Notes under the pieces: generated by a model
What the model was told of the DNA's origin: nothing
Database searches by the model: none
What the model saw: the letters and a program-made list of their open reading frames with translations, nothing else
Part shown: piece after piece, positions 1 through 63,124 of the stretch
How positions within the stretch are numbered: the first letter of the stretch is position 1
Layout of the letters: every line of letters begins with the position of its first letter
Position numbers and translations under genes: made by a program
Origin: Acidobacteriota bacterium
Lineage (GTDB): Bacteria > Acidobacteriota > Vicinamibacteria > Vicinamibacterales > 2-12-FULL-66-21
Assembly (NCBI GenBank): GCA_003222675.1
Contig: QHWT01000096.1
Span: 40,812-103,935 of the forward strand
DNA: 63,124 nucleotides
Direction: 5' to 3'

Positions 1-2
1 GG

Positions 3-2162
3 CGCGTGGCCGCGAGGGCGATCGCGCAGCGCATCGCGCACGAACAGGGCTGGATCCTTGGCGACCAGGTCGGATGGCACGTCCGCTTCGAGCGCCGCTT
101 TTCGGCGCGTACGCGCGTGCTGCTCGCGACCGAAGGGATCCTGACGGCGAGACTGCAGCAGGATCCGTTGCTGTCCGGCTTCCGCACGGTCATTCTCGAC
201 GAGTTTCACGAGCGCACCGTTCACGCTGATCTCGGCCTGGCGCTCGCGAGACAGGCCTGGCGCGCGCGAGACGATCTGCGAATCGTCGTGATGTCCGCCA
301 CGCTCGATCCGGGCGCGGTTTCAGCCTTTCTTCACGATTGTCCCGTCGTGACGGTGCCGGGACGGCTGCATCCGCTCGAGATCGACTACTGCCCGTCGCA
401 AACCGTCGCTGATGCCGTGAGCGAGCTGCTGCCAGACAGCGCCGGCAGCATTCTGTGCTTTCTTGCCGGCGCGCCTGAGATCCGCCGCGCGGAACTGGAC
501 GTTGCGGCGGCGATTGGCGCCCGCGCCGAGATCGTTCCGCTCCACGGATCACTGCCCGCGGACGCGCAGAACCGCGCGATAGCCGATAGCGGAGATCGAC
601 GCGTGATCCTCGCGACGAACATCGCCGAGACGTCGCTGACGGTGCCGCGTGTGTCCGTGGTGATCGACAGCGGCGTTCAGAAGGTCGCGCGCTTCGATCC
701 GGACCGCGCGGTCGATTCGCTGGAGCTCGAGCGCATACCTGCTGACTCGGCGGAGCAGCGCGCGGGGCGCGCGGGCCGGCTCGGACCAGGGCGCGCGCGC
801 CGGCTGTGGAGCGCGACCGATCGGCTGCGTCCGCATGGGGTACCCGAGATCCACCGGGTGGATCTGTGCGAGGCAGCGCTCGAGGTCATCGCGTGGTCCG
901 GACATCCGCGCACGTTCGAGTGGTTCGATGCGCCGGACGTGGACCGCATCGAGGCGGCAATGACCCTGCTCGCACGGCTCGGCGCGATTCGTGACGGACG
1001 GCTCACGACAATCGGACTCGAAATGCACCGTCTGCCGATCCATCCGCGGCTCGGGCGAATGCTGGTGGAGTCGCGTGGCAGCCGCGATGTCGCGCTCGCG
1101 TGTGCGGTGCTCTCCGAACGTCACCTGATCGTCCGGCATGCGGCTGCGTCATCGAGCGACCTGCTCTCCGCCATCGACGATCCTCGTACGCTGCCGTCAC
1201 ATGTCACCGACGTCGCGGGTCGGCTTGCCGCGGACGCCGAGGATCGCGGCGGGCACGCGCCGCCACCGGAGCGCGAGCGGAACTTTCGACGCGCAATCTT
1301 CTGCGGGTATCCGGATCGCGTCGGCCGCCGGCGATCCGCGGACGTGCCCCCGCGGTATCTGCTCGCGTCGGGTCACGGTGCGACTCTCGGTCGCGAAAGC
1401 AGCGTCCACGACGCCGAGTTCATCGTCGCCGTCGACGTGAAGTCGGCGCGTAGAGGTGATGTGTCCGAGGCGATCGTCAGGATCGCGAGTGCCGTGGACC
1501 GGGAGTGGCTCCAGCCCACCGCCGTTCGAATCGTCCACGTGCTCGACACTCGAGGCCAGGTCCGCGCGATCGAGCGGGCCTTCTATGACGAGATCCTGCT
1601 CGACGAGCGCCCTGCCGTCATCGATCCTGACGAAGCCTCGCGGCTGCTCGCGTCAGCGTTCCTCGCGACGAAGCGGTCATATGACGATGAACAGCTTCTG
1701 CGGCGACTGCGGTTCGCAGGGATGCCGGCCGATCTTTCAGTGATGGCGGCGCGGGCCGCCGCCGGACGGACGTCACTCTCCGAGGTCGTGCTCGACGCGG
1801 CCGTCGACTGGAAGGCGAAGCAGGAACTGGAGCGCGTCGCGCCGCGGACAATCGGCGTGCCGAGCGGCCGCGCCGCGACGCTCGAGTATCACGAGGACGG
1901 TTCGGTCAGCGCCTCTGTGAAATTGCAGGAGCTTTTCGGCCTCGCGGAGACACCGCGTGTCGGCCCCCATCAGAGGCCGGTCATCTTGTCGCTGCTCGCG
2001 CCGAACGGACGTCCCGTGCAGACGACCACGGACCTGCGCAGTTTCTGGAACACGACATATCAAGAGGTACGTCGCGAATTGCGCGGGCGCTATCCGAAAC
2101 ATCCGTGGCCAGAAGATCCGTGGAGCGCTCGACCAACGGGCCGCACGAAGCGACCTGTGTAA
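3..2162 (+). CDS. hrpB: ATP-dependent RNA helicase HrpB, 5'-truncated by the window edge
   Basis: This is a DEAH-box helicase of the HrpB family, an NTP-dependent RNA helicase. The frame is open to the left edge, and the first codons (RVAARAIAQRIA) match helicase motif Ia, so the true start and the Walker A motif lie outside the window. Counting from the GTG at 6, the DEFH box is at residues 65-68, SAT at about 97-99, the motif V-like ATNIAETSLT near 205 and QRAGRAGR near 255. The HrpB-type C-terminal extension follows and ends in a proline- and lysine-rich tail. About 718 residues are visible against the usual 800 or more. DEFH in place of DEAH is the only odd detail. The gene faces the next gene tail to tail, with a double palindrome between them. 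Confidence 0.93.
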   Translation, partial: RVAARAIAQRIAHEQGWILGDQVGWHVRFERRFSARTRVLLATEGILTARLQQDPLLSGFRTVILDEFHERTVHADLGLALARQAWRARDDLRIVVMSATLDPGAVSAFLHDCPVVTVPGRLHPLEIDYCPSQTVADAVSELLPDSAGSILCFLAGAPEIRRAELDVAAAIGARAEIVPLHGSLPADAQNRAIADSGDRRVILATNIAETSLTVPRVSVVIDSGVQKVARFDPDRAVDSLELERIPADSAEQRAGRAGRLGPGRARRLWSATDRLRPHGVPEIHRVDLCEAALEVIAWSGHPRTFEWFDAPDVDRIEAAMTLLARLGAIRDGRLTTIGLEMHRLPIHPRLGRMLVESRGSRDVALACAVLSERHLIVRHAAASSSDLLSAIDDPRTLPSHVTDVAGRLAADAEDRGGHAPPPERERNFRRAIFCGYPDRVGRRRSADVPPRYLLASGHGATLGRESSVHDAEFIVAVDVKSARRGDVSEAIVRIASAVDREWLQPTAVRIVHVLDTRGQVRAIERAFYDEILLDERPAVIDPDEASRLLASAFLATKRSYDDEQLLRRLRFAGMPADLSVMAARAAAGRTSLSEVVLDAAVDWKAKQELERVAPRTIGVPSGRAATLEYHEDGSVSASVKLQELFGLAETPRVGPHQRPVILSLLAPNGRPVQTTTDLRSFWNTTYQEVRRELRGRYPKHPWPEDPWSARPTGRTKRPV

Positions 2163-2171
2163 CCGAACGAC

Positions 2172-2220
2172 CGGGGTCTGACCCCGCCGTCCGGATCCGG
2201 TCACCGGGGTCAGACCCCGG
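2172..2220. repeat. paired GGGGTCTGACCCC palindrome between convergent genes
   Basis: Two copies of a 13-15 bp palindrome (CGGGGTCTGACCCCG at 2172-2186 and a CCGGGGTCAGACCCCGG copy at 2204-2220) lie 17 bp apart. Each can fold alone, and together they form a longer inverted repeat. The site separates two convergent genes, so it may act as a bidirectional terminator, though no U-tract is present. The TGA at its centre is the stop codon of the complement-strand gene ending at 2210. A REP-like nature is inferred from the palindrome alone. Confidence 0.75.
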
Positions 2221-3256
2221 CGCCGCTGACGCGCTGGAGCTGCGTGATGCGCGCGCGGAGCGATGCGGTGAATGACTCGACTTCTTCGGGTGTCGCGCCG
2301 CTCGCGCCGAGCGCGGCGCGGAGCTGGTCGTCGCCGATCCGACCGAGGTAGCGGCATAACCAGGCGACGTCCTTCACGGTGATCGACTGGCGCGCGTCGG
2401 CCGTGCGTTGACCCGCATACCCGAACTGCACGAACCCGTTCGTGACGCCGCTGACGAACTGGGGCGTCTGCGCCGCGAACGCGTCCGGATCCCAGCGCCC
2501 GCGCGTGACCGGCGTGACGCCCCAGCGCCCCATCGATCCGCCCCAGTCAGTGATCATGTAATGCGCCTCGCGCTTCCATCGCGCGCGGCGGCGCACGTAA
2601 ATCGCCGTGTTCGATCCGCGCGCGACGTCGCGTTGGTCCTTGTTGTCCCAATTCGAGATCAACATCATGATCACCCGCAGCCCTGCCAGCTCGCGCGTTC
2701 CGACGAACGGATTGTCGGCCCACGACCAGCTGTGCTCTTCGAACAGCTTGAGGTCGTCAGGATCGTCGAGCTCGAACCGCGCGTCGGCGAACCGGCCGTC
2801 TGCCGCGATGCACGACGCGGTGCGCCTCAGGGCGGCGGCCTGCTCCACGTGCCCCTCCCGGACGTAATACGTCACCTCCGCAAAGTATCCGCATGCCCAT
2901 GCGAGGCGGACTGCGAATGTCTCCGGCTGCACTTCGTTGCCCCACTTCACGCGCCACCGGCGCCCGCGCGCGTCGCGGACGGACACGCACGGCTGCGATC
3001 CCGTCTGGTGTTCTTCGATGAATTGAAACGGCGGATGCGGGCGGCCGTCAGCACCGCCGGGCCCTGCCGCGAGATCGAGCCGTTCGACGTCGCCGGGGTC
3101 GCGCCACAGGCAATGCCGCACGCCGATCAACGGACGGGGGCCGGCCCGTCGCACTTTGTAGTACCCAATGGCGCGCCACATCAGCCGCAGCGTGACGTAC
3201 GTCACCACCGCGCCGGTTATGGCGGTTACCACATAAACGAAAAGCGCGTAGGTCAC
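2210..3256 (-). CDS. hypothetical membrane-anchored protein with a kinase-like motif pair
   Basis: The product is 348 residues and belongs to no family I can name with certainty. Residues 3-25 form one hydrophobic segment, so the rest is probably anchored at the membrane. The soluble part has conserved-looking blocks: a KWGNE...PETFAVRLAWACGY stretch near 130-150, NWDNKDQRD near 215 and ITDWGGSMGRWG near 245. The order lysine/glutamate, D-N-K-x-x-R-D and D-W-G resembles the metal-binding and catalytic loops of atypical kinases (HipA/FAM20-like), but this is inference from motif shape. Its stop codon lies inside the palindromic repeat at 2204-2220. Codon use is like its neighbours. Confidence 0.72.
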   Translation of the reverse strand: MTYALFVYVVTAITGAVVTYVTLRLMWRAIGYYKVRRAGPRPLIGVRHCLWRDPGDVERLDLAAGPGGADGRPHPPFQFIEEHQTGSQPCVSVRDARGRRWRVKWGNEVQPETFAVRLAWACGYFAEVTYYVREGHVEQAAALRRTASCIAADGRFADARFELDDPDDLKLFEEHSWSWADNPFVGTRELAGLRVIMMLISNWDNKDQRDVARGSNTAIYVRRRARWKREAHYMITDWGGSMGRWGVTPVTRGRWDPDAFAAQTPQFVSGVTNGFVQFGYAGQRTADARQSITVKDVAWLCRYLGRIGDDQLRAALGASGATPEEVESFTASLRARITQLQRVSGAGV

Positions 3257-3298
3257 GGCTCGGTCGTTAAACCGCGAGTCGGGACGAATGGTCTAACG

Positions 3299-3514
3299 AT
3301 GCGCATGCGTATTCTTCGCGGATTACGGAGCCAGCTGCTCCCATGCGGATGCCTGGCGGGTGTGTACGAAACGTATGACGGCCACATCGTGGCGCTACTC
3401 GACGACAAGTCTCCCGCGTGTGCGGATCCGGCGCACGAAAGCCACAACGGGAGCCTCCACGTGATCTCGTCCGCGGAACTCGCACGTCAATCCTCCGCAG
3501 AGCCCACCAAATAG
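3299..3514 (+). CDS. small cysteine-containing protein with a CGC...C..H pattern
   Basis: A 71-residue protein starts at ATG 3299. Residues 14-26 read LPCGCLAGVYETY, followed by a hydrophobic segment and C41, H46 and H49. The spacing of C16, C18, C41 and H46 suggests a small metal-binding fold. I recall similar short proteins (CGCLxGxYETYxG with a distal C and H) in acidobacterial genomes, but none with a known role. An upstream in-frame extension into the antisense of the neighbouring gene is unlikely to be real. The ribosome-binding site is weak (GGGACGAA about 10 nt before the start). Confidence 0.6.
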   Translation: MRMRILRGLRSQLLPCGCLAGVYETYDGHIVALLDDKSPACADPAHESHNGSLHVISSAELARQSSAEPTK

Positions 3515-3581
3515 ACGAGCTCGCGCCCAACCTGTACCTCAGCTCGCAATAAGCACGCCGGTCAATCATTCCCAAAACTTT

Positions 3582-3649
3582 GTGGCTTCCGCCTTCAGGC
3601 GGAAGTGCGGCCGCAGCGCATCAATCTTCCGGCTAAAGCCGGAAGCCAC
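3582..3649. repeat. paired palindromes, CTTCCGCC and CTTCCGGC subfamily
   Basis: Two hairpins lie back to back. One runs CTTCCGCC-TTCA-GGCGGAAG (stem ending at 3605) and the other CTTCCGGC-TAAA-GCCGGAAG (3626-3645). The pair is bracketed by GTGGCTTCC on the left and its inverse GGAAGCCAC on the right. The stems differ from each other by compensated base pairs. The element lies in the leader of the exonuclease III gene. Confidence 0.85.
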
Positions 3650-3688
3650 GAGATGGAGTACGGCGGGCCGGATAGAATCGATCTCCGG

Positions 3689-4438
3689 ATGAAAATCGGA
3701 ACATGGAACGTGAATGGCATTCGCGCGCGGCACACGCAGGTGCAGGAATGGGTTGAACGCGAGCAGCCGGATATCGTCTGCCTCCAGGAAATCAAGGCGG
3801 CGTCGGACCAGGTGCCCGCGGCGCTCTGCGAGATGGAAGGCTACTGGTGCTACTGGCACGGCGCGAAGGGATATTCTGGCGTCGGCCTTCACATCACCAA
3901 AAGGCTGTGCCCGGAGCGGCCGGCGTTTACGCATCCCTCGTTCGACTATGAGAGCCGGATCGTGACGTTGACCGTCGGCGGCGTGACGTTCGCGTCGGTC
4001 TACGTGCCGAACGGTGGCAAGGACTTTCCGGCGAAGATGCGCTTTCTCGACGCGCTCGACGATTACGTGACCGCCATCCTCGCGAACGGCACGCCCCTGC
4101 TGATCTGCGGGGATGTCAATATCGCCCGCGCCGACATCGACGTGCACCCGAAGGAGCGGAAGCCGCGCGCGATCGGGCAGCTGCCGGAAGAACGCGCGGT
4201 GCTCGAGCGCATTCTCACCCGCGGGCTCGTCGATACCGGTCGCGAGCTCCAGCCGCAGAACGACCAGATGTTCACGTGGTGGGCCCCCTGGCGGAACATG
4301 CGCCAGCGCAATATCGGGTGGCGGCTGGATTACGTGCTCGCCAGCCGCTCGGTGTTCGAGGGCGTCAGAAGCTGTATCGTGCAGCGCGACGTGGGAACCA
4401 GCGACCATGCGCCGGTCGTCGCCACGTTCAACGTTTGA
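3689..4438 (+). CDS. xth: exodeoxyribonuclease III (AP endonuclease, ExoIII family)
   Basis: The 249-residue protein is a complete ExoIII-type endonuclease/exonuclease/phosphatase-fold enzyme. It would cut at abasic sites and remove 3'-blocking groups in base excision repair in the cytoplasm. All expected active-site residues are visible: N7 (WNVNG), E34 (LQEIK), Y105 (YVPNGG), D142 and N144 (GDVNIA), D214 (LDYVLAS) and the D239-H240 pair (SDHAP). ATG 3689 is chosen because MKIGTWNVNG is the family's N-terminus. An upstream in-frame extension to 3605 is encoded by the palindromic repeat and is probably not translated. Confidence 0.95.
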   Translation: MKIGTWNVNGIRARHTQVQEWVEREQPDIVCLQEIKAASDQVPAALCEMEGYWCYWHGAKGYSGVGLHITKRLCPERPAFTHPSFDYESRIVTLTVGGVTFASVYVPNGGKDFPAKMRFLDALDDYVTAILANGTPLLICGDVNIARADIDVHPKERKPRAIGQLPEERAVLERILTRGLVDTGRELQPQNDQMFTWWAPWRNMRQRNIGWRLDYVLASRSVFEGVRSCIVQRDVGTSDHAPVVATFNV

Positions 4439-4502
4439 CGCCGCCTTCGCTCGTGGATCGTGAGGGGGTTTCGGCGCGGCAGGCTGAGAGAGGGAGACAC
4501 GC

Positions 4503-6314
4503 GTGCGGTTGAAACCGGCGCTCGCGAGCATCACGTCGGTGGCTGCAGGGCTGACGTGTGTCGCCGCGCTGCTGGCGCAGACGCCGCCTGCGCCGCAGGA
4601 ACAGCGTCCGACGTTCAAAGGCGGCGCAAACCTCGTGCGGGTCGACGTCAGCGTCATCGATCGTCACGGCGAACTTGTGACGGATCTGACCAAGGACGAC
4701 TTCGAGATCCGCGAGGACGGCGTTCCCCAGACGGTCGAAAACTTCAAGCTGGTGGAGGCGAGCGGCGAAGCGCCCGACGACCTGTCCCTGCCGATCCGAT
4801 CGCCGGAGCATGCGCTCGCGGAAGCGGCGCGCGACGACGTTCGCGTCTTCGTCATCTTCTGGGACGAGTACCACATCGGCCAGATGGCCGCCGCGATCGA
4901 AGGTCGCAAGGCGCTGACGGAGTTCGTCCACAACGCGTTCGGTCCCGCCGACCTCGTCGCGCTCGTCGATCAACTGACGCCGCTCGATGCCATCAAGTTC
5001 ACGCGCGATCGCCTCGAGCTCACCGAGGCGGTGCGCAAGCTGAAAGGGCGGTTGGGCATCTACATTCCGCCGCGCAGCGCGCTGGAAGAGGGTCAGATGG
5101 CGCTGATGCGCGACGTCGAGCAGCTGCGCGCGCAAGTGACGGGCTCGGCCCTCGAAGCCGTCATCTCGCACCTCGGCGCGATCCGCGAAGGGCGCAAGGC
5201 CATCCTCTTCGTCAGCCAGGACATCGGCGCGCTGCCGAGGGACGAACGGTATCGCTGGCTCGACGGGGCGATCCGTCTCGCGAACACGAACAACACGGTC
5301 ATCTACACGCTGGATCCGCGCGGCCTTCTGATGAACGGCCGCATCTCGGACGTGCTGCAATCGCTCGCGTCCGAAACAGGCGGGCGCTGGTTCCAGAGCA
5401 ACGAGCCGGCGCCGCTGTTGCGCACCATCGTCAAGGAATCACGCGCGTTCTACCTGCTCGGATACGCCTCGACGCTGAATCCCGCCGACGGCAGGTTCCA
5501 TCACATCAAGGTGCACGTGAAGCGACCCGGCGTGGATGTGCACGCGCGAAACGGCTATTTCGCTCCGGCGCCTACGCAGATCGAAAACGAGCGCACGAGG
5601 GTCGCCGCCGCGGTCGTGCCGCCTGACGTCGAACGAGCGCTCTCTCCGCTCGTCGCGATGCGTCCCGACACTGTCGGCGATCTCTGGGTTGGCGCCACCC
5701 GGGGCGCCGACGGCACGGCGCGCGTGACGATCGCGTGGACGGCGCGGGAGGCGAACGTCGGCGCGGCGGTGGCGGCGCGGGCGAGCGGCGCGGATGGGAC
5801 GATCTATTACGATGGCGCCGTCCCTGCGACCGCCGCGACGTTCACCGCGCCGCCGGGACGGTTATCGATTCAGCGGACGCTGCTCGATGCGGACGGAGCG
5901 GCCGCCGATCGAGAGACATCGACGTTCGACGTGCCGGATTTCGGCGCCGCGCTGTCCATGAGCTCACCAGTGCTGATGCGTGCCCGCAACGGCCTGGAGC
6001 TTCGCTCGCTCACGACGGGCGCGTCGGCGGTGCCGTATGCGGGACACGTCTTCGATCGTACCGATCGCCTCGTGGTCCGCTTCTCGGTGTTTGGCGCGGC
6101 ATCCGCCGACGCGACGGTCACGGCGAGTCTCCTCAGCCGCAAGGGAATCGCGTTGTCCTCCCTGCCGCTTTCACCTGTGACCGACCGGCCGGGCGAGTAT
6201 GCGGTGCAGTTTCCGCTCTCCTCGGTCTCGCGCGGCGACTACCTGATCGCGATCGAAGCGTCGCACGGCGACGATCGCGCGAAGGCGCTGGTGCCCTTCC
6301 ATGCTTCGCAATAA
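4503..6314 (+). CDS. exported VWFA-related acidobacterial domain protein
   Basis: The 603-residue protein has an N-terminal signal peptide (about residues 1-25, cleavage near LLAQ) and a first domain beginning VRVDVSVIDRHGELVTDLTK with DFEIREDG. That is the hallmark of the VWFA-related acidobacterial family (TIGR03436). A VWFA-like part (VFVIFWDEYHIG...) and a long beta-rich C-terminal region follow. The GTG start at 4503 is preceded by the purine-rich GAGAGAGGGAGA. It is probably secreted or periplasmic; the function of the family is not established. It stands alone, and its stop codon is followed at once by palindromic repeats. Confidence 0.9.
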   Translation: MRLKPALASITSVAAGLTCVAALLAQTPPAPQEQRPTFKGGANLVRVDVSVIDRHGELVTDLTKDDFEIREDGVPQTVENFKLVEASGEAPDDLSLPIRSPEHALAEAARDDVRVFVIFWDEYHIGQMAAAIEGRKALTEFVHNAFGPADLVALVDQLTPLDAIKFTRDRLELTEAVRKLKGRLGIYIPPRSALEEGQMALMRDVEQLRAQVTGSALEAVISHLGAIREGRKAILFVSQDIGALPRDERYRWLDGAIRLANTNNTVIYTLDPRGLLMNGRISDVLQSLASETGGRWFQSNEPAPLLRTIVKESRAFYLLGYASTLNPADGRFHHIKVHVKRPGVDVHARNGYFAPAPTQIENERTRVAAAVVPPDVERALSPLVAMRPDTVGDLWVGATRGADGTARVTIAWTAREANVGAAVAARASGADGTIYYDGAVPATAATFTAPPGRLSIQRTLLDADGAAADRETSTFDVPDFGAALSMSSPVLMRARNGLELRSLTTGASAVPYAGHVFDRTDRLVVRFSVFGAASADATVTASLLSRKGIALSSLPLSPVTDRPGEYAVQFPLSSVSRGDYLIAIEASHGDDRAKALVPFHASQ

Positions 6315-6322
6315 TCCATGTC

Positions 6323-6406
6323 GTGGCTTCCGGCTTTAGCCGGAAGACCCCGATGCCGGGTCTAAAGACCCGGGCCTACATCCGGCTCTCTAAAGGCCGG
6401 CCTACA
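6323..6406. repeat. three palindromes of both subfamilies in a row
   Basis: From left to right these are CTTCCGGC-TTTA-GCCGGAAG preceded by GTGG, GCCGGGTCT-AA-AGACCCGG followed by GCCTACA, and a degenerate CCGGCTCTCTAAAGGCCGG followed by CCTACA. Both subfamilies occur side by side. The last CCTACA supplies, on the complement strand, the TAG stop codon of the BlaR1-TonB gene at 6402. Confidence 0.85.
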
Positions 6407-8069
6407 TCCGAGTGCGATCGCTGCTACGTTCACCTGCCTTGCTGAGCGTGAAGTTCACCGTCACGGTCACCATGAACGGCACCGGCTGTCCGTTGAGAAG
6501 CGTCGGCATGTACTCCCACTGTCGCACCGCCTCGAGTGCGGCAGCGTCGAGCATCGGGATCGATTTCAGGATTCTCGCATCCTCGACCCGCCCTTCCGCA
6601 TTGAGGAGGGCTTCGATGATGATCACACCCTGCACGCCCGCGTCCCGCGCCTCTAGCGGGTAAATCGGTTTCACGTCGTGAGTTTTCATAGGTGTCTGGA
6701 TGTTTCCGCCGACGCGGAGCGGGTGCAGCCGTTCGACGGCTTCGCGGAAACCGTCCGGCATGGGAGGTGCGTTGTTGCCGGCCAGCGCGGGAGGATCGGG
6801 AATGCCGGCCGCGCGCCGCAGCGCCAGCGCCTTGTCGCGCAATTCATCCGCCTCCTTAATCATCTCCTGCTGTTCCTGCGCGTCCGTGCTCATTGCGGCC
6901 AGCGTACGCAGCGCGAGGTTCTTGTAGATGAGCGACGGCACGTAGTCGGCATTGATCGCGAGCGCGCGATCCTCGGATGTGATCACGTTGCGGAGCGCGG
7001 TGGCCTTCTCGTCCGGCGTGAGCGCAGCATCTTTGGTGGCCTTCTCGTAGTACTCGGTTGCCCGAGTGTGGTACGTCTCTGGGCTGAGCGGATCCCGCGG
7101 CGGCTTCTGCGCGTCCGACGCCTGCAGCGGAAACGCCCGCACGCCAGTTAACGCGCCGCCGGCAAGCGCAACGCCCAGCACGCACGACGCGGCAATGACA
7201 CGAATTGGAGACATGCCTCCCTCCTTTGAAAGGAGCATTACGCGATGGAACAAATGTCGCCGATGAGAGAAAGGATGTGATGAGGAGAGCGCCGAGCCAT
7301 CCGCGAGCGTGAGCAGCGTGTCGAGGTAGATCCGCCGCGCATTCGTGAACAGAATCGACAACTCATCGACCACCGTTTCGCGCGCGAGCTGCACGCGCGA
7401 AACGAGCCACCACATCGCGGGATGGAACCAGAACACCGCGCGCACGCACTCCTCGAGGACGAGCCACGCCCAGTCGCGGCGCTGCACGTGAAAGAGCTCG
7501 TGGGCGACGACGGCACGCAAGGCGCGCGGATCGAGCGAACGCAGCGAAACCGGCAACAGGACGACGGGGTGAAAGAGCCCGAACGTCACCGGCTGTTGGG
7601 CGTCACCTGACCAGCGGATCGCCGCATGCGTGCGGAGCGAGCGCTGCAGATCATCGAACTCGCCGTTGGCGTCGGCTTCCGCGGTCGAGCGCTGACGGAG
7701 TCGAACGACGCCCGCGCCGACCCACACCAGGCGGCAGACCGAACCTGCGATGAGCACGACCAGCAGTGCGACGACCCAGTTGCGCGTGCGCCCGGCGTCC
7801 GACGCAAAGACCAGGACCTCGACCGAACTGTCGCCCGCCGCCCCTCGGGCGGAAGACGCCGCGGGCGCCCGGTGACCCGGCGCAGGCGGATGCCATGGCT
7901 GCATCACCGGAAGCAGGAGGCACGCGACGAGCAGCGCGCGCCAGAAGGCGTGCTGAATCGCCGGCGCCGAGATGCGCAGCAGGCGGGGAATGCACGCGCA
8001 AATACCGACCAGGACGCCGATCTGCAGACTGTACGAGAAAAGATTCACGGCGGCTTGCTCGCCAGTCAT
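6402..8069 (-). CDS. BlaR1-type M56 metallopeptidase fused to a TonB C-terminal domain
   Basis: This 555-residue membrane protein joins a BlaR1/MecR1-like M56 peptidase to a TonB-type C-terminal domain. Transmembrane segments are visible near 10-30, 40-56 and 98-122. The zinc motif HELFH is at 190-194. The segment around 310-330 (VIAASCVLGVALAGGALTG) is a further membrane span. Residues from about 455 onward (GVIIIEALLNAEGRVEDARI...) form the TonB-like domain. It overlaps the upstream BlaI-type gene by ATGA, so the two form one operon: in this family the repressor is inactivated through the membrane peptidase after a signal. The beta-lactam-binding domain of true BlaR1 is absent, so the signal is unknown. 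The stop codon lies in a palindromic repeat. Confidence 0.9.
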   Translation of the reverse strand: MTGEQAAVNLFSYSLQIGVLVGICACIPRLLRISAPAIQHAFWRALLVACLLLPVMQPWHPPAPGHRAPAASSARGAAGDSSVEVLVFASDAGRTRNWVVALLVVLIAGSVCRLVWVGAGVVRLRQRSTAEADANGEFDDLQRSLRTHAAIRWSGDAQQPVTFGLFHPVVLLPVSLRSLDPRALRAVVAHELFHVQRRDWAWLVLEECVRAVFWFHPAMWWLVSRVQLARETVVDELSILFTNARRIYLDTLLTLADGSALSSSHPFSHRRHLFHRVMLLSKEGGMSPIRVIAASCVLGVALAGGALTGVRAFPLQASDAQKPPRDPLSPETYHTRATEYYEKATKDAALTPDEKATALRNVITSEDRALAINADYVPSLIYKNLALRTLAAMSTDAQEQQEMIKEADELRDKALALRRAAGIPDPPALAGNNAPPMPDGFREAVERLHPLRVGGNIQTPMKTHDVKPIYPLEARDAGVQGVIIIEALLNAEGRVEDARILKSIPMLDAAALEAVRQWEYMPTLLNGQPVPFMVTVTVNFTLSKAGERSSDRTRM

Positions 8070-8443
8070 TCCTCGATCTCCTCGATCGCACGCAGGAGCG
8101 CCTGGCGCTCGCGTGCGCTGAGTTTCGTTCGCTTGACGAGATGCAGCAGCATCGGCCTCGACGCCCCGTCGAACACGCGATCCACGAACTCGCGCACCAT
8201 GTCGCCGATCACCTGGTGGCGCGGTTTGGCGGGCCGATACACGAACGCTCGATCGACCTGCCTCTTGCGAACGTGCCCCTTCTGCTCCAGGATTCGCATC
8301 ATCGTCAGCACCGTGGTGTAGGCGATCGGCCTGGCGGCGTTCAGGTGCTGGTGCACCTCACGAACGGTGGCGCTTTTCAGCGTCCACACGACCTTCATGA
8401 TGGCGAGTTCCTGCGGCGTGAGCGTGGGAGAGGGCGTCCGCAT
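8066..8443 (-). CDS. BlaI/MecI/CopY-family transcriptional repressor
   Basis: The 125-residue protein has the winged helix of the family (LTPQELAIMKVVWTLKSATVREVHQHL, then AYTTVLTMMRILEQKGHVRK) in residues 8-70 and a C-terminal dimerisation part (FVDRVFDGASRPMLLHLV). It should bind an inverted TACTAA/TTAGTA operator placed directly before its own start codon, giving autoregulation of itself and the downstream M56 peptidase gene. No ribosome-binding site fits between operator and ATG, which suggests leaderless translation. Confidence 0.93.
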   Translation of the reverse strand: MRTPSPTLTPQELAIMKVVWTLKSATVREVHQHLNAARPIAYTTVLTMMRILEQKGHVRKRQVDRAFVYRPAKPRHQVIGDMVREFVDRVFDGASRPMLLHLVKRTKLSARERQALLRAIEEIEE

Positions 8444-8444
8444 C

Positions 8445-8467
8445 TACTAATTACTTAATACTTAGTA
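8445..8467 (-). promoter_or_regulatory. BlaI-type operator abutting the start codon
   Basis: TACTAA (8445-8450) and TTAGTA (8462-8467) form an inverted repeat with an 11 bp AT-rich centre. TACTA/TAGTA half-sites are typical of BlaI/MecI/CopY operators. The operator ends one base before the repressor's ATG (complement 8443), so it must cover the promoter start or the transcript's first bases. Confidence 0.8.
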
Positions 8468-8517
8468 GGATCCGCGTCAAGTCCTCGTCGCGAGTCGTGT
8501 ATGGCTCAGGACGGAAC

Positions 8518-8610
8518 GGCGGACCTGAGGGTCCGCCCTAAAAATGCCTGCACCGTTGGCCGGGCCGCCCGACAAGTGCATGCATCGTAGGCCGGGTCTT
8601 CAGACCCGGC
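8518..8610. repeat. two palindromes, GGCGGACC and GCCGGGTC types
   Basis: GGCGGACC-TGAG-GGTCCGCC followed by CTA (8518-8540) and GTAGGCCGGGTCTTCAGACC with its remaining stem bases (8587-8610) lie about 46 bp apart between the blaI promoter and the end of pepT. They are the two halves of the composite element seen intact at 9861-9917. Confidence 0.82.
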
Positions 8611-8626
8611 AGCATGAGCCATGGGC

Positions 8627-9850
8627 CTATCTCTCCGCCCAGACGCGGCCGAGCTGCACCACTACCTCCGTCGCCTTCTCGAGGTCCTGCCGCGAGGTCC
8701 ACTCCAGGCGCGAATGGAAGTTGTGTTCTCCGGCGAACAGGTTCGGCGTGGGCAGTCCCATGAACGAGAGCCGCGATCCATCGGTGCCGCCGCGGATTGG
8801 CTTCTCAATCGGGACCAGCCCGATGCGGCGAATCGCCTCGCGCGCGCGGTCGACGACATCCGGACGGCCGTCGAGCACCTCGCGCATGTTCCGATACGAC
8901 TGCTGCACTTCCAGTTCGACCCGGGTGCCGGTCTCGGCTGCCACCTCGCTCGCCAGACGTTCGACGAGCGCCTCTTTGTCTGCGAGTCCGTCGGTCTTGA
9001 AGTCGCGAATCAGCACGCGGACGCTGGTGCGGTCCACGGACGCAGCAATTTGATACGGGTGTATGTAACCCGCGTAACCATCGGTGGTTTCGGGCGAGAG
9101 ACGATCGGCGGGAAAGCGATCGATGAAGCGCGCCGCGGCCTTGATGGCGTTGACCATGCGCCCCTTCGCATACCCCGGGTGCGTGTTGAAACCGACGAAG
9201 GTGACGCGCATCGCGTCCGCCGAAAAGCTCTCGTACTCGAGTTCGCCGCAGTTGCCGCCGTCGAGCGTATAGGCGCACATGGCGCCGAAGCGCGCCACGT
9301 CGAACCGATCCGCTCCGCGGCCGATCTCCTCGTCGGGCGTGAAGCAGATGCGAATTGCGCCGTGCGGGATCTCCGGGTGCGCGACCCAGAGTTCCGCCGC
9401 CGCCATGATCGCGGCGACGCCCGCCTTGTCGTCGGCGCCGAGGAGCGTGGCGCCAGAAGCGGTGACGATGTCGTGCCCAATCTGCGCGGCAAGTTCGGGC
9501 TGTTCTGAGGCGCGCAGCACGGCCGTCACATCGTCGGGCAGCACGATATCGCGGCCGTCCCAGGCCCGATGCACGAGCGGCTCGACACGTTCGCCGCTCA
9601 TCTCCGGCGATGTGTCGACGTGCGCCACCAAGCCAATGACCGGCACATCACGATCGATCGTCGCTGGAACCGTCGCCATCACGTATCCGTTCTCGTCCAT
9701 CGCCGCGTCTGTGACGCCGATTGCGCGAAGTTCCGAGACGAGCAGCTCGAGCAGGCGCAGCTGGCCCGGAGTGCTCGGACACGATCGGGCGCTCTCGTCG
9801 GAGCGCGTATCAATCTGGACGTAACGCAGGAAGCGATCGAGAACGGACAT
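8627..9850 (-). CDS. pepT: peptidase T (tripeptide aminopeptidase, M20 family)
   Basis: The 407-residue protein is a full-length cytoplasmic M20B aminopeptidase that removes the N-terminal residue of tripeptides. Zinc-ligand regions are visible: H77 and D79 (VAHVDTS), D140 (LGADDKAG), E174-E175 (TPDEEIGRG), a histidine/aspartate block near 196 (YTLDGGNCGELEYE) and a C-terminal H (AGEHNFHSRLEW). The lid-domain segment FVGFNTHPGYAKGRMVNA is also characteristic. It is flanked on both sides by palindromic repeats and has no operon partner. Confidence 0.95.
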   Translation of the reverse strand: MSVLDRFLRYVQIDTRSDESARSCPSTPGQLRLLELLVSELRAIGVTDAAMDENGYVMATVPATIDRDVPVIGLVAHVDTSPEMSGERVEPLVHRAWDGRDIVLPDDVTAVLRASEQPELAAQIGHDIVTASGATLLGADDKAGVAAIMAAAELWVAHPEIPHGAIRICFTPDEEIGRGADRFDVARFGAMCAYTLDGGNCGELEYESFSADAMRVTFVGFNTHPGYAKGRMVNAIKAAARFIDRFPADRLSPETTDGYAGYIHPYQIAASVDRTSVRVLIRDFKTDGLADKEALVERLASEVAAETGTRVELEVQQSYRNMREVLDGRPDVVDRAREAIRRIGLVPIEKPIRGGTDGSRLSFMGLPTPNLFAGEHNFHSRLEWTSRQDLEKATEVVVQLGRVWAER

Positions 9851-9860
9851 GGCGCGTCGT

Positions 9861-9917
9861 TGTAGGCCGGGTCTTCAGACCCGGCGGACAGTGGCGGACC
9901 TGAAGGTCCGCCCTACA
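9861..9917. repeat. complete composite palindrome element bracketed by TGTAGG/CCTACA
   Basis: This is the clearest copy of the first repeat subfamily. A hairpin with stem GCCGGGTCT/AGACCCGGC is followed by a short spacer and a hairpin with stem GGCGGACCT/AGGTCCGCC, and the whole is bracketed by TGTAGG at 9861 and CCTACA at 9912-9917. The left and right stems are unrelated in sequence but equal in length. Confidence 0.9.
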
Positions 9918-9919
9918 AA

Positions 9920-10858
9920 TCACGGAACACGGTTCTCATCGCACATCATCGCGAGTCGCTGCGATGACGACTCGTGGACCAGGTGGTAGTCGCTGCGCCG
10001 AATCGCTTCCAGCGGATCGGCGCACTGCCGGAGCTCGCGTTCGAACGCGTTGAGGCACATCGCCAGGTAGCGGACGATCGTTTCGAGGCCGCGACCTTGA
10101 TATGCAATCCACGACGCAAAAAGCCGCGCCGCGAGCCACCGCTGGACGGCGGCGTCGTGAACGGTGACCTCCGTCGAAGGCGGCTCGGACGCGTCTCGGA
10201 ACGCGCGCTCGACGATGTCAATGAGCATGTCGCGCCCGGGTTTCCACGACGCGATGACGGCGGTAACGTCGGTGAGCGCCGCGAGCGACCGGCGCGCGGT
10301 GCGAGCGGGTCGCGTCAGCAAGTCAATCGCCAGCGTCTCCCACCGCGCATAGCTGTCGAGATCCGTCAGCACGCCGTCGCGAAGCAGCGGCGGCCAGGTA
10401 TCCTGCGCGTCGAGGCCGTCGAGCACGCCGTCCTGCGCCAGCGCCGCCGGCGCATCAACGATCGTGACGGGCCCCGTCTGTTCGAACAAGAGGGTCGCGG
10501 CCGTCGGACAAAAATGAGAGAGCGAGATGAATGTGCCGCGCGGATCGTGCAGCACCACTCGCGGGAACATCCGACACGTCAGCGGCAGCGCATCGTGACC
10601 TCCCGCCGCATGAATCGCGCACAGGTGCGTCTCATCGTCGAAGAAGCTGCACGAGCCGTTGGCTTCGCGCGCGGCCAGCGCCGGGCCTTCGCCGACCGGT
10701 TCGAGCAGCACGCCTCCTCCACCAAGGTGCAGCGCGCGCACCGCGGTCACTTCGCCCGCATCGAACGGGATGTCCCACCCGGATCGGCAGCACACGCCGG
10801 AGTGGCGGCATTGATAATCCGCATGGATGCTCAGGCACTTCGGGCGGGCCTCGGTCAT
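9920..10858 (-). CDS. YkgJ-family cysteine-cluster protein
   Basis: The 312-residue protein begins with a CxxxxxCCxxGW cluster (C8, C17, C23, C24) and continues with CSFF...CAIH near 70-85 and a CRMFPR block near 95. This pattern belongs to the zinc- or iron-chelating YkgJ/FliB-like family. The remaining two thirds are helical and of unknown role. No partner gene is adjacent. It is transcribed divergently from the HTH protein at 11028 across a 169 bp gap, in which a TTGACA at 10937 is the only promoter-like hexamer I can see. Confidence 0.82.
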   Translation of the reverse strand: MTEARPKCLSIHADYQCRHSGVCCRSGWDIPFDAGEVTAVRALHLGGGGVLLEPVGEGPALAAREANGSCSFFDDETHLCAIHAAGGHDALPLTCRMFPRVVLHDPRGTFISLSHFCPTAATLLFEQTGPVTIVDAPAALAQDGVLDGLDAQDTWPPLLRDGVLTDLDSYARWETLAIDLLTRPARTARRSLAALTDVTAVIASWKPGRDMLIDIVERAFRDASEPPSTEVTVHDAAVQRWLAARLFASWIAYQGRGLETIVRYLAMCLNAFERELRQCADPLEAIRRSDYHLVHESSSQRLAMMCDENRVP

Positions 10859-11027
10859 CGATCGATCTTAGCCGCGACCGAGATTGTTCTGCCAAAGTCG
10901 GACAAACGTCTCGATTCAGTTACCCTGATTACAAAATTGACAGGCGTGAGTCTGCCGACCAGGGCAATTCCGGGAATTTCCGTGAGGGCACGACCGGCGC
11001 GGGAATTGCTCCAAACAGGGCTTCGCC

Positions 11028-11660
11028 ATGTCAGACAGGGAAACATTCGGTCCCCGCCTCCGCAGCGAGCGCGAACGCCGCGGCATCACGCTCGAAACCA
11101 TTGCGATTGTCACCAACGTCAGCGTGGAGCTCTGGCACGGCCTCGAGCGCAATGATTTCTCACGTTGGCCATCGGGAATCTTCGCGCGTGCGTTCATGCG
11201 CGATTATGCGAAGGCCGTAGGTCTCGATGCCGACGAGACCGTCGACGAGTTCTGCCGCCTGTTTCCTGTCGGCGATCGCCGCGCAAGCCGTGTCATTCGC
11301 GCGCAGGCGGAGCTGATTGGCCACGACCCCGCGTATCGTGACGAGATCTCGCTGCCCGGCGGGGTCGATCGGCGGTCTTCCGTGCGTGAGGCGCAGGAAC
11401 AGGCACGGGTGCGCCGCATGCGCCTCGCGCCGCGGGCGCTAGCGGCCGGTCTCGACGTGCTCGCGGTCACCGCCGCAGCATCCGTCGGGACGCTCGCCTT
11501 CCCGGTGCCGTTCTGGACGACCCTCGGCGTGACCGCCTTCATCTATTACGGCGCATCGACCATCGCAACCGGCAACACGCCCGGCATGCGGCTGACGGAG
11601 GCCATCCGCCAGCGCGTCCCCGCGCTCTTCACTGTCCAGGATCGCCGCGCGCACGCGTAA
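11028..11660 (+). CDS. HTH protein (RodZ-like HTH) with an RDD-like membrane tail
   Basis: Residues 8-75 form a RodZ/HTH_25-like helix-turn-helix (FGPRLRSERERRGITLETIA...ELWHGLERNDFSRWPSGIFARAF). A charged linker follows, then residues 135-205 with two hydrophobic segments and PRALAAGLDVLAV...GNTPGMRL, which resemble the RDD membrane domain. A membrane-tethered DNA-binding protein is the simplest reading. A paralogue with the same order of parts lies at 21196. The start has no strong ribosome-binding site. Confidence 0.75.
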   Translation: MSDRETFGPRLRSERERRGITLETIAIVTNVSVELWHGLERNDFSRWPSGIFARAFMRDYAKAVGLDADETVDEFCRLFPVGDRRASRVIRAQAELIGHDPAYRDEISLPGGVDRRSSVREAQEQARVRRMRLAPRALAAGLDVLAVTAAASVGTLAFPVPFWTTLGVTAFIYYGASTIATGNTPGMRLTEAIRQRVPALFTVQDRRAHA

Positions 11661-11662
11661 GC

Positions 11663-11741
11663 GTCAGCCATCAGCTATCAGCTGCGAGCTTCGGGCTGGC
11701 GGCTGGCAGCTGTCGCTGGCGGCTGGCGGCTGGCGGCCGGT
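11663..11741. repeat. degenerate tandem array, unit GGCGGCTGGC-like
   Basis: About 75 bp of imperfect repeats lie directly after the stop codon at 11660, starting CAGCCATCAGCTATCAGCTG and turning into CTGGCGGCTGGC units. This is one arm only; no inverted partner is nearby. It is the leader of the alpha-2-macroglobulin gene. Confidence 0.7.
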
Positions 11742-11775
11742 GTCTAACCTCCTGAGCATCATCGCCGAGACTCCC

Positions 11776-14700
11776 ATGAGACACCGCCTTGTGTTTGCTG
11801 CAGCTGTCTTCCTTTTCTCAGTCTCCATTGCCGCTGCGCAGCCGCCCGGACCCACGTCGTCGCCCCTGCGCGTCGTCAGCGCCGGGCCGCAGGGGGAAGT
11901 GCCCTCGATCGAAGAAGCCAACGAGATCCGCGTCGTCTTCTCCGAGGCGATGGTGACGCTCGGGCGGATCCCCGACCGGCTGCGCCCGCCCTTTTTCAAA
12001 ATCAGTCCCGGGGTCAACGGCACGTTCCGCTGGTCTGGCACGACCATCCTGATCTTTACGCCCGCGAAGCGACTGCCGCTCGCGACGAAGTACGACATGA
12101 CGGTCGACGCGACCGTCGCGGCCGTCAGCGGCCGACGGCTCGCGCAGCCTTACACCTTCACGTTCACGACTCCGACCGTGCGTCTGCTGCAGACGAACTG
12201 GTATCGGCCGGGTCGTCGCTACGACGCGCTGCCGATCATCGCGCTGAGATTCAATCAACCGGTTCGTGCGGAAGATGTCGCGCCGCACGTGGCCGCGCAC
12301 TTTCAGGAGCATCCGTTCAGTGCGCCATCGATATCGACGGACGCGCTGCAGCGTATGCGTGCCGTCGATCCGGCATCCGCCGCCGCCTTTGCCGCGAAAG
12401 CCCGCAGCGCGACGAATGCGGCATCCGCGACTGGCCGCGTTGCGCTGACGCTGGCGAAGACGTGGGACAAGAAGGCTTTTCCGCCCTCGCCCGATCTCCT
12501 CGTACTGCAGGCGGACGACCAGGTGCCGCCGGAGAGCTGGGTGAAGCTGGAGCTAGATGGGCGGCTTCCATCCATGGCGGGCGATGCCGTTTCTCAAAAG
12601 CCGCAGGACTACACCATCCAGGTTGAATCCACGTTCTTCGTAAACGGCTTCTCCTGCAAGACGGCGTGCGATCCGAACAGGAACAACGGAATCGAGTTCC
12701 GCGTCCCGGTGAAGGCGGACGCATTTGCCGCGGCGCTCCGTGCATGGGACGTCACGAATCCCGCAAGCGAGCGTTCGCTGACGAAAGCGACGCCAAAAAG
12801 ACGGGCGACCTGGCAGCTCGACGAAGGCACCGCCCTCACGCTTGAAGATGCTGGGTTCAGCGCACAACCTCCAGCGTCAATGTGGGCGGCGGTGCTTCCC
12901 TCCGATCTGAAGTCAGCCGACGGTCAGACGCTCGGCTACACGTGGGCCGGCACGGTCGAGAACTGGCATCAGCCCGCGTTCACGAGCTTCGGTGACGGGC
13001 ACGGCGTGTGGGAGACCGGCGGCGGCACGTCGCTGCCGTTCTACGCTCGGAATTTCCAGAACGTGAAGCAATGGGCCGCGGCGATCGATCCGCCGCAGCT
13101 GATGCCGACGCTACGCGATCTCCAGGAGAGCCACTTCTCGATTGCGCCACCGGCGTCATCGGTTGACCGGCGCCTGGGCGGCGCGCCCGATCGCGTGCTG
13201 TCACACGGTCTCGATCTCTCGAAAGCGCTCGAGCCGTCGGGCACGGGTCTCGTGTGGGCTGCCGTGGAAGAGGGGCAGCCGATTGCGCACGCGCGCACGT
13301 CGCGCGAGGACGAAAGCGCGGAGCCGCGCACGAAAGCAACGCTCGTGCAGGTCACGAATCTCGGCATCAGCGTCAAAGACAGCCCGCAGAACACATTGAT
13401 TTTCGTCACGCGTCTCGACACTGCCGCTCCGGTTGCCGGCGCGCGCGTGTCGATCCTGACGCCTGATGGATCGACCGCGTGGGCGGGCACGACTGGTGCG
13501 GACGGCATCGCGATGGCGCCCGGGACACGGCTGCGCGATCCACGCCGGTGGTGGCAGTTCGCGTTTCTCGTGATGGCGGAAAAGGACGGCGATGTCGCAT
13601 ATGTCGATCTCGACGAAGCCGGCGCGCTGCTTCGCGGCACGGTGTTCACCGATCGCGGCGTCTACCGGCTCGGCGAAGAGGTGCACCTCAAAGCAATCTT
13701 CCGGCACAACACCCCGGCAGCTGTGAAGTTGCTCGAGGTCAACACGGCCGTCGTGATCACGGTCAAAGACAGCCGGAACAAGATCGTGGACCAGCGGACT
13801 GTGAAGGTGAACGCATGGAGCAGCGCCGAATGGACGTTCTCGCTGCCAGCCCAGGGCGCGCTCGGCGACTATTCGGTGCGCGCGCTGCTCGAGCGCGATG
13901 TTGCGATGGACAAGCCCACGACGATCGAGCACGAACCGGGTGACGAGGACATCGAGGAAGAGGACGGCCCGGGTTGGAAGAAGAGCGTCCATGGATCGTT
14001 CCTGGTCGCGGCATATCGGCGTCCCGACTTCCGTGTCGACGTGACGCTGACGGGGCAGACGCGCATCGCCGGCGACGCGCTCAATGGCGTCGTGACCGCG
14101 CGTTACCTGTTCGGCGCGCCGATGACGAAACGTCCGACACGGTGGACGTTCACGCGCGCGCCCGTGTTCAACGCGCCTCAAAGCGTCACGACGAAATTCC
14201 CGGTCGATCGCTGGACCTTCGTCGGCTGGCAGGACAGCGTCCAGCCACGACGGCCTGACGTCTCCGCCGACCAGGGACAACTCGCGGCGAATGGCCAGCT
14301 GCCGCTGTCGCTCAAGACCGACGCAAAGGCCGGGATTCCGTACTCGTACACGCTCGAGGGGGACGTCGAGGACGTGTCGCGGCAGCACATTGCCAACCGC
14401 GCGAGCCTGCTGGTGCATCCCGCGCCCTGGTACATCGGCGTCAAGCGCCTGCCGTATTTCATTGACGAGAAGACGGGCCTCTCGACTGAGCTTATCGCCG
14501 TTGGCCTCGATGGCGCCGCCGTGCCGGATATTCCGATCGACATCACGCTGACCCAGATGCAATGGCAGAGCGTGCGGCGCGCGGAAGGCAACGGCTTTTA
14601 CACATGGGAGACCGAGCGCAAGGAGGTTCCGGCGGGCACCTGGCACGTGACGAGCGCGGCGGAACCAGTCGCGCTCAACGTGCCGCTCGCCAATGGCGGG

Positions 14701-17700
14701 TTCTACATCCTCGAGGCGCGCGCGAACGGTGACGATGGCCGTTACACGACCACGCGGACGTCGTTCTATGCGCTGGGCGCCGGGTACACCGCATGGCAGC
14801 GCTACGATCACAACCGCATCGATCTCGTCGCGGAGCGCAGCACGTATCGGCCGGGCGAAACGGCGCGCATCATGATCCAATCGCCGTGGGAGCAGGCGAC
14901 CGCGCTTGTGACGACCGAGCGCGAGGGCATCCGCACGCATCGCACCTTTCCGCTGACGTCGACCGAGCAGTCCATCGATGTGCCGGTTGCTGAAGACGAT
15001 ATTCCGAATTTCTACGTCTCCGTCCTGCTCGTGAAAGGGCGCAGCAGCGGTCAGCCATCGGCTGGAGATGACCGCGCGCAGCGGCCTGCCCGCCGCAGCT
15101 CGCGAGAAGTCAACGAGCGAAGGCGGGAGGTGGGAAATGTGAAAGGGGCCCCACCGAGCGAAGTAAGCGAAGACGATCCGAGCGATCCGGGTAAACCTTC
15201 GTTCAGGCTTGGCTACGTGCAGCTGAAGGTCGAGGACGCGTCGAAACGACTGAGCGTCGCGGTCGCCGCTAACAAAGAGGAGTACCGGCCCGCGACCACG
15301 GCAAAGATCAGCGTCGACGTCAAGGATCGCCAGGGTAAGGGCACGGCAAGCGAGGTGACGCTGTGGGCGGTTGATTACGGCGTGTTGTCGCTGACGGCCT
15401 ATCACACGCCGGACGTTCTCGGATCTGTGTATATCGACAAGGCGCTCCAGGTCCTCAACGAAGACAATCGCCAGCGCATCGTGTCGCGCCGCGTTCTCAC
15501 GCCGAAGGGGGAGACGGATGGCGGCGGAGGTGGACAGGACACTGGCGCGGGAACGATCCGGCGCGACTTCCGGGTGCTCGCTTTCTGGCTCGGGTCCACT
15601 ACGACGGATGCAGGGGGCCACGCGTCGGCGGACGTGAAGCTGCCGGAGTCGCTGACGACCTATCGAATCATGGCGGTCGCTGCCGACCGCGCGTCGCGTT
15701 TCGGCTCGGCGGATGCGGAGATCCGCATCAACAAGCCGGTCACGCTCAAGGCGGCGTTCCCGCGCTTCCTCGCGGTCGGTGACAAGGCAACCTTTGGCGC
15801 GGTCGTGACGAATCAGCTCACGCGCGGCGGCACGGCCACGGTCACGATTGCGAGTCTCGATCCTGACGTCATGCAGTTTTCAGATGGCGCGCCCCGGACG
15901 ATCGATGTTGCGGCGGGCGGATCGACGGAAGTGCGGTTCGATGCGGCCGGCCGGCGGATCGGGACAGCGCGTGTGCGGGTGACCGTGTCGCTCGAGAACG
16001 AGACCGACGCGTTCGAAGACGTCATTCCTGTCGAAGTTCTGGTCTCGCCTGAAACGGTGTCCGCGATTGGTGAGGCGACCGAGACCAAGCCGTCTATCCC
16101 CGAGCGTCTTGCGCTCCCGAACGAGGTCGTGCCGGGCTTCGGCGGTCTCCACATCGAGATGGCATCGACGGCGATGGTCGGTCTCAGCGAAGGCGCGCGA
16201 TATCTCGTCGAGTACCCGTACGGGTGCGCGGAGCAGCGCGGCTCGCGCGCGCTCGCGCTGCTCCTCGCGGCGGATCTCGGCGAGGCGTTCAAGCTTGCAG
16301 GAATCGACGCCGCCGGCTTGCGTCCGACCGTCCAGGCCGCTCTGCGCGATCTGGAACGGTACCAGTGCGCGAGCGGGGGATTCGCGTACTGGCCGGGCCA
16401 GTGTCGCAGCGTGTCACCGTACCTGACTGCGTATCTGCTGCACGTTTTCAAGGTTGCATCCGATCTGAAATACGACGTTGATGCCGGCATGCGGCAGCGC
16501 GCATACACCTACCTGCAGACCCAGCTGGCACAGGCGCCGCCGCAGAACGAGAGCTGGTGGGCGTCGTACACGGCGTGGCAGGCGTTCGCCGTGAAGGTTC
16601 TCACTGAAGGCGGACGAAATCAGGACTCGAACCTGACACGTCTCTATGGCTATCGCGAGCGGATGCCGGTGTTCGCGCTTGCGTATCTTCACGATGCGCT
16701 GCTCGCGAAAGGGGAGCGCACCGGCCCGCGCGTGACGGATCTTCAGCGCCGCATGTCGAATGCGATCCTGCCCGAGGCGGCGACGGCGCACGTCGAAGAG
16801 CTGAGCGATCCATACCTGCTCTGGTTCTGGAACTCGAACGTGCGTTCGACCGCCATCGTCCTCAACTCGCTCGTGAGAGCCAATCAGACTGACACGCCAT
16901 TTGGGCCGCTCGTGCGCTGGATGATGCAGGCGCGCGAGAAGGGACGGTGGGGCAATACGCAGGAGAATGCGATGGCGCTCGAGGCGCTCGTCAGCTACTA
17001 CCGGCGATTCGAGTCCACGGTCCCGGACTTCACCGCGACGGTGAGGCTCGGAGACACCGTTCTTGCGAACGAGCGATTCAGCGGGCGCTCGACGATCGCG
17101 AAGACGGCAGACGTTCCGATCGCGAAGCTGCTCGCCGCCGGGCAACCTGTCGAGCAGCCGCTCACCTTCAGCAGGAACGGCTCGGGATCCCTGTTCTACA
17201 GCGCGCGCTTGCGGTACGCCGAGGATCGCCTGTTCCAACAGGGGCTCGACCGGGGCATTCGGATCGAGCGCACATATGCACCGTATGTCGAGACGGGCAT
17301 GCGTCCGCCAGCCACGACGTACAAGGCGGGTGACCTGGTGCGGGTGACGCTGACGCTGCAGCTGACCAAGGAACGGCGTTTCGTGGCCCTCACGGATCCG
17401 CTTCCTGCGGGCTTCGAACCGGTGGAATCCTGGTTCGCCACATCGGCCGCGGGATTGTCGAACGCGCAGGACGAACAGCCCGAGGTCAACGAAGACTGGT
17501 TCGCGTGGTGGCAGCGCGGCGGCTTCGATCACGTCGAGCGGCACGACGATCGCGTGGAGCTGTTCGCCACGCGTCTCAGCGAAGGCCGCCATGAGTTCTC
17601 GTACATCGTCCGGGCTACGACTGCCGGCACGTTCAGGACGGCGCCGGCACACGCGGAGGAAATGTACGAGCCGGAGGTGTTCGGCCGGACGGCGACGACA

Positions 17701-17721
17701 ATGGTCGATGTAAAGCGATGA
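11776..17721 (+). CDS. bacterial alpha-2-macroglobulin with thioester motif
   Basis: The 1981-residue exported protein has a signal peptide (MRHRLVFAAAVFLFSVSIAAAQ), many macroglobulin-like beta domains, a bait region and the thioester motif YGCAEQ (C1484-Q1487) in the alpha-helical domain. Bacterial homologues trap proteases in the periplasm by covalent coupling. ATG 11776 is chosen because it gives an intact signal peptide; the in-frame GTG at 11740 would add 12 residues in front. The gene overlaps pbpC by ATGA, the classical pairing with PBP1C (as with yfhM-pbpC in E. coli). Odd: a hydrophilic 50-residue insert at about 15045-15190. Confidence 0.93.
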   Translation: MRHRLVFAAAVFLFSVSIAAAQPPGPTSSPLRVVSAGPQGEVPSIEEANEIRVVFSEAMVTLGRIPDRLRPPFFKISPGVNGTFRWSGTTILIFTPAKRLPLATKYDMTVDATVAAVSGRRLAQPYTFTFTTPTVRLLQTNWYRPGRRYDALPIIALRFNQPVRAEDVAPHVAAHFQEHPFSAPSISTDALQRMRAVDPASAAAFAAKARSATNAASATGRVALTLAKTWDKKAFPPSPDLLVLQADDQVPPESWVKLELDGRLPSMAGDAVSQKPQDYTIQVESTFFVNGFSCKTACDPNRNNGIEFRVPVKADAFAAALRAWDVTNPASERSLTKATPKRRATWQLDEGTALTLEDAGFSAQPPASMWAAVLPSDLKSADGQTLGYTWAGTVENWHQPAFTSFGDGHGVWETGGGTSLPFYARNFQNVKQWAAAIDPPQLMPTLRDLQESHFSIAPPASSVDRRLGGAPDRVLSHGLDLSKALEPSGTGLVWAAVEEGQPIAHARTSREDESAEPRTKATLVQVTNLGISVKDSPQNTLIFVTRLDTAAPVAGARVSILTPDGSTAWAGTTGADGIAMAPGTRLRDPRRWWQFAFLVMAEKDGDVAYVDLDEAGALLRGTVFTDRGVYRLGEEVHLKAIFRHNTPAAVKLLEVNTAVVITVKDSRNKIVDQRTVKVNAWSSAEWTFSLPAQGALGDYSVRALLERDVAMDKPTTIEHEPGDEDIEEEDGPGWKKSVHGSFLVAAYRRPDFRVDVTLTGQTRIAGDALNGVVTARYLFGAPMTKRPTRWTFTRAPVFNAPQSVTTKFPVDRWTFVGWQDSVQPRRPDVSADQGQLAANGQLPLSLKTDAKAGIPYSYTLEGDVEDVSRQHIANRASLLVHPAPWYIGVKRLPYFIDEKTGLSTELIAVGLDGAAVPDIPIDITLTQMQWQSVRRAEGNGFYTWETERKEVPAGTWHVTSAAEPVALNVPLANGGFYILEARANGDDGRYTTTRTSFYALGAGYTAWQRYDHNRIDLVAERSTYRPGETARIMIQSPWEQATALVTTEREGIRTHRTFPLTSTEQSIDVPVAEDDIPNFYVSVLLVKGRSSGQPSAGDDRAQRPARRSSREVNERRREVGNVKGAPPSEVSEDDPSDPGKPSFRLGYVQLKVEDASKRLSVAVAANKEEYRPATTAKISVDVKDRQGKGTASEVTLWAVDYGVLSLTAYHTPDVLGSVYIDKALQVLNEDNRQRIVSRRVLTPKGETDGGGGGQDTGAGTIRRDFRVLAFWLGSTTTDAGGHASADVKLPESLTTYRIMAVAADRASRFGSADAEIRINKPVTLKAAFPRFLAVGDKATFGAVVTNQLTRGGTATVTIASLDPDVMQFSDGAPRTIDVAAGGSTEVRFDAAGRRIGTARVRVTVSLENETDAFEDVIPVEVLVSPETVSAIGEATETKPSIPERLALPNEVVPGFGGLHIEMASTAMVGLSEGARYLVEYPYGCAEQRGSRALALLLAADLGEAFKLAGIDAAGLRPTVQAALRDLERYQCASGGFAYWPGQCRSVSPYLTAYLLHVFKVASDLKYDVDAGMRQRAYTYLQTQLAQAPPQNESWWASYTAWQAFAVKVLTEGGRNQDSNLTRLYGYRERMPVFALAYLHDALLAKGERTGPRVTDLQRRMSNAILPEAATAHVEELSDPYLLWFWNSNVRSTAIVLNSLVRANQTDTPFGPLVRWMMQAREKGRWGNTQENAMALEALVSYYRRFESTVPDFTATVRLGDTVLANERFSGRSTIAKTADVPIAKLLAAGQPVEQPLTFSRNGSGSLFYSARLRYAEDRLFQQGLDRGIRIERTYAPYVETGMRPPATTYKAGDLVRVTLTLQLTKERRFVALTDPLPAGFEPVESWFATSAAGLSNAQDEQPEVNEDWFAWWQRGGFDHVERHDDRVELFATRLSEGRHEFSYIVRATTAGTFRTAPAHAEEMYEPEVFGRTATTMVDVKR

Positions 17722-20216
17722 ACAGGAGCCCCGCGTATCTCTTCCGCGTGACCAGCCTCCGCCAAGGCTACCGCGGTCCGCCGACCCGCCTCGGCGTAAA
17801 TCTACGGCGCGTCCGCCGAAGCCTTCGGCGAAGGCGGAAGCGCTTCACGCGAAGGCGAAAGGCGGAAGCTACGCGTTTCTGCAATCTCGTGGCTTCCACC
17901 TTTAGGTGGAAGAACGAGTGTCTGCTCGCCGGACTCGCTCTGACGGGCGCGCTCGGGTGGCTGCGCTGCGGGCCGATCCCGGCGGCGCTGCTCGAAGGCG
18001 CTGACACACCGTCGACGATCGTGGTCGATCGTCACGGGGACGTGTTGTACGAAGCGCTATCCGCTGACGGCGCGCGGCTGGAGCCGATCGATCCATCGCG
18101 GCTCCCGCCCTCGCTCGTTGCGGCGACCCTTGCCGCGGAGGACCGCCGGTTCTACGCGCACATCGGCGTCGATCCAGTCGCGCTGGCGCGCGCGGCCCGC
18201 CGCGATCTCGCGGACCGCCGCATCGTCGAAGGTGGATCGACCATCAGCCAGCAGGTCGCCAAGCTGCTCATCCAGCGGAGAGAAGGCAGCAGGTCCCGCG
18301 GCATGCGCGCCAAGCTGCGCGAGACGATCCTTGCGCTCAGGATCGAACATCGATTCACGAAGCAGGAAATTCTCGCCCGCTATCTGACGCTCGCGTCGTA
18401 CGGCAACCAGACGTCTGGCGCGGCGCGCGCGAGCCGGCTGTATTTCGGCGTCCGCCCCTCGATGCTGACGCCGGCACAGGCGGCGTTCCTGGCTGGTCTT
18501 CCGCAGCGCCCGGCCCGGTTCAATCCATGGCGCAGCGTCGACGCTGCCCGTGCCCGGCAGCACACGATCCTCCGTCGAATGGCGGCGGCGGGCGCGCTCA
18601 CTCAGGACCAGCTGCGGGAGGCGCTCGGCGAACGGCTTGCGCTCGACGATCGGCATGCGCCGTTCCTGGCGCCGCATTTCGTCGAGATGGCACTCGCGGC
18701 CGGCGATGCACGACCGTCGCGGCTCGAGACGACGCTCGATCTTCCGCTGCAGCGCGACGTGGAAGGGATCATCGAGAGCAACCGCGAATCGCTGCGCGCG
18801 CACGGCGCCGCGAACGTCGCCGTGGTCGTGCTCGATAACGTGCGCGGCGAATGGCTTGCCTGGGAAGGCTCCGGGAATTACTTCGATGCCGATCGCGGCG
18901 GAGCGATCAACGGTCCGCTCGTTCCGCGGCAGCCTGGCTCCGCGCTGAAGCCCTTTACTTACGCGCTCGCTTTCGAGGAAGGCCGCGGGCCATCCACGGT
19001 GCTGCCCGACGTGCCGTCACACTTTCCGACCGCGGAACCGGGCGTGCTCTACAGTCCGCACAACTACGATGGTCTCTACCGCGGGCCGCTGATCGCACGC
19101 CGCGCGCTCGCCGGTTCAGAGAACGTCCCGGCGGTTGCACTCGCATCGGATGTTGGCGTCAGCTCGCTGATGCGTTTCCTCTCGCGTGCGGGCTTCGATA
19201 CCCTCGATCGCAATGCTTCCTACTACGGCCTTGGTCTGACCCTTGGGAATGCGGAGGTCCGTCTCGATCAACTGGCAGCCGCTTACGCCGCGTTCGCGCG
19301 GGGCGGCGAGTGGCGCCACCCCGTGTTCATCCGCGGCGCGCGCGCCGACGAGCGCGCGCTGGTGAGTCCGCGCACCGCCTTCTGGATCACTGACATCCTC
19401 AGCGATCCCGCGGCGCGCTCGTTCATTTTCGGACGGGGCGGCTATCTCGAGTTTCCATTTCCCGTGGCCGTGAAAACAGGTACGTCGCAGGCGTACCACG
19501 ATAATTGGACCGTGGGATACACGCGCGAGGTGACGGTGGGCGTCTGGGTCGGCAATTTCGATCGCACGCCGCTGCGCGACTCCTCCGGTGTCACGGGCGC
19601 CGGGCCAATCTTTCATGCCGTGATGCTCGCGGCGCAGCACCGCGTCGCCGGATCGATCGATCCGCCGACGAACGCGATCGTGCCCAGGCCGGACACCGTG
19701 GCGGAGGTTACGATATGCGCGCTCTCGGGCATGCGGGCAAACGCGTGGTGCCCGTCACGCGCGAAGGAGTGGGTGCGCGTCGACGAGGAGGCGCTGCCGT
19801 GCTCGTGGCACCACCAGTCGAACGAAGGACTGCTCACCATTTATCCGCCCGAATATCGCACATGGGCGGCGAGTCAGAGCGAGACGCCGCGCCTGACGCC
19901 ACTTGCGGATCACGGCTCGCGGCTCGCGACAAACGACTCGGCACTCGCGACTCGCGACTCGGGGCTGCGGATCGTGAACCCGCCAGCCGGTGCCATCTAC
20001 AGCATTGATCCGACGCTGCGGCGCGAGTTCCAGTCGCTGCCGCTGCGCGCCGTCACCGCGCACTCGGCCTCTCTCACCTGGAAGATTAACGGCCAGCCAG
20101 TCGGCACCACATCCCCCGACATGAGCCTGGCCTGGCCACTCGCGGTCGGCACACACGCGATCGAGGTGCAGGACGGCGCCGGCAGGCGCGCGGCGACGAC
20201 GATCGTGGTTAAATGA
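17718..20216 (+). CDS. pbpC: penicillin-binding protein 1C
   Basis: This is a bifunctional class A penicillin-binding protein. The GT51 transglycosylase is shown by ATLAAEDRRFYAHIGVDP and EGGSTISQQVAK, and the transpeptidase by S408-x-x-K (PGSALKPF), SENVPA and KTGTSQ. A PBP1C-type C-terminal domain follows. It would polymerise and cross-link peptidoglycan at the outer face of the inner membrane, and its overlap with the alpha-2-macroglobulin gene fits repair after protease or lytic attack. The first 65 or so codons are encoded by palindromic repeats and are rich in arginine; the real start may be GTG 17889, just before the membrane anchor (LLAGLALTGALGWL). A tandem array lies in frame before the C-terminal domain. 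Confidence 0.92.
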   Translation: MNRSPAYLFRVTSLRQGYRGPPTRLGVNLRRVRRSLRRRRKRFTRRRKAEATRFCNLVASTFRWKNECLLAGLALTGALGWLRCGPIPAALLEGADTPSTIVVDRHGDVLYEALSADGARLEPIDPSRLPPSLVAATLAAEDRRFYAHIGVDPVALARAARRDLADRRIVEGGSTISQQVAKLLIQRREGSRSRGMRAKLRETILALRIEHRFTKQEILARYLTLASYGNQTSGAARASRLYFGVRPSMLTPAQAAFLAGLPQRPARFNPWRSVDAARARQHTILRRMAAAGALTQDQLREALGERLALDDRHAPFLAPHFVEMALAAGDARPSRLETTLDLPLQRDVEGIIESNRESLRAHGAANVAVVVLDNVRGEWLAWEGSGNYFDADRGGAINGPLVPRQPGSALKPFTYALAFEEGRGPSTVLPDVPSHFPTAEPGVLYSPHNYDGLYRGPLIARRALAGSENVPAVALASDVGVSSLMRFLSRAGFDTLDRNASYYGLGLTLGNAEVRLDQLAAAYAAFARGGEWRHPVFIRGARADERALVSPRTAFWITDILSDPAARSFIFGRGGYLEFPFPVAVKTGTSQAYHDNWTVGYTREVTVGVWVGNFDRTPLRDSSGVTGAGPIFHAVMLAAQHRVAGSIDPPTNAIVPRPDTVAEVTICALSGMRANAWCPSRAKEWVRVDEEALPCSWHHQSNEGLLTIYPPEYRTWAASQSETPRLTPLADHGSRLATNDSALATRDSGLRIVNPPAGAIYSIDPTLRREFQSLPLRAVTAHSASLTWKINGQPVGTTSPDMSLAWPLAVGTHAIEVQDGAGRRAATTIVVK
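17757..17912. repeat. palindromic repeats inside the 5' end of pbpC
   Basis: The stretch holds degenerate CGAAGCC/GGCGGAAG units and a clean hairpin CTTCCACC-TTTA-GGTGGAAG preceded by GTGG (17889-17912). It is in frame with pbpC, and the deduced peptide through it (for example VASTFRWKNE) matches no PBP1C sequence I know. Confidence 0.8.
19911..19970. repeat. in-frame degenerate tandem array within pbpC
   Basis: Imperfect ACTCGCG units (GGCTCGCG, GACTCGGCACTCGCGACTCG) encode a serine/alanine/arginine-rich linker (GSRLATNDSALATRDSGL) just before the C-terminal PBP1C domain. It has the same texture as the intergenic arrays. Confidence 0.65.
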
Positions 20217-20338
20217 CTTGGCGATTTCTTGATTTGGTGATCTGGTGATTGTGCTTCGCGACGGGCAACCGCGCGTGCTGTTTGAAAAGTCCAGATCACC
20301 ACGTTACCAAGTCGCCAGATCATCAAATCTCGTACAAT
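20217..20338. repeat. inverted tandem-array pair, unit GGTGATTT-like
   Basis: A left arm of TGGTGATCTGGTGATT-like units and a right arm of CCAGATCACCACGTTACC-like units face each other across a 35-40 nt core. The core starts TCTGGTGATTGTGCTTCGC (20241-20259) and includes CCGCGCGTGC (20269-20278). The same two blocks recur at 40384 and 40411. The element fills the gap between pbpC and ogt. Confidence 0.8.
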
Positions 20339-20348
20339 TCACGAATCG

Positions 20349-20855
20349 ATGATCACCGTCGATGAAATCGCGTCGCCCGTCGGGCCGCTGACGATCGCGG
20401 AGCGCTCCGGCCGGGTCTGCCTCCTGCACTTTGGCACGGATGGGGCTGACGTCGACGCGTGCCTCGAACGCTGGTACCGGGGAGACACCCGCGTTCGCGC
20501 GCCGATCGATTCGATCCGGCTCGTTCTTCAGAAATATTTCGCGGGTGACTGCCGCGCGCTCGCAGACGTGGCCGTCGAACTGAACGGAACGCCGTTTCAG
20601 CGCAGGGTTTGGGAAGCGCTGCGGGACATCCCCGCAGGGTCCACGCTGTCGTACGCGGATCTTGCGTGCCGAATCGGCGAGCCTCGCGCCGTGCGTGCCG
20701 TCGGCGCCGCAAACGGCGCAAATCCGGTCGCCGTTATCGTGCCGTGCCATCGTGTCATCGGCAGTGATGGGACGCTCACCGGCTATGGCGGCGGCCTCGA
20801 GCGCAAGCAGTGGCTGCTCGCGCACGAAGGCGTGCTGCCGCGACTGCCGCTCTGA
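20349..20855 (+). CDS. ogt: methylated-DNA--protein-cysteine methyltransferase
   Basis: The 168-residue protein is a suicide methyltransferase that repairs O6-alkylguanine. The C-terminal domain carries the acceptor motif PCHRV (C133), the helix-turn-helix region PFQRRVWEALRDIPAGSTLSY and the family's closing GYGGGLERKQWLLAHE. No Ada-type N-terminal transcriptional domain is present. The ATG follows an inverted array by about 10 bp, so its promoter probably lies within that array. Confidence 0.95.
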   Translation: MITVDEIASPVGPLTIAERSGRVCLLHFGTDGADVDACLERWYRGDTRVRAPIDSIRLVLQKYFAGDCRALADVAVELNGTPFQRRVWEALRDIPAGSTLSYADLACRIGEPRAVRAVGAANGANPVAVIVPCHRVIGSDGTLTGYGGGLERKQWLLAHEGVLPRLPL

Positions 20856-20857
20856 AC

Positions 20858-21113
20858 GCGGGGTGCGGGATCCGGGGTGCGGGGTGCGGGATCCGGGTGC
20901 GGGGTGCGGGGTGCGGGATCCGGGTGCGGGGTGCCGGGTGCGGGGTGCGGAATGTAGCAGGTCCTCCGTTCGCCGTGACGATCTCAGCGTTCCGTGCACC
21001 GCCGTCTTACTTGCACTCGCGCCGAGCAGCGCCGCACCCCCGTCGCGGCCCCGCACCCCGCATCCCGGTACCCCCACCCCGCACTCCGCATCCCGCACCC
21101 CCGATTCCTGTAA
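20858..21113. repeat. long inverted tandem-array pair, unit GGGTGCGGGATCC-like
   Basis: The left arm (20858-20957) repeats GGGTGCG and GGGATCCG units. The right arm (about 21045-21113) repeats their complement (CCCGCACCCCGCATCCC). They are separated by about 85 nt of non-repetitive sequence. This is most of the 340 bp gap between ogt and the next gene; I see no gene in it. Confidence 0.85.
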
Positions 21114-21195
21114 CAGTTCCGCTTGCGCACGAGATGGGAGTAGCGCATACTCAGCCGCGGCCCTGTGATTCGTGCGAGGTGCACTCCGGAACTAA

Positions 21196-21882
21196 ATGGC
21201 CGACGCGACAACCCTCGGAGCCTGGCTTCGCCGCGAACGTGAACGGCGTGGCATCACGCTTTCCCAAATCTCAGAACAAACCAAGCTGTCGGTCGCCATC
21301 CTCGGAGGGCTCGAAGCAGACGATCTCTCGCGGTGGCCCGGCGGTATCTTCCGACGCGCGTATTCGCGCGCGTACGCGACGGCTGTGGGCCTCGACCCGG
21401 ACCTGATCGTCCGGAGAGTCGAAGAAGCCCATCCCGTGGCAGACGGCGACGCCACGGAAGTCCCGACCGCGACCTCCGGTGCCCAGCCGATCCAGCGCGG
21501 AACGGCGGTCACGACACCGGGGCGCTCGCCTTCGCAGCCGACGCGCGTGCTCGCCGTCTCGCTCGATCTTCTCGTCGCAGGCGCGCTGGGCTTCGGCTTC
21601 GCCGCTGCAGGGTCGCGCCTGCGGCCTGCTGCTGGCGGGACGGAGCCCGATGCTCGCGCTGCTGACCGATACGGATACAGCACCTGTATTCCTGCCTGCG
21701 CCAGCGCCCGAGCCGTCGGCAGCTCCTCGCATCGAGCGCGCGCAGGTCCCGGCGGGCCGGCCGAACGCACGCGGGCATCGCCAGGTCGCGCGGCGCGCGG
21801 CAAGGTCAGCGCGACGGGCGTAGCTAGATGGTTGACGGTTGTCGGTTGTCGGTGGATTGACGGTCTGTCGGTTATCGGTTGA
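21196..21882 (+). CDS. HTH protein, paralogue of 11028, probably frameshifted
   Basis: Residues 1-75 are a RodZ-like helix-turn-helix nearly collinear with the 11028 protein (LGAWLRRERERRGITLSQIS...LEADDLSRWPGGIFRRAYSRAYA). A linker and RVLAVSLDLLVAGALGFGFA, an RDD-like membrane start, follow. From about 21600 the strong GC-third-position signal moves to the +1 frame, which reads ACGLLLAGRSPMLALLTDTD and then a proline/alanine tail ending at 21823. One extra base near 21600-21606 would explain this. The present frame then runs into the array at 21829. The protein may be intact in the organism if this is a sequencing error. Confidence 0.65.
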   Translation: MADATTLGAWLRRERERRGITLSQISEQTKLSVAILGGLEADDLSRWPGGIFRRAYSRAYATAVGLDPDLIVRRVEEAHPVADGDATEVPTATSGAQPIQRGTAVTTPGRSPSQPTRVLAVSLDLLVAGALGFGFAAAGSRLRPAAGGTEPDARAADRYGYSTCIPACASARAVGSSSHRARAGPGGPAERTRASPGRAARGKVSATGVARWLTVVGCRWIDGLSVIG

Positions 21883-22002
21883 GGGTTGCACTTGCGCGTC
21901 GTGAGACGCTACGCTCATCAGTAGTTCCGACTTCCGACCCCGGTCTCTCGGGCAACCAACAACCGACCTTCCGGCGTCCGGCAACCGACCTCCGACCGCC
22001 GA
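21829..22002. repeat. inverted tandem-array pair, unit GGTTGTC-like
   Basis: Left arm GTTGACGGTTGTCGGTTGTC and related units (21829-21890); right arm CCAACAACCGACC and CGGCAACCGACC units (21953-22002). About 60 nt of unique sequence lies between. No gene is seen here. Confidence 0.8.
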
Positions 22003-22086
22003 TAATGCCCCCCCACAATTAGTGCCTGAGCTGCCGTTGGTTAGCAGCTTGCAGAAGGGGCCTCTCGGGGAACGAGGAGGCAACTG

Positions 22087-22338
22087 ATGGGCATTCTGTC
22101 TTGGATAGTGTTTGGTCTCGTCGTGGGCATCATTGCCAAGCTGCTGATGCCCGGTCGCGATCCCGGCGGATTCATCGTCACGATACTGCTGGGGATCGCC
22201 GGTGCGTTGCTGGGCGGCTTCATCGGCCGCGCCATGGGGTTTTACGGCCCGAGCCAGGGAGCCGGCTGGTTGATGTCGATTGTCGGCGCGATAGTGCTGC
22301 TCTTGCTATACCGGCTCGTCGCGCGCCGCCGCGTCTGA
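22087..22338 (+). CDS. GlsB/YeaQ/YmgE-family stress-response membrane protein
   Basis: The 83-residue protein has three hydrophobic segments with the glycine-rich pattern of the transglycosylase-associated GlsB/YeaQ/YmgE family (GILSWIVFGLVVGIIAKLLMPG, then GGFIVTILLGIAGALLGGFIG). These are inner-membrane proteins linked to general stress, of unknown mechanism. A good ribosome-binding site (GAGGAGG) lies 7 nt before the ATG. Confidence 0.93.
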   Translation: MGILSWIVFGLVVGIIAKLLMPGRDPGGFIVTILLGIAGALLGGFIGRAMGFYGPSQGAGWLMSIVGAIVLLLLYRLVARRRV

Positions 22339-22350
22339 GGCATTCCCGAC

Positions 22351-22428
22351 GAAGACGGAAGACACCACCGTTCGTCTTCCGTCTTCCACTTCCTTCCCCA
22401 TTCTTCTTTCTTCCGCTTTCCTTCTTTC
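22351..22428. repeat. short inverted array, unit GAAGACG/CGTCTTC
   Basis: GAAGACGGAAGAC is followed within 10 nt by GTCTTCCGTCTTCC and a pyrimidine-rich run of TTCTTTC and TTCCG units. It can form a hairpin after the GlsB-like gene and may terminate its transcript. Confidence 0.65.
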
Positions 22429-22455
22429 GTGCTCAATCGCGCTAAGATCCTTCTC

Positions 22456-23190
22456 ATGCGTTACCGTGCTCGATCGCTCAGCATGATCATCTTTCTGATC
22501 TCAGCTGCCGCTGCTACCGGACATGCGCAGACCGTCGACGAGATTGTTGCGAAGAATCTTGAATCGCGCGGCGGCATCGAGAAATGGAAGAGCATTCAAT
22601 CGATGAAAGTGACGGGGACAATTGATTCGGGCGGCCGGACGATCGATCTGACCGCATGGTCCAAGCGGCCGAACCTGTCACGGCAGGAGATGTCGTTTCA
22701 AGGACAGAAGATGGTGCAGGCCTTCGACGGGACGCACGTCTGGGTCCTCTCTCCCGGCGCGGCCGGCGACAAGGCACAGGAGGTCAAGGGGGCCCAGGCT
22801 GACCTCGCGCGCGCGCAGGCCGAGTTCGACAGCGTGCTGCTCGATTACAAAGAGAAGGGACACAGAGTGGAGCTCGTTGGAAAGGAGACCGACGAGGGAC
22901 ACGCCGTCTATCATCTGCGCGTGACCCGCAAGGGCGGCGAGGTGCAGCAGTACTTCCTCGATGCCGACACCGGCATCGAACGGAAGATCACATCCACGCT
23001 GAAGGGGCCAGCCGGGGAAACGGCGACGGCCACGATCGAGTTCGGCGATTTTCGTGAGGTCAACGGGCTGATGGCGCCGTTCACGATCAAGAACATTCTC
23101 GACGGCCGACTGATCTCGCAGGTCACCGTCTCAAAGGTCGAGTTCAACGTGCCGGTGGACGACACTCTGTTCCAGATGCCGAGTAAGTAG
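22456..23190 (+). CDS. exported protein resembling outer-membrane lipoprotein-sorting proteins
   Basis: From ATG 22456 the product is 244 residues with a signal peptide (SMIIFLISAAAATGHAQ). The mature part opens TVDEIVAKNLESRGGIEKWKSIQS and continues with beta-strand-like repeats (VKVTGTI..., QAFDGTHVWVL, YFLDADTGIERKI). This resembles the LolA/LolB-like half-barrel proteins (outer-membrane lipoprotein-sorting family) frequent in Acidobacteriota. A role in carrying a hydrophobic ligand is inference. A GTG start at 22429 is possible but would precede the signal peptide by nine extra residues. Confidence 0.78.
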   Translation: MRYRARSLSMIIFLISAAAATGHAQTVDEIVAKNLESRGGIEKWKSIQSMKVTGTIDSGGRTIDLTAWSKRPNLSRQEMSFQGQKMVQAFDGTHVWVLSPGAAGDKAQEVKGAQADLARAQAEFDSVLLDYKEKGHRVELVGKETDEGHAVYHLRVTRKGGEVQQYFLDADTGIERKITSTLKGPAGETATATIEFGDFREVNGLMAPFTIKNILDGRLISQVTVSKVEFNVPVDDTLFQMPSK

Positions 23191-23200
23191 CGCCTGTGGC

Positions 23201-23250
23201 CAGGGTCTCAGACCGGGCTCCGTGCGCTGGACCTGGAGGTCCGCCCTACA
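23201..23250. repeat. degenerate composite palindrome element
   Basis: CCAGGGTCTCAGACCGGGC and GGACCTGGAGGTCC followed by GCCCTACA reproduce the two-hairpin element of 9861-9917 with several mismatches. It lies between convergent genes. Confidence 0.7.
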
Positions 23251-23256
23251 TTCGAT

Positions 23257-23613
23257 CTACTGCTGTTCCGTGATGGAGAGAGCGCACGCAGTTTCGATTG
23301 CCGAGAGCAGATCGTCTGCGGTGAATGGCCGGACGACGGTTGCATCGCCGCCCCGTGCCGTCGGGCGATCGGACATGCAGACGACGCGGAGATTGCGGCT
23401 GTAGCGTTTCAGGCGGCGCGCCACGTCCCCCGCAGGCCCATCCGCGCCGTTCTCGTTGATGATAAGGACGCTCGTCGTCGGGCGCTGAATGCACTCGATG
23501 AGGGCATGCCCGGCATGAGGCACCGCGGTGACGTGGTGCCCGGCGTTGTTCAGTACCCGGGTGGCGACGGCGCGGTAGTCCGCGTCACTGCTGACGATGA
23601 GCACCTGGGGCAT
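23257..23613 (-). CDS. receiver-like protein lacking the phospho-acceptor aspartate
   Basis: From ATG 23613 the product is 118 residues with the alternating beta/alpha pattern of a CheY-like receiver (PQVLIVSSDADYRAVATRVLNNAGHHVT, RPTTSVLIINENGADGPAGDVA, LRVVCMSDRP). One acidic residue of the usual N-terminal pair is replaced (SSD). The strand-3 acceptor position reads INENG instead of a clear D, so phosphorylation is doubtful. It ends in a short acidic/glutamine tail. It lies downstream of the LytTR regulator on the same strand, but 264 bp of repeats separate them. Confidence 0.68.
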   Translation of the reverse strand: MPQVLIVSSDADYRAVATRVLNNAGHHVTAVPHAGHALIECIQRPTTSVLIINENGADGPAGDVARRLKRYSRNLRVVCMSDRPTARGGDATVVRPFTADDLLSAIETACALSITEQQ

Positions 23614-23649
23614 TGGGATTGCCGGGGTGAAGGGCAATCGCAATGCCAG

Positions 23650-23801
23650 CTGAGCTTGAACAGAATCAGGAGAATCAGGCGGAAAATCGGCTGAATCGCA
23701 GCAATCGTCGAGCCTTCGATGTCGGTGGTGTGACGATCCTGCGCGCCGATTACAAATCGGGTCTCCAACCTCGGGATCTTCCGGCTGAAGCCGGAAGCCA
23801 C
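23650..23801. repeat. GAATCAGG-like tandem array followed by a palindrome
   Basis: A single-arm array of AGAATCAGG and GAAAATCGG units (23650-23700) is followed by unique sequence and then by the hairpin CTTCCGGC-TGAA-GCCGGAAG with GCCAC (23778-23801). Together they fill the gap between the receiver-like gene and the LytTR gene. Confidence 0.7.
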
Positions 23802-23877
23802 GAGATCGCAGAAGCAGCCGTCCTCCGACAACCCGCCTCCACCGCGCCGCGGCTACGGCGGGCAAGCCGCCCCCGAT

Positions 23878-24648
23878 TTACACCTTCAACTTGTCCTGCA
23901 GCTTTTCCCGATAACCGCGGCTGAGGGTCAGGCGGACGCCGGTGCGCAGCACCACGGAGTACTCGCCGTTCAGCCACGGCTGCATCTCCTGGATCCGTTC
24001 GACGTTCACGATGCGGCAGCGGTGGATGCGGAAGAACCGCTCCGGATCGAGCCGTGCCTCGATCGCGTTCATCGTCTCGCGCAGCAGATGCGACTGGTTG
24101 CCGACGTGCAGGCGCACGTAGTTGCCTGCCGCCTCGATCCAGTCGATCTCGTCTGCGCGCAGAAAGAACAGGCGCCCGCCGGACTTCACGACGAGGCGAT
24201 CCGTCTTTGGCGCGTCGCGCCGCAGGTCCTTCATCAGCGCGAGCAGCCGCTTGCCGAGATCGCCGTTGGTCTGGCTCTCTATCTGCGTGCGCGCGCGCTG
24301 CAGCGCGTCGCTGAAGCGATCGCGATCGAACGGCTTCAACAGGTAATCGAGCGCGCGGACCTGGAACGCCTTGATTGCGTGCTGGTCGTACGCGGTCACG
24401 AAAATCACCATCGGCATGCGCTCGGGGCCGATGGTGTCGATCACTTCGAAGCCGTCCATGCGCGGCATCTCCACGTCGAGCAGCACCAGATCCGGGTGCC
24501 GCTCGTGAATCGCGCTCACGGCTTCTTCTCCATCGCGGCACTGGCCCAGCACCTCGATGTCGTTCTCGGTGGACAGCAGGGCGAGCAATCGCTCGCGCGC
24601 GAGCGGCTCGTCGTCGACGATCAGCGTGGTGAGTTTTCGCGTAGACAT
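23878..24648 (-). CDS. LytTR-family response regulator
   Basis: The 256-residue protein has an N-terminal receiver domain (LIVDDEPLARERLL, acceptor aspartate in LVLLDVEMPRMDGFEV, lysine in YLLKPF) and a C-terminal LytTR DNA-binding domain (VVKSGGRLFFLRADEIDWIEAAGNYV...FFRIHRCRIVNVERI). It would act as a phosphorylation-controlled transcription factor of the AlgR/LytR type. No sensor kinase gene lies next to it, so its partner is elsewhere. Confidence 0.94.
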   Translation of the reverse strand: MSTRKLTTLIVDDEPLARERLLALLSTENDIEVLGQCRDGEEAVSAIHERHPDLVLLDVEMPRMDGFEVIDTIGPERMPMVIFVTAYDQHAIKAFQVRALDYLLKPFDRDRFSDALQRARTQIESQTNGDLGKRLLALMKDLRRDAPKTDRLVVKSGGRLFFLRADEIDWIEAAGNYVRLHVGNQSHLLRETMNAIEARLDPERFFRIHRCRIVNVERIQEMQPWLNGEYSVVLRTGVRLTLSRGYREKLQDKLKV

Positions 24649-24942
24649 AGTTGTCTGTTAGACGGAGGTACGAGGCATTTCGTCTTTATTGAATTTGAGT
24701 GTCCGGCCTGTTGGATTTCGCACGGTGTGCGTTCGCGAACACTGTGTGATCGCCGAAGAGTCCCTCCGCTCTTCGTCACCTCGCGCGCACGCCCCGCCAC
24801 CCGCCCGTCGCCGTTCGTCACACGCAGTCGTACGCGTGGGATCGCTCGCAGAAATGAGGCGGTTGCGGGCGCCTGGCTTGCTCAATGCCAGCCCCGGCGG
24901 GGGGCCATGCTGACGGCGCCCGTACCTGCATTGGAGGCTGGC

Positions 24943-25765
24943 GATGAGCAGACATCAACGGCTGGCGTGTGGCGCTCGCGTGGGCGCTCGCGGCGTTCGT
25001 GTGGACAGCGAACTCCGCATCGGCCCAGGTGTTCACCGGCCGCATCGACGTGACCGTGCAGGATGGCACAGGTGCCGTATTGCCGGCGTGACAGTCGACG
25101 TGACTGGGCCCGCAGAACCAGAGCACGGTGACCGACACGAAGGGCGAAGCGCACTTTCTGAACCTGCCGCCCGGATCGTACCAAGTGAAGGCGTCGCTTT
25201 CAGGTTTCGCCGACTTTCTCAATCGCGCGGTCGCGGTGACAGCCGCAGGCGCCGTGCCCTTGCGCGTCATGATGGGCGTGCAGGGCGTCGCCGAACAGGT
25301 GCGAACAAGGATCTCCAGCAGCAACACTCCGTCGGACCTCGTGGAGACACTCGGCGGCATCAGCGGCAACGGCAGCCGCCTGACGAAGTACGCGGACTAC
25401 GGCGTCGAGCTCGGCGAACCACTCGTGAAGGACAAGTGGTGGGGCTGATTCTCCGCCGCGAAGACGGACGTGAACGTCCAGACGCTGGACGGCTTCCCCG
25501 ACAAGACCACGCTGGAGGACATCGGAACCGTCGTCGGCACCCCGGGAAGTACCGGCCGCCGAACGTGAAGGCGCTCGACGCGCGTGCAGAGAAGGAAGTG
25601 ACGTTCGGCCGCGCGCGCGTAGCGTTCGACGTGGACGTCTTCAACCTCCTGAACAGCGGCACCGTGCTCGGGCGGAAGTACGACGTCGAGGCCGACACCT
25701 TCAACCAGATCACCGAGATCATGAACCCGCGGATCGTGCGCTTCGGGCTGCGACTGCAATTCTGA
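24943..25765 (+). pseudogene. remnant of a TonB-dependent receptor with carboxypeptidase-like plug
   Basis: Pieces of one protein occur in different frames: an N-terminal signal-like stretch, FTGRIDVTVQDGTGAVLPG, GVTVDVTGP, then TDTKGEAHFLNLPPGSYQVK, a short middle piece (LVETLGGISGNGSRLTKY) and the C-terminus (FNQITEIMNPRIVRFGLRLQF). These are the carboxypeptidase-regulatory-like domain and last beta-strand of the large acidobacterial TonB-dependent receptors, normally about 1000 residues. Single-base shifts near 24970, 25088 and 25113 and a large internal deletion show that the gene is dead. The 294 bp before it contain no gene. Confidence 0.82.
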
Positions 25766-25769
25766 CCAG

Positions 25770-25850
25770 CGGGCAATGGCGGAATCGGGCAATCGGGTAA
25801 TCGGGTAATTTCAATCTCTCAACTACCCGATTGCCAAATTTCCAAATCTT
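25770..25850. repeat. short inverted tandem-array pair, unit AATCGGGT
   Basis: GGAATCGGGCAATCGGGTAA and TCGGGTAATT on the left face ACTACCCGATTGCCAAATTTCC on the right over a loop of about 14 nt. It separates the receptor remnant from speA and may carry the speA promoter. Confidence 0.82.
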
Positions 25851-25874
25851 GAAGGCTTCATCCAGAAAAAAGGT

Positions 25875-27839
25875 GTGTATCATGAACGCGTGAGTGCCCC
25901 TACGGCTCGAGCGCACCGGACCTGGCAGGCGGGAGAGATCTTCACCGTCAACGATGCCACCGAACTCTACGAGGTCGATCGGTGGGGCAAAGGGTATTTC
26001 TCGATTTCGAAGGACGGCCACGTCCTCGTTCACCCGACGAAGGATCCGTCGCGCGCGATTGACCTGAAGCAGCTCACCGATCATCTGATGCTCCGCGGCA
26101 TCGGGCTGCCCGTGCTCATCCGGTTTCGCGACATCCTGCGGCACCGCGTCGGCGATATACACAACGCCTTTCACAGCGCGATCAACCAGCACAATTACGA
26201 AGGCCGTTACGTCTGCGTCTACCCGATCAAGGTGAACCAGCAGCGCCAGGTCGTAGAGGAGGTCCTTGACTTCGGCCGCGAGTATGGATTCGGTCTCGAA
26301 GCGGGCTCCAAGCCGGAGCTGCTGGCGGTGATGGCGCAGGCCTACAACGACACGCCGATTATCTGCAACGGCTTCAAGGACGCCGAGTTCATCGAGATGG
26401 CGATGCTCGCCCAGAAACTGGGTCGGATCGTCATCCCGGTCGTCGAGAAGTACACGGAGCTCGGCCTCATTCTCAAATATGCCGAGAAGGTCGGCGTCCG
26501 GCCGCAGATCGGCATGCGGGTGAAGCTGGCCGCCCGTGGCGGCGGCCGCTGGCAGGGTTCAGGCGGCTACCGCTCGAAGTTCGGTCTGACGGTCGCTGAG
26601 GTCCTCCGGGGGCTCGATGAGCTGAAAACTCTCGGCATGCAGGACTGCTTCAAGCTGCTGCACTTCCATCTGGGCAGCCAGATTCCGAACATCCGCATCG
26701 TGAAGGGGGCGCTGAACGAGTCGGCGCGCGTCTACGCCGAGCTCGTGAAGGCGGGTGCAGGACTTCAGTACCTCGACGTCGGCGGCGGGCTTGGGGTCGA
26801 TTACGACGGGTCCCAGACCAACTTCGAGTCCAGCGTCAACTACACGCTCGAGGAGTACGCCAACGACGTCGTCTACCACATTCAGACGGTGTGCGATGAT
26901 GCCGGCGTCAAGCACCCGACAATCGTCTCGGAGAGCGGCCGGGCGATCGTCGCCTACCATTCCGTGCTGATCTTCAACGTACTGGGCGTGTCGGCGTTCG
27001 GTGAGGAGAAGATCCCGGACGCGATCTCGCCGGATGAAGCGGAGCAGCCTGTCATCGATCTGCTCGAGACATATCAGAACCTGTCCATCAGGAATGCTCT
27101 CGAGAGCTACCACGATGCGCAGCAGGCGCTCGACATGGCGCTGAACCTGTTCACGGGCGGGTACCTGCCGCTCGACCAGCGGTGCCAGGCGGAGAACCTC
27201 TATTGGGCGATTCTGGTCAAGCTGCGGAAGCTCGTCAGCCAGATGGAGGACGTCCCCGAAGACCTCCAGGGGCTCGACGATGCGATGGCGGACACGTATT
27301 TCTGTAATTTCTCGCTGTTCCAGTCGATCCCCGACAGCTGGGCGATCAAGCAGCTCTTCCCGGTGATGCCGATCCATCACCTGAACCGGGCGCCAAGTCA
27401 CCACGCCGTCCTCGGCGACATCACCTGCGATTCCGACGGCAAGATCGACTCCTTCATCGATCGGCGCGACGTGAAGCGCACGCTGCCGCTGCACACGGTC
27501 AACGGCGACCCGTACTATCTGGGCGTGTTCCTCGTGGGGGCTTACCAGGAGATCCTGGGGGACCTGCACAACCTGTTCGGCGATACCCACGCCGTCCACG
27601 TCAGCCTCGACGAGGGTGGCAATGTGGTGCTCGACGCGGTGATCAAGGGAGATACGGTCCGCGAGGTTCTGGACTACGTCGAGTTCGATGCGGAGACGCT
27701 CGTCAGGAAGCTGCGGCAGGACGTCGAGCTCGCGGTGCGAGAAGGCCGGATGTCGTACGAAGAGTCCGGCCGTCTCCTCGAATTCTACGAAGAAGGGCTC
27801 CACGGGTACACGTACCTCGAGGAGCCCAGAGAACGATAG
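25875..27839 (+). CDS. speA: biosynthetic arginine decarboxylase
   Basis: The 654-residue protein is a full-length SpeA-type, PLP-dependent arginine decarboxylase that makes agmatine for polyamine synthesis. The PLP lysine is K119 in VYPIKVNQQ. LHFHLGSQIPN, YLDVGGGLGVDYDG and SESGRAIVAYH mark the barrel and substrate site, and the C-terminal beta domain holds the conserved NCNFSLFQSIPD-type sequence (here YFCNFSLFQSIPDSW). GTG 25875 or GTG 25890 may be the start; the nearby ATG 25881 is out of frame. No other polyamine gene is adjacent. Confidence 0.96.
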   Translation: MYHERVSAPTARAHRTWQAGEIFTVNDATELYEVDRWGKGYFSISKDGHVLVHPTKDPSRAIDLKQLTDHLMLRGIGLPVLIRFRDILRHRVGDIHNAFHSAINQHNYEGRYVCVYPIKVNQQRQVVEEVLDFGREYGFGLEAGSKPELLAVMAQAYNDTPIICNGFKDAEFIEMAMLAQKLGRIVIPVVEKYTELGLILKYAEKVGVRPQIGMRVKLAARGGGRWQGSGGYRSKFGLTVAEVLRGLDELKTLGMQDCFKLLHFHLGSQIPNIRIVKGALNESARVYAELVKAGAGLQYLDVGGGLGVDYDGSQTNFESSVNYTLEEYANDVVYHIQTVCDDAGVKHPTIVSESGRAIVAYHSVLIFNVLGVSAFGEEKIPDAISPDEAEQPVIDLLETYQNLSIRNALESYHDAQQALDMALNLFTGGYLPLDQRCQAENLYWAILVKLRKLVSQMEDVPEDLQGLDDAMADTYFCNFSLFQSIPDSWAIKQLFPVMPIHHLNRAPSHHAVLGDITCDSDGKIDSFIDRRDVKRTLPLHTVNGDPYYLGVFLVGAYQEILGDLHNLFGDTHAVHVSLDEGGNVVLDAVIKGDTVREVLDYVEFDAETLVRKLRQDVELAVREGRMSYEESGRLLEFYEEGLHGYTYLEEPRER

Positions 27840-27855
27840 AGCCGGTCTAAAAAAA

Positions 27856-27959
27856 GTAAGGCGGGTCTGAAGACCCGCCCTACCGATCCATCGTTGCGGC
27901 CCTACCGATCAATCGTCGTGGCTTCCGCCTTCCGGCTTCGCCGAAGGCTTCGGCGGAAG
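27856..27959. repeat. palindromes of both subfamilies downstream of speA
   Basis: GGCGGGTC-TGAA-GACCCGCC bracketed by GTAAG and CTAC (27856-27883) is followed by a more complex GTGGCTTCCGCC...GGCGGAAG hairpin (27918-27959) with an extra inner CGGCTTCGCCG hairpin. It lies between convergent genes, 3 bp from the HAF-protein stop codon. Confidence 0.82.
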
Positions 27960-27962
27960 ATC

Positions 27963-30008
27963 CTATCGCCGCGCGAGCAGCTTCAGCAGTTCCTTCCACT
28001 CACGCTTGGCGAGCGTGAACTGATCCCGCTTGTGACCGGGGGTCGTGCTCGACGCATCGCCTTCCCTGGCCACGCGGACGTCCACGGACTTTTCGGTCTT
28101 GTTGCCCGCGCTATCCGCGCACGTGACGTGCAGCGTGTAGATGCGCGTGGAGTGGTCGTTGTCCTTGGCCGCGCGCACCTGGGCTGTGAAGTTGCCCGTG
28201 ATCACGGCGTCCGCGGGTGCGAGGTCCGACGAGGCAATTGACGTAATCGAGCACGCCGGCATCGAGTCGACGTCATCGGTCGCGGTGACCGAGACAGAGA
28301 CCGCAACCATCTTTCCGTTTGCCGGCCAGATGAAGTATGGAGACGCGCTCAAGCTGCTGATCACGGGCGCTGTCGTATCAGCGGGCACGTACACCGCCGT
28401 CGCCGCCCAGCTCGAATTGCCCGAACTGTCTGTGCAGACCGCGTTCAACGCGTATGTGCGGCCACCCACGGCGCGAACCGATGCGGTGTTCACTCCTGTC
28501 GCTGCGAAGTCGCCGTCAGGTGCACTGTTGCTGCTCGTGATGGACCCGAGGCGGCACGACGGTGGGTCGCCGGAGTCGTCGGTCGCCGCGACCGAGATCG
28601 TGACGGTGACCATCTGGTTCAGCGGAGGCCAGATTGTCGCGGGCGTCGCGCTCAGGTTCGTGAAGACGGGGCCGGTCGTGTCGGGCGGGACCACGACATT
28701 CGCGGATGCCTGCGCCGCGTTGCCGGCGGCGTCCACGCACGTCACGAAGAAGGAATAGGTCGCGCCGCCGACCGCTCGCACATATCCGGAAAGCGGACCG
28801 GACACCGAGAAGTTACCGGCAGGGGCGCCGTGCCCGTCGACGCTCGTGACCGAGCAGGTGGGCGCCAGATCGCGATCGTCGACCGCGTTGACCGCCACGT
28901 TCACCGGAACCATCGCCTTGTTGGGCGGCACGATCGACGCGGGCGTGACCGTGACGCTGTTGATCGTCGGCGCCGTCTTGTCCGGCGGCACCGCAAGCGT
29001 CAGCAGGAACGCACGCGGCTGGTCGTTGAACATGCCCGAGCCGATAATCTGCCCGGCGGAGTTGACCGCCTTCGCCTGCTGCAGCACCCAGCCCGCATCA
29101 GCGGGGATGCGCGTGTTCAGATCGAATGAGCCGTCCGCCGCGGTGTGCGCGAAGGCGCGCAGCTCGAATGTCGTCGGCGACGTGTACCAGCCGACGGTCG
29201 TGCCGTTGGACGTCCCCTCGGCGCCGCTCGACGCCGCATCGAACGTGTCGAGATCGACGAGTCCACCGGCGTAGCGGAATGCGCGGAAGCTCCCATTTCG
29301 CAGTGCGCGTCCCGACACGCGCCCGGCGCCGTCGATCCCGACCGCGACGCTCGTCGTGCCGTCCGGGAAGGCCCCGATGTCCGTCAGCGTGCCGTCCACT
29401 TCCGCGCGGAATGCGTGCTGCGACCCGTCGGGCAGCGACGCCGTTCCCGCGATCTGTCCGGCGTCGTTGACGCCCGACGCCGTTCCGAACGCGCCGCCAT
29501 CGAACGTGGGCACCGCAACGGCGGGCAGCCCTCGAGCCGCGCGCCACGCGCGATTGCCGTCCGGCGTATCGCCCGATCCGACGACCTCGCCGTTGTTGTT
29601 GATCGCCATGCCGAACGAGAAGTTTCCCCCGGGCAGCGGCTCGATCACCTCGACGCCCGTGCCGTCGACGTAGCGGAACGCCCGCCACATCCAGTTGTCG
29701 TTCAGCAGATAGCCGACGACATCGCCATGGTCGTTGATGCCGAGGGCGAGGCTCATCGTGTTCTCGAGTCCCGGTACGTACGACCACGCGCCGTCGCGGA
29801 AGCGGGCTGCGCGCGGCCCACCGTCGCCGCTGAAGAATCCGGATATCTCTCCTGAGGCGTTGATAGCGGTCACGTTCGGCGGATGGCCGTCAAGCGTGCC
29901 GAGATCCTGGACCGAGTAGAGCGGCGCTTCCGCGCCGACCCGGTTCATCGAGGGGAGAATGAAGATAACGAGCGCCGCAGTGAACCCCGCCAGGATCGTG
30001 CGCCTCAT
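27963..30008 (-). CDS. exported HAF-repeat protein with three Ig-like modules
   Basis: From ATG 30008, preceded by GGAGG, the product is 681 residues. A signal peptide (MRRTILAGFTAALVIFILPS) leads into at least six HAF-type repeats of the form AFRY...GxxxDLGTFxxxxSxAxGINxxGxxxG (residues 40-370). Three copies of a roughly 95-residue Ig-like module then begin with TAPTINSVTVTP, TTGPVFTNLSATP and TTAPVISSLSASP. The charged tail lacks a PEP-CTERM signal. It is a secreted, probably surface-associated beta-rich protein; its ligand is unknown. The leader can fold so that the ribosome-binding site is paired. Confidence 0.85.
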   Translation of the reverse strand: MRRTILAGFTAALVIFILPSMNRVGAEAPLYSVQDLGTLDGHPPNVTAINASGEISGFFSGDGGPRAARFRDGAWSYVPGLENTMSLALGINDHGDVVGYLLNDNWMWRAFRYVDGTGVEVIEPLPGGNFSFGMAINNNGEVVGSGDTPDGNRAWRAARGLPAVAVPTFDGGAFGTASGVNDAGQIAGTASLPDGSQHAFRAEVDGTLTDIGAFPDGTTSVAVGIDGAGRVSGRALRNGSFRAFRYAGGLVDLDTFDAASSGAEGTSNGTTVGWYTSPTTFELRAFAHTAADGSFDLNTRIPADAGWVLQQAKAVNSAGQIIGSGMFNDQPRAFLLTLAVPPDKTAPTINSVTVTPASIVPPNKAMVPVNVAVNAVDDRDLAPTCSVTSVDGHGAPAGNFSVSGPLSGYVRAVGGATYSFFVTCVDAAGNAAQASANVVVPPDTTGPVFTNLSATPATIWPPLNQMVTVTISVAATDDSGDPPSCRLGSITSSNSAPDGDFAATGVNTASVRAVGGRTYALNAVCTDSSGNSSWAATAVYVPADTTAPVISSLSASPYFIWPANGKMVAVSVSVTATDDVDSMPACSITSIASSDLAPADAVITGNFTAQVRAAKDNDHSTRIYTLHVTCADSAGNKTEKSVDVRVAREGDASSTTPGHKRDQFTLAKREWKELLKLLARR

Positions 30009-30017
30009 CACGAAAAC

Positions 30018-30079
30018 CTCCGCGCCAACCTTCAGCAACGGAGGTGCCCCTGAGGGGGCGGTACCGAACCCACGCGGAG
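30018..30079 (-). promoter_or_regulatory. structured leader pairing the ribosome-binding site of the HAF gene
   Basis: On the transcript strand CTCCGCG (complement of 30073-30079) can pair with CGCGGAG (complement of 30018-30024), which contains the Shine-Dalgarno GGAG. Inside this stem are a palindromic CGGTACCG, a GCCCCCTCAGGGGC hairpin and an ACCTCC...AGGT hairpin, giving a possible multi-branched fold. I could not match it to a known riboswitch. Translational control is inference. Confidence 0.45.
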
Positions 30080-30339
30080 TCAGATGATTAGAGAGTGCGA
30101 CAAAAAAGGTCAGTGTACGGGAGATCACAATTTGGGGCGCGATCTCCAATTTCTGCAGTGTGCAGGCAACGCGCACAGTGGCTGGAGTTCCCTCCAATGA
30201 CGCGGGATATGACGCGATGGTCGTTCAGCGTCACTGGCGCGATTACGATTTCAGCCTTCGAGCGCACGGAGGCACTCTCGCCGAAGCGGCGAACAGCCGC
30301 GAAGGCGGACCGTGCACGGTCCAACCGTCCCCCGTCCAC

Positions 30340-32093
30340 CTACTTCCGCATCGCGTCGCGCTTCGCCTTGAACTCGTTACCTGGCTTCCACTCGGGCAGC
30401 TTGTCCGCGTTGGCTACGCGATAGCCGACGGCGAAGAGCAGCTGCGCGTCTTCGGCCGCGCCGCTCAGATCCCAGTCCGGCTTCACTTCGTCGGACGGTG
30501 CGTGATAGTCGTGTTCGGTATACTCGTCGCGTTTCTTCTTGCCCCAGTCCGCAGGTTTTCCGACGAAGTCGACGCCCGAATCCGGATCGAGGGCCGGCAC
30601 GCCCTGCTTCGCGAAGTTGAAATGATCGGACCGGTAGTAAAAACCCTTCTCCGCCTCGGGATCCGCCGTCAGCGTGCGGTTCTGTTCCTGCGCGGCCTGC
30701 CGCAGGTAATCGTCCAGATCGGAGGCTCCGAGTCCGATGACGGTGATGTCCTTCGTTTTTCCCCACTGGTTGATGCCATCGATGTTGATGTTCGCGGCGG
30801 TCTTCGCGAGCGGATACAACGGCGTGACCGAGTAGTACTGTGAGCCGAGCAGGCCCTGCTCTTCGGCCGTCACCATCAGGAAGAGGATCGATCGCTTCGG
30901 CTGCGGTTTCACCTCGGTGAACGCCCGCGCGCGCCGTTGTAGATCGAGTCTCCCTTTACCGGCGCCCCAACGCCGAGATGATCCCAGTGGGCCGAATACG
31001 CGACGTACTCGTCCTTGAGCGCTGGGTCGCTCCCTTCGAGCTTTGCCACGACGTTCCTTGATTCGATGGTCCGCAGCTTGTTCGCGATACTCATGGTCGC
31101 CTGCACGCTGAGGGGCACGGGCGTGAAATCGCGGCTGACGGCTTTCTTCTTGAGCGCGTCGTAATCCTGTCCGCCGAGCGCGAACAGTTTCCGAGCGGCC
31201 TCTGTGGTGATCCAACCTTCGATGTTCACGCGCCCCATGTTCTTGTCGGGCGTCACGATGTCGAATTTCTCATTCAGGTTGCCCTGGACGACGGAAAAGG
31301 GGTAGCCCGCACGCTCGGCCTCGTGAACGATCAGCACGGCTGCCGCCCCTTTACGCGCGCCTTCCTCGAACTTGTACGTCCAGCGACCGTAGTAGGTCAT
31401 CGCCTTGCCACCGAAGGTCCTGGGATCGAGCTTCGCGGCGTCAGCCGGATCGGGAACCGGGGGATCGTTGACGAGCACGACAATCGTCTTGCCTTTCACC
31501 TCGACGTCCTTGAAGTCGTTCCAGTTGAATTCGGGCGCTTCGACGCCGTAGCCTGCGAAGATGACGTCCGATTTCGCGATCGACGCGCTGTCGGCCACGT
31601 GCTTCGTCCACGCGACGACATCGTCTTTCCATTTGAGACCGAGCGCCTGCGATCCCTTCACAAACGTCAGCGGGCGCGTGTTCGTCGCCGTGATGCCGAC
31701 GAGCGGCACCTTTTGAACGAATGTCCCGTCGGGATTTCCGGGCTTCAGCTTGAGGTCCTGGAACTGCGTCTCGATGTACGCGACGCTCAGCTCTTCGCCG
31801 TTCGTGCCGGGCGCGCGCCCCTCGAACTTGTTCGATGACATCACCTTGATGTGCTGAAGCACACGCTGCGGATCGATTTTCGGCAGCGAGGCAAGCGGCA
31901 CGGCCGGCGCAGGCAGCGCCGTGGACGGCTGCGCGGCACTGGCCGGCGCTGGTGCGGGCGAAGCGGCCGGTTGTGCGGCGGTGGAGGCCGGCTGCGAGGC
32001 CGAGGCCGCGGGCTCCTCCTTGCGGCTGCAGGCGAATGAGGCGAGCACGAATGCAGCGAGGGAGGCGGCAACTAAGGCTCGAATAGTGTGCAT
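30340..32093 (-). pseudogene. M28-family lipoprotein peptidase broken by a short internal deletion
   Basis: The gene starts at ATG 32093 with a lipoprotein signal (FVLASFAC), a proline/alanine linker and a PA-like insert domain, and reads as an M28 aminopeptidase up to [10 protein letters not shown]...GDSIYNGA (about 30930). There the frame shifts and continues as [29 protein letters not shown] to the stop at 30340. The usual LDNASGTAALLE between these blocks is absent, so the metal-bridging aspartate is lost together with the frame. The missing piece is about 40 nt. Either the gene is inactive or the assembly has collapsed here. Confidence 0.85.
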
Positions 32094-32104
32094 ACGGAAA
32101 TACT

Positions 32105-32473
32105 CCATATCGTTGGCTTCGCCGTGCCGAGCCAGACGACCTTCGAATTGGATGGCGCCACGGCAACTGCGCCGGTGGAGACGAACGGTTCCTTCTCTGT
32201 CAGTGACGAGAACGATCGCGCCACTATCGGTGGTCTTCATCAACCCGCCATGACCGGTCGCGACATAGAACGTCCGCGGATTCTCGGGTCGAACGCGATC
32301 TCCGAGATGCGCCCGCCCATCACAGCGGGTCCAATCGCGCGCGCCGACAGCGCCTTCAACATCGGCGCCGTGAGCGTCACGCCGGCTTTCTGCGCCGCCT
32401 TCGGCGCCTGCGTAGAAGACACGACTCCGCACGACATCAGTGCCGCAAAGGTGATGCAAGTCCTGCGAAACAT
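32105..32473 (-). pseudogene. N-terminal remnant of a BNR/sortilin-like beta-propeller protein
   Basis: A signal peptide and KALSARAIGPAVMGGRISEIAFDP run in one frame, ENPRTFYVATGHGGLMKTTDSG in another, and VAPSNSKVVWLGT with EAND in a third. This is the start of the VPS10/BNR-like exported proteins common in Acidobacteriota. At least two frameshifts and the loss of everything after about 120 codons (normally about 1000) show decay. It directly precedes the M28 remnant on the same strand. Confidence 0.72.
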
Positions 32474-32664
32474 CCCCCAATTCTATTCACGCTTTCCGCT
32501 TGCCACGTACGACTTCACGCCGAGGTCGCAGAGCGTTTCTGGTTCTACGTACGCAACTTGGAGTTCTCTGCGGCCTCCGCGCTCCGCGTGAGCCACGTCC
32601 GTGATTCGCCGCGCGCGCCGTTATCACCTAGCCGATTTCTATCAATCTCGGACATTCTTGAAGC

Positions 32665-33180
32665 GTGCGCTGCAAGCGGGGATATGTTGCCCTCGAGCGG
32701 GCGCTCTCGAAGCTGGGCGCCGCATCCCGGACCGACGCGCGGCGGCTGGTGCGCGACGGGGCGGTCACGGTGAATGGCATCGCGGCGCGCGATCCGCTGA
32801 CGCCGGTATCGCCAGAGCGCGACGACATCCGGGTTCGAGGGACGCGCGCGGCGCGGAAGACCTGGCGGACGATCGCATTTCACAAGCCGCGCAGCACCGT
32901 GACCACCCGGCGGGATCCCGAGGGGCGCGCGACGGTGTTCGATGTGCTTGGTGACGCCGCCAAGGGACTGATTGCCATCGGCCGGCTGGACTTCGCGACG
33001 AGGGGCCTCCTCCTGCTGACGAACGACACGCAGCTCGCCGAGCGACTCACCAATCCGGCGAACGACGTGCGGCGCTCGTACGTTGTTACCGTGCGAGGCG
33101 AGGTAACGGATGAAAGCTGCGCGCGGCTCGAAGAGGGCGTGGCGGGTTCGAAGGGTCGAAGGATCCCTGCCAAAAAGTAA
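32665..33180 (+). pseudogene. RsuA/RluB-type pseudouridine synthase, 3' end replaced by an array
   Basis: The product has the S4-type RNA-binding start (RALSKLGAASRTDARRLVRDGAVTVNG) and the synthase core with the catalytic-aspartate motif GRLDFATRGLLLLTND. It ends at 171 residues with GSKGRRIPAKK where the family continues for some 60-70 residues. The last codons lie in a tandem array of TCGAAG units, so the natural C-terminus was lost at the array. A GTG at 32665 is the likely start. Function is doubtful because part of the active-site fold is missing. Confidence 0.72.
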
Positions 33181-33220
33181 AAGCCCCGTTCGAATCTTCG
33201 AGTCTCCTCGACTCCTTCGA
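33145..33220. repeat. inverted tandem-array pair at the truncated end of the pseudouridine synthase gene
   Basis: GGTTCGAAGGGTCGAAGGAT on the left and TTCGAATCTTCGAGTC, CTCGACTCCTTCGA on the right are complementary over a loop of about 30 nt. The left arm is translated as the last residues of the pseudouridine synthase fragment. Confidence 0.75.
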
Positions 33221-33233
33221 TTGAAAGGCTTCC

Positions 33234-34840
33234 TCACACGGTTTTCGTGATCGGCCTATCCAGACTTCCGGCACGGAACCAGCGATAGCCATAGGCGTCC
33301 AGCTCGATGGCGTGGCGGCCGCTCTCGTCCGCGTCGCTGCGCTCCTGGCGAAGCAGATTGGTGAGCACGTTACCTTGCGGACTATCAACGCGCAGCCGCA
33401 CCGCGCACGGCTTGTCGCCGAGGTTGTGGACGAACACGCTCGTGCGGTCGTCCCAGTCGTAGCGTATGGCAAGCACCTGGTCGGTGCCGGCCGGCAGGAT
33501 CTTCCAGTCGCCCCACCCGATTTCGGGGCACTCCTTCCGCATGCGGATCGTGCGTTCCGTCCAGTTCAGGAACGAGTCGGGATCGCGCCGCTGATCTGCG
33601 ACGTTCACGCGACGGTAGCCGTAGATGGGATCGTTGACGAGGCGGCGGATCGGCCGGCGCGCCGTCGTGAAGCCGCCGTGACGATCCGGTGACCACTGCA
33701 TCGGCGTCCGCGCCGCGTAGCGTTCGGGCAGCCCGAGGTCGTCACCCATGCCGATCTCGTCGCCATACCGGATGACCGGGGTTCCGGGCAGCGTGAACAT
33801 CAGGCTGTACGCGAGTTCGAGTCGCCGCCGATCGTTGTTCATCATGGGCGCGAGTCGCCGACGGATCCCGCGGTTGTAAAGCTGCATGTGCTTCTTGGGG
33901 CCGAACGCCTCGAACACCCTGTCTCGCTGCGTCGGCGTCAGCCTGCCGAGATCGAGCTCGTCGTGCGTGCGCAGGAAGATGCCCCACTGCGCCGACGCGG
34001 GCCGATCGTGAGTCGCTTCGAGCGCGTCCTTGAGCGGGCCTGCGTCTCCGGTCGCAAGCGTGTAGAACATCCGCTGGTTGACCCAGAAGTTCAGCATCAT
34101 CTGCAGGCGGTCGCCGCCGTCGCCGAAGTACTCCATGCTTTCGCCCGGCGGGACGTTCGCCTCCGCCAGCAGAATCGCATCGCGAACGCGCCACTGCAGG
34201 AAGTCGCGTATCTCGTGCAGCAGCTCGTAGTCGCGCGAGGGACGCACCTTGGCGCCCTTGCGTTCGATGAAGAACGGCACCGCGTCCATGCGGAAGCCGG
34301 ACACGCCGCTGGATTGTGCGCGTTCAGGTCCGGCTGGAAATCGTAGAACCGGTGAAAGAAGTACGCGCCGGCCACCGGATCGCGCGTCCACGTGGCGCGC
34401 TGCACGCCGGGAAATACCATCCCCTTGTTCCAGTTCTTCGGGCGCGACTTGGACCAGATGTACCAATCGCGGTAACGCGATGAAGGGTCCTGGCGCGCGG
34501 CCTTGAACCACGGGTGCTGATCGGAGGTGTGATTGACGACGAGGTCCACGATCACGCGCAGGCCGAGCTGCCGCGCCTGGTTCATGAATTCCACGAAGTG
34601 TCCGAACGTGCCCGTGCGCGGGTGCACACCGTAAAAGTCCGCGACATCGTACCCGTCGTCGCGATTTGGCGACGGATAGAAGGGCATCAGCCAGATGCAC
34701 GTCACGCCGAGACCCGCAAGGTAGTCGAGCCGGTCGGTCAACCCGACGAAATCGCCAACGCCGTCGCCGCTCGAGTCGAGAAACGTCTCGACGTTCAGGC
34801 AATAGATGACGCCCTGCTTGTACCAGAGATCGCGAATCAC
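33234..34840 (-). pseudogene. GH13 alpha-amylase/trehalose synthase-like gene with internal deletion
   Basis: Starting at GTG 34840 (IRDLWYKQGVIYCLNVETFLD), this is a GH13 enzyme close to trehalose synthase (FYPSPNRDDGYDVADFYGVH, DLVVNHTSDQHPWF, WNKGMVFPG). Just after FYDFQPDLNAHNP (about 34310) the frame shifts, and the sequence resumes at GVSGFRMDAVPFF with LLAEANVPPGE, RTHDELDLGRL and the C-terminal beta domain to 33234. About 15 residues that link these blocks in homologues are missing. The catalytic nucleophile, acid/base and third aspartate are all still encoded. Without the shift the protein would be about 535-550 residues. Confidence 0.85.
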
Positions 34841-34865
34841 ATCCCGGAGTTGAGCAATCCGCGTT

Positions 34866-34909
34866 CCAACCGGCAACTGACAACCGGCTACGGGCAACCG
34901 ACAACCGGC
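34866..34909. repeat. single-arm tandem array, unit CAACCGG
   Basis: CAACCGGCAACTGACAACCG and further CAACCGG units lie between the divergent GH13 and padR genes, immediately before the padR -35 element. The unit resembles those at 21953 and 50060. Confidence 0.7.
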
Positions 34910-34937
34910 TTGACACCTATCAACATAGGTATATGAT
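34910..34937 (+). promoter_or_regulatory. padR promoter with a palindromic operator between -35 and -10
   Basis: TTGACA (34910-34915) and TATGAT (34932-34937) are 16 bp apart and close to the sigma-70 consensus. The spacer contains the perfect palindrome ACCTATCAACATAGGT (34915-34930). The ATG at 34947 lies only 9 nt after the -10, so the transcript has almost no leader. A PadR dimer on the palindrome would block polymerase and autoregulate the operon. Confidence 0.78.
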
Positions 34938-34946
34938 GACACCCCT

Positions 34947-35297
34947 ATGCACGATCGCACGACGGTCGATCTCCTGCAAGGCACGCTTGCGGCACTGATT
35001 CTGAAATCCCTGAGCTGGGGGCCGCTCCACGGCTACGGCATCGCGCGGTGGATCGAACAGATCACCGAAGACGAGTTGCTCGTTGAGGAGGGATCGCTCT
35101 ATCCCGCGCTGCACCGCCTCCAGGCGCGCGGGCTCGTCACGTCGGAGTGGACCCTCTCGGAGACGAACCGCCGCGTGCGCTGTTACACGCTCACCGAACA
35201 CGGACGCCAGCAGCTGCGTGCGGAGCTCTCGCGTTGGGAGCGTTTCTCTGAGGTCGTCACGCGTGCGCTGCAGTCGCGCCGGCCGAAAACGGCATGA
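34947..35297 (+). CDS. PadR-family transcriptional regulator
   Basis: The 116-residue protein has the PadR winged helix (LLQGTLAALILKSLSWGPLHGYGIARWI, EEGSLYPALHRLQARGLVTSEW, RRVRCYTLTEHGRQQL). It overlaps the downstream ADOP permease by ATGA, the standard acidobacterial arrangement in which a PadR repressor controls a MacB-like permease. The likely operator is the palindrome in its own promoter. Confidence 0.94.
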   Translation: MHDRTTVDLLQGTLAALILKSLSWGPLHGYGIARWIEQITEDELLVEEGSLYPALHRLQARGLVTSEWTLSETNRRVRCYTLTEHGRQQLRAELSRWERFSEVVTRALQSRRPKTA

Positions 35298-37969
35298 ACG
35301 AACGCGCGCGCCGGGAGCGGCGGATCTGGCGTCCCGAGATCGGCGCAGATATTGACGAGGAGCTGGCATACCACCTCGAGATGCGCGAGCGCGACTACCG
35401 CGAGCGCGGCCTCTCACCCGCGGACGCGCGTGATGCGGCGCGGCGCCGCTTTGGGGATCCCTCGACGATCAGAAGCGCGGTGCGCACCATCGACGAGCGT
35501 GCCGCGCGTGAACGGAGGCGCGCCGGGATGTGGACGGACTTTCGCCAAGACATTCTCTACGCGTGCCGCGGCCTTCGGCGCACGCCTGGGTTCACGGCTA
35601 TCGCCGTGCTCACGCTTGCGCTCGGCATCGGGGCGAACACCGCCATCTTCAGCGTCATCAACACGGTGCTGCTCGGTTCCCTGCCGTTCCCCGACGCGGA
35701 TCGCCTCGTCTTCATCTGGAACACCAGCGACGGCCAGCCGGAGCCGATAGGCCCCGGCCGTCTGCGCGATCTGCAGACGCAGGTGACGAGCTTCGAGTCG
35801 TTCGCAGGAATCAGTCACATCTCGTTCACGCTGACAGGCCGCGGCGAGGCCGAGCGGATTGGCGGATCGAGCGTCTCGTCAGGCTTTTTCGACACGCTCG
35901 GCGCGCGGCCGCTTGTCGGCGAACCATTTCACAAAGGCGTGGCGGATCCATCCGCCGTCGTCCTGAGCGAGCGGCTGTGGGTGCGCCGCTTTGGCGCCGA
36001 TCCCTCGATTGTCGGTCGTACGATTACGTTGAACGGCCGTCCGCGCCAGGTGGTCGCGGTCATGCCGCGCCGCTTCATATGGCCCGCAATTACGGCGCAG
36101 CCGTCGGCGGCAGACACGGGGCCCGAACTCTGGGTGCCCGGTGGACCTGGCGACGTGCCGCGGCCGGCGACCAATGAGGACGAGGACATGACGGGCCACC
36201 GTAACACCGGGTACCTGCGGTCCGTCGCGCGACTCAAGCCGGGTGTCACCTTCGCCCAGGCACGTGCGGAGGTCGCGTCAGCAGGGACTCGTCTGTCGCG
36301 CTCCCATCCGGAAGATGACGGCCGCGGCGCAACGCTCGTCGGGATCCGCAATCAATTCGCGGGCGCCGTCGAGCGGCCGCTGCTCGTGCTCGCAGGCGCG
36401 GTCGCCTTCGTGCTGGCCATCGCGTGTGCGAACGTCGCGAGCCTTCTCCTCGGACGTGGCGCCGCCCGTCGACGAGATCTCGCACTCCGCCGCGCGCTCG
36501 GCGCGAGCCGCGCGCGCATCGTCCGTCAACTCGTGACCGAATCCATTGTCCTTTCCGTGGCCGGTGCGGCCGCCGGCCTGCTCCTCGCGTGGTGGGGCTC
36601 GGCGTCGCTGCTCTCTCTGACGCCGCCGGACATGGCGGGCCTCACGCGAAGCGGCATCGACGCGCGCGTGCTGTTGTTCACGCTCGGCATTGCCGTCGCG
36701 GTGGGCCTGGCATTTGGCCTCGTACCGGCGATCGAGCTCTCGCGCGATCAGTTGACGGACGCGCTCGCCGAAGGGGGCTCGCGTTCCTCAGGATCGCGGC
36801 GCACCAGCCGGACCCGCGACGGGCTCGTCACGCTCGAGATCGCCGTCGCGGTCGTGCTGCTCGTAGGCTCGACGCTGCTGGTGCGCAGCTTTACCGCGCT
36901 GACGCGCGTCGACACCGGGATCGATACGCATAACCTATTGACATTCGACATCACGGTCACCGGTGATCGCGCGGAGTACCAATCGCGGCAGGTGCAGTTC
37001 TACGACTCGTTGATCCAGCGGCTCGAGGCGGTGCCTGGCGTGCGCGCCGTGGGCGCCGCCGTCACGCTCCCGATTGGTGGAGATGACTTCGGCACCGGGT
37101 ACCTCGTTGAGGGACGGCCCGTCCCGAAAACCGCGCTGCGCGCCGGATACCAGATCGTCATGCCGGGATATTTCCATGCGATGGGCATTCCGATCCGCCG
37201 CGGGCGTGATTTCCGTTCGAGCGACGACCGCAAGGCCCCGCCCATCGTGCTCGTGAACGAGACGCTCGCGCGCGCGCAATGGCCAGGCCAGGATCCCGTC
37301 GGCCGGCGCGTGCGGTTCGATGACGATGGGCAATGGATGACGATCGTAGGTGTGGTCGGCGACATTCGCCATCTCGGACCGTCCAGGCCGCCGCGGCCCG
37401 AGTTGTATCAGTCCGTCACGCAGCGGTCGTTCCCCTTCATCGCGTTCGTCGTGCGGACCGAACGCGATCCGTACGACGTGATGCCGTCGATCCGCCGGGC
37501 AGTCGTCAGCCTCGATCCGGATCTGCCGCTTTCGGGCGTCCGGACGATGGACGAGCACGTTGCGCGAGCGCTGTCGAAGCCGAAGTTCCTGTCGACGCTC
37601 GTCGCATCGTTCGGCGGGCTCGCGGTCAGCCTGGCGATCGTGGGGATTTACGGGATGATGGCGTGGTCGGTGACCGAACGTCGCCAGGAGATTGCGATTC
37701 GCATGGCGCTCGGGGCGAGCCGCGAGAAGATGCTGACGATGGTGCTCGGCCGCGCGCTGTTCCTCGCGGCGATCGGGATCTCGCTCGGCCTCGCAATTGC
37801 GCCCCTCGCCACCCGTACGTTGTCCGGCCTGCTCTACGGCATCACGCCTACCGATCCCGTCGCGTTCGCCGCCACGGGTGTCGCGCTTGGCGCGGTTGCG
37901 GCACTTTCGGCGCTGGTCCCGGCCCTCCGCGCAGCACGCGTGCAGCCGGCGGCGGTGGTGAAGTACTAA
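35294..37969 (+). CDS. ADOP-family (MacB-like) ABC permease
   Basis: The 891-residue protein is an acidobacterial duplicated orphan permease. Residues 1-75 form the soluble prefix (DIDEELAYHLEMRERDYRERGLS...). A first transmembrane segment ([23 protein letters not shown]), a periplasmic MacB-like domain, three membrane segments, a second periplasmic domain and a last three-span block (GLAVSLAIVGIYGMMAWSVTERRQEIAIRMALGAS) follow. It probably exports an unknown substrate or transmits mechanical force, with an ATPase encoded elsewhere. It is co-transcribed with padR. Confidence 0.92.
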   Translation: MNERARRERRIWRPEIGADIDEELAYHLEMRERDYRERGLSPADARDAARRRFGDPSTIRSAVRTIDERAARERRRAGMWTDFRQDILYACRGLRRTPGFTAIAVLTLALGIGANTAIFSVINTVLLGSLPFPDADRLVFIWNTSDGQPEPIGPGRLRDLQTQVTSFESFAGISHISFTLTGRGEAERIGGSSVSSGFFDTLGARPLVGEPFHKGVADPSAVVLSERLWVRRFGADPSIVGRTITLNGRPRQVVAVMPRRFIWPAITAQPSAADTGPELWVPGGPGDVPRPATNEDEDMTGHRNTGYLRSVARLKPGVTFAQARAEVASAGTRLSRSHPEDDGRGATLVGIRNQFAGAVERPLLVLAGAVAFVLAIACANVASLLLGRGAARRRDLALRRALGASRARIVRQLVTESIVLSVAGAAAGLLLAWWGSASLLSLTPPDMAGLTRSGIDARVLLFTLGIAVAVGLAFGLVPAIELSRDQLTDALAEGGSRSSGSRRTSRTRDGLVTLEIAVAVVLLVGSTLLVRSFTALTRVDTGIDTHNLLTFDITVTGDRAEYQSRQVQFYDSLIQRLEAVPGVRAVGAAVTLPIGGDDFGTGYLVEGRPVPKTALRAGYQIVMPGYFHAMGIPIRRGRDFRSSDDRKAPPIVLVNETLARAQWPGQDPVGRRVRFDDDGQWMTIVGVVGDIRHLGPSRPPRPELYQSVTQRSFPFIAFVVRTERDPYDVMPSIRRAVVSLDPDLPLSGVRTMDEHVARALSKPKFLSTLVASFGGLAVSLAIVGIYGMMAWSVTERRQEIAIRMALGASREKMLTMVLGRALFLAAIGISLGLAIAPLATRTLSGLLYGITPTDPVAFAATGVALGAVAALSALVPALRAARVQPAAVVKY

Positions 37970-37972
37970 GAT

Positions 37973-38050
37973 CGGGATGCGGGATCCGGGGTGCGGGGTG
38001 CGAAAATCACGCAACTCCGCGTCCCGCACCCCGCACCCCGCACTCCGCAC
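37973..38050. repeat. inverted array pair, unit GGGTGCGGGATCC-like
   Basis: GATGCGGGATCCGGGGTGCG faces CGCACCCCGCACCCCGCACT and related units across about 20 nt. The unit is almost the same as in the array at 20858. It lies between two ADOP genes, at the point where the second one has lost its 5' end. Confidence 0.82.
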
Positions 38051-38051
38051 T

Positions 38052-40325
38052 GTGCTGCGGCCGCTGCCGTATCCCGCATCCGATCGGGTCATGGACGTGA
38101 ACGAATGGGCGGGCGGGAGAGCGGTTACCGTGTCGCCGCCGAACTTCCTGGACTGGCGTGCGAACAATCGCTCGTTCTCGTCGCTCGGAATGTACCAGGA
38201 CGGGACGCTGACGCTGAGCGGCGACACCGAGCCGGAACGCATCACCGCGGTGAACGCAGAACCGGAAGTCTTCGATGCCCTGGCCGTCCGCCCGATCACC
38301 GGACGTCCCTTCACGCGCGAGGATGCGAGGCCTGGAGCGCCACACGTCACGATCATCAGTCATGCGATCTGGGAACGTCGGTTCGGATCCGACACTGGAT
38401 TGATCGGCCGCGCCGTCACGATCGAAGGCGAAGCATACAGCGTCATCGGCATCATGCCCGCCGGGTTCGGCTTCCCGGAGGCGACGGACCTGTGGGTGCC
38501 CCTGGTGCTGCAGCCATCCGACGTCAGTCCCAATCAGCGCGGGGCGCACTACATGAGCGCGGTCGGACGATTGAAAGCGGACATCACGCCGGCGCAGGCG
38601 CAGGCGGATCTCGATAGCATCGAACAGCACATCGCCGCTCGGTATCCGGACAAGCTCGAAGGCTATTCGATACGCGTGCAGCCACTGCTCGAGTCGATGG
38701 TGGGTCCGGTCACGCGGCCGCTGTTCGTGTTGCTCGGCGCAGTCGCGTTCGTGCTGCTGATCGCGTGCGTCAACGTGTCGAACCTGCTGCTCGCCCGGGC
38801 CACGACCCGCACCGGAGAGATCGCGGTGCGCTCCGCGCTCGGCGCCGCAAGGGGGCGAATCGTCCGCCAGCTGCTCGCCGAAAGCCTGGTGCTGTCGCTG
38901 GCGAGTGGCGCGGCCGGTCTGGTGCTCGCGGTGTGGGGAGTCCGGCTGCTCGTGCTCGTGGCGGCAGAGGACCTGCCCCGTGCCGCCGACTTCACGATCA
39001 ATCCGATCGTGCTCGGCTTTGCGATCGTCGTGTCGCTCCTGACGGGCGTCGCGTTCGGGCTCGTGCCCGCGCTCGCGTCATCGCGCGCCGATCTCGCGTC
39101 GTTCCTGAAGGATATGCGGCGCGATACGTCCACGGGCGGACGGGGACGGATTCGCAACGTGCTCGTCGCGGTGGAGGTGTCGCTAGCGCTCGTGCTGCTC
39201 GCTGGTGCTGGACTCGCGATGAAGAGCTTCGATCGCCTGAGCCGCACGGATCCAGGATTCGATCCGCACAACGTGCTCGCGTTCACCATCCGGCTGCCGG
39301 CGGCGCGCTATCCGAGGGTTGCCGCGGCGGAGCAGTTCTTCCGCGAGCTCACGACCCGGCTGCAGCAACCGGGAATCCTGTCGGCGGGCGGAATATTTCA
39401 GCCACCACTCAGCTACGGCAGCTTCGGCGGCACATTTTACCGGCTCGACGCGCCCGAGGGTCGGCGGGAATGCAACGCGCAGATGCGGCCGGTGACCGCC
39501 AATTATCTTGAAACGCTACGCATTCGACTACTTGCCGGCCGACGCGTGACCCCGCAGGATCGCGCCGGCGGCCCCGGCGTTGCCGTCATTAGTGAAGCCG
39601 CGGCGCGCACGTTCTGGCCGGGCGAGAACCCGCTCGGTAAACGCATCCACATCGCCGTCAGCATGGGCGTCCCCGAGCAGCCGCGTGAAGTGGTCGGCGT
39701 CGTCGGCGACGTCCGAACGCGCTCGCTGGAGCTCGAGCCGGTGCCGGTGATCTACGTCCCCGCGACGCAGTACGTGACGGACGAGATGACGATACTCGCG
39801 CGCACGCCGGGGAACCCCATGGCGGCGCTTCCCATCGTGAAGACGACGCTCGCGTCGATCGATCGCGAGGTCGCCATCAGCCGTGTGCGGGCGATGGAGG
39901 ATGTCGTCGCGGCGTCGGTGGCACAGCCGCGCTTTCGAATGACGCTCCTTGCAGCGTTCGCGGCGGTGTCATTGATGCTCGCTGCCGTGGGCGTCTATGG
40001 AATGGTGGCGTTCTCAGTCAATCAGCGACGGGCGGAGCTCGGCCTGAGACTGGCTCTCGGAGCGAAACCGCGCGATCTGCTGCGCCTGGTCGTGCGGCAA
40101 GGAATCACACCCGTGGCGATGGGTCTTGCCTGCGGCCTTGCCGGCGCGGTCGCCGTCACGCGCGTCATGCGGACGCTCCTCTTCGGCGTGAGCGCGCTCG
40201 ACCCGCTCACGTTCCTCGCCGTCGCGTCGATGCTCCTCGCGGTCGCGGCGATCGCGTGCTACGTTCCCGCTCGGCGCGCGATGACGGTCGATCCCGTCAA
40301 CAACTCAGGTAGGGCGGGTCTTTAG
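38052..40325 (+). CDS. ADOP-family permease truncated at both ends by repeats
   Basis: The reading frame has the first periplasmic domain, central membrane block (LLGAVAFVLLIACVNVSNLLLARATTR) and C-terminal three-span block of an ADOP permease. The first membrane segment (normally [20 protein letters not shown]) is missing: homology begins VLRPLPYP at GTG 38052, right after the tandem array. The last residues, VDPVNNSGRAGL, replace the usual VDPLxALRxE and are encoded by the palindromic repeat, whose loop TTTAG supplies the stop codon. Without its first span the protein probably cannot insert normally, so it may be a pseudogene. It follows the intact permease in the same orientation. Confidence 0.78.
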   Translation: MLRPLPYPASDRVMDVNEWAGGRAVTVSPPNFLDWRANNRSFSSLGMYQDGTLTLSGDTEPERITAVNAEPEVFDALAVRPITGRPFTREDARPGAPHVTIISHAIWERRFGSDTGLIGRAVTIEGEAYSVIGIMPAGFGFPEATDLWVPLVLQPSDVSPNQRGAHYMSAVGRLKADITPAQAQADLDSIEQHIAARYPDKLEGYSIRVQPLLESMVGPVTRPLFVLLGAVAFVLLIACVNVSNLLLARATTRTGEIAVRSALGAARGRIVRQLLAESLVLSLASGAAGLVLAVWGVRLLVLVAAEDLPRAADFTINPIVLGFAIVVSLLTGVAFGLVPALASSRADLASFLKDMRRDTSTGGRGRIRNVLVAVEVSLALVLLAGAGLAMKSFDRLSRTDPGFDPHNVLAFTIRLPAARYPRVAAAEQFFRELTTRLQQPGILSAGGIFQPPLSYGSFGGTFYRLDAPEGRRECNAQMRPVTANYLETLRIRLLAGRRVTPQDRAGGPGVAVISEAAARTFWPGENPLGKRIHIAVSMGVPEQPREVVGVVGDVRTRSLELEPVPVIYVPATQYVTDEMTILARTPGNPMAALPIVKTTLASIDREVAISRVRAMEDVVAASVAQPRFRMTLLAAFAAVSLMLAAVGVYGMVAFSVNQRRAELGLRLALGAKPRDLLRLVVRQGITPVAMGLACGLAGAVAVTRVMRTLLFGVSALDPLTFLAVASMLLAVAAIACYVPARRAMTVDPVNNSGRAGL

Positions 40326-40356
40326 ACCCGGCTGCTGAAGAAGAAGACAGCCCTAC
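40309..40356. repeat. palindrome GGCGGGTC-TTTA-GACCCG supplying a stop codon
   Basis: The hairpin begins with GTAGG at 40309 and is followed by unrelated sequence up to CCCTAC (40351-40356), the closing bracket. The TAG in its loop terminates the preceding permease frame. Confidence 0.82.
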
Positions 40357-40359
40357 GGA

Positions 40360-40425
40360 TTTGGTGATTTCTGGATTGGGTAATCTGGTGATTGTGCTTC
40401 GCACGTGCTCCCGCGCGTGCGTCTA
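40360..40425. repeat. half of an inverted array element, related to 20217-20338
   Basis: Units GGATTTGGTGATTTCTGGATT and GGTAATC lead into the block TCTGGTGATTGTGCTTCGC (40384-40402) and CCGCGCGTGC (40411-40420), both identical to blocks at 20241 and 20269. The right array arm is missing here. Confidence 0.78.
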
Positions 40426-40455
40426 GAATTCCCCGGGTCCCCAGCCGGCGCGCAC

Positions 40456-40480
40456 GGCGGACCTGAAGCTCCGCCCTACA
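40456..40480. repeat. palindrome GGCGGACCTGAAGCTCCGCC overlapping the Nudix gene end
   Basis: One hairpin with a single mismatch in the stem is followed by CTACA. The complement of CTACA contains the TAG stop codon of the Nudix gene at 40476. Confidence 0.82.
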
Positions 40481-41123
40481 AACGATTGTCCTGCAGCAGG
40501 CAGATGAACTCGCCGAGCACCATCGCGGTGGCGCCCCACACCTGGTGACCGAGCAGATCGAAGTATGGATACTCGACGGCGATGCCCTCGCGAATGCGCG
40601 TGCCCTGCCGGATGCGCGAGGCGTCCTGCAGGTCATCAATCGAGACCTCGAGCACCCGCTCGACCTCGTACGGTGCCGGCGAGAACGCCGGGCAATCGTC
40701 GGTGATCCCCACGACCGGATGCAGCGTGAAGCCGCTGACGAGTACGTGCACCGGCGTCAGCTCACCGAGGACACGCACGTCCGGCGGGTTCACCGCGATC
40801 TCCTCCTGCGCTTCACGCAGCGCCGCTTCGGCCAGCGTTTCACCTGGGTCGGTTGCGCCACCCGGCAGGCTGATCTGCCCGGCGTGCCGCCGGAGTCCGC
40901 TGGCGCGCACGGTCAGCGGCAGCGAAATTCCGTGAGCGCCCGGATATAGAAGAAGGAGAGCGGCGGCAGTTCGGGCATCTGCTGGAAAGTGCCCAGGCCT
41001 CCAGTTGGCACGGGGCGGTACTGGCGCGAACCGCAGCTGAGCCTCGACGCCGGGTAGCGTTCCGGCAAGCCGATCGCGAAGCTTTGATTCGAGGGTCCGC
41101 AGCGCCAGCATGCTTCCGATCAT
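40476..41123 (-). CDS. Nudix hydrolase, coenzyme A pyrophosphatase-like
   Basis: The 215-residue protein carries a complete Nudix box (GGATDPGETLAEAALREAQEEI, residues about 88-109) preceded by LRRHAGQISLPGG, as in the CoA diphosphatase (NudL/YeaB-like) group. It would hydrolyse CoA or a related nucleoside diphosphate compound. The start could be ATG 41123 or the in-frame ATG 41111. The C-terminus (VLGEFICLLQDNRL) ends inside a palindromic repeat, so a few residues may have been replaced. Confidence 0.88.
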   Translation of the reverse strand: MIGSMLALRTLESKLRDRLAGTLPGVEAQLRFAPVPPRANWRPGHFPADARTAAALLLLYPGAHGISLPLTVRASGLRRHAGQISLPGGATDPGETLAEAALREAQEEIAVNPPDVRVLGELTPVHVLVSGFTLHPVVGITDDCPAFSPAPYEVERVLEVSIDDLQDASRIRQGTRIREGIAVEYPYFDLLGHQVWGATAMVLGEFICLLQDNRL

Positions 41124-41483
41124 ACCCGCCGATCAGGTCGCGCGAGGATTGCGGCCGGGCTCCACGGTTCACCGGCCCGCGTTTTGTTTCGTCGACTATA
41201 TCAACTCCAGTACGGCCGTACCCTTCGTAGATGTCGTGTCGTCGTCCGAGTAGCGCCCAGACGCGCAGTCGGCGACGGGTCCTCTGACGGTGGACCGGCA
41301 GCCGATTTCAAAATTCGTCAAAAAGGGTTGCGTGCGCGCCCGTCGCCGCGCCCTCCTGCTCGGTGACTGGGGGCGACCGCGTCCTTCAGGCGGATTGCGA
41401 AGGACGGCGCCGGCGAACCACCGTCAGAGGCGGGGCCGCGCTGCGTTTGGGTGACGCTTGGCGCAGGCGGCCTCGCTCTCTTT
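41124..41483. other. 360 bp without a recognisable gene
   Basis: The stretch between the Nudix gene and the transglycosylase gene has no credible reading frame, array or palindrome of the families seen elsewhere. A poly-A-rich patch (CAAAATTCGTCAAAAAGGG) near 41310 is the only local change in composition. It must contain the Nudix promoter and the transglycosylase terminator. Confidence 0.5.
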
Positions 41484-42518
41484 TCAGTGCACGCGGCCCG
41501 AGAGCAACGCCACGCTGAGGCCGTACGCGTGCACGCAGTTGTAGGCGAGCAGTGCCTGGTAGTTCGGGTAGACGAGAAAGCGGCGAGGCCCGGCGGCGAC
41601 GAGTGACGCCTTGAGATTCGTGAGGGGGACTTTCGTCCCTGTCATTGTTCTGACGCCAAGCTTGCGCCACTCGTTCAATGGCAACGGTACGCTCATCTGA
41701 CGCTCCGCGAGACAACCGGCCTCCTGCAGCGGCGCCGCGTCGGCGACGGCATCCGCGATGGCGGCCGGCACCTTGACCTCACGCCCCCACGTGCGGCCTT
41801 TCGTCCATCCGTGCGCGGAGAGGTAGTTCGCGATCGAGGCAAACACATCCGGCGTGGACTTCCAGATATCGCGGCGGCCGTCCCCATCGAAGTCCTGCGC
41901 GAACTCGAGGAAGCTCGACGGCATGAACTGCGGCTGACCGAGCGCGCCCGCCCACGATCCCTTCAATGCAACTGGCTCGACATCGCCGCTGTCGAGAATC
42001 TTCAAGGCGTTGAACAATTCTTCCCGAAACATGGCGGATCGTCGCGGGTCGTAGGCGAGCGTTGCCAGGGTCGCGATCGTCGGCCGCACCCCGCTGAACC
42101 GGCCGTAATTGGACTCCAGGCCCCAGACGGCGACGATGACGCCCGGCGGGACGCCGTATTTGGCGCTGACTTTCCGAAGAAGGGTCCGGTGTTGCGCGCC
42201 CATCTTCTGCGCGGCCTTTATCATCGCGCGCGTGAGCCGTCGCTCCAGATATTGATCGAGCGTGAGCACGAGCTCGGCCTGCGAGCGATCGCGCTCGATC
42301 ACGACAGGCAACGGCTCGAGATCTGTGAGCGCCCGATCGAGTGTGGCTTCGGTGATGCCGCGCGTTACAGCTTCAGATCGCAACGCGGCGAGCCATTCAA
42401 CGAACGTCTGCGGCGGCAGTTGCGGCACCGGCAGCGGCGCCGCCGCAGGCTGCTGTGCGGCGCCCGTCAGCCACGCACCAAGACTCAACGCGAAGATCGC
42501 CGCCACCATCAGCCGCAC
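41484..42518 (-). CDS. lytic murein transglycosylase, MltB family
   Basis: The 344-residue exported protein has a signal peptide (MVAAIFALSLGAWLTGAAQ) and a full MltB-type domain. The catalytic glutamate is E135 in VWGLESNYGRF, followed by TIATLATLAYDPRR, GSWAGALGQPQFMPSSFL and DFDGDGRRDIW. It would cleave peptidoglycan to 1,6-anhydro products in the periplasm. It is transcribed divergently from the IMPDH-family gene with 48 bp between the starts. Confidence 0.94.
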   Translation of the reverse strand: MRLMVAAIFALSLGAWLTGAAQQPAAAPLPVPQLPPQTFVEWLAALRSEAVTRGITEATLDRALTDLEPLPVVIERDRSQAELVLTLDQYLERRLTRAMIKAAQKMGAQHRTLLRKVSAKYGVPPGVIVAVWGLESNYGRFSGVRPTIATLATLAYDPRRSAMFREELFNALKILDSGDVEPVALKGSWAGALGQPQFMPSSFLEFAQDFDGDGRRDIWKSTPDVFASIANYLSAHGWTKGRTWGREVKVPAAIADAVADAAPLQEAGCLAERQMSVPLPLNEWRKLGVRTMTGTKVPLTNLKASLVAAGPRRFLVYPNYQALLAYNCVHAYGLSVALLSGRVH

Positions 42519-42566
42519 AGCCTCCTCTTATTATGCGCTGGTGCGTGGAGCGGATAGGATCGCGGG

Positions 42567-44096
42567 ATGCCCAGCGCGAAGTTTCCATCCATCCGCGAGG
42601 CGTCCGCGCGCGCCGTGGCCGAGCTGGTGCACGGCTGTACCTTCGACGATTTCCTCCTGACGCCGCAGCGCAGCGTGATCGTCAGTCGAGATCCCGCGGT
42701 GATCGATCTGTCGTGCCGCGTATCGCAGCATGTCGTATTGAAACGCCCGATCGTGTCTGCAAACATGGATACCATCACGCGCGCGCCGATGGCGATCGTT
42801 CAGGCCGAAGAAGGGGGCATCGGGATCATCGACCGCGGATTCCGGCCCGGAGACATCCGGCCGCAGGTCCGCGAAGTCGAGAAGGTGAAGCGGACGCAAC
42901 ACGGGATCATCCGCGATCCGTACTCGATCGCGCCCACCGCGTCTGTCGAGGAGGCAGCGGCGCTGATGTCCCGCTCACGCGTCGGCACCCTGGTCGTCGT
43001 CGACGAGCAGCGTCGGTTGAACGGACTGCTCACGGAGCGCGACATGCGATTCGTCTCGCGACAGGGACTGCGCGTGTCCGACCGGATGACACCGGTCGAT
43101 TGGCTCGTCGTGCACCGCGGCCCGATTACTCCCGAACAGGCGGAGCAATTGATGGTCGAGCGGAAGATCAAGAAGCTTCCGCTCGTCAACGAGCAGGGAG
43201 AGCTGACCGGCCTCATCACCGCGCGCGATCTGCTGAAGCAGCGGCGGCTTCCGTTTGCCACGCGCGACGACCAGGGACGGCTTCGAGTCGGCGCGGCGGT
43301 CGGCGCGCAGGGGGACTATCTCGAACGCGCGGACGAATTGATCAAGGCGGGCGTCGACGTGCTCGTCATCGATATCGCGCACGGACACTCAATCGTGATG
43401 GACCGCGCGATCGCAGACCTGCGGAAGCGCTTCGGCGGCGTGGAGCTGATTGCCGGAAACGTCGGCACCGCGGAAGGCACGACCTTCCTCCTCGAGCGGG
43501 GCGTCAACGGCATCAAGGTGGGCATCGGCCCGGGCGGAGGGTGCACGACCCGCATGACGACAAGCTACGGCGTGCCGCAGGCGCAGGCGCTCGTCGAGTG
43601 CCGGCGCGCGATCGGGGAGAGCGATGTGCCGCTCATTGCCGATGGCGGGATCCGGCGCCACGGCGCGCTGGCGCAGTCGCTGCTGTTCGGCGGTGACTGC
43701 GCGATGCTCGGCAGCGCATTCGCGGGCACCGAGGAAGCGCCGGGCGAGATCGTCCACAAGTCGGTGCTGCTGCCGGAAGCGCAGAAGACCGTAAAGGTGC
43801 CGTTCAAGGTGCTGCGCGGCATGGCATCGCTGGAGGCGATTCGCGATCGGCTCGATGTCGAAGACGCCGACCGCGTGGAGCTCGACGCGATCGGCGCCGA
43901 GGGGATGGAGGTGAGTGTCCCGGCGCGCGGCTCCGCGCGGACGATCGTGCGCGACATGATCAAACATCTCTGCTCGTCGATCAGCTACGGGGGCGCCGAC
44001 AGCCTCCGTCAGATGCGCGAGCAGTTCTGGAACGAACCGCACCGTTACCTGATCAAGCTGTCCGCCTCGTCACGCCGGGAGTCGTACGAGCGGTGA
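42567..44096 (+). CDS. guaB: IMP dehydrogenase/GMP reductase family protein with variant active site
   Basis: The 509-residue protein has the TIM-barrel start of IMPDH (TFDDFLLTPQRS, ANMDTITRAPMA), two CBS domains (residues about 112-230) and the second barrel half (VDVLVIDIAHGHS, ELIAGNVGTAEG). The catalytic cysteine is C326, but its loop reads GIGPGGGCTTRMTTSYGVPQ instead of the usual GPGSICTTR. The C-terminal flap lacks the DRYFQ-like sequence and the arginine-tyrosine pair of true IMPDH. It may be IMPDH, a GuaB1-like GMP reductase or a related enzyme; the symbol is tentative. It stands alone. Confidence 0.8.
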   Translation: MPSAKFPSIREASARAVAELVHGCTFDDFLLTPQRSVIVSRDPAVIDLSCRVSQHVVLKRPIVSANMDTITRAPMAIVQAEEGGIGIIDRGFRPGDIRPQVREVEKVKRTQHGIIRDPYSIAPTASVEEAAALMSRSRVGTLVVVDEQRRLNGLLTERDMRFVSRQGLRVSDRMTPVDWLVVHRGPITPEQAEQLMVERKIKKLPLVNEQGELTGLITARDLLKQRRLPFATRDDQGRLRVGAAVGAQGDYLERADELIKAGVDVLVIDIAHGHSIVMDRAIADLRKRFGGVELIAGNVGTAEGTTFLLERGVNGIKVGIGPGGGCTTRMTTSYGVPQAQALVECRRAIGESDVPLIADGGIRRHGALAQSLLFGGDCAMLGSAFAGTEEAPGEIVHKSVLLPEAQKTVKVPFKVLRGMASLEAIRDRLDVEDADRVELDAIGAEGMEVSVPARGSARTIVRDMIKHLCSSISYGGADSLRQMREQFWNEPHRYLIKLSASSRRESYER

Positions 44097-44239
44097 GGTG
44101 CGGCCACCGATAATCGTTCGACCCAGAGGCGACGGAGGATCGTCATCCAGGGCACGTTCGTCACGTCCGAGGCGGATTTCGTCACAAGGGCCGTGAAGCT
44201 CGTCGCAGGGCGCTCTTCGCGGTGGTGATGAATGGATAT

Positions 44240-44896
44240 CTACACGCGGATGCTGCGCAGCAGCGGAACGAGATCCGACGGTCGATCGACGAGCATGTCG
44301 TCCGGACCGAGATCGTGTTCCGACAACGTGAAGCCGAAGCCATAGCGCACCATGCACACGCGTGTGCGCGCCGCGCGTGCGGTGGCGAGATCGATCGCCG
44401 AGTCGCCGACCATCACTGTTTGCGTCAGCGCAGTTCCGGCGCGATGCATGAGTTCCTGGAGCGGCGCAGGACTCGGCTTCCTCGGCCACGGGCCATCGCC
44501 GCCCAGGATCCATTTGAAGAATCCTGCGACGCCGAGCCCGTCGAGGATGGCGAGCGTTGCCCGGGAAGGCTTGTTCGTGAGCACGGCAAGCGGTGCATCG
44601 GCCGCGAGCGTCTCGATCGCCTCGCGGATGCCATCGTACAGCTGCGTGTGTGTCAGGAGCCTGTCGTCGTACAGCTCGAGGAAACGTGGAAGCGCACCTG
44701 GCGACTCGGGATCGAGCGCCGCCGCCGTCAGAGCGCGCCGGACGAGCAGCGCCGCTCCTTCTCCCACCATGCGCGCGATTGTGTCCACCGGAAGCGGAGC
44801 GCCGCCGCGCTCTTCGAGCAGCGCATTTGCCGCATCGGCCAGATCGCGGCGCGAATCGATGAGCGTGCCATCGAGATCGAAGACGAACAGCGGCAT
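44240..44896 (-). CDS. gph: HAD-family phosphatase, phosphoglycolate phosphatase-like
   Basis: From ATG 44896 the product is 218 residues. HAD motif I is FVFDLDGTL (D7, D9), motif II VLTNKP, motif III a lysine in KPSPAP and motif IV VGDSAIDLATARAA. The small helical cap is of the phosphoglycolate phosphatase type. It would dephosphorylate 2-phosphoglycolate or a similar small phosphate ester. The start overlaps the stop of the upstream ADOP gene (TGATG), so the two are probably translated together, though they seem functionally unrelated. Confidence 0.88.
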   Translation of the reverse strand: MPLFVFDLDGTLIDSRRDLADAANALLEERGGAPLPVDTIARMVGEGAALLVRRALTAAALDPESPGALPRFLELYDDRLLTHTQLYDGIREAIETLAADAPLAVLTNKPSRATLAILDGLGVAGFFKWILGGDGPWPRKPSPAPLQELMHRAGTALTQTVMVGDSAIDLATARAARTRVCMVRYGFGFTLSEHDLGPDDMLVDRPSDLVPLLRSIRV

Positions 44897-47496
44897 CAAT
44901 CGGTCCGGAGCGCCACCAGAGGATCCACCCGTGTGGCGCGGAGCGCCGGCAGCGAACCCGCGAGCGCTGCGACGGCGACGAGCGTGATCGGGACCGACAC
45001 AAGCGTCAGCAGGTCGTGCGGGCTGACGCCAAAGAGCTGCGACGACAGGACGGGCGCGAGCAGGGCCGACGCCGTCGCGCCCACGAGCGCTCCTGCGATG
45101 CTCAATCGCAGCGCGTGGCCGAGCACAAGCTGCATCACCGTGACACGGCGCGCGCCGAGCGCCATGCGCACGCCGATCTCCTGCGTCCGCTGCGCCACGA
45201 GATACGCGATCACGCCGTAGACGCCGATCGCCGCGAGCGCGAGCGCAAGCGCGGCAAAGAGGCTCACGAGCCACGCCGTCAGACGCGGTTGCGCGGCGCT
45301 CTGTTGCAGCATCATGTCCAGCGTCCGGACGTTGAATACGGCGAGCTGCGGATCCAGCGCCGCAACCTTCTGCCGCATGACGGCGCCCATTGGCGAGCTC
45401 CCCGACGATCGCACGATCAGCGTCATCGTGGGCCAGAGGATCTGCTCGCTGCTGAAGTACATCGCGGGCCGAGGCTCCAGGTCCAGCGACAGATTGCGCA
45501 CGTCGCCGACGATGCCGATGACCTGGAAGATCTGCTTGTTGCCGAGTTGCACCTGCCGGCCTAGAGGATCGGCATTGGGCCAGAAGCGGCGTGCGGCGTC
45601 GGCGCTCAGGATGATGCTGTGGGCACCGTGCGTCCCTGTCTCGCGATTGTCGAACGTGCGACCGCGTAACAGCGGAATGGCAAGCGTCCGGAAATACTGC
45701 GGGCTGACGAGGCGCCAGTCCGCTTGCATGTCTTCAGCGCCGAGCGCATTCGCGCCAACCGCCTTCAGGGGCATGCCGGTATTGCCGCCTGCGAACGGTG
45801 CGCCGCTCGACATCGCCGCAGCCTCGACGCCTGGAACGGCCTGCATCTCTGCAAGCAGGCGGCGGTAAAACTGCTGCCGGGCGAGGTCCGTGGGATAGCG
45901 CGCCTCCGGAAGTCCCATCATCGCGGTGGTGAGGTGTTTCGCATTGAATCCCAGTTCCACGTGCTGCAGGCGGAGAAAGCTCTGGACGAAGAGCGCCGCT
46001 CCAGTGAGGAGCACGGTCGCGAGTGCGATCTCGGCCACGACCAGCATCCGCCGCGCGGCCCCCTGCTGCGCGCCCGCGCTGCCGCGCGATCCTTCTCTCA
46101 GCGATCCTGTCATATCGTTTCGAGAGCCGATCATGGCGGGCAGCGCACCAAACGCCGCCGCGGTCAGCACCGACACGACGAGCGAGAAGATGAGCACGGG
46201 CGCGTTCACCGCGATGTCTTCCGCACGAGGGAGCGACGAAGCGAGCGCCGCCCGCAGGGCCGGCACGCCCCACGAGGCTATCAGCACGCCGGCGGTGCCG
46301 CCGACGAGCGCCACGAGCAGACTTTCAGTCAGAACCTGGCGCACGAGGCGGAGACGACTCGCGCCCAGCGCGAGGCGTACCCCGATTTCCCGGCGCCGCA
46401 GCGCCGCGCGTGCGAGCATCAGGTTTGCAACGTTCGAGCACGCAATGAGCAGCACGAGTCCCACCGATCCGAGCAGCAGGTAGAGGCCCTGCCGCATCTC
46501 GGGCGGAACGATCCAGTCGTCGAACGTCGCCATGCGCACGCCCCAGTCCTTGTTGGACTCTGGATACTGCCGCGCGAGCTGCTGCGCGACCGCGTCCATG
46601 TCCAGCTGCGCCTGCGCCAGCGTGATGTCGGGACGGAGACGTCCGATTGTCGACAGCCGGTGATCGGCGCGCGCCTCGCGCGAGAGATCCGGCGCAAGTG
46701 GCGTCAACACCTGCGCGGTTCCGACGAGATCCCGATCGCGCAGGACGCCGACGACCGTATGGGAGACGCCGTTGAGCGCAATCGAGCGACCGATGATGGA
46801 CGGATCGGAGCCGAACCAGTCCCGCCAGACCGACTCCATGATGATCGCGACGCGTGGCGCGCCGGGACGATCCTCCGCGGGCGAAAAATTGCGGCCGCGC
46901 CGCAGCCGCACGTTCAGCAGCGGAATCAGCGTGGCGGTGGCTTCCATGCGGCCGAGGCGGTGGGGCTCGCCCGTGCCCGTCAACGTCACCGTGCCGGAGC
47001 GCCACGCGGCCAGCTCCGCAAACGATCGGCCGTGCTCGCGCCACGACAGGTAGTTCGGCACCGACGTCGAGAACTGCGCGATGTTCAAGCGATCGTTCTT
47101 TTCCCAGATTCTGACGAGCCGCGCGGGATCGAAGAAACCGAGCGGCTGAATGGCGACGGCGTGCACGACGCTGAAGATCGCCGTGTTCACGCCGATGCCC
47201 AGCGCGAGCGTGGCGATCGCGACGACACTGAAGACGGGCGCACGCCAGAGCGCGCGCGCCGCGAATTTCAGATCGTACAGGGTCATCATGACGTGTTCTC
47301 CTGGCGCCCGGACGAGCGCATCGACGGCCACGCCGATCCAGAAAGCCGCCACGCCTGCCCGGCCGCGCGCGGCCGCCTCCATGCGCGCCGCGCGATACGC
47401 GCTCGTCATGCCGTGGCCGAAACGATCCCTGAACTCGGCCGGATACAGCCGGAGGACGAGGCCGAACACGCGCTCTGCCACCGCGCGGTGCTTCAT
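44896..47496 (-). CDS. ADOP-family (MacB-like) ABC permease
   Basis: The 866-residue protein has a different soluble prefix from the 35294 permease (residues 1-70, LRLYPAEFRDRFGHGM...AFWIGVAVDAL, one predicted span). The standard ADOP layout follows: [23 protein letters not shown], periplasmic domain, central membrane block ([33 protein letters not shown]), second periplasmic domain and the C-terminal block (IGVYGVIAYLVAQRTQEIGVRMALGA). It overlaps the PadR gene upstream by ATGA. Confidence 0.92.
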   Translation of the reverse strand: MKHRAVAERVFGLVLRLYPAEFRDRFGHGMTSAYRAARMEAAARGRAGVAAFWIGVAVDALVRAPGEHVMMTLYDLKFAARALWRAPVFSVVAIATLALGIGVNTAIFSVVHAVAIQPLGFFDPARLVRIWEKNDRLNIAQFSTSVPNYLSWREHGRSFAELAAWRSGTVTLTGTGEPHRLGRMEATATLIPLLNVRLRRGRNFSPAEDRPGAPRVAIIMESVWRDWFGSDPSIIGRSIALNGVSHTVVGVLRDRDLVGTAQVLTPLAPDLSREARADHRLSTIGRLRPDITLAQAQLDMDAVAQQLARQYPESNKDWGVRMATFDDWIVPPEMRQGLYLLLGSVGLVLLIACSNVANLMLARAALRRREIGVRLALGASRLRLVRQVLTESLLVALVGGTAGVLIASWGVPALRAALASSLPRAEDIAVNAPVLIFSLVVSVLTAAAFGALPAMIGSRNDMTGSLREGSRGSAGAQQGAARRMLVVAEIALATVLLTGAALFVQSFLRLQHVELGFNAKHLTTAMMGLPEARYPTDLARQQFYRRLLAEMQAVPGVEAAAMSSGAPFAGGNTGMPLKAVGANALGAEDMQADWRLVSPQYFRTLAIPLLRGRTFDNRETGTHGAHSIILSADAARRFWPNADPLGRQVQLGNKQIFQVIGIVGDVRNLSLDLEPRPAMYFSSEQILWPTMTLIVRSSGSSPMGAVMRQKVAALDPQLAVFNVRTLDMMLQQSAAQPRLTAWLVSLFAALALALAAIGVYGVIAYLVAQRTQEIGVRMALGARRVTVMQLVLGHALRLSIAGALVGATASALLAPVLSSQLFGVSPHDLLTLVSVPITLVAVAALAGSLPALRATRVDPLVALRTD

Positions 47497-47843
47497 GATC
47501 GCCGCGGCACCAGACCTGTCGCGCGCGCGTGCTGCAAGAGCGCCCTCAACCGGTCCGCCTCCGCGGCGGCCACCGCGCGGCCGAAGCGTGTGACCCGGTA
47601 GTACCTGCGCCGCTCGTCATCGTCATCCGGCCGGCGCGTCAGCTCATCGATCAGCCCCTCGTCGAGCATCCGGCGGATCGATCCGTACAGAGTCCCGGGG
47701 CTCATGCGGACCTTCCCGTCCGTGCGCCGCGCGACGTCCTGCATGATGGCGTAGCCATGCCGCTCGCCATCGCCGAGGGCGATCAGGATATGAAAGAACG
47801 CGGGGGGAAGAGGCAATTGCCGGGTAATATCAGAGTCGGCCAT
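47493..47843 (-). CDS. PadR-family transcriptional regulator
   Basis: From ATG 47843 the product is 116 residues. The winged helix reads LPPAFFHILIALGDGERHGYAIMQDV, MSPGTLYGSIRRMLDEGLIDEL and RRRYYRVTRFGRAVAAAE. It begins the operon with the ADOP permease and the HAD phosphatase. An upstream in-frame extension would run through the operator and is not likely to be translated. Confidence 0.92.
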   Translation of the reverse strand: MADSDITRQLPLPPAFFHILIALGDGERHGYAIMQDVARRTDGKVRMSPGTLYGSIRRMLDEGLIDELTRRPDDDDERRRYYRVTRFGRAVAAAEADRLRALLQHARATGLVPRRS

Positions 47844-47861
47844 ATAACAATAGTCGTTATA
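47843..47861 (-). promoter_or_regulatory. PadR operator at the start codon
   Basis: TATAAC (47843-47848) and GTTATA (47856-47861) form an inverted repeat with a 7 bp centre, beginning at the first base of the start codon. The AT-rich arms could also serve as the -10 element. The arrangement parallels the padR promoter at 34910 and implies autoregulation with a very short leader. Confidence 0.7.
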
Positions 47862-47937
47862 ACGTACTTCGATACAGTGTCGCAAGCCGCCGAACCCCCG
47901 GCAAATGTTTGCGGGTTGAACGGCCAGTGCGATTCAG

Positions 47938-48616
47938 TAATTGGGGAATCGGGGAATCGGAAAATTGAGGAATTGGGGAATCGGGGAGCCGCGTTCGCGC
48001 GGCTTGTTGGAGATACTGCGTACCACGATCCTGGCTGATTCGCAGATTTCTCACGGATCCGACCACACAGTGACACTTTGCGGCGAAATTGGTCCAGGCA
48101 CATCCAATGCATCTTGGGAGAGTATGACGCCGCAAGAACTCCGCGCGAGAACCAAACGATTCGCTATTGACATCGTGAAGATCGCACGTTCGGTGCCGCG
48201 CGAGTGGTACGTGCGAGTGATTGGAGGGCAGCTGTTACGTGCAGGCACCGCGGTCGCGGCAAACTACCGAGTTTGTTGCCGCGCCAGGTCCGACCGCGAG
48301 TTCTGCGCGAAGATGGGCGTCGTTGTAGAAGAATCCGACGAGTCGCAGCTTTGGCTGGAGCTGCTCGCGGTGGCGCACTCGCGTATGAACACGAGCGAGT
48401 ACCGGCGCGTGATGAAAGAGGCAGCCGAACTAACGGCGATCTTTACTGCGTCGCACTCAACAGCGAAGGCGAATCTACAGCGACGTGCGCGAGAACGTGT
48501 GCGAAAACGATCTCAAAACGCGCAGGGTTCGAGTTCTTGATAATCGCGCTCGCCGCGACGTGAGTCAATGCCCCAATTACCCGATTACTGAATTCCCCGA
48601 TTACGCAATTCGCGAA
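47938..48616. mobile_element. inverted-array cassette around a four-helix-bundle gene
   Basis: The left arm (47938-47987) consists of GGAATCGG and GGAATTGGG units. The right arm (48570-48616) is the complementary set (CCCCAATTACCCGATTACTG, AATTCCCCGATTACGCAATT). Between them lies one small gene (48124-48540). The right arm runs up to the stop codon of the neighbouring VOC gene. No transposase, target duplication or known terminal sequence is visible, so calling it mobile is inference. Confidence 0.6.
48124..48540 (+). CDS. four-helix-bundle protein of the S23/IVP type
   Basis: The 138-residue protein starts MTPQELRARTKRFAIDIVKI and contains LLRAGTAVAANYRVCCRARS and FCAKMGVVVEESDESQLWLEL, typical of the small four-helix-bundle family (TIGR02436). 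That family is named after proteins encoded by intervening sequences in 23S rRNA genes; the Avd protein of diversity-generating retroelements has a similar fold. It probably binds nucleic acid as an oligomer. It is the only gene inside the inverted-array cassette. The tail after residue 115 is arginine-rich. Confidence 0.88.
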   Translation: MTPQELRARTKRFAIDIVKIARSVPREWYVRVIGGQLLRAGTAVAANYRVCCRARSDREFCAKMGVVVEESDESQLWLELLAVAHSRMNTSEYRRVMKEAAELTAIFTASHSTAKANLQRRARERVRKRSQNAQGSSS

Positions 48617-48617
48617 T

Positions 48618-49001
48618 TTATGCCGCGTCCGGCGGCTGATAGAGCGCCGCAACCGCGCCGGCGGGATCCTTGATGACGCAGAAGCGGCCGCCGCCCATGC
48701 TGCGCGGCGGCGCGATCACGCTGCCGCCCAGGCGCTGGCACTCGGCGATGCTGTGATCGAGATCGTCGACGGTGATATAGACCAGCCACAGGGCGGGAAG
48801 ATCGGCATTGAGGCCGCGCGCGTGGCAGACGCCGGCCACCGGTTCGCCATCGGCCTTCATCACGAAGTCTGCATACGCCCCCATGCTGAGCGGCTCCGGC
48901 TTCCATCCGATCACCGACGCGTAGAAATCGCGGAGTGACTCTGCGTTCGAAACCGTCAAGTCCTGCCAGGTGATCGTTCCGGGGCGAGGCGTGGTGCTCA
49001 T
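48618..49001 (-). CDS. VOC-superfamily (glyoxalase/bleomycin resistance-like) protein
   Basis: From ATG 49001 the product is 127 residues with the paired beta-alpha-beta-beta-beta modules of the vicinal oxygen chelate fold (ITWQDLTVSNAESLRDFYASVIGWK, LWLVYITVDDLDHSIAECQRLGG, GGRFCVIKDPAGAVAALYQP). The substrate is unknown. The TAA stop codon abuts the right array arm of the four-helix-bundle cassette. Confidence 0.9.
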   Translation of the reverse strand: MSTTPRPGTITWQDLTVSNAESLRDFYASVIGWKPEPLSMGAYADFVMKADGEPVAGVCHARGLNADLPALWLVYITVDDLDHSIAECQRLGGSVIAPPRSMGGGRFCVIKDPAGAVAALYQPPDAA

Positions 49002-49158
49002 CGAGCAGCATCTTATTCGATCCGCATGAACGTCTGAGGACGGTTGTCGGACGACGGAGTGCAGACGTGCGCTGCGCGAAGTGCGGTGTGCGAATGCTTT
49101 CACCGCTCTCGTCGCTTCTGGTGTGATTCTGAAGATCCTGCTTGAGTTCCGGATCCGC

Positions 49159-49201
49159 ACCTCGCGCCTCGGACCTCGGACCTCGGACCTCGGACCTCGT
49201 T
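49159..49201. repeat. single-arm tandem array, unit CGGACCT
   Basis: Four near-perfect CGGACCT units lie just before the PAP2 gene. A weak complementary stretch (GAGGACGG...CGGACGACGGAG) lies at about 49035. No gene is seen between 49002 and 49217. Confidence 0.7.
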
Positions 49202-49217
49202 CGAGTAGTCTCCTTCG

Positions 49218-49988
49218 GTGCGTGCGTGGGAAGCCGGCAGCGCCGTGTTCTTCGTGTACCTCGCGATCACGGCACTCGTCCGTGGCGGCCGCGCGGGCGC
49301 GCGGCCGCGGGCGCTGCTTGCCGCCGTCGCCGGCCTCCTCCTGAGCGGCGCGTCGGCGCGCATGAATGAGGTTCCGATCCTGCATGCGTGGCTTCTTCCG
49401 CCCATCCTGCTGTTGACCGCGTATTGGGGCACCGGCGCGCTGTTTGTCGCGCCCATGCCCCGCGTCGAACGGGATCTGCGCGGCTTCGATGAGACGCTCC
49501 GTATCCGGTCGATCGCGGCGCGCATGCCGCGCGCCATCGCCGAGATTCTCGAGGTCGCCTACTCCGGCGTGTATCCGGCGGTGCCATTGGCACTGTGGAT
49601 CGCGCTCGACGCGGGAGAAAGCGCCGCCCACTGCTGGACGGTCGTCCTCTTCACAGACTACGTCTGCTTCGGTTGTCTGCCGTGGATCCAGAGCCGCCCA
49701 CCGCGCGCGCTCGAGGATGAGCCCTGGCGCTCGCGATGGCGAGCGGTGAACCTGCAAATCCTCGCATCAGGCAGCATCGGAGCGAATACGTTCCCCAGCG
49801 GTCACGCCGCTGAGGGCCTGGCCTGCGCACTGCTCGTGACGCGCGCGCCGTGGCCGATTGTCATCGCGATGTTCGTGAACGCCGGCGCGATTGCTGCCGG
49901 CGCCGTCTTCGGTCGGTATCATTACGCCGCGGATGCGATCTTCGGCTGGATCGTCGCGCTCATCGTGTGGGCAGTCAGTGGCCAGTAA
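49218..49988 (+). CDS. PAP2-family membrane phosphatase
   Basis: The 256-residue protein has five or six hydrophobic segments and two of the three PAP2 motifs in clear form: FPSGHAAEG (near 192) and GRYHYAADAIFG (near 236). It probably removes phosphate from a lipid-linked substrate such as undecaprenyl pyrophosphate or phosphatidate. The lysine-containing first motif is not obvious. The stop codon TAA is the first CAGTAACC unit of the following array. Confidence 0.85.
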   Translation: MRAWEAGSAVFFVYLAITALVRGGRAGARPRALLAAVAGLLLSGASARMNEVPILHAWLLPPILLLTAYWGTGALFVAPMPRVERDLRGFDETLRIRSIAARMPRAIAEILEVAYSGVYPAVPLALWIALDAGESAAHCWTVVLFTDYVCFGCLPWIQSRPPRALEDEPWRSRWRAVNLQILASGSIGANTFPSGHAAEGLACALLVTRAPWPIVIAMFVNAGAIAAGAVFGRYHYAADAIFGWIVALIVWAVSGQ

Positions 49989-50108
49989 CCAGTAACCAGT
50001 AACCAGTAACCAGTAACCGGTAGCCAGTAGCTAGTAGTAGCCCGTAGCAACTAACCGCAACCGGCCACTGGCAACCGGCCACTGGTTATCGGCAACTGAC
50101 AACTGACC
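49977..50108. repeat. tandem array, CCAGTAA units with a partly inverted second half
   Basis: Five nearly perfect CAGTAAC units and variants run to about 50030. The second half (CCACTGGCAACCGGCCACTG, GTTATCGGCAACTGACAACT) is partly their complement. It separates the convergent PAP2 and permease genes and touches both stop codons. Confidence 0.82.
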
Positions 50109-51881
50109 TCAGACGTGTATGTTGGATCGCCCGTTGACCTGGTGTGTGGCGACGGCGTGGGCCGCGAGACCCTCGCTCAGGTTGAATCCCTTGAAGGTCT
50201 CGTCGGGAATCTCCACCTCGAACGAGAGCTCCGGCGTGTGCCACAGGCGCCACCACCGCATGCACGCGAGGGCGCCGGCGAGCATGACGATGATGGCGAC
50301 GGGCGTGGTGATGTCACCCTCGAGCAACATCAGCCGCTCGGCCTCAGCGGCGGAATAGGTGTAGGCGAGAAAACAAGAAAGGTAGAACGGCCAGAGGAGA
50401 TGGAACCGCGAGGCGCCCGGAATGTACTGTCTCGCGAACGGCACGCCGTCCGCCTTCAGCAGTAAGAGCTCGAGCAGGAACAGTGACAGCGCCGCGCAGA
50501 AGATGGCGTGGCGCCATGCGATCGACACGTCCCAGAACATGGCGGCTGAGAGCCACGCGCTCAGCGCCACCGGTACCAAGACGACGAGCAGTCCCGCCTT
50601 GTGCACTCCGGCGGCGACGCGAAGCGGCGTCAACGAACAGCTGCGAAAGATCCATCGCGCAGGAAGGTCGACTGGAATTGCGAGCAGCGCGCGGAATCCA
50701 ACCGCGAGCGCTGCGCTCAGGATGAGCGGCGGCGAAAGCGACGCGACGGTGGGTCTCGCGAACAGACCCGTATCGTGCCGCAGGAATGCCGGAAGAATCG
50801 CCGTGATAATCAGCGCGAGCGCCCCTCCGACATAGATTGCCATCAACATGCGATGCCGGCGGCTTCGCGCGAGCACGCGAAGCGTGAACGCGCAGATGGC
50901 CTGCTCTGTTGGATGACGGACGAGCAGCGTCCTGATCGTGGCGGACACGGCGCGTGACAAAAAAAATCGCGCGGATCCCGCGGGCGTTTCAATCGCCCGC
51001 GCACACAGCCGCCGGAACGCGAAGACATATAGCGCCGCGGTGACGAGCAGCGGCGTGACGGCCCACACGGCTCCACGCGCGGCAAGCGCCGCCATGATCG
51101 GCCGCGACGTGCCGCCGATCGTTTCGTAGATCGCGACGAACCAGGCGAGCGGGAACCATCGCAGGATCGGATCCGACGCGTTGCCGCGTTCCAGCGCGAC
51201 GGCGGTCGCCTCTCGCAGCGGTCCGATGAACAGCAGCGTGAGAAGGACGATCAAGACCGTCCCCATTTGAAGGATCGGCGCGAGACGCTCGGACGCGCGG
51301 CGTCCGGCGCCGACCAGCAGCACCCCCTGCACCATCGTCAGGCCGAAGAAGACGAATGCGTCGGCCGCGATCGACGCGACGAGGTGCGCGGGCAGTCCGC
51401 GGATTGCGCCCGTGACAGTGAGCGCCGAGATCATCGCGTAAGTGACCCCCGGCAGCACGTTGAGCGCGGCGGCGAACACCACGAACAACGCGAGGAGGCT
51501 GCCAAGCCGCCCCAACGCCTGCACCCGCGGCCGAATGGGAAGTGAACCCAGCACGAACACGTCCCGGCGTCCTGGAAAGAGCGTGTCCCACATGACCACG
51601 CACACGATGCCGATTGCTCCAGACGACAGCAGAATGAAGAGGCCGCGGTCGCTCCAGATCGCGCGCTCGAGACGCTCCGGATAATAGCGCTGCAGGAAGG
51701 AGTACTTTCCGAGGAACTGGCTGGAGAGCAGCATCGCCGGCGCTGCCAGGAAGGCGGCCGCCCAGATCGTGGCGGAGGCCTGCATGCCCTGCGGCATCAC
51801 GTCGCTCTGCAGAAAGCCGCCAAATGTCGCGCGGGCGATCGTGACGGCTTGTCGCAGCTCGGCGCGCCAGTTCGTCGGCAA
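50109..51881 (-). CDS. ABC-2-type membrane subunit, large polytopic protein
   Basis: The 590-residue protein has at least ten hydrophobic segments (for example LFILLSSGAIGIVCVVMW and LLALFVVFAAALNVLPGVTYAMI) and no enzyme motif. It starts 10 bp downstream of the ABC ATPase stop codon on the same strand, so it is the likely membrane partner of that ATPase. The family is not one I recognise by name. The substrate is unknown. Confidence 0.8.
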   Translation of the reverse strand: MPTNWRAELRQAVTIARATFGGFLQSDVMPQGMQASATIWAAAFLAAPAMLLSSQFLGKYSFLQRYYPERLERAIWSDRGLFILLSSGAIGIVCVVMWDTLFPGRRDVFVLGSLPIRPRVQALGRLGSLLALFVVFAAALNVLPGVTYAMISALTVTGAIRGLPAHLVASIAADAFVFFGLTMVQGVLLVGAGRRASERLAPILQMGTVLIVLLTLLFIGPLREATAVALERGNASDPILRWFPLAWFVAIYETIGGTSRPIMAALAARGAVWAVTPLLVTAALYVFAFRRLCARAIETPAGSARFFLSRAVSATIRTLLVRHPTEQAICAFTLRVLARSRRHRMLMAIYVGGALALIITAILPAFLRHDTGLFARPTVASLSPPLILSAALAVGFRALLAIPVDLPARWIFRSCSLTPLRVAAGVHKAGLLVVLVPVALSAWLSAAMFWDVSIAWRHAIFCAALSLFLLELLLLKADGVPFARQYIPGASRFHLLWPFYLSCFLAYTYSAAEAERLMLLEGDITTPVAIIVMLAGALACMRWWRLWHTPELSFEVEIPDETFKGFNLSEGLAAHAVATHQVNGRSNIHV

Positions 51882-51891
51882 TGGTGCGTGA

Positions 51892-52656
51892 TCAGTGCGT
51901 AATGGTCGTCATGATCTCCGCAGCGACCGACTCGACGTCAGTCGTGATCACGAGCGTGCGAAAGGCATCTTCGAGGGACGCGGCATTGAGCTGCTCGCGG
52001 AGCGCCGCAGTGGGCGCATGCGCGGCGACGCGGCCGTCGCTCAGAATCAGCACTTCGTTACACACCCGCTCGACCATCTTCAGCTCGTGAGAGCTGTAGA
52101 CAATCATGCGTCCCGATTCTGCGAGGCGGCGGATCAGGCTGCGCACGACCAGCGTCGTGGCCACGTCGAGGCCCGAGCACGGTTCGTCCAGCACGACGAT
52201 GGACGGGTCGTGGAGCAGCGCTGCGGAAAGGAGAACCTTCTGACGCATGCCTTTCGAGTACGCGCTCATCGGCGCGTCGCGATCCATCTGCAGTCCGAAG
52301 ATCGACAGCAGCGTGTCGATGCGGCGGGCAGCAGTCGCCGCGGACAGGCCGCGTAAGCGCGCACAGAGCGTCAGGTACTCGTCGCCGCTCATCCACGTGT
52401 AAAGCTGCGCTTCTTCCGGAACGTATCCGAGGCGCGCCTTGTAGGCGACGAGGTCGTCACGAATATCATGCCCGTCGAGTTTCACCCAGCCGCCCGACGG
52501 CTCTAGGAGGCCAGTGATCATACCGACAGTTGTCGACTTGCCCGAGCCGTTGGGGCCGAGCAGGCCGATAACGGTGCCGGGTTTCAGGGTGAAGCACACG
52601 TCCCGAACGCCGATGATCGCGGAATAGTACTTCGTGAGGCCGCGCGCTTCGAGCAT
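51892..52656 (-). CDS. ABC transporter ATP-binding protein
   Basis: From ATG 52656 the 254-residue protein has Walker A GPNGSGKS (34-41), Walker B IVVLDEP and a signature variant YSKGMRQKV, as in ABC-2/CcmA-like exporters. The D-loop and H-loop (SSHELKM) are present. It energises the downstream permease. It is transcribed divergently from the membrane protein at 52697; the 40 bp between the starts must hold both promoters, or the transcripts have short leaders. Confidence 0.94.
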   Translation of the reverse strand: MLEARGLTKYYSAIIGVRDVCFTLKPGTVIGLLGPNGSGKSTTVGMITGLLEPSGGWVKLDGHDIRDDLVAYKARLGYVPEEAQLYTWMSGDEYLTLCARLRGLSAATAARRIDTLLSIFGLQMDRDAPMSAYSKGMRQKVLLSAALLHDPSIVVLDEPCSGLDVATTLVVRSLIRRLAESGRMIVYSSHELKMVERVCNEVLILSDGRVAAHAPTAALREQLNAASLEDAFRTLVITTDVESVAAEIMTTITH

Positions 52657-52696
52657 AGGACAGTTGACACCACTATCCTCCCAAAGTTCCGTTGAT

Positions 52697-53164
52697 ATGA
52701 TGCAGCGCATGTATTCGGCGACATTGACGTTGCATTCGTGGCTCAGATGGGTGGTGATTCTGCTCGGCATCTTCGCGGTTATGCGCGCGATCGCCGCGAC
52801 GCGGTCGCGCCGCTGGACCCCGGCCGACGATCGTGCAGCCATGCTCTTCACGATCGGCTTCGACCTGCAGTTTCTCGTTGGACTCCTCTTGTATTTCGTC
52901 CTGAGTCCCATCACCACGATGGCCCTTCAGCACATGGACGCCGCCATGCGGACGGCGACGCTGCGCTATTGGGCCGTCGAGCACCCGTCCGCGATGCTGG
53001 TGGCCCTGGTGCTGGCGCACGTCGGCCGGGTTGTCGTGCGGCGCGCGGCTGAGGCGAAGAAGGGACGAATGGCGCTGATCTTCTTCGCGATCGCGCTGCT
53101 CGTGATAATCGGCATGACGCCGTGGCCGAACATGCCGGGGCAGCGACCGTTGTTGCGATTCTAG
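52697..53164 (+). CDS. small integral membrane protein of unknown function
   Basis: The product has about 155 residues and four membrane segments (LRWVVILLGIFAVM, AMLFTIGFDLQFLVGLLLYFV, AMLVALVLAHVGRVVV, IFFAIALLVIIGM). Two in-frame ATG codons at 52697 and 52700 are possible starts. Histidines in HSWLRW, QHMDAA, EHPSA and LAHVG, near the membrane faces, recall heme- or metal-binding membrane proteins, but I cannot assign a family. Confidence 0.8.
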   Translation: MMQRMYSATLTLHSWLRWVVILLGIFAVMRAIAATRSRRWTPADDRAAMLFTIGFDLQFLVGLLLYFVLSPITTMALQHMDAAMRTATLRYWAVEHPSAMLVALVLAHVGRVVVRRAAEAKKGRMALIFFAIALLVIIGMTPWPNMPGQRPLLRF

Positions 53165-53240
53165 GTGCTCGGTGCAGGCGTGCGAGGTGCCGGGTAATCG
53201 GTGCGATCCGCTGTGAGGCGAGCCGAAAAATCGCCAGTTG

Positions 53241-53350
53241 AAAAATCGGGTAATCGGGTAATCGGGTAATTGACGCGCCTTATGTGCGACACTGCGGTCG
53301 ATTACCAGATCACACAATTATCAGATTACCCAATTCCCAAATTACCCGAT
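53241..53350. repeat. inverted tandem-array pair, unit AATCGGGT
   Basis: Left arm AAAAATCGGGTAATCGGGTA and further units to about 53271; right arm CAGATTACCCAATTCCCAAA and TTACCCGAT to 53350. The core of about 45 nt includes GTGCGACACTGCGGTCG. The ATG of the peptidase gene begins in the last unit (CCCGATG). Confidence 0.85.
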
Positions 53351-55311
53351 GATGATGAGCCCTGTCGCCCGCGCGTCCGGCGCGCTTGCCGCCTGCCTTG
53401 CCATTGCCGCGCCCGCCGCGGCCGCGCGGCCGATGACGATCCAGGATCTGTTGTCGGCGGTGCGCGTGACGGATCCGCAATTATCCCCCGATGGGCGACT
53501 CGTCGCGTTCGTCAGAACGACGACCGAGACGACGACGGGTCAGCGGAACGCAGATATCTGGGTGGTGCCTGCCGATGGCGCTGCAGCGCCGAAGCTGCTC
53601 ATCGGCGGGGAGAAGAGCGAGAACACGCCGCGCTGGTCGCCCGACGGGCGGGAGATCGCGTTCATCTCGACGCGCAACGGCGCGCCGCAGGTGTACATCG
53701 CAAACGCGGCCGGCTCGAACGTCGCAGGCGCCGGTGGTGTTTTCGCGCGACGGTCGTCTGCTCGCCTTTGTATCCGATGTCCAGACCGAGCAGGGGATTC
53801 CGGCGACCGCGCACAGGCTGACGCGTCTGCTCTATCGGCACTGGGATGAGTGGCGCGACAGGGGACGCCATCACATCTTCGTGACCACCGTGAACGGAGG
53901 AGAGGGACGCGATCTCACGCCCGGTGATTTCGATTCGCCGCCGACGCAGCAGGAAGACAACGCGTTCGCGTTTACGCCTGACGGGAGAGACCTGGTCTTT
54001 GTCTCGAATCGCGACGGCATCGATCGCGAGGCCTGGTCCACGAACAACGACGTGTGGTCCGTATCGGTCGCTGGAGGCGAGGCGAAGAAGCTCACGTCCA
54101 ATCCGGCGGCCGACGTGCAGCCGGTCTTCACACCGGACGGCCGGTTCCTGATCGTTCGGGCGCAGCGGCGCGCGGGCTTCGAATCGGATCGCTGGTACCT
54201 GGACGTTTACGACCGGGGTGAGGGCAATCGCCGCACTGTTTTCGAAACGCCCGATGGGCATACAATCTTCTTCACTGCAACGAGCAACGGCACCGACAAT
54301 TTGTATCGCGTGCCATTAGACGGTGGCACGCCACAGGAAGTCGCCCATGGCGGCTCGATTTCCGCCGCAACGGCGGGCGACAGCTTCGTCGTGTTCTCAA
54401 AAGCGACCCTGACGTCCCCCGCCGAGATCTATCGGGGCACACTCGGCGACGCGGCCGCGCCGGCTCTCACGCGACCGCCGCGAGCGCTCACGCACGAGAA
54501 CGACGCGTGGTTGAAGGCAATGAGCTTCGACACGCCCACCAGCCTCACAGTCGCGGGCGCGGCGGGCACGCCGGTTCAGTACTGGCTGCTGCGTCCGCCC
54601 GGCTTCGATCCATCGAGGAAGTATCCGATCGTGTTCCTCATTCATGGCGGACCGCAGGGCGCGTGGGACGATGCGTGGTCGTATCGGTGGAATCCGGCGT
54701 TGTGGGCGGCGCAGGACTGGGTCATCGTCGCGCCGAACCCGCGCGGCTCGTTTGGCTTCGGCCAGAGATTCGTCGACGACATCTCGCAGGACTGGGCTGG
54801 CAAGGTGATGCAGGATCTCGATGCGGTCTTCGACGCCGCCATCAGCCTACCGTATGTGGACCGAACGAAGCAGGGTATTGCCGGCGCGAGCTACGGCGGC
54901 TACGCGGTGAACTGGATCATCGGCCACTCGGACCGCTTCAAGGTCGCCGTGACCCACGACGGGGTCTTCAACATCGAGTCGATGGCGCTCGCGACCGAAG
55001 AGCAATGGTTCACCGACTGGGAATTCGGTGGGCCTCCAACGAGCGGGAAAGCGCGTGAAAATTACGCGAAGTTCTCGCCGCACCTGTTCGCTCAGAACAT
55101 CAAGACGCCGACACTGGTGATCACCAACGAGCTCGATTTCCGCGTGCCCGTCGACCAGGGGCTGCAGTTGTTTACGGCGCTCAAGCGCAACGGCGTCCCG
55201 AGCCAGGCGCTCGTGTTCTCGGACGAAGGGCACTGGGTGCTGAAGGCGCTGAACAGCAAGCTCTGGCACGAGACGGTCTTCGGCTGGATGAAGAAGTATC
55301 TGAGCAACTGA
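53349..55311 (+). pseudogene. S9-family prolyl oligopeptidase-like gene with internal deletion
   Basis: A signal peptide and a TolB-like beta-propeller start (MTIQDLLSAVRVTDPQLSPDG) run from 53349 to about 53730. There the frame shifts, and the propeller continues as VVFSRDGRLLAFVSDV with the complete catalytic domain to 55311. The catalytic serine is in GASYGGYA, the aspartate in NELDFRVP and the histidine in DEGHW. A stretch like xRKLTxxxGGVQP between ANAAGSN and the next strand is missing. A protein made from the second frame alone would lack its signal peptide. If the lesion is an assembly error the protein is a normal exported dipeptidyl/acylaminoacyl peptidase of about 660 residues. Confidence 0.86.
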
Positions 55312-55312
55312 C

Positions 55313-56194
55313 ATGGCGTTGCGCTCCTGTATGATCACCGGCGCATCCACGGGCATCGGCGAAGCGTGCGCGTTGCGGCTCGATGCTGCGGGCTGGCGGG
55401 TTTTCGCGGGCGTGCGGCGCGAGGCAGATGCCGCGCGTCTCAGGTCGCAACTATCCGCCCGATCGCGGCCGGTGATGGTGGACGTCACCGACACCGCATC
55501 GATCGCGCGCGCGGTGGTCGACGTCGCATCTGTGCTTCGCGATGACGGGCTCGCGGGTCTGATCAACAACGCGGGCATCGCCGTCGCCGGCCCGCTCGAG
55601 TTCCTTCCGGTCGAGGAGTTTCGGCGTCAGCTCGACGTGAACGTCACCGGCCAGCTCGCGGTCACGCAGGCGTGCCTGCCGCTCCTTCGCCGCAGTCGTG
55701 GCCGCGTTGTCTTCATGGGATCGATTGCCGGCCGCGTGACGCTCCCGATGCTGGGCCCCTATAGCGCGTCGAAGCACGCGGTCGAGGCGCTTGCGGACGC
55801 ACTGCGCGTGGAGCTGCAGCCGTGGGGCATGCACGTATCGATCATCGAACCCGGGAGCATTGCGACGCCGATCTGGAGAAAGGGGGATGAAGCCGCCGCC
55901 CAGGCTTCCTCGCGGTTCCCAGCGGCCGCTGAACAGTTGTACGGCGCCGCTTCCGGCGCGATGCGCAAGGCAGCTGCCGATGCGGCGCGCCGCGGCGTCC
56001 CCCCCGACACCGTTGCCATCGTCGTCGAACACGCGTTGGCCTCAGCGGCGCCACGCACCCGGTATCTCGTCGGGGCGGACGCCAAGCTGCGCGCGCGGAT
56101 CGGCGCGTTCGTGCCCGATCGCCTGCGCGATCGGTTGTTCACGCGTGTGCTCGGCCTGCCCGCGCGCGACAGCGTCGAAGGGGCGCTTCGCTGA
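55313..56194 (+). CDS. short-chain dehydrogenase/reductase
   Basis: The 293-residue protein has the NAD(P) motif TGASTGIG (9-16), the NNAG motif (LINNAGIAVAGPLEF), the catalytic serine in FMGSIAGRV and YSASK. It is a classical SDR with an extended C-terminus, of the kind often annotated as retinol dehydrogenase-like. The substrate is unknown. The start lies 1 bp after the peptidase stop codon, so the two genes probably share a transcript. Confidence 0.92.
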   Translation: MALRSCMITGASTGIGEACALRLDAAGWRVFAGVRREADAARLRSQLSARSRPVMVDVTDTASIARAVVDVASVLRDDGLAGLINNAGIAVAGPLEFLPVEEFRRQLDVNVTGQLAVTQACLPLLRRSRGRVVFMGSIAGRVTLPMLGPYSASKHAVEALADALRVELQPWGMHVSIIEPGSIATPIWRKGDEAAAQASSRFPAAAEQLYGAASGAMRKAAADAARRGVPPDTVAIVVEHALASAAPRTRYLVGADAKLRARIGAFVPDRLRDRLFTRVLGLPARDSVEGALR

Positions 56195-56243
56195 CGTGCA
56201 GCTGGGGCTTCCATTCGTCCTGGAACGTGCGCCTGATGTGAAA

Positions 56244-56355
56244 CTTCCGCCTAAAGGCGGAAGCCACATCGAGGAGAGAGGAGCCTGCCCGGGCAACCGC
56301 ACAGAACCGCGCGACAATCACACAGAATCACGTGGCTTCCGCCTTCAGGCGGAAG
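56244..56355. repeat. two facing palindromes of the CTTCCGCC subfamily
   Basis: CTTCCGCC-TAAA-GGCGGAAG followed by CCAC (56244-56267) and GTGG followed by CTTCCGCC-TTCA-GGCGGAAG (56332-56355) face each other across 64 bp. The right copy lies just before the metallopeptidase gene and is in frame with it. Confidence 0.85.
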
Positions 56356-56384
56356 GATCCAGTTTTACCGTCCACTTCGTCAGG

Positions 56385-57011
56385 ATGCGTCGCGCGCGCC
56401 GCTATATCCTGCGCGTCAGACCTGATGGCGCGCTGCGCGTCACGATCCCACGCGGGGGATCGCGGGCCGAAGCGCTGCGGTTTGCCCAGCGTCATCTTTC
56501 CTGGGCCGAGCGGGAACGGGCGCGCCTGCTCGCGTCCCGACGGCCGCCCGCGCCGTGGACGGCAGGGAGTACGATTCTGGTCGACGGCGAATCCGTGCCG
56601 ATCGTCCGTGACGGCGAACTCGTCCGCGCCGGCACGATCGCGGTCCGCGTGCCGGTTGAGCATTCGAACCTGCGCCACGCGATCGAGTGCGCCTTGCGCG
56701 AAAGGGCAGAGCGAACGCTGCCGCCGCAGCTGCTCGCGCTCGCGGCTGCGCACGGCCTGAGCGTCACGCGCGTGACGATTCGCAATCAGCGATCGCGCTG
56801 GGGCTCGTGCTCCCGCAACGGGTGCATCGCGCTGAACTTCAGGCTCGTGCAGATGCCGCCGCCCATCCGCGAGTACATCCTGCTGCACGAGCTCATGCAC
56901 CTTCGTCACCCGGACCATTCGCGCCGGTTCTGGTCCGCCGTGCAGTCGGTGTGTCGCGCGTTTCGCGACGCCGAGCGCTGGCTCAAGAACACCGGGCGGG
57001 ATCTCTTCTAG
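56385..57011 (+). CDS. YgjP-like (SprT-related) zinc metallopeptidase
   Basis: From ATG 56385 the 208-residue protein contains RRARRYILRVRPDGALRVTIPRGGS, VTIRNQRSRWGSCSRNGCIALNFRL and the zinc motif LLHELMHLRHPDHS (HELMH plus a distal H). This is the YgjP/DUF45 metallopeptidase family. The frame is open upstream through the palindromic repeat; the sequence TVHFVR just before the ATG looks conserved, so the true N-terminus may lie a few codons earlier without an obvious start codon. The gene is followed by a GNAT gene 6 bp away. Confidence 0.88.
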   Translation: MRRARRYILRVRPDGALRVTIPRGGSRAEALRFAQRHLSWAERERARLLASRRPPAPWTAGSTILVDGESVPIVRDGELVRAGTIAVRVPVEHSNLRHAIECALRERAERTLPPQLLALAAAHGLSVTRVTIRNQRSRWGSCSRNGCIALNFRLVQMPPPIREYILLHELMHLRHPDHSRRFWSAVQSVCRAFRDAERWLKNTGRDLF

Positions 57012-57017
57012 TCCAAG

Positions 57018-57548
57018 ATGCAGATGAAGGGGCGCCATTCGACGATCCGCTCCTGGCGAACCGCCGACGTGACGGCGCTCGTCAAGCACGCGAACAACGC
57101 CAACATTGCGCGCCAGCTGCGCGATCGCTTTCCGCATCCCTACACCGCCGCCGACGCGCGGCGATTCATCGAAGGGATCGTCGCCGTGCGCCCGGTGACG
57201 ACGTTTGCGATTGAGGTGGATGGCGAGGCGGTCGGCGGGATCGGGTTTTCTTTCGGCAGCGACGTCGAGCGCTACTCAGCGGAGATCGGCTACTGGCTCG
57301 CCGAGCCGTTCTGGGGACGCGGGATCGCCACCGAAGCGGTCCGCATCGTCTCCGACTACGCGTTCGCGACGTGCAACGTGCTGCGTCTCTTTGCGCTGCC
57401 GTTTGCCGACAACGCGCGCTCGACGCGCGTGCTCGAAAAGGCGGGCTACACGCGCGAGGCAGTGCTGCGTTCGAGCAGCGTCAAGGCGGGTGCCCCTCGC
57501 GATCAGGCACTTTACGCGCTGATTAATCCGTCATGGCGTGGCGTGTGA
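57018..57548 (+). CDS. GNAT-family N-acetyltransferase, RimJ-like
   Basis: The 176-residue protein starts TIRSWRTADVTALVKHANN and has the acetyl-CoA-binding pattern EIGYWLAEPFWGRGIATEAV and FADNARSTRVLEKAGYTREA, typical of RimJ/RimL-like acetyltransferases. The acceptor could be a ribosomal protein or a small amine. The gene lies 6 bp after the metallopeptidase gene and probably shares its transcript. Confidence 0.93.
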   Translation: MQMKGRHSTIRSWRTADVTALVKHANNANIARQLRDRFPHPYTAADARRFIEGIVAVRPVTTFAIEVDGEAVGGIGFSFGSDVERYSAEIGYWLAEPFWGRGIATEAVRIVSDYAFATCNVLRLFALPFADNARSTRVLEKAGYTREAVLRSSSVKAGAPRDQALYALINPSWRGV

Positions 57549-57557
57549 CCGCGAGAT

Positions 57558-57860
57558 TTACTCAGAGGCCACGGAGGCCACGGAGAATTCAAACATCGAT
57601 CTTCTTGTTGAAGATCAGATAGTCGTGGAAGTGAAGTCCGCAGCTGCCATCCTTCCTGTGCACCTCCCTCAGACGATTACGTACGTCCGACTTGCGGGCA
57701 AACCCGCTGGGTTGTTGATCGACTTCAACGTGAAAAGGCTCGTCGACGGAGTGCGTCGGGTCGTAAACGATGATCCATCGCGCCGAAAAATAGCCATGAC
57801 GTCTGAGTGAAGGCCTCCGTGGCCTCTGAGTGGAGAAGGTCTCTGTGGCCTCCCTGCCAC
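57558..57860. mobile_element. inverted-array cassette around a GxxExxY remnant
   Basis: The left arm (57559-57588) has AGAGGCCACGGAGGCCACGG units. The right arm (57801-57860) has the complementary set (GGCCTCCGTGGCCTC, GTCTCTGTGGCCTCC). A C-terminal GxxExxY fragment lies between them. The arrangement equals that of the four-helix-bundle cassettes. Confidence 0.58.
57588..57810 (+). pseudogene. C-terminal remnant of a GxxExxY (PD-(D/E)XK-like) protein
   Basis: NIDLLVEDQIVVEVKS followed by QTITYVRLAGKPAGLLIDFNV and GVRRVVND is the C-terminal half of the GxxExxY family. The D...EVK triad of the nuclease-like fold is included. The N-terminal half with the eponymous GxxExxY motif is absent. The preceding codons (SEATEATE) are array sequence. 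The fragment is probably not functional. Confidence 0.75.
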
Positions 57861-57980
57861 TGTCCGGATCCGGGAATTTCCCCTCACGTAAATGAACACC
57901 ACGCGCGCTACCTGACGGCGGCGATTGCTGAAAAAACGGCCGTTTCGGCTCGGCACGCGAGTCGCTTATACGGTCTCGCC

Positions 57981-60398
57981 ATGGAACATCTCCGACAGGA
58001 CCTGCTGTACGCCATCCGGCGCCTCATCAAGGCGCCCGGGTTCACGATCGTTGCGGTCGTAACGCTTGCGCTGGGCATCGGCGCGAACACGGCCATCTTC
58101 AGCGTCGTGAACGGCATCCTGTTGCAGCCGCTCCCGTACCCACAGCCCGATCGGCTCGTGGGCGTCTATCACACGACGGAGGGGCACCGCGCCGTGATGT
58201 CGGGGCCGAACTTCACCGACGTTGCCCGGACCGCGACATCGCTCGAGAACGCCGCAGCGATGTCGACGGGGCGGATGATCCTGACGGGCGAAGGGGAACC
58301 GATCCGGCTGCCGGTGGCAGAGGTCAGCGCGTCGCTGTTCAACGTCCTGCGCGTCAGGCCCGCGATCGGACGAACGTTCAACGCGGACGAGAACACGCCC
58401 GGCAAGAACAACATCGTCGTGCTGTCGCACAGTTTATGGCAGCAGCGCTTCGGATCGGATCCGAATGTGATTGGGCGCCGCATTCAACTCGACGGCGTCG
58501 CGAAGGAGATCGTCGGCGTCATGCCGAAGGAATTCTCGTATCCGGAGGATCGGCAGGCGTGGCTGCCAATCGACTACGACGAGAACTTCGTCACCAAGCA
58601 GCGCGGGGCCTGGTACCTGAACGTCGTCGCGCGTCTGAAGCCGGGCGTCACCCCGCAGCAGTCGGCGGCGCAAGTCGAATCGATCGGCCGCAACCTCGCG
58701 CGGCAGTATCCCGACAGCGACGGCGAGATCGGGATGACTACATTCCCGCTGCGCGAAGCGATGGTCGGAGACATCCGGCGCGCCGTCCTGGTGCTGCTCG
58801 GGGCGGTGGGGTTGGTGCTGTTGATCGCGTGTGCGAACGTCGCGAACCTCCTGCTCGCGCGCGCCGCCGCACGCGAATCCGAAATGGCGGTCCGCACCGC
58901 CCTCGGCGCGGGACGCCGCCGTCTCGTGCGTCAACTGCTCACCGAGAGCGTGATGCTGGCCCTCATCGGCGCCGGCCTCGGTCTGCTGCTCGCGGTATGG
59001 GGCGTCGAGTTCCTCACGAGCCTGAAGCCGCAGGGCATTCCTCGCCTGGAGAACGTCGGCATCGGCGGCATCGTCATCCTCTTCACGATCGCGATCGCGC
59101 TCGCCACGGGCGTGCTGTTCGGGCTCGTGCCGGCGTTTACGGCGACGCGCGGCCTGTCGGCATCGTTGAAGGAAGGCGGCCGTGGCGCCGTCACGAATCG
59201 AGGGGGTTCACGCGTGCGCGGCGCCCTCGTGGTCGCGGAGCTTGCGCTCGCCGTCATGCTGCTCGCGGGCGCGGGACTTCTCATGCGCAGTTTCATGAAG
59301 CTCGAGGCAGTCGATCCCGGTTTTCGGCCGGAGCAGGCCCTCACGTTCGAGCTCACGCTGCCGGACGCGCGCTACGGCCAAGATCCGCAGCGGATCTCAT
59401 TCTTCGATCAGCTGCTGCCGCGTCTGCGCGCGCTGCCGGGCGTGCGAGCGGCAGCCGCCGTCATGGGACTTCCACTGAGCGGCATGGACTTCATCATCTC
59501 GTTCGAAGTCGAAGGCAGGCCGCCGCTGCCGCCCGCGCAGCAGCCGGCCATGCAGGTTCGCGTCGCGACGCCCGACTACTTCAGCACGATCGGAATTCCG
59601 CTCAAGCGAGGCCGTGGATTCTCGGAAGACGATCGCGCCGGCACGACACGCGTGGTGCTCATCACCGAAAGCGCGGCGCGCGAGTTCTTCCCGAACGAGG
59701 ATCCGCTTGGCAAGAAGATCAAGCTCGGATGGCGACGCGGGCCGGGCAAGCCGCGCGCCGGTGGCGAGGTCGTCGGCATCGTCGGCGACGTGAAGGAAGC
59801 GGGGCTCGACGAGGCCAATCCGCCGCAGATCTACATGCCGCTCCGCCAGTGGCCGGTCGGCTTCATGAGCGTCGTCGTGAAGACTGCGATGCCGCCAGCG
59901 TCGCTGGGCGACGCGGTCCGCGGGGAGGTGTACGCTGTCGATTCGAATCTGCCGGTCTCGAACGTGCGGACGCTCGACGAGATCGTCGCGCGCTCGATCT
60001 CTCAGCCGCGGTTCTACATGCTGCTGCTGACGATTTTTGCCTCCGTCGCCCTCGTGCTTGCAGCCATCGGCATCTTCGGCGTGCTGTCGTATGCGGTCGC
60101 CCAGCGGACGCGCGAAATCGGGATCCGGATGGCGCTCGGTGCACAGGAGCGCACCGTGATCGGCCTCGTCGTGCGCGAAGCCATGACGCTCGTCATCCTC
60201 GGGGTCGTATGCGGCACCGTCGCCGCGCTGTTCCTGTCGCAGACGATGACCAGGATGCTCTTCAGCGTGACGCCGACCGATCCGGCGACATTCGCGAGCG
60301 TGGCGACGGGCCTGCTGGCCGTCGCGCTGTTTGCGAGCTACCTCCCGGCGCGGCGGGCCACGCGAGTGGACCCGATTATCGCGTTGCGGACGGAGTGA
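57981..60398 (+). CDS. ADOP-family (MacB-like) ABC permease
   Basis: From ATG 57981 the product is 805 residues without a soluble prefix. It begins [20 protein letters not shown] and has the first span [23 protein letters not shown], two periplasmic MacB-like domains, the central membrane block ([27 protein letters not shown]) and the C-terminal block ([26 protein letters not shown]). No PadR gene precedes it. The stop codon lies at the start of the next array. Confidence 0.92.
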
Positions 60399-61000
60399 AG
60401 GGCTTCGGGCTTCTGGGGCTTCAGGCTTCAGGCCCGGCCGTCGACCACTGCGGCGTGTCTCCTCGGCCGCAGCCTCGAGTTCTAGTGCTGTCACCAATTT
60501 GACCAGTGATGCGCACAGTGTATCGAGTCGTGGCGTCAGCGCCGTCAGCGCTGTCCTTGACAGTAAGCCAAGTCGAAATGCCAGGTCGGCGAGGTACCTC
60601 ATTTCGAAGGCAGACCCGCCCGCGATGTTGCAGAAATTTAAATACTCCTTTGTGCCTCGCCTGGCAGATCCTTCAACCAGGTTGCTGGACGCCGACACCG
60701 ATGCGCGCCGGATCTGTGCGCGCAGTCCGTACCATTCGTCGCGGGGAAAATCCTTTGTTTCGCAATAGATGTCCGTGACGAGCGAGTCGGCGATTTGGAA
60801 CGCTCTCAGCTTGCCGTGATCTCTGCTCATGCAGGCCTCCGCCCCGTAAGGGCAAGATCCTCGCCCGTGGCTTCGCCCGAAGCCGGAAGCCCTGAAGCCG
60901 GAAGCCCTGAAGCCCGAAGCCCGAAGCCCGAAGCTCGAAGCCCGAAGCTCGAAGCCCGAAGCTCGAAGCCCGAAGCCCGAAGCCCGAAGCCCGAAGCCTT
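60396..61000. mobile_element. inverted-array cassette around a second four-helix-bundle gene
   Basis: The left arm (60396-60435) has GGGCTTCTGGGGCTTCAGG units. The right arm (60866-61000) is a long run of complementary GAAGCCCGAAGC and GAAGCTC units, starting with a degenerate palindrome (GTGGCTTCGCCC). Between them, on the complement strand, lies a four-helix-bundle gene. The right arm ends directly at the promoter of the next gene. Confidence 0.6.
60399..60830 (-). CDS. four-helix-bundle protein of the S23/IVP type, without its own stop codon
   Basis: From ATG 60830, preceded by GGAGG, the protein reads SRDHGKLRAFQIADSLVTDI, LRAQIRRASVSASSNLVEGS and EYLNFCNIAGGSAFEMRYLA, a clear S23-like four-helix bundle of about 120 residues. 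After AAAEETRRS the frame enters the array (GLKPEAPEARSP) and stays open antisense to the ADOP gene until 59397, which would give 477 residues. The extension has no biological look, so the normal stop was probably lost at the array junction. Only the four-helix part is listed here. Confidence 0.8.
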
Positions 61001-61008
61001 GCTATAAT
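61000..61008 (+). promoter_or_regulatory. extended -10 promoter at the end of an array
   Basis: TTGCTATAAT contains a perfect -10 TATAAT (61003-61008) with the TGN extension. The GTG start codon lies 10 nt downstream, which fits a leaderless or nearly leaderless transcript. No good -35 is present; its place is taken by array units. Confidence 0.7.
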
Positions 61009-61018
61009 CAGTGGTTCT

Positions 61019-61612
61019 GTGGAGTATCAGTTAAAGCAGTACGCTCTTCAGCAGGGCGCGCTCGAGATTCAGTACATCGAGGAGTTCTTCCTCGACTTCC
61101 CGCGCAAGAAGTCCGCTACGGAAGTGATGCAGCGCCTTTCCGATCGGGATCATCAGATCCTGATGGCGGAGGCGCCGCTGCCGGACGACCCTGGCACGAT
61201 CGTGCCGGTCTCCTTCAAGGTGGCGCACGAGCTGCGGGCGCAGGAGCGGGATCCGAAGCTCGCCGATCTCGTCGCGCAGCTCGAGGACTGCGTGGAGTTC
61301 GATGGCCGGCGCGTCCTCTATCAATGGATCGGCGGCACACGCACGGACTGGCGCGGCCAGGGACATTTCCGCGCGCTCACGGAAGAGCAGGAGGTCTGGG
61401 CGCTCGCGAACGGGTTCGACGAGATCCTCGTGAAGACGAAGAACCGGTTCTACGAGATGCGCGCCGCGCTGGCGCAGCTCCACTACCACGTGATCCGGTT
61501 TGTCGCGCATCCGCTCCACACCGGTGAATCGAAGGTATTCCTCAGCAAGCGGCTCGGCCAACACGTGCTCGACACGCACCGCAGCCGAAGATCGGTGACC
61601 AAGGCCGACTGA
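61019..61612 (+). CDS. GNAT-family N-acetyltransferase
   Basis: The 197-residue protein has the GNAT core around TRTDWRGQGHFRALTEEQE (pyrophosphate loop RGQGHF) and the following helix-strand pair (ALANGFDEILVKTKNRFYEM). The N-terminal 90 residues are helical (ALEIQYIEEFFLDFPRKKS). The substrate is unknown. GTG 61019 is set by its closeness to the -10 element. Confidence 0.8.
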   Translation: MEYQLKQYALQQGALEIQYIEEFFLDFPRKKSATEVMQRLSDRDHQILMAEAPLPDDPGTIVPVSFKVAHELRAQERDPKLADLVAQLEDCVEFDGRRVLYQWIGGTRTDWRGQGHFRALTEEQEVWALANGFDEILVKTKNRFYEMRAALAQLHYHVIRFVAHPLHTGESKVFLSKRLGQHVLDTHRSRRSVTKAD

Positions 61613-61640
61613 CAGGCTGTTCAAAAGGAACGTCGCTCGA

Positions 61641-62435
61641 ATGTTCGTTCGTATCGAGCAGCCGTCGGATTCGCGGCTTGCGCCGTTCCGCGATGTCGGC
61701 AGTCCCGCCGCGCTCGAGGCCGCAGGACTCTTCGTCGCCGAAGGTCGGATCGTCGTCCAGCGATTGATCGACGACGCAGAGTTTCCCGTTGTCGGTATCC
61801 TCGTGACAGAAGCCGCACGGGCCGGGCTGTCGGGCACTCTGGATTCGGTGTCCGCACCCGTTTACGTCTGCGAGCGGCGAATCGTCGACGCCATCACCGG
61901 TTTCAACTTTCATAGAGGCTGCCTGGCGCTGGCCGAGCGACGCCCGTCAACGGCATCGCTCGATGCATTCGCAGGCGCCTCGCGACTGCTGGCGCTCGAA
62001 GGTGTTGGCAATCCGGATAACATCGGCGGATTGTTTCGCACCGCGTTGGCGCTGGCCGCCGACGGTCTGGTGCTCGATGCCGCCAGCGGCGATCCGTTCT
62101 ACCGAAAGGCAATTCGTACGTCGATGGCGGCCACGCTGCGCGTCCCGTTCGTGCGCACGAGCGACGTCCAGGCGGCGATTGCCACGCTGCGATCGAAGGG
62201 CTTCCGAGTGGTGGCGCTCACGCCGTCTGCAGATGCACAATCGATCGACGACCTCGCGTCGACGAGGCGCCATCGGCTTGTCCTGCTGCTCGGTTCAGAG
62301 GGCGGCGGCTTGACGACCGGCACGATGGCTCTCGCCGACATTCGGGCTCGCATTCCGGTCGACGCTCGCGCCGATTCGCTCAACGTTGTCGTCGCGGCGG
62401 CAATCGCGCTGCACGTCCTGCGCACCGAGGCGTAA
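61641..62435 (+). CDS. TrmH/SpoU-family RNA 2'-O-methyltransferase
   Basis: The 264-residue protein has an N-terminal substrate-binding part (FVAEGRIVVQRLIDD) and the SPOUT domain with its three motifs: LEGVGNPDNIGGLFRTA, LLLGSEGGGL and ARADSLNVVVAAAIALH. It methylates a ribose 2'-OH in tRNA or rRNA; which site cannot be told from sequence. It starts 28 bp after the acetyltransferase gene on the same strand. Confidence 0.94.
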   Translation: MFVRIEQPSDSRLAPFRDVGSPAALEAAGLFVAEGRIVVQRLIDDAEFPVVGILVTEAARAGLSGTLDSVSAPVYVCERRIVDAITGFNFHRGCLALAERRPSTASLDAFAGASRLLALEGVGNPDNIGGLFRTALALAADGLVLDAASGDPFYRKAIRTSMAATLRVPFVRTSDVQAAIATLRSKGFRVVALTPSADAQSIDDLASTRRHRLVLLLGSEGGGLTTGTMALADIRARIPVDARADSLNVVVAAAIALHVLRTEA

Positions 62436-62488
62436 GGACGTTGCGGCTGATCGCATCGAGCACGCGGCACCTTGCACCGAGCACCGAC

Positions 62489-63103
62489 ATGATTCTTGAA
62501 CCGGGTCTGTTCCTGTTTCAGGCGCGACTGAACGTCGCGATGCAGCGCCAATTATGGATGGAGTGCCGCGTGCTTGCGGACGGACCCGTCCCGATGTACA
62601 CGCCGACCGTGCGCGGCGGACGCAAGATGAGCGTCGGGATGCTGTGCCTCGGCAAGCACTGGAACGCGCTCACATATGAATACGAGTCGATGCGGTCGGA
62701 CCACGACGGCCTCGATGCGCCCGAATTGCCTCAGAGCTTCGTCGAGCTCGCCGCGACTGCAGCGGCCGATGCCGGGTTCGTGATGCGCCCCGATCTGTGC
62801 ATCATGAACTACTACACGGCCGAGAGCCGCATGGGCGTGCACCAGGACAAGGACGAGCGCGCTGAAACGATCGCCGCAGGCATTCCAATCGTGTCGATCT
62901 CGCTCGGCGACGCCGCGCGGTTCGTGATTGGCGGGTTGACGAGAAAGGAACCAACGCGTCCGCTGATCCTGCGATCCGGCGACATGCTCGTCATGGGCGG
63001 TCCGTCGCGCCTGCGCTTTCACGGTGTCACGCGCATCCAGACCGGTACCGCACCGGAAGGCACGGGTCCCGGACGAATCAATCTGACGTTCCGTCAATGG
63101 TGA
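62489..63103 (+). CDS. alkB: AlkB-like 2-oxoglutarate/Fe(II) dioxygenase
   Basis: The 204-residue protein carries the iron-binding HxD (GVHQDKDE), a distal histidine (LRFHGVTRI) and the 2-oxoglutarate arginines in RINLTFRQW. NYYTAESRMG before the HxD is the AlkB signature. It would demethylate 1-methyladenine and 3-methylcytosine in DNA or RNA. ATG 62489 is the first start with a complete N-terminus. The 53 bp before it are a short array of GAGCACGCGGCACC units. Confidence 0.9.
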   Translation: MILEPGLFLFQARLNVAMQRQLWMECRVLADGPVPMYTPTVRGGRKMSVGMLCLGKHWNALTYEYESMRSDHDGLDAPELPQSFVELAATAAADAGFVMRPDLCIMNYYTAESRMGVHQDKDERAETIAAGIPIVSISLGDAARFVIGGLTRKEPTRPLILRSGDMLVMGGPSRLRFHGVTRIQTGTAPEGTGPGRINLTFRQW

Positions 63104-63124
63104 CGCGTACCGACGCGGGGTGCG

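What the first reader, a model, noticed from the sequence alone, without database searches (positions are those of the whole stretch)
47938..48616. Four-helix-bundle gene enclosed by inverted tandem arrays
The S23/IVP-like gene is the sole gene between complementary arrays. In Leptospira and others, homologous proteins are encoded by intervening sequences in 23S rRNA that fold through terminal inverted repeats. Finding the same protein family inside an inverted-array cassette away from rRNA suggests a related, freely inserted element that uses the protein for its own maintenance or spread.
Basis: partly seen in the sequence, partly recalled or inferred. Interest (0 to 1): 0.82.

Follow-up and report, generated by a model that had tools for sequence, protein, structure and literature searches.

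The report
Mobile S23 gene with heptamer-array ends
A tiny gene of unknown function, known until now mainly from insertions in ribosomal RNA, sits in many unrelated bacteria inside a small insertable DNA element whose two ends are mirror-image arrays of 7-8-base repeats, and these elements look like the source of the seven-base repeat arrays scattered through bacterial genomes.

Summary
The window gene (48124-48540, TIGR02436/PF05635) lies between inverted 8-mer arrays. All 8 such genes of this genome have inverted arrays, each with its own unit. Across 215 distinct S23 genes from many phyla, 167 have inverted arms (mostly 7/8-mers) against 1 of 137 control positions in the same loci.

Empty sites exist: plasmids about 97% identical lack the element exactly; Azospirillum lipoferum carries one as a 23S rRNA intervening sequence, while a sister rrn copy has only the short helix-45 hairpin. 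Heptamer arrays are dispersed in genomes that have S23 (70 in 598 kb) and nearly absent from relatives without it (3 in 495 kb). Two thirds of this genome's orphan arrays match an arm of one of its own eight S23 elements, 6% match arms from other genera. Unit and protein co-diverge.

I conclude it is a minimal mobile element (array, S23, inverted array), with S23-less derivatives; rRNA IVSs are one form. That S23 itself drives the spread is inferred; the catalyst is unknown: no reverse transcriptase in two complete carrier genomes, no fixed target duplication, no RNA-pairing signal. No paper found links S23 to heptamer arrays generally.

The parts
47932..47987 (+). left arm: tandem array of AAT(C/T)GGGG 8-mers, G-rich strand running inward
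   Evidence: TRF; inverted pair I1/I2
48124..48540 (+). S23 / 23S-IVP-family four-helix-bundle gene, 138 aa
   Evidence: PF05635 and TIGR02436 above cut-off; AlphaFold2 pLDDT 96.4, four helices; Foldseek to 2RLD, 2GSC and DGR Avd
48568..48617 (-). right arm: inverted array (CCCC(G/A)ATT), ending directly at the stop codon (48618-48620) of the convergent glyoxalase-like gene
   Evidence: in relatives G001 and G010 the phosphatase gene gph lies directly beside this gene, without element
60400..60433 (+). second S23 element in the window, short arm (GGGCTTC units)
   Evidence: sequence; inverted score 15.5
60483..60830 (-). second S23 gene (TIGR02436, 86.8 bits), domain and likely ATG at 60830
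   Evidence: (G000:C135:101294-101608)
60875..60998 (-). second S23 element, long arm (GCCCGAA x 17)
   Evidence: TRF
20858..21101 (.). S23-less short inverted array pair (GCGGGGT ... CCCCGCA, 98-bp gap), unit as in the S23 element at L003
37973..38051 (.). S23-less short inverted array pair (CGGGATG ..., 14-bp gap)
25775..25809 (.). orphan array with the unit family of the window element (AATCGGGT)
   Evidence: score 20 to the window element's arm
53244..53270 (.). orphan array AATCGGGT, same unit family
   Evidence: score 17

Best explanation
A small mobile DNA element made of an S23-family gene between inverted arrays of a short tandem unit (7-8 nt in most taxa, 9-11 nt in some Bacteroidales). 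Shown: the architecture, precise presence/absence, multi-copy occurrence, S23-less short derivatives and orphan arrays with cognate units, and the same architecture as a 23S rRNA intervening sequence. Inferred: the S23 protein (a pentameric four-helix-bundle ring in its solved relative, same fold as Avd) recognises its own array, probably at the DNA level when the ends fold back, and host replication or repair enzymes, or an unidentified trans-acting enzyme, do the cutting and copying. The same protein then also spreads arrays that have lost the gene. In rRNA or operons the element may be tolerated because its transcript folds into a hairpin that RNase III can remove (shown by others for IVSs only). 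About 0.72 for 'self-spreading element with S23 as its dedicated factor', about 0.35 for the fold-back DNA mechanism.
For: Inverted arms at 167/215 S23 genes vs 1/137 control positions. Empty sites: Trichormus/Scytonema filled vs Aulosira/Tolypothrix empty at about 97.5% identity; Nostoc pNsp_a filled vs four empty relatives; pNsp_c carries a different S23 element at the next gene junction of the same operon; Picosynechococcus PCC 7003 cmr operon vs PCC 7002. A short S23-less AGAAGTC/AGGAGTC element is inserted inside the S23 gene of Nostoc N6. Azospirillum lipoferum: a 473-nt IVS with heptamer arms replaces the 19-nt helix-45 hairpin of a sister rrn copy. Arrays track S23: 70 in 598 kb in 12 carrier genomes, 3 in 495 kb in 12 non-carriers. 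Orphan arrays match own S23 arms in 66%, foreign arms in 6%. Unit similarity follows protein identity, Mantel r 0.27, 0/1000 permutations. Arm polarity constant: G-rich left arm in 94 vs 14. G.U and A.C mismatches between arms are equal, 182 vs 178, so no sign of selection on RNA pairing.
Against: No catalytic residues are known in S23 and no enzyme is encoded in the element. No movement was seen directly. About a third of S23 genes outside these orders lack a clear inverted array. No constant target-site duplication in the filled/empty pairs. Co-divergence of unit and protein would also follow from simple co-inheritance. The carrier/non-carrier comparison is not corrected for phylogeny, and several carriers were sampled with only 20 kb each.
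Confidence: 0.72

Rival explanations
1. The element is moved by a Y1 (IS200/IS605- or RAYT-type) transposase supplied in trans; S23 is an accessory or a passenger.
For: Y1_Tnp occurs in 34/41 S23-carrying relatives and 7/18 non-carriers, p = 0.0016. RAYT-REP systems have similar anatomy: gene between inverted repeats, dispersed repeats. No fixed target duplication.
Against: G018 with 17 S23 copies, G029 with 8 and G003 with 7 have no Y1_Tnp match. The association is not corrected for genome size or phylogeny. REPs are single palindromes, not heptamer arrays.
Confidence: 0.2
2. Retro-mobility: S23, a homologue in fold of the DGR protein Avd, hands the folded RNA of the element to a reverse transcriptase in trans.
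For: Foldseek matches the window protein to Avd within the DGR RT ribonucleoprotein (8UB7) and to 4DWL.
Against: RVT_1 is present in 13/41 carriers and 6/18 non-carriers, p = 1; complete genomes G014 (10 copies) and G027 (6 copies) have none. No G.U over A.C excess in the arms.
Confidence: 0.1
3. S23 is a host regulator and the arrays are its binding sites, spread by selection or slippage, not by mobility.
For: Arrays co-occur with S23 and share its unit; heptamer arrays in xanthomonads and Nostoc have been discussed as regulatory G-quadruplex elements (PMC4692102).
Against: Precise filled/empty alleles, insertion into another S23 gene and into 23S rRNA, two different elements at adjacent junctions of one operon, up to 29 matches in one genome with mostly different units.
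Confidence: 0.12
4. Coincidence: heptamer arrays are common in intergenic DNA and S23 genes happen to lie there.
For: Background density in this genome is 11 arrays per 100 kb.
Against: Control positions 0.7-3% vs 78% of S23 genes; no inverted pair with a 250-900-bp gap in 400 kb of control DNA.
Confidence: 0.01

Closest known systems
23S rRNA intervening sequences (IVS) with an S23 ORF (Leptospira, Coxiella, Azospirillum)
   Same: S23 gene, about 430-470 nt, inverted ends; heptamer units in Azospirillum and Coxiella (PMC4990558)
   Different: Not in rRNA, no known excision; in intergenic DNA and operons; many copies with many units; dispersed S23-less arrays
RAYT / REPtron with REP and BIME sequences
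   Same: One gene between inverted repeats, with many gene-less repeats of the same kind dispersed in the genome (from own knowledge)
   Different: S23 is a four-helix bundle, not a Y1 transposase; the repeats are tandem 7-8-mers, not palindromes
Fold-back transposons with internally repetitive inverted ends (Drosophila FB, Galileo, Tetris)
   Same: Long inverted ends made of tandem short units
   Different: Bacterial, no transposase, one small gene
Avd of diversity-generating retroelements
   Same: Same fold (8UB7, 4DWL)
   Different: No reverse transcriptase or template repeat nearby; carriers often lack RVT_1
Published heptamer arrays: Xanthomonas GGGAATC and Nostoc GGGGATT (PMC4692102), Calothrix heptamers (STRR), Nostoc trnL P6b (PMC4476775), Beggiatoaceae TAACTGA (PMC4679880)
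   Same: Heptamer tandem arrays; 70 and 75 inverted pairs in two xanthomonads; GGGAATC units also form S23 arms in Lysobacterales
   Different: The text searches of these papers found no mention of S23

Membership tests
TIGR02436 / PF05635 protein family | profile score above curated cut-off | tested here: met
   61.8 vs 24 bits and 39.4 vs 33.8 bits
TIGR02436 / PF05635 protein family | four-helix-bundle fold as in 2RLD/2GSC | tested here: met
   AlphaFold2 and Foldseek, TM 0.67-0.73
23S rRNA IVS | S23 ORF between inverted ends | tested here: met
23S rRNA IVS | located in an rRNA gene | tested here: not met
   window copy lies between a PadR/FtsX-type permease locus and a glyoxalase-like gene
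23S rRNA IVS | excised from RNA by RNase III | not testable with these tools
   needs RNA work
RAYT-REP system | Y1 transposase gene between the inverted repeats | tested here: not met
   only gene is S23
DGR Avd | next to a reverse transcriptase and template/variable repeats | tested here: not met
   the genome's single RVT_1 match is on contig C55, not on the window's contig C135; G014 and G027 have none
DDE-type insertion sequence / MITE | transposase plus fixed-length target-site duplication | tested here: not met
   no transposase in the element; possible 8-bp duplication in one pair, none clear in the others
Mobile element (general) | filled and empty sites in close relatives | tested here: met
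   plasmid and rrn pairs of the same family; not for the window copy itself

The most novel reading that the evidence does not exclude
A phylum-crossing class of minimal mobile DNA elements whose only gene is a non-enzymatic four-helix bundle that recognises tandem heptamers and spreads them, and which is the source both of S23-type rRNA intervening sequences and of the heptamer repeats that are over-represented in bacterial genomes.
Probability: 0.55. Interest if true: 0.95.

Novelty: categorically new. Interest (0 to 1): 0.9.

Why it matters
It gives a genome-level context to a widespread family of unknown function (S23/IVP), proposes an origin for rRNA intervening sequences, and links both to the unexplained excess of seven-base tandem repeats in bacteria (cyanobacterial STRRs, xanthomonad GGGAATC arrays), which are used as typing markers. 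It also raises a sharp mechanistic question: how an element without any known nuclease, transposase or polymerase gene moves.

Tried and rejected
RNA-level maintenance of the arms: G.U vs A.C mismatches on the S23-sense strand are 182 vs 178, no asymmetry. Reverse transcriptase in trans: no association, absent from two complete carrier genomes. Fixed target-site duplication: one possible 8-bp case (Trichormus GTAATTAA), otherwise none; in Azospirillum the target hairpin is replaced. Empty site for the window copy: in relatives G001 and G010 gph lies directly beside the glyoxalase-like gene, but in this genome a PadR/permease locus also lies there, so the comparison is not clean. Ten literature searches (held library without bioRxiv) found no paper that links S23 genes to heptamer arrays outside the Coxiella IVS note.

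Full report
WHAT IS THERE. The window gene 48124-48540 (+, 138 aa) is an S23/IVP-family protein: PF05635 39.4 bits, TIGR02436 61.8 bits, both over the curated cut-offs. AlphaFold2 gives four helices at mean pLDDT 96.4. Foldseek returns the two solved S23 proteins (2RLD, 2GSC) and Avd of diversity-generating retroelements (8UB7, 4DWL). On its left is a tandem array of AAT(C/T)GGGG at 47939-47987, on its right the inverted array up to 48617. No other gene was recognised between them. The right array ends at the stop codon of the convergent glyoxalase-like gene.

THE WHOLE GENOME. The genome of the window has eight TIGR02436 genes. All eight lie between inverted arrays and each has its own unit: AGGAGCT, AGCTGGC, CGGGGTG, GGGCTTC, TTCACGG, AATYGGGG, ATCCCTG, GGTTCTC. 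The window holds two of them; the second is at 60400-60998. Random positions of the genome reach the score of the weakest of the eight in 2.25% of cases. That threshold was chosen after seeing these eight; the test on other taxa below was reported at several thresholds.

OTHER GENOMES. In the same order 42 of 60 genomes carry the gene, with 1-17 copies. In a sample of 70 loci from many phyla, chosen by protein similarity alone, inverted flanks scored at least 14, 18 and 20 in 46, 37 and 26 cases, against 8, 1 and 1 of 221 control positions. Over all distinct S23 genes seen here the tally is 167 of 215 (own genome 8/8, order 47/53, Lysobacterales 28/29, other phyla 77/117, plasmids 7/8) against 1 of 137 control positions in the same loci. 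Most units are 7 or 8 nt; some Bacteroidales use 9-11 nt. In the S23 regions, 12 of 15 inverted array pairs with a gap of 250-900 bp enclose the gene; in 400 kb of random control DNA there was no pair with such a gap, only short pairs with gaps under 100 bp and no gene, and one distant pair.

EMPTY SITES. On Nostocales plasmids the element is present or absent at otherwise equal sites. Trichormus variabilis plasmid C and Scytonema NIES-4073 have it; Aulosira NIES-50 and Tolypothrix PCC 7601, 97-98% identical, do not. Nostoc pNsp_a has it and four relatives do not. In pNsp_c a different S23 element, with a GGGGAAAA-type unit, sits at the next gene junction of the same operon. In Nostoc N6 the S23 gene itself is interrupted by a short element with AGAAGTC/AGGAGTC inverted arrays and no S23. 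Elements also sit between cas6 and cas4 in Pseudanabaena and between cmr2 and cmr3 in Picosynechococcus PCC 7003; PCC 7002 lacks the latter. The window copy itself has no clean empty site: in relatives G001 and G010 gph stands directly beside the glyoxalase-like gene, but here a PadR/permease locus also lies between them.

THE LINK TO rRNA INTERVENING SEQUENCES. In Azospirillum lipoferum 4B the S23 gene lies inside a 23S rRNA gene (Rfam LSU match 1768-4966 of L082). Its borders are inverted heptamer arrays (AGAGGAC, GGATGAC, GGAGGAC units). A sister rrn copy of the same strain (L337) has the helix-45 hairpin GTGTGATCTTCGATCACGC instead: 473 nt replace 19 nt. The Coxiella IVS is published with three tandem GACAGAT heptamers before its S23 ORF, and that paper recalls the 1993 idea that the IVS ORF served mobility (PMC4990558). 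So the S23-type IVS looks like one form of the same element.

ORPHAN ARRAYS. Short tandem arrays are scattered through carrier genomes: 70 in 598 kb over 12 genomes, 59 of them of period 7 or 8. Twelve relatives without S23 have 3 in 495 kb, one of period 7 or 8. Of 47 orphan arrays of the window genome 66% match an arm of one of its own eight S23 elements and 6% match arms from either of two genomes of another family. Closely related proteins share units and distant ones do not (Mantel r 0.27, none of 1000 permutations; half of the pairs with at least 70% identity share the unit). Arms have a constant polarity, G-rich on the left in S23-sense orientation in 94 of 108.

HOW IT MAY WORK. Shown: insertion, multi-copy occurrence, gene-less derivatives, cognate units, and a correlation of array abundance with S23 presence. 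Inferred: S23 recognises its array. DNA-level recognition is favoured because mismatches between arms show no G.U over A.C excess on the sense strand (182 vs 178), which selection for pairing of the transcript would be expected to leave; homogenisation of arrays could blur this. The enzyme is unknown. Reverse transcriptase does not go with S23 (13/41 vs 6/18) and is absent from the complete genomes G014 and G027 with 10 and 6 copies. Y1 transposases go with S23 (34/41 vs 7/18, p = 0.0016) but are absent from G018 with 17 copies. No constant target duplication was seen.

WHAT IS KNOWN. Heptamer arrays have been described repeatedly without an origin: GGGAATC in xanthomonads, with 70 and 75 inverted pairs, and GGGGATT in Nostoc (PMC4692102), the trnL P6b repeats (PMC4476775), TAACTGA in Beggiatoaceae (PMC4679880). 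None mentions S23. GGGAATC and GGGATTC units flank S23 genes in Lysobacterales, the order of Xanthomonas. I found no paper that joins the two; preprints were not searchable.

VERDICT. I rate it as a new class of element of which IVSs are the known corner, with the mechanism open.

Noticed in passing
L078 (Pseudanabaena galeata plasmid) 2977-3336; L083 (Picosynechococcus PCC 7003 plasmid) 2971-3327: S23 elements inserted inside CRISPR-Cas operons, between cas6 and cas4 and between cas10/cmr2 and cmr3; possible effect on Cas expression not examined.
   Followed up: partly
G070 (WOR-3 MAG, from L128): 29 TIGR02436 matches in one 4.7-Mb genome, mostly with different units; a candidate for a very active host.
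   Followed up: partly
L115 / L216 (Lysobacterales MAG): S23 gene with very long, nearly perfect inverted flanks made of GC-rich hairpins (CTGGGGAACGCGCGC) instead of simple heptamers.
   Followed up: no
L051 4273-5712 (G000:C60): Cluster of five alternating CAGTTAC/AGCTGGC arrays without a gene, perhaps nested or rearranged S23-less elements.
   Followed up: no
relatives G001-G059: Y1_Tnp transposases co-occur with S23 (34/41 vs 7/18, p = 0.0016), not corrected for genome size or phylogeny.
   Followed up: partly
window 44896-47843 (-): PadR regulator and large FtsX/MacB-type permease lie between gph and the glyoxalase-like gene in this genome but not in relatives G001 and G010, a separate rearrangement next to the S23 element.
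   Followed up: partly
window 49156-49199 and 49976-50103: Further heptamer arrays (ACCTCGG; CCAGTAA with a degenerate partner) ; the CCAGTAA unit matches none of the eight S23 arms of this genome, perhaps a relic of a lost element.
   Followed up: no

Follow-up and report, generated by a model that had tools for sequence, protein, structure and literature searches.

The broken GxxExxY gene copy described here, together with scattered gene-free arrays, points to a poorly known type of mobile DNA that has a nuclease of its own. The copy lies in a 63,124-nucleotide stretch of an Acidobacteriota genome (the window), whose ADOP-like permeases fit such a host. With modest confidence, the feature as a whole is best explained as a defunct copy, shortened by an internal deletion, of a palindromic insertion element whose intact form consists of a tandem CRCRRAG array, a GxxExxY gene and the same array inverted. 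Such an element is probably, if far from certainly, palindromic mobile DNA of a REPIN-like kind, in which a non-HUH nuclease is the presumed helper.

The window copy

A sequence-only reading of the window had described a small gene bracketed by inverted arrays, and the fragment is indeed enclosed by a perfect 20-nt inverted repeat of CCACGGAG-type units (57560-57579 and 57812-57831), with 232 nt between the two halves (Table 1); one more unit, less well matched, follows at 57839-57850. The same reading had called the feature at 57558-57860 a GxxExxY nuclease-like remnant. The fragment matches the C-terminal parts of PF13366 (E 3e-14, 53.8 bits against a cut-off of 22, profile positions 56-117) and TIGR04256 (E 1.8e-15, 57.4 bits against a cut-off of 35, profile positions 49-116), starts at the catalytic aspartate region and retains the catalytic D, ExK and Q..Y. 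The label of remnant is right, since the GxxExxY motif and the entire N-terminal half are missing from this copy, which, judged by its sequence, is a pseudogene of the GxxExxY family and a non-working member. The open reading frame listed at 57538-57810 is not credible as a gene, its start codon lying inside the upstream acetyltransferase gene.

When folded as single-stranded DNA, the region reaches a z-score of -5.1 against 100 shuffles. This fold, the recurrence of the termini in gene-free palindromes and the absence of the segment from three relatives place the architecture beyond chance.

Table 1. Features of the window discussed in the text (positions are those of the window).
Feature	Position	Strand	Remarks
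Whole insertion (array, gene fragment, array)	57549..57860	+	Ends accurate to a few bases only
Left array, ACTCAGAGG CCACGGAGG CCACGGAG	57560..57585	+	Unit spacing 9 nt; same as left end of gene-free copies
GxxExxY nuclease pseudogene (predicted), C-terminal half	57586..57803	+	Profile matches
Right array, GGCCTCCGTGGCCTCTGAGT	57812..57831	-	Reverse complement of left array; 100% complementary over 20 nt
Outer right unit, TCTCTGTGGCCTCC	57839..57856	-	Weaker; inverted-pair search; outer left partner (~57549-57557) degenerate
GNAT acetyltransferase, upstream neighbour	57018..57548	+	Element starts directly after stop codon
MacB/FtsX-type permease, downstream neighbour	57982..60398	+	Open reading frame and profile match
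Probable gene-free palindrome of window-copy type, CGCCGAGGTCGCAGAG / CTCTGCGGCCTCCGCG	32517..32582	.	Covariance model R1, E 0.0022
S23 gene flanked by inverted GAAGCCC-type arrays (~60400-60433, 60875-60998)	60504..60812	-	L009, score 23
S23 gene flanked by inverted AATCGGGG-type arrays (47939-47987, 48572-48611)	48148..48444	+	L013, score 18

Empty sites in relatives

The two arrays and the gene between them insert together, as a single unit, and gene-free copies insert too. The window segment (about 311 bp) is absent from the orthologous site between the same two neighbours in G001, which belongs to the same genus, and in G003 and G010, which belong to the same family. The empty site of G001 reads GGCGCGGCGCGTGA-GG-TGTCCGGATCC: the stop codon of the acetyltransferase is followed by 2 bases and then by TGTCCGGATCC, which in the window lies about 311 bp further on. 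By match coordinates, the GxxExxY cassette L001 is absent in these three genomes and also in G006, and the S23 cassette L011 is absent in the same three; the ends of L001, L003 and L011 are not fixable to the base, global alignment to the diverged relatives being too noisy, and for L003 no clean empty site was readable in the relatives by such alignment. Additionally, two gene-free palindromes are missing at orthologous sites in G003 and G001. In all comparisons with these diverged relatives, element ends are resolved to a few bases only, too coarsely for target-site duplications to be read.

Inverted arrays at GxxExxY loci

The GxxExxY family is present in 58 of the 149 genomes of the class, with up to 8 genes per genome. 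Flanks were scored by the best inverted match between the 400 bp on each side of a locus, a score of 15 or more counting as a pass and ORFs of the same regions serving as controls. The class sample comprised 67 loci out of those 58 genomes, weaker and partial matches being left out, and the collection-wide sample comprised 80 loci, 5 of them untestable, from Bacteroidota, Chloroflexota, Proteobacteria, Spirochaetes, Cyanobacteria, methanogenic Archaea and others. Array enrichment at GxxExxY genes relative to random genes, the lack of which was to have refuted the sequence-only reading, is strong in both samples: inverted arrays occur at 58/67 class loci against 6/261 control ORFs, and at 50/75 collection-wide loci against 8/294 controls. 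Of the six control ORFs of the class that pass, two resemble S23 genes on inspection, and one coincides in part with another GxxExxY match. In the window's own genome, a further GxxExxY copy with stops (L004) shows, by eye, an upstream array only and falls below the flank score.

Copies of the unit, CRCRRAG, follow one another at intervals of 8-9 nt (at most 11); upstream of the gene they read on the coding strand, downstream on the opposite one. This orientation is found on both sides at 29/67 class loci and 50/75 collection-wide loci, against 0/261 controls, and the wrong orientation on both sides at 2/67 and 5/75 loci, respectively. The same unit recurs across phyla, in both Bacteria and Archaea.

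Spread by other mobile DNA finds little place in these data. Among 72,556 plasmid records, only 8 contain a relative of the one protein used as query, and only 3 relatives were found in viral_contigs, so that plasmid-borne and viral spread were both set aside.

Several observations concern the surroundings of individual loci. Metagenome contigs often stop no more than a few hundred bases away from a GxxExxY gene (L104, L107, L123, L131, L141, L169, L177 and L180), as expected if arrays break assemblies. At L080, L071, L047 and L035 (G099:C22:522365, G036:C13:71013, G059:C332 and G017:C32), a second long self-palindromic segment lies between array and gene on both sides and matches across the gene. 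A uridine-kinase-like gene (named by eye) lies between inverted GGTCGAG arrays at L088:18058-18682, an array pair around an ordinary gene.

Gene-free palindromes

Inverted array pairs that enclose no gene are common, with tens of places in the window's own genome carrying the termini of the window copy, and some of them are insertions (see above), which fits the proposal of the sequence-only reading that the arrays define the element. A two-unit pattern gave 47 matches in this genome against 14 for its reversed control. Eight plus-then-minus pairs lie within about 270 bp, and none occur in the opposite order. Seven of the eight form one family, ACTCAGAGGCCACGGAGGCCACGGAG followed by an AT-rich loop and the reverse complement, with ends as in the window copy; in several of the seven the left array is followed by AATT, as it is there. 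This short form, much commoner than the gene-bearing one and probably left by loss of the gene, is a hairpin of 70-90 nt, and four copies folded as single-stranded DNA reach z-scores of -5.9 to -9.5. Unit letters are near-invariant and spacer letters variable among the copies, and 0 stem pairs had changed on both sides in the 7 closely related copies compared.

A covariance model matched 69 times in the own genome, 75 in G003, 42 in G010, 25 in G002, 24 in G006, 10 in G001 and 1-5 times in six others, counts that include both strands of palindromes and correspond to about half as many places.

In G003, the 75 matches occur in a 93% complete assembly without a PF13366 gene; the gene may have been lost, its contig may be missing, or the palindromes may be independent of it. 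At L255:2208-2328 and 15851-15983, solo arrays of CCCCGCA and GGTTCAC heptamers match many places in the own genome.

Inheritance of gene and arrays

The two arms of an element change together. Arms match within the same element at 56 of 67 loci, between different elements of one genome in 1 of 100 cases, and between different genomes in 23 of 532 sampled pairs. Gene and unit are also inherited together. Three unit classes, CRCRRAG, CAGATT and AACGGAGG, which were set after inspection of the arrays and leave 18 of 66 loci in no class and excluded from the test, require 3 changes on the GxxExxY protein tree against a shuffled mean of 10.6, with 0 of 200 shuffles as low. Protein and arm distances are additionally correlated (Mantel r 0.32), partly owing to shared neighbourhoods, and this correlation is not the main evidence.

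Both neighbours are common to another genome at 27/67 gene loci, and each of the four larger shared-neighbour groups is one protein lineage; many gene copies are therefore vertically inherited rather than jumping. Across five shared-neighbour groups (25 loci), the match between an element's own arms equals or exceeds every cross-match to an orthologue at 18 loci. In 12 genomes (G010, G029, G033, G095, G097, G099, G104, G113, G129, G135, G142 and G153), one GxxExxY locus has retained the same pair of neighbours, which on inspection look comEC-like and mazG-like.

A predicted PD-(D/E)XK nuclease

The GxxExxY protein is predicted to be a minimal PD-(D/E)XK nuclease of the Cas4/RecB/Hjc type. Alignment of 62 relatives shows invariant D68, E78, K80 and Q92, and the structure model is of high confidence (pLDDT 95.3, pTM 0.87). 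The closest structure is 4ic1 (Foldseek E 2.3e-3; Z 9.9 over 98 residues at 3.2 A), the Cas4 protein SSO0001, followed at Z 6-7.5 by the Hjc resolvase (1gef, Z 7.5), LHK-Exo, AddAB and others; scores of this size can reflect no more than a common fold. The likeness to Cas4, Hjc and lambda-exonuclease-like enzymes lies in the predicted fold and the D-ExK-Q core. However, a sequence search of the PDB returned no related chain at E up to 1, and the family sits in array cassettes rather than in the contexts of those enzymes. Cas4 proteins carry four cysteines for an iron-sulphur cluster, whereas no cysteine occurs in the invariant or nearly invariant columns of the 62 GxxExxY sequences. The relatives appear to be under strong purifying selection, dN being well below dS wherever dS could be estimated (e.g., 0.115/1.07; many dS values were saturated).

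These properties bear on the alternative that GxxExxY is a vertically inherited host nuclease that lives with the palindromes and is flanked by its own substrate, cutting or resolving array hairpins in repair, regulation or restraint and having no role in their spread. The conserved neighbourhoods with one lineage per larger group, the purifying selection, a fold near that of a Holliday-junction resolvase and the persistence of palindromes in gene-less genomes (see below) would all agree with it. Against it stand the joint absence of gene and arrays at orthologous sites, the differences between the arrays of elements of one genome, which would be odd for a single housekeeping substrate, and the occurrence of up to 8 genes per genome. 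On balance, we regard this alternative as unlikely, though deserving of serious consideration.

Palindromes, gene content and S23 cassettes

A palindrome pattern gave 3694 matches in the 149 genomes, overlaps and both strands included, against about 40 (summed by hand) for its reversed control. At least 5 matches were found in 44/58 genomes with a GxxExxY gene against 12/91 without (odds ratio 20.7). Palindrome-rich genomes make up 19/21 with the gene against 3/14 without it in family f2, and 16/16 against 0/5 in family f6; the genomes are related, so that p-values for this association are too small. Fourteen of the 58 gene-bearing genomes have fewer than 5 matches, and some of these carry another unit. 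In the window's own family, 4/5 gene-less genomes still hold 22-85 palindrome matches; thus the gene is not needed for palindromes to persist and may not be needed for their spread, although these assemblies are possibly incomplete.

The presence of S23 is about as strongly associated with palindromes as that of GxxExxY (53/94 genomes with S23 are palindrome-rich against 3/55 without), and the association persists within GxxExxY strata. S23 genes themselves lie between inverted arrays at 27/29 testable loci, 8 of 37 having been left out as cut short, and the units are mostly of about 7 nt and very varied in sequence. All eight S23 genes of the own genome (L006-L013) have such arrays at a score of 15 or more, each with a unit of its own, again mostly of about 7 nt. 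The sequence-only reading was correct in placing S23 and GxxExxY genes in a common architecture, but its idea that the genes are interchangeable cargo does not hold, since two CRCNRAG units occur in the matching arm at 0/29 S23 loci and unit types are distributed along the tree of GxxExxY proteins. S23 cassettes are parallel to GxxExxY elements and not the same, each protein family having its own array class.

Additional short tandem arrays, some in inverted pairs and with no S23 or GxxExxY match between them, lie at 20858-21101, 37973-38050, 49976-50107 and 53244-53339 of the window; they are possible gene-free S23-type forms.

The palindromes might instead be moved by another factor, be it S23, a transposase of the Y1/RAYT type or some enzyme as yet unknown, with GxxExxY a passenger caught between two of them. 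The S23 correlation speaks for such a factor, as it holds even among GxxExxY-negative genomes (palindrome-rich in 10/42 with S23 against 2/49 without). However, S23 arrays are of other units, and Y1_Tnp (PF01797) has no effect within GxxExxY strata (35/47 against 9/11; 8/48 against 4/43) and is absent in 13/56 palindrome-rich genomes, which leaves Y1/RAYT as the mover unsupported. A passenger, moreover, should show neither a unit type that tracks its own tree nor a fixed array orientation relative to its reading frame. We therefore consider a passenger role improbable.

It is very unlikely that the element acts as RNA, with the arrays forming a processed double-stranded stem comparable to that of 23S rRNA intervening sequences and spread occurring at the RNA level or by accident. 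S23, the protein of 23S intervening sequences, does share the architecture, and terminal inverted repeats are described for those sequences in the available text of PMC4990558. However, the window element lies between two protein genes and not in 23S rRNA, with no S23 gene found inside it by profile search; the retention of unit letters while spacers vary uncompensated (7 close copies) favours sequence recognition over pairing alone; and the partner protein has a predicted DNA-nuclease-like fold.

Least probable of all is that the arrays are uninformative about the gene and grew by replication slippage at terminator-like palindromes: short tandem units do slip readily, and arms can come to resemble each other through slipped or templated repair, but the enrichment, the fixed orientation, the unit common to distant phyla and the clean empty sites argue against it, and a chance repeat or an ordinary terminator pair is ruled out by the control ORFs and the empty sites.

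A possible mechanism

For the REPIN-like element, spread would begin with the folding of inverted arrays into a hairpin or cruciform in single-stranded DNA, a step represented here by folding energies only. The nuclease of an intact copy would then recognise its own unit in the hairpin or cruciform and cut there, as the co-inheritance of unit and protein and the predicted fold suggest. Host repair would subsequently copy or insert the palindrome, released or templated, at a further site between genes; since a metal-dependent nuclease forms no covalent protein-DNA joint and cannot close strands alone, the joining would fall to host repair. Gene-free palindromes may rely on this enzyme in trans, in the manner proposed for REPINs and RAYTs. 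Additionally, repair templated across the hairpin could keep the arms alike while the unit drifts, which would account for the observed matching of arms. We infer that the nuclease moves the palindromes.

A broader and more tentative proposal, to which we give distinctly less credence than to the REPIN-like element itself, is that these palindromes, in Bacteria and Archaea alike, form a class of mobile DNA of their own. A minimal PD-(D/E)XK nuclease, specific for its own unit, would spread the inverted-tandem-array palindromes, with host repair joining the strands, gene-free hairpins far outnumbering the gene and hairpin-templated repair keeping the arms alike; S23 would represent a second, parallel class with units of about 7 nt and a non-nuclease helper.

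Relation to known systems

The nearest known arrangement is REPIN/RAYT, in which, according to the available text of PMC3116915 and PMC3733652, intergenic multi-copy palindromes go with a nuclease gene that has such repeats on both sides, and gene and repeat co-evolve. Common to both systems are short, intergenic multi-copy palindromes made of two inverted repeats and a short loop, a nuclease gene bordered by these repeats, and the co-evolution of the two. However, the linked protein is here of the predicted PD-(D/E)XK type and not an HUH Y1 enzyme, the arms are tandem arrays of a 7-nt unit, and the GxxExxY gene, which can sit inside the element, numbers up to 8 per genome, whereas RAYTs are reported to be single-copy genes. 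A GTAG (or CGTC) tag is also absent from the core consensus of the 7 gene-free copies. Because enzyme, arm structure and tag differ, the element works like REPIN/RAYT at most and is not a member of that system.

The gene-free insertions resemble MITEs in that they share their inverted-repeat ends with a longer, gene-bearing copy, but the gene inside is not a DDE-type transposase, the ends are tandem arrays, and the unit varies from element to element within a genome. S23 cassettes and 23S intervening sequences (PF05635/TIGR02436) likewise hold a small gene between inverted repeats, but the S23 protein has another fold (a four-helix bundle) and the units, of about 7 nt, are unrelated, none being CRCNRAG.

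GGGAATC heptamer arrays in Xanthomonas and Nostoc, as far as the available text of PMC4692102 goes, often form convergent inverted pairs between genes, with 70 in Xcc and 75 in Xac. These are short tandem arrays too, but their sequence resembles that of S23-type arrays and not the GxxExxY unit, and no linked protein is named in the part of PMC4692102 available. A link between the Xanthomonas arrays and S23 seems worth testing. Within the accessible parts of the open-access literature, no published description of a GxxExxY-array element was found, and the papers that name GxxExxY are not about arrays; a description elsewhere is possible.

Implications

If the REPIN-like account is true, it would provide a function for the widespread unknown family GxxExxY/PDDEXK_3, found in 58 of the 149 class genomes, in many phyla and in Archaea, and for a scattered repeat. 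It would also add a second nuclease type to the few enzymes thought to spread prokaryotic palindromic repeats, with a mechanism that must differ from that of HUH enzymes. Moreover, the array unit would predict the substrate of each GxxExxY protein, which makes the proposal directly testable.
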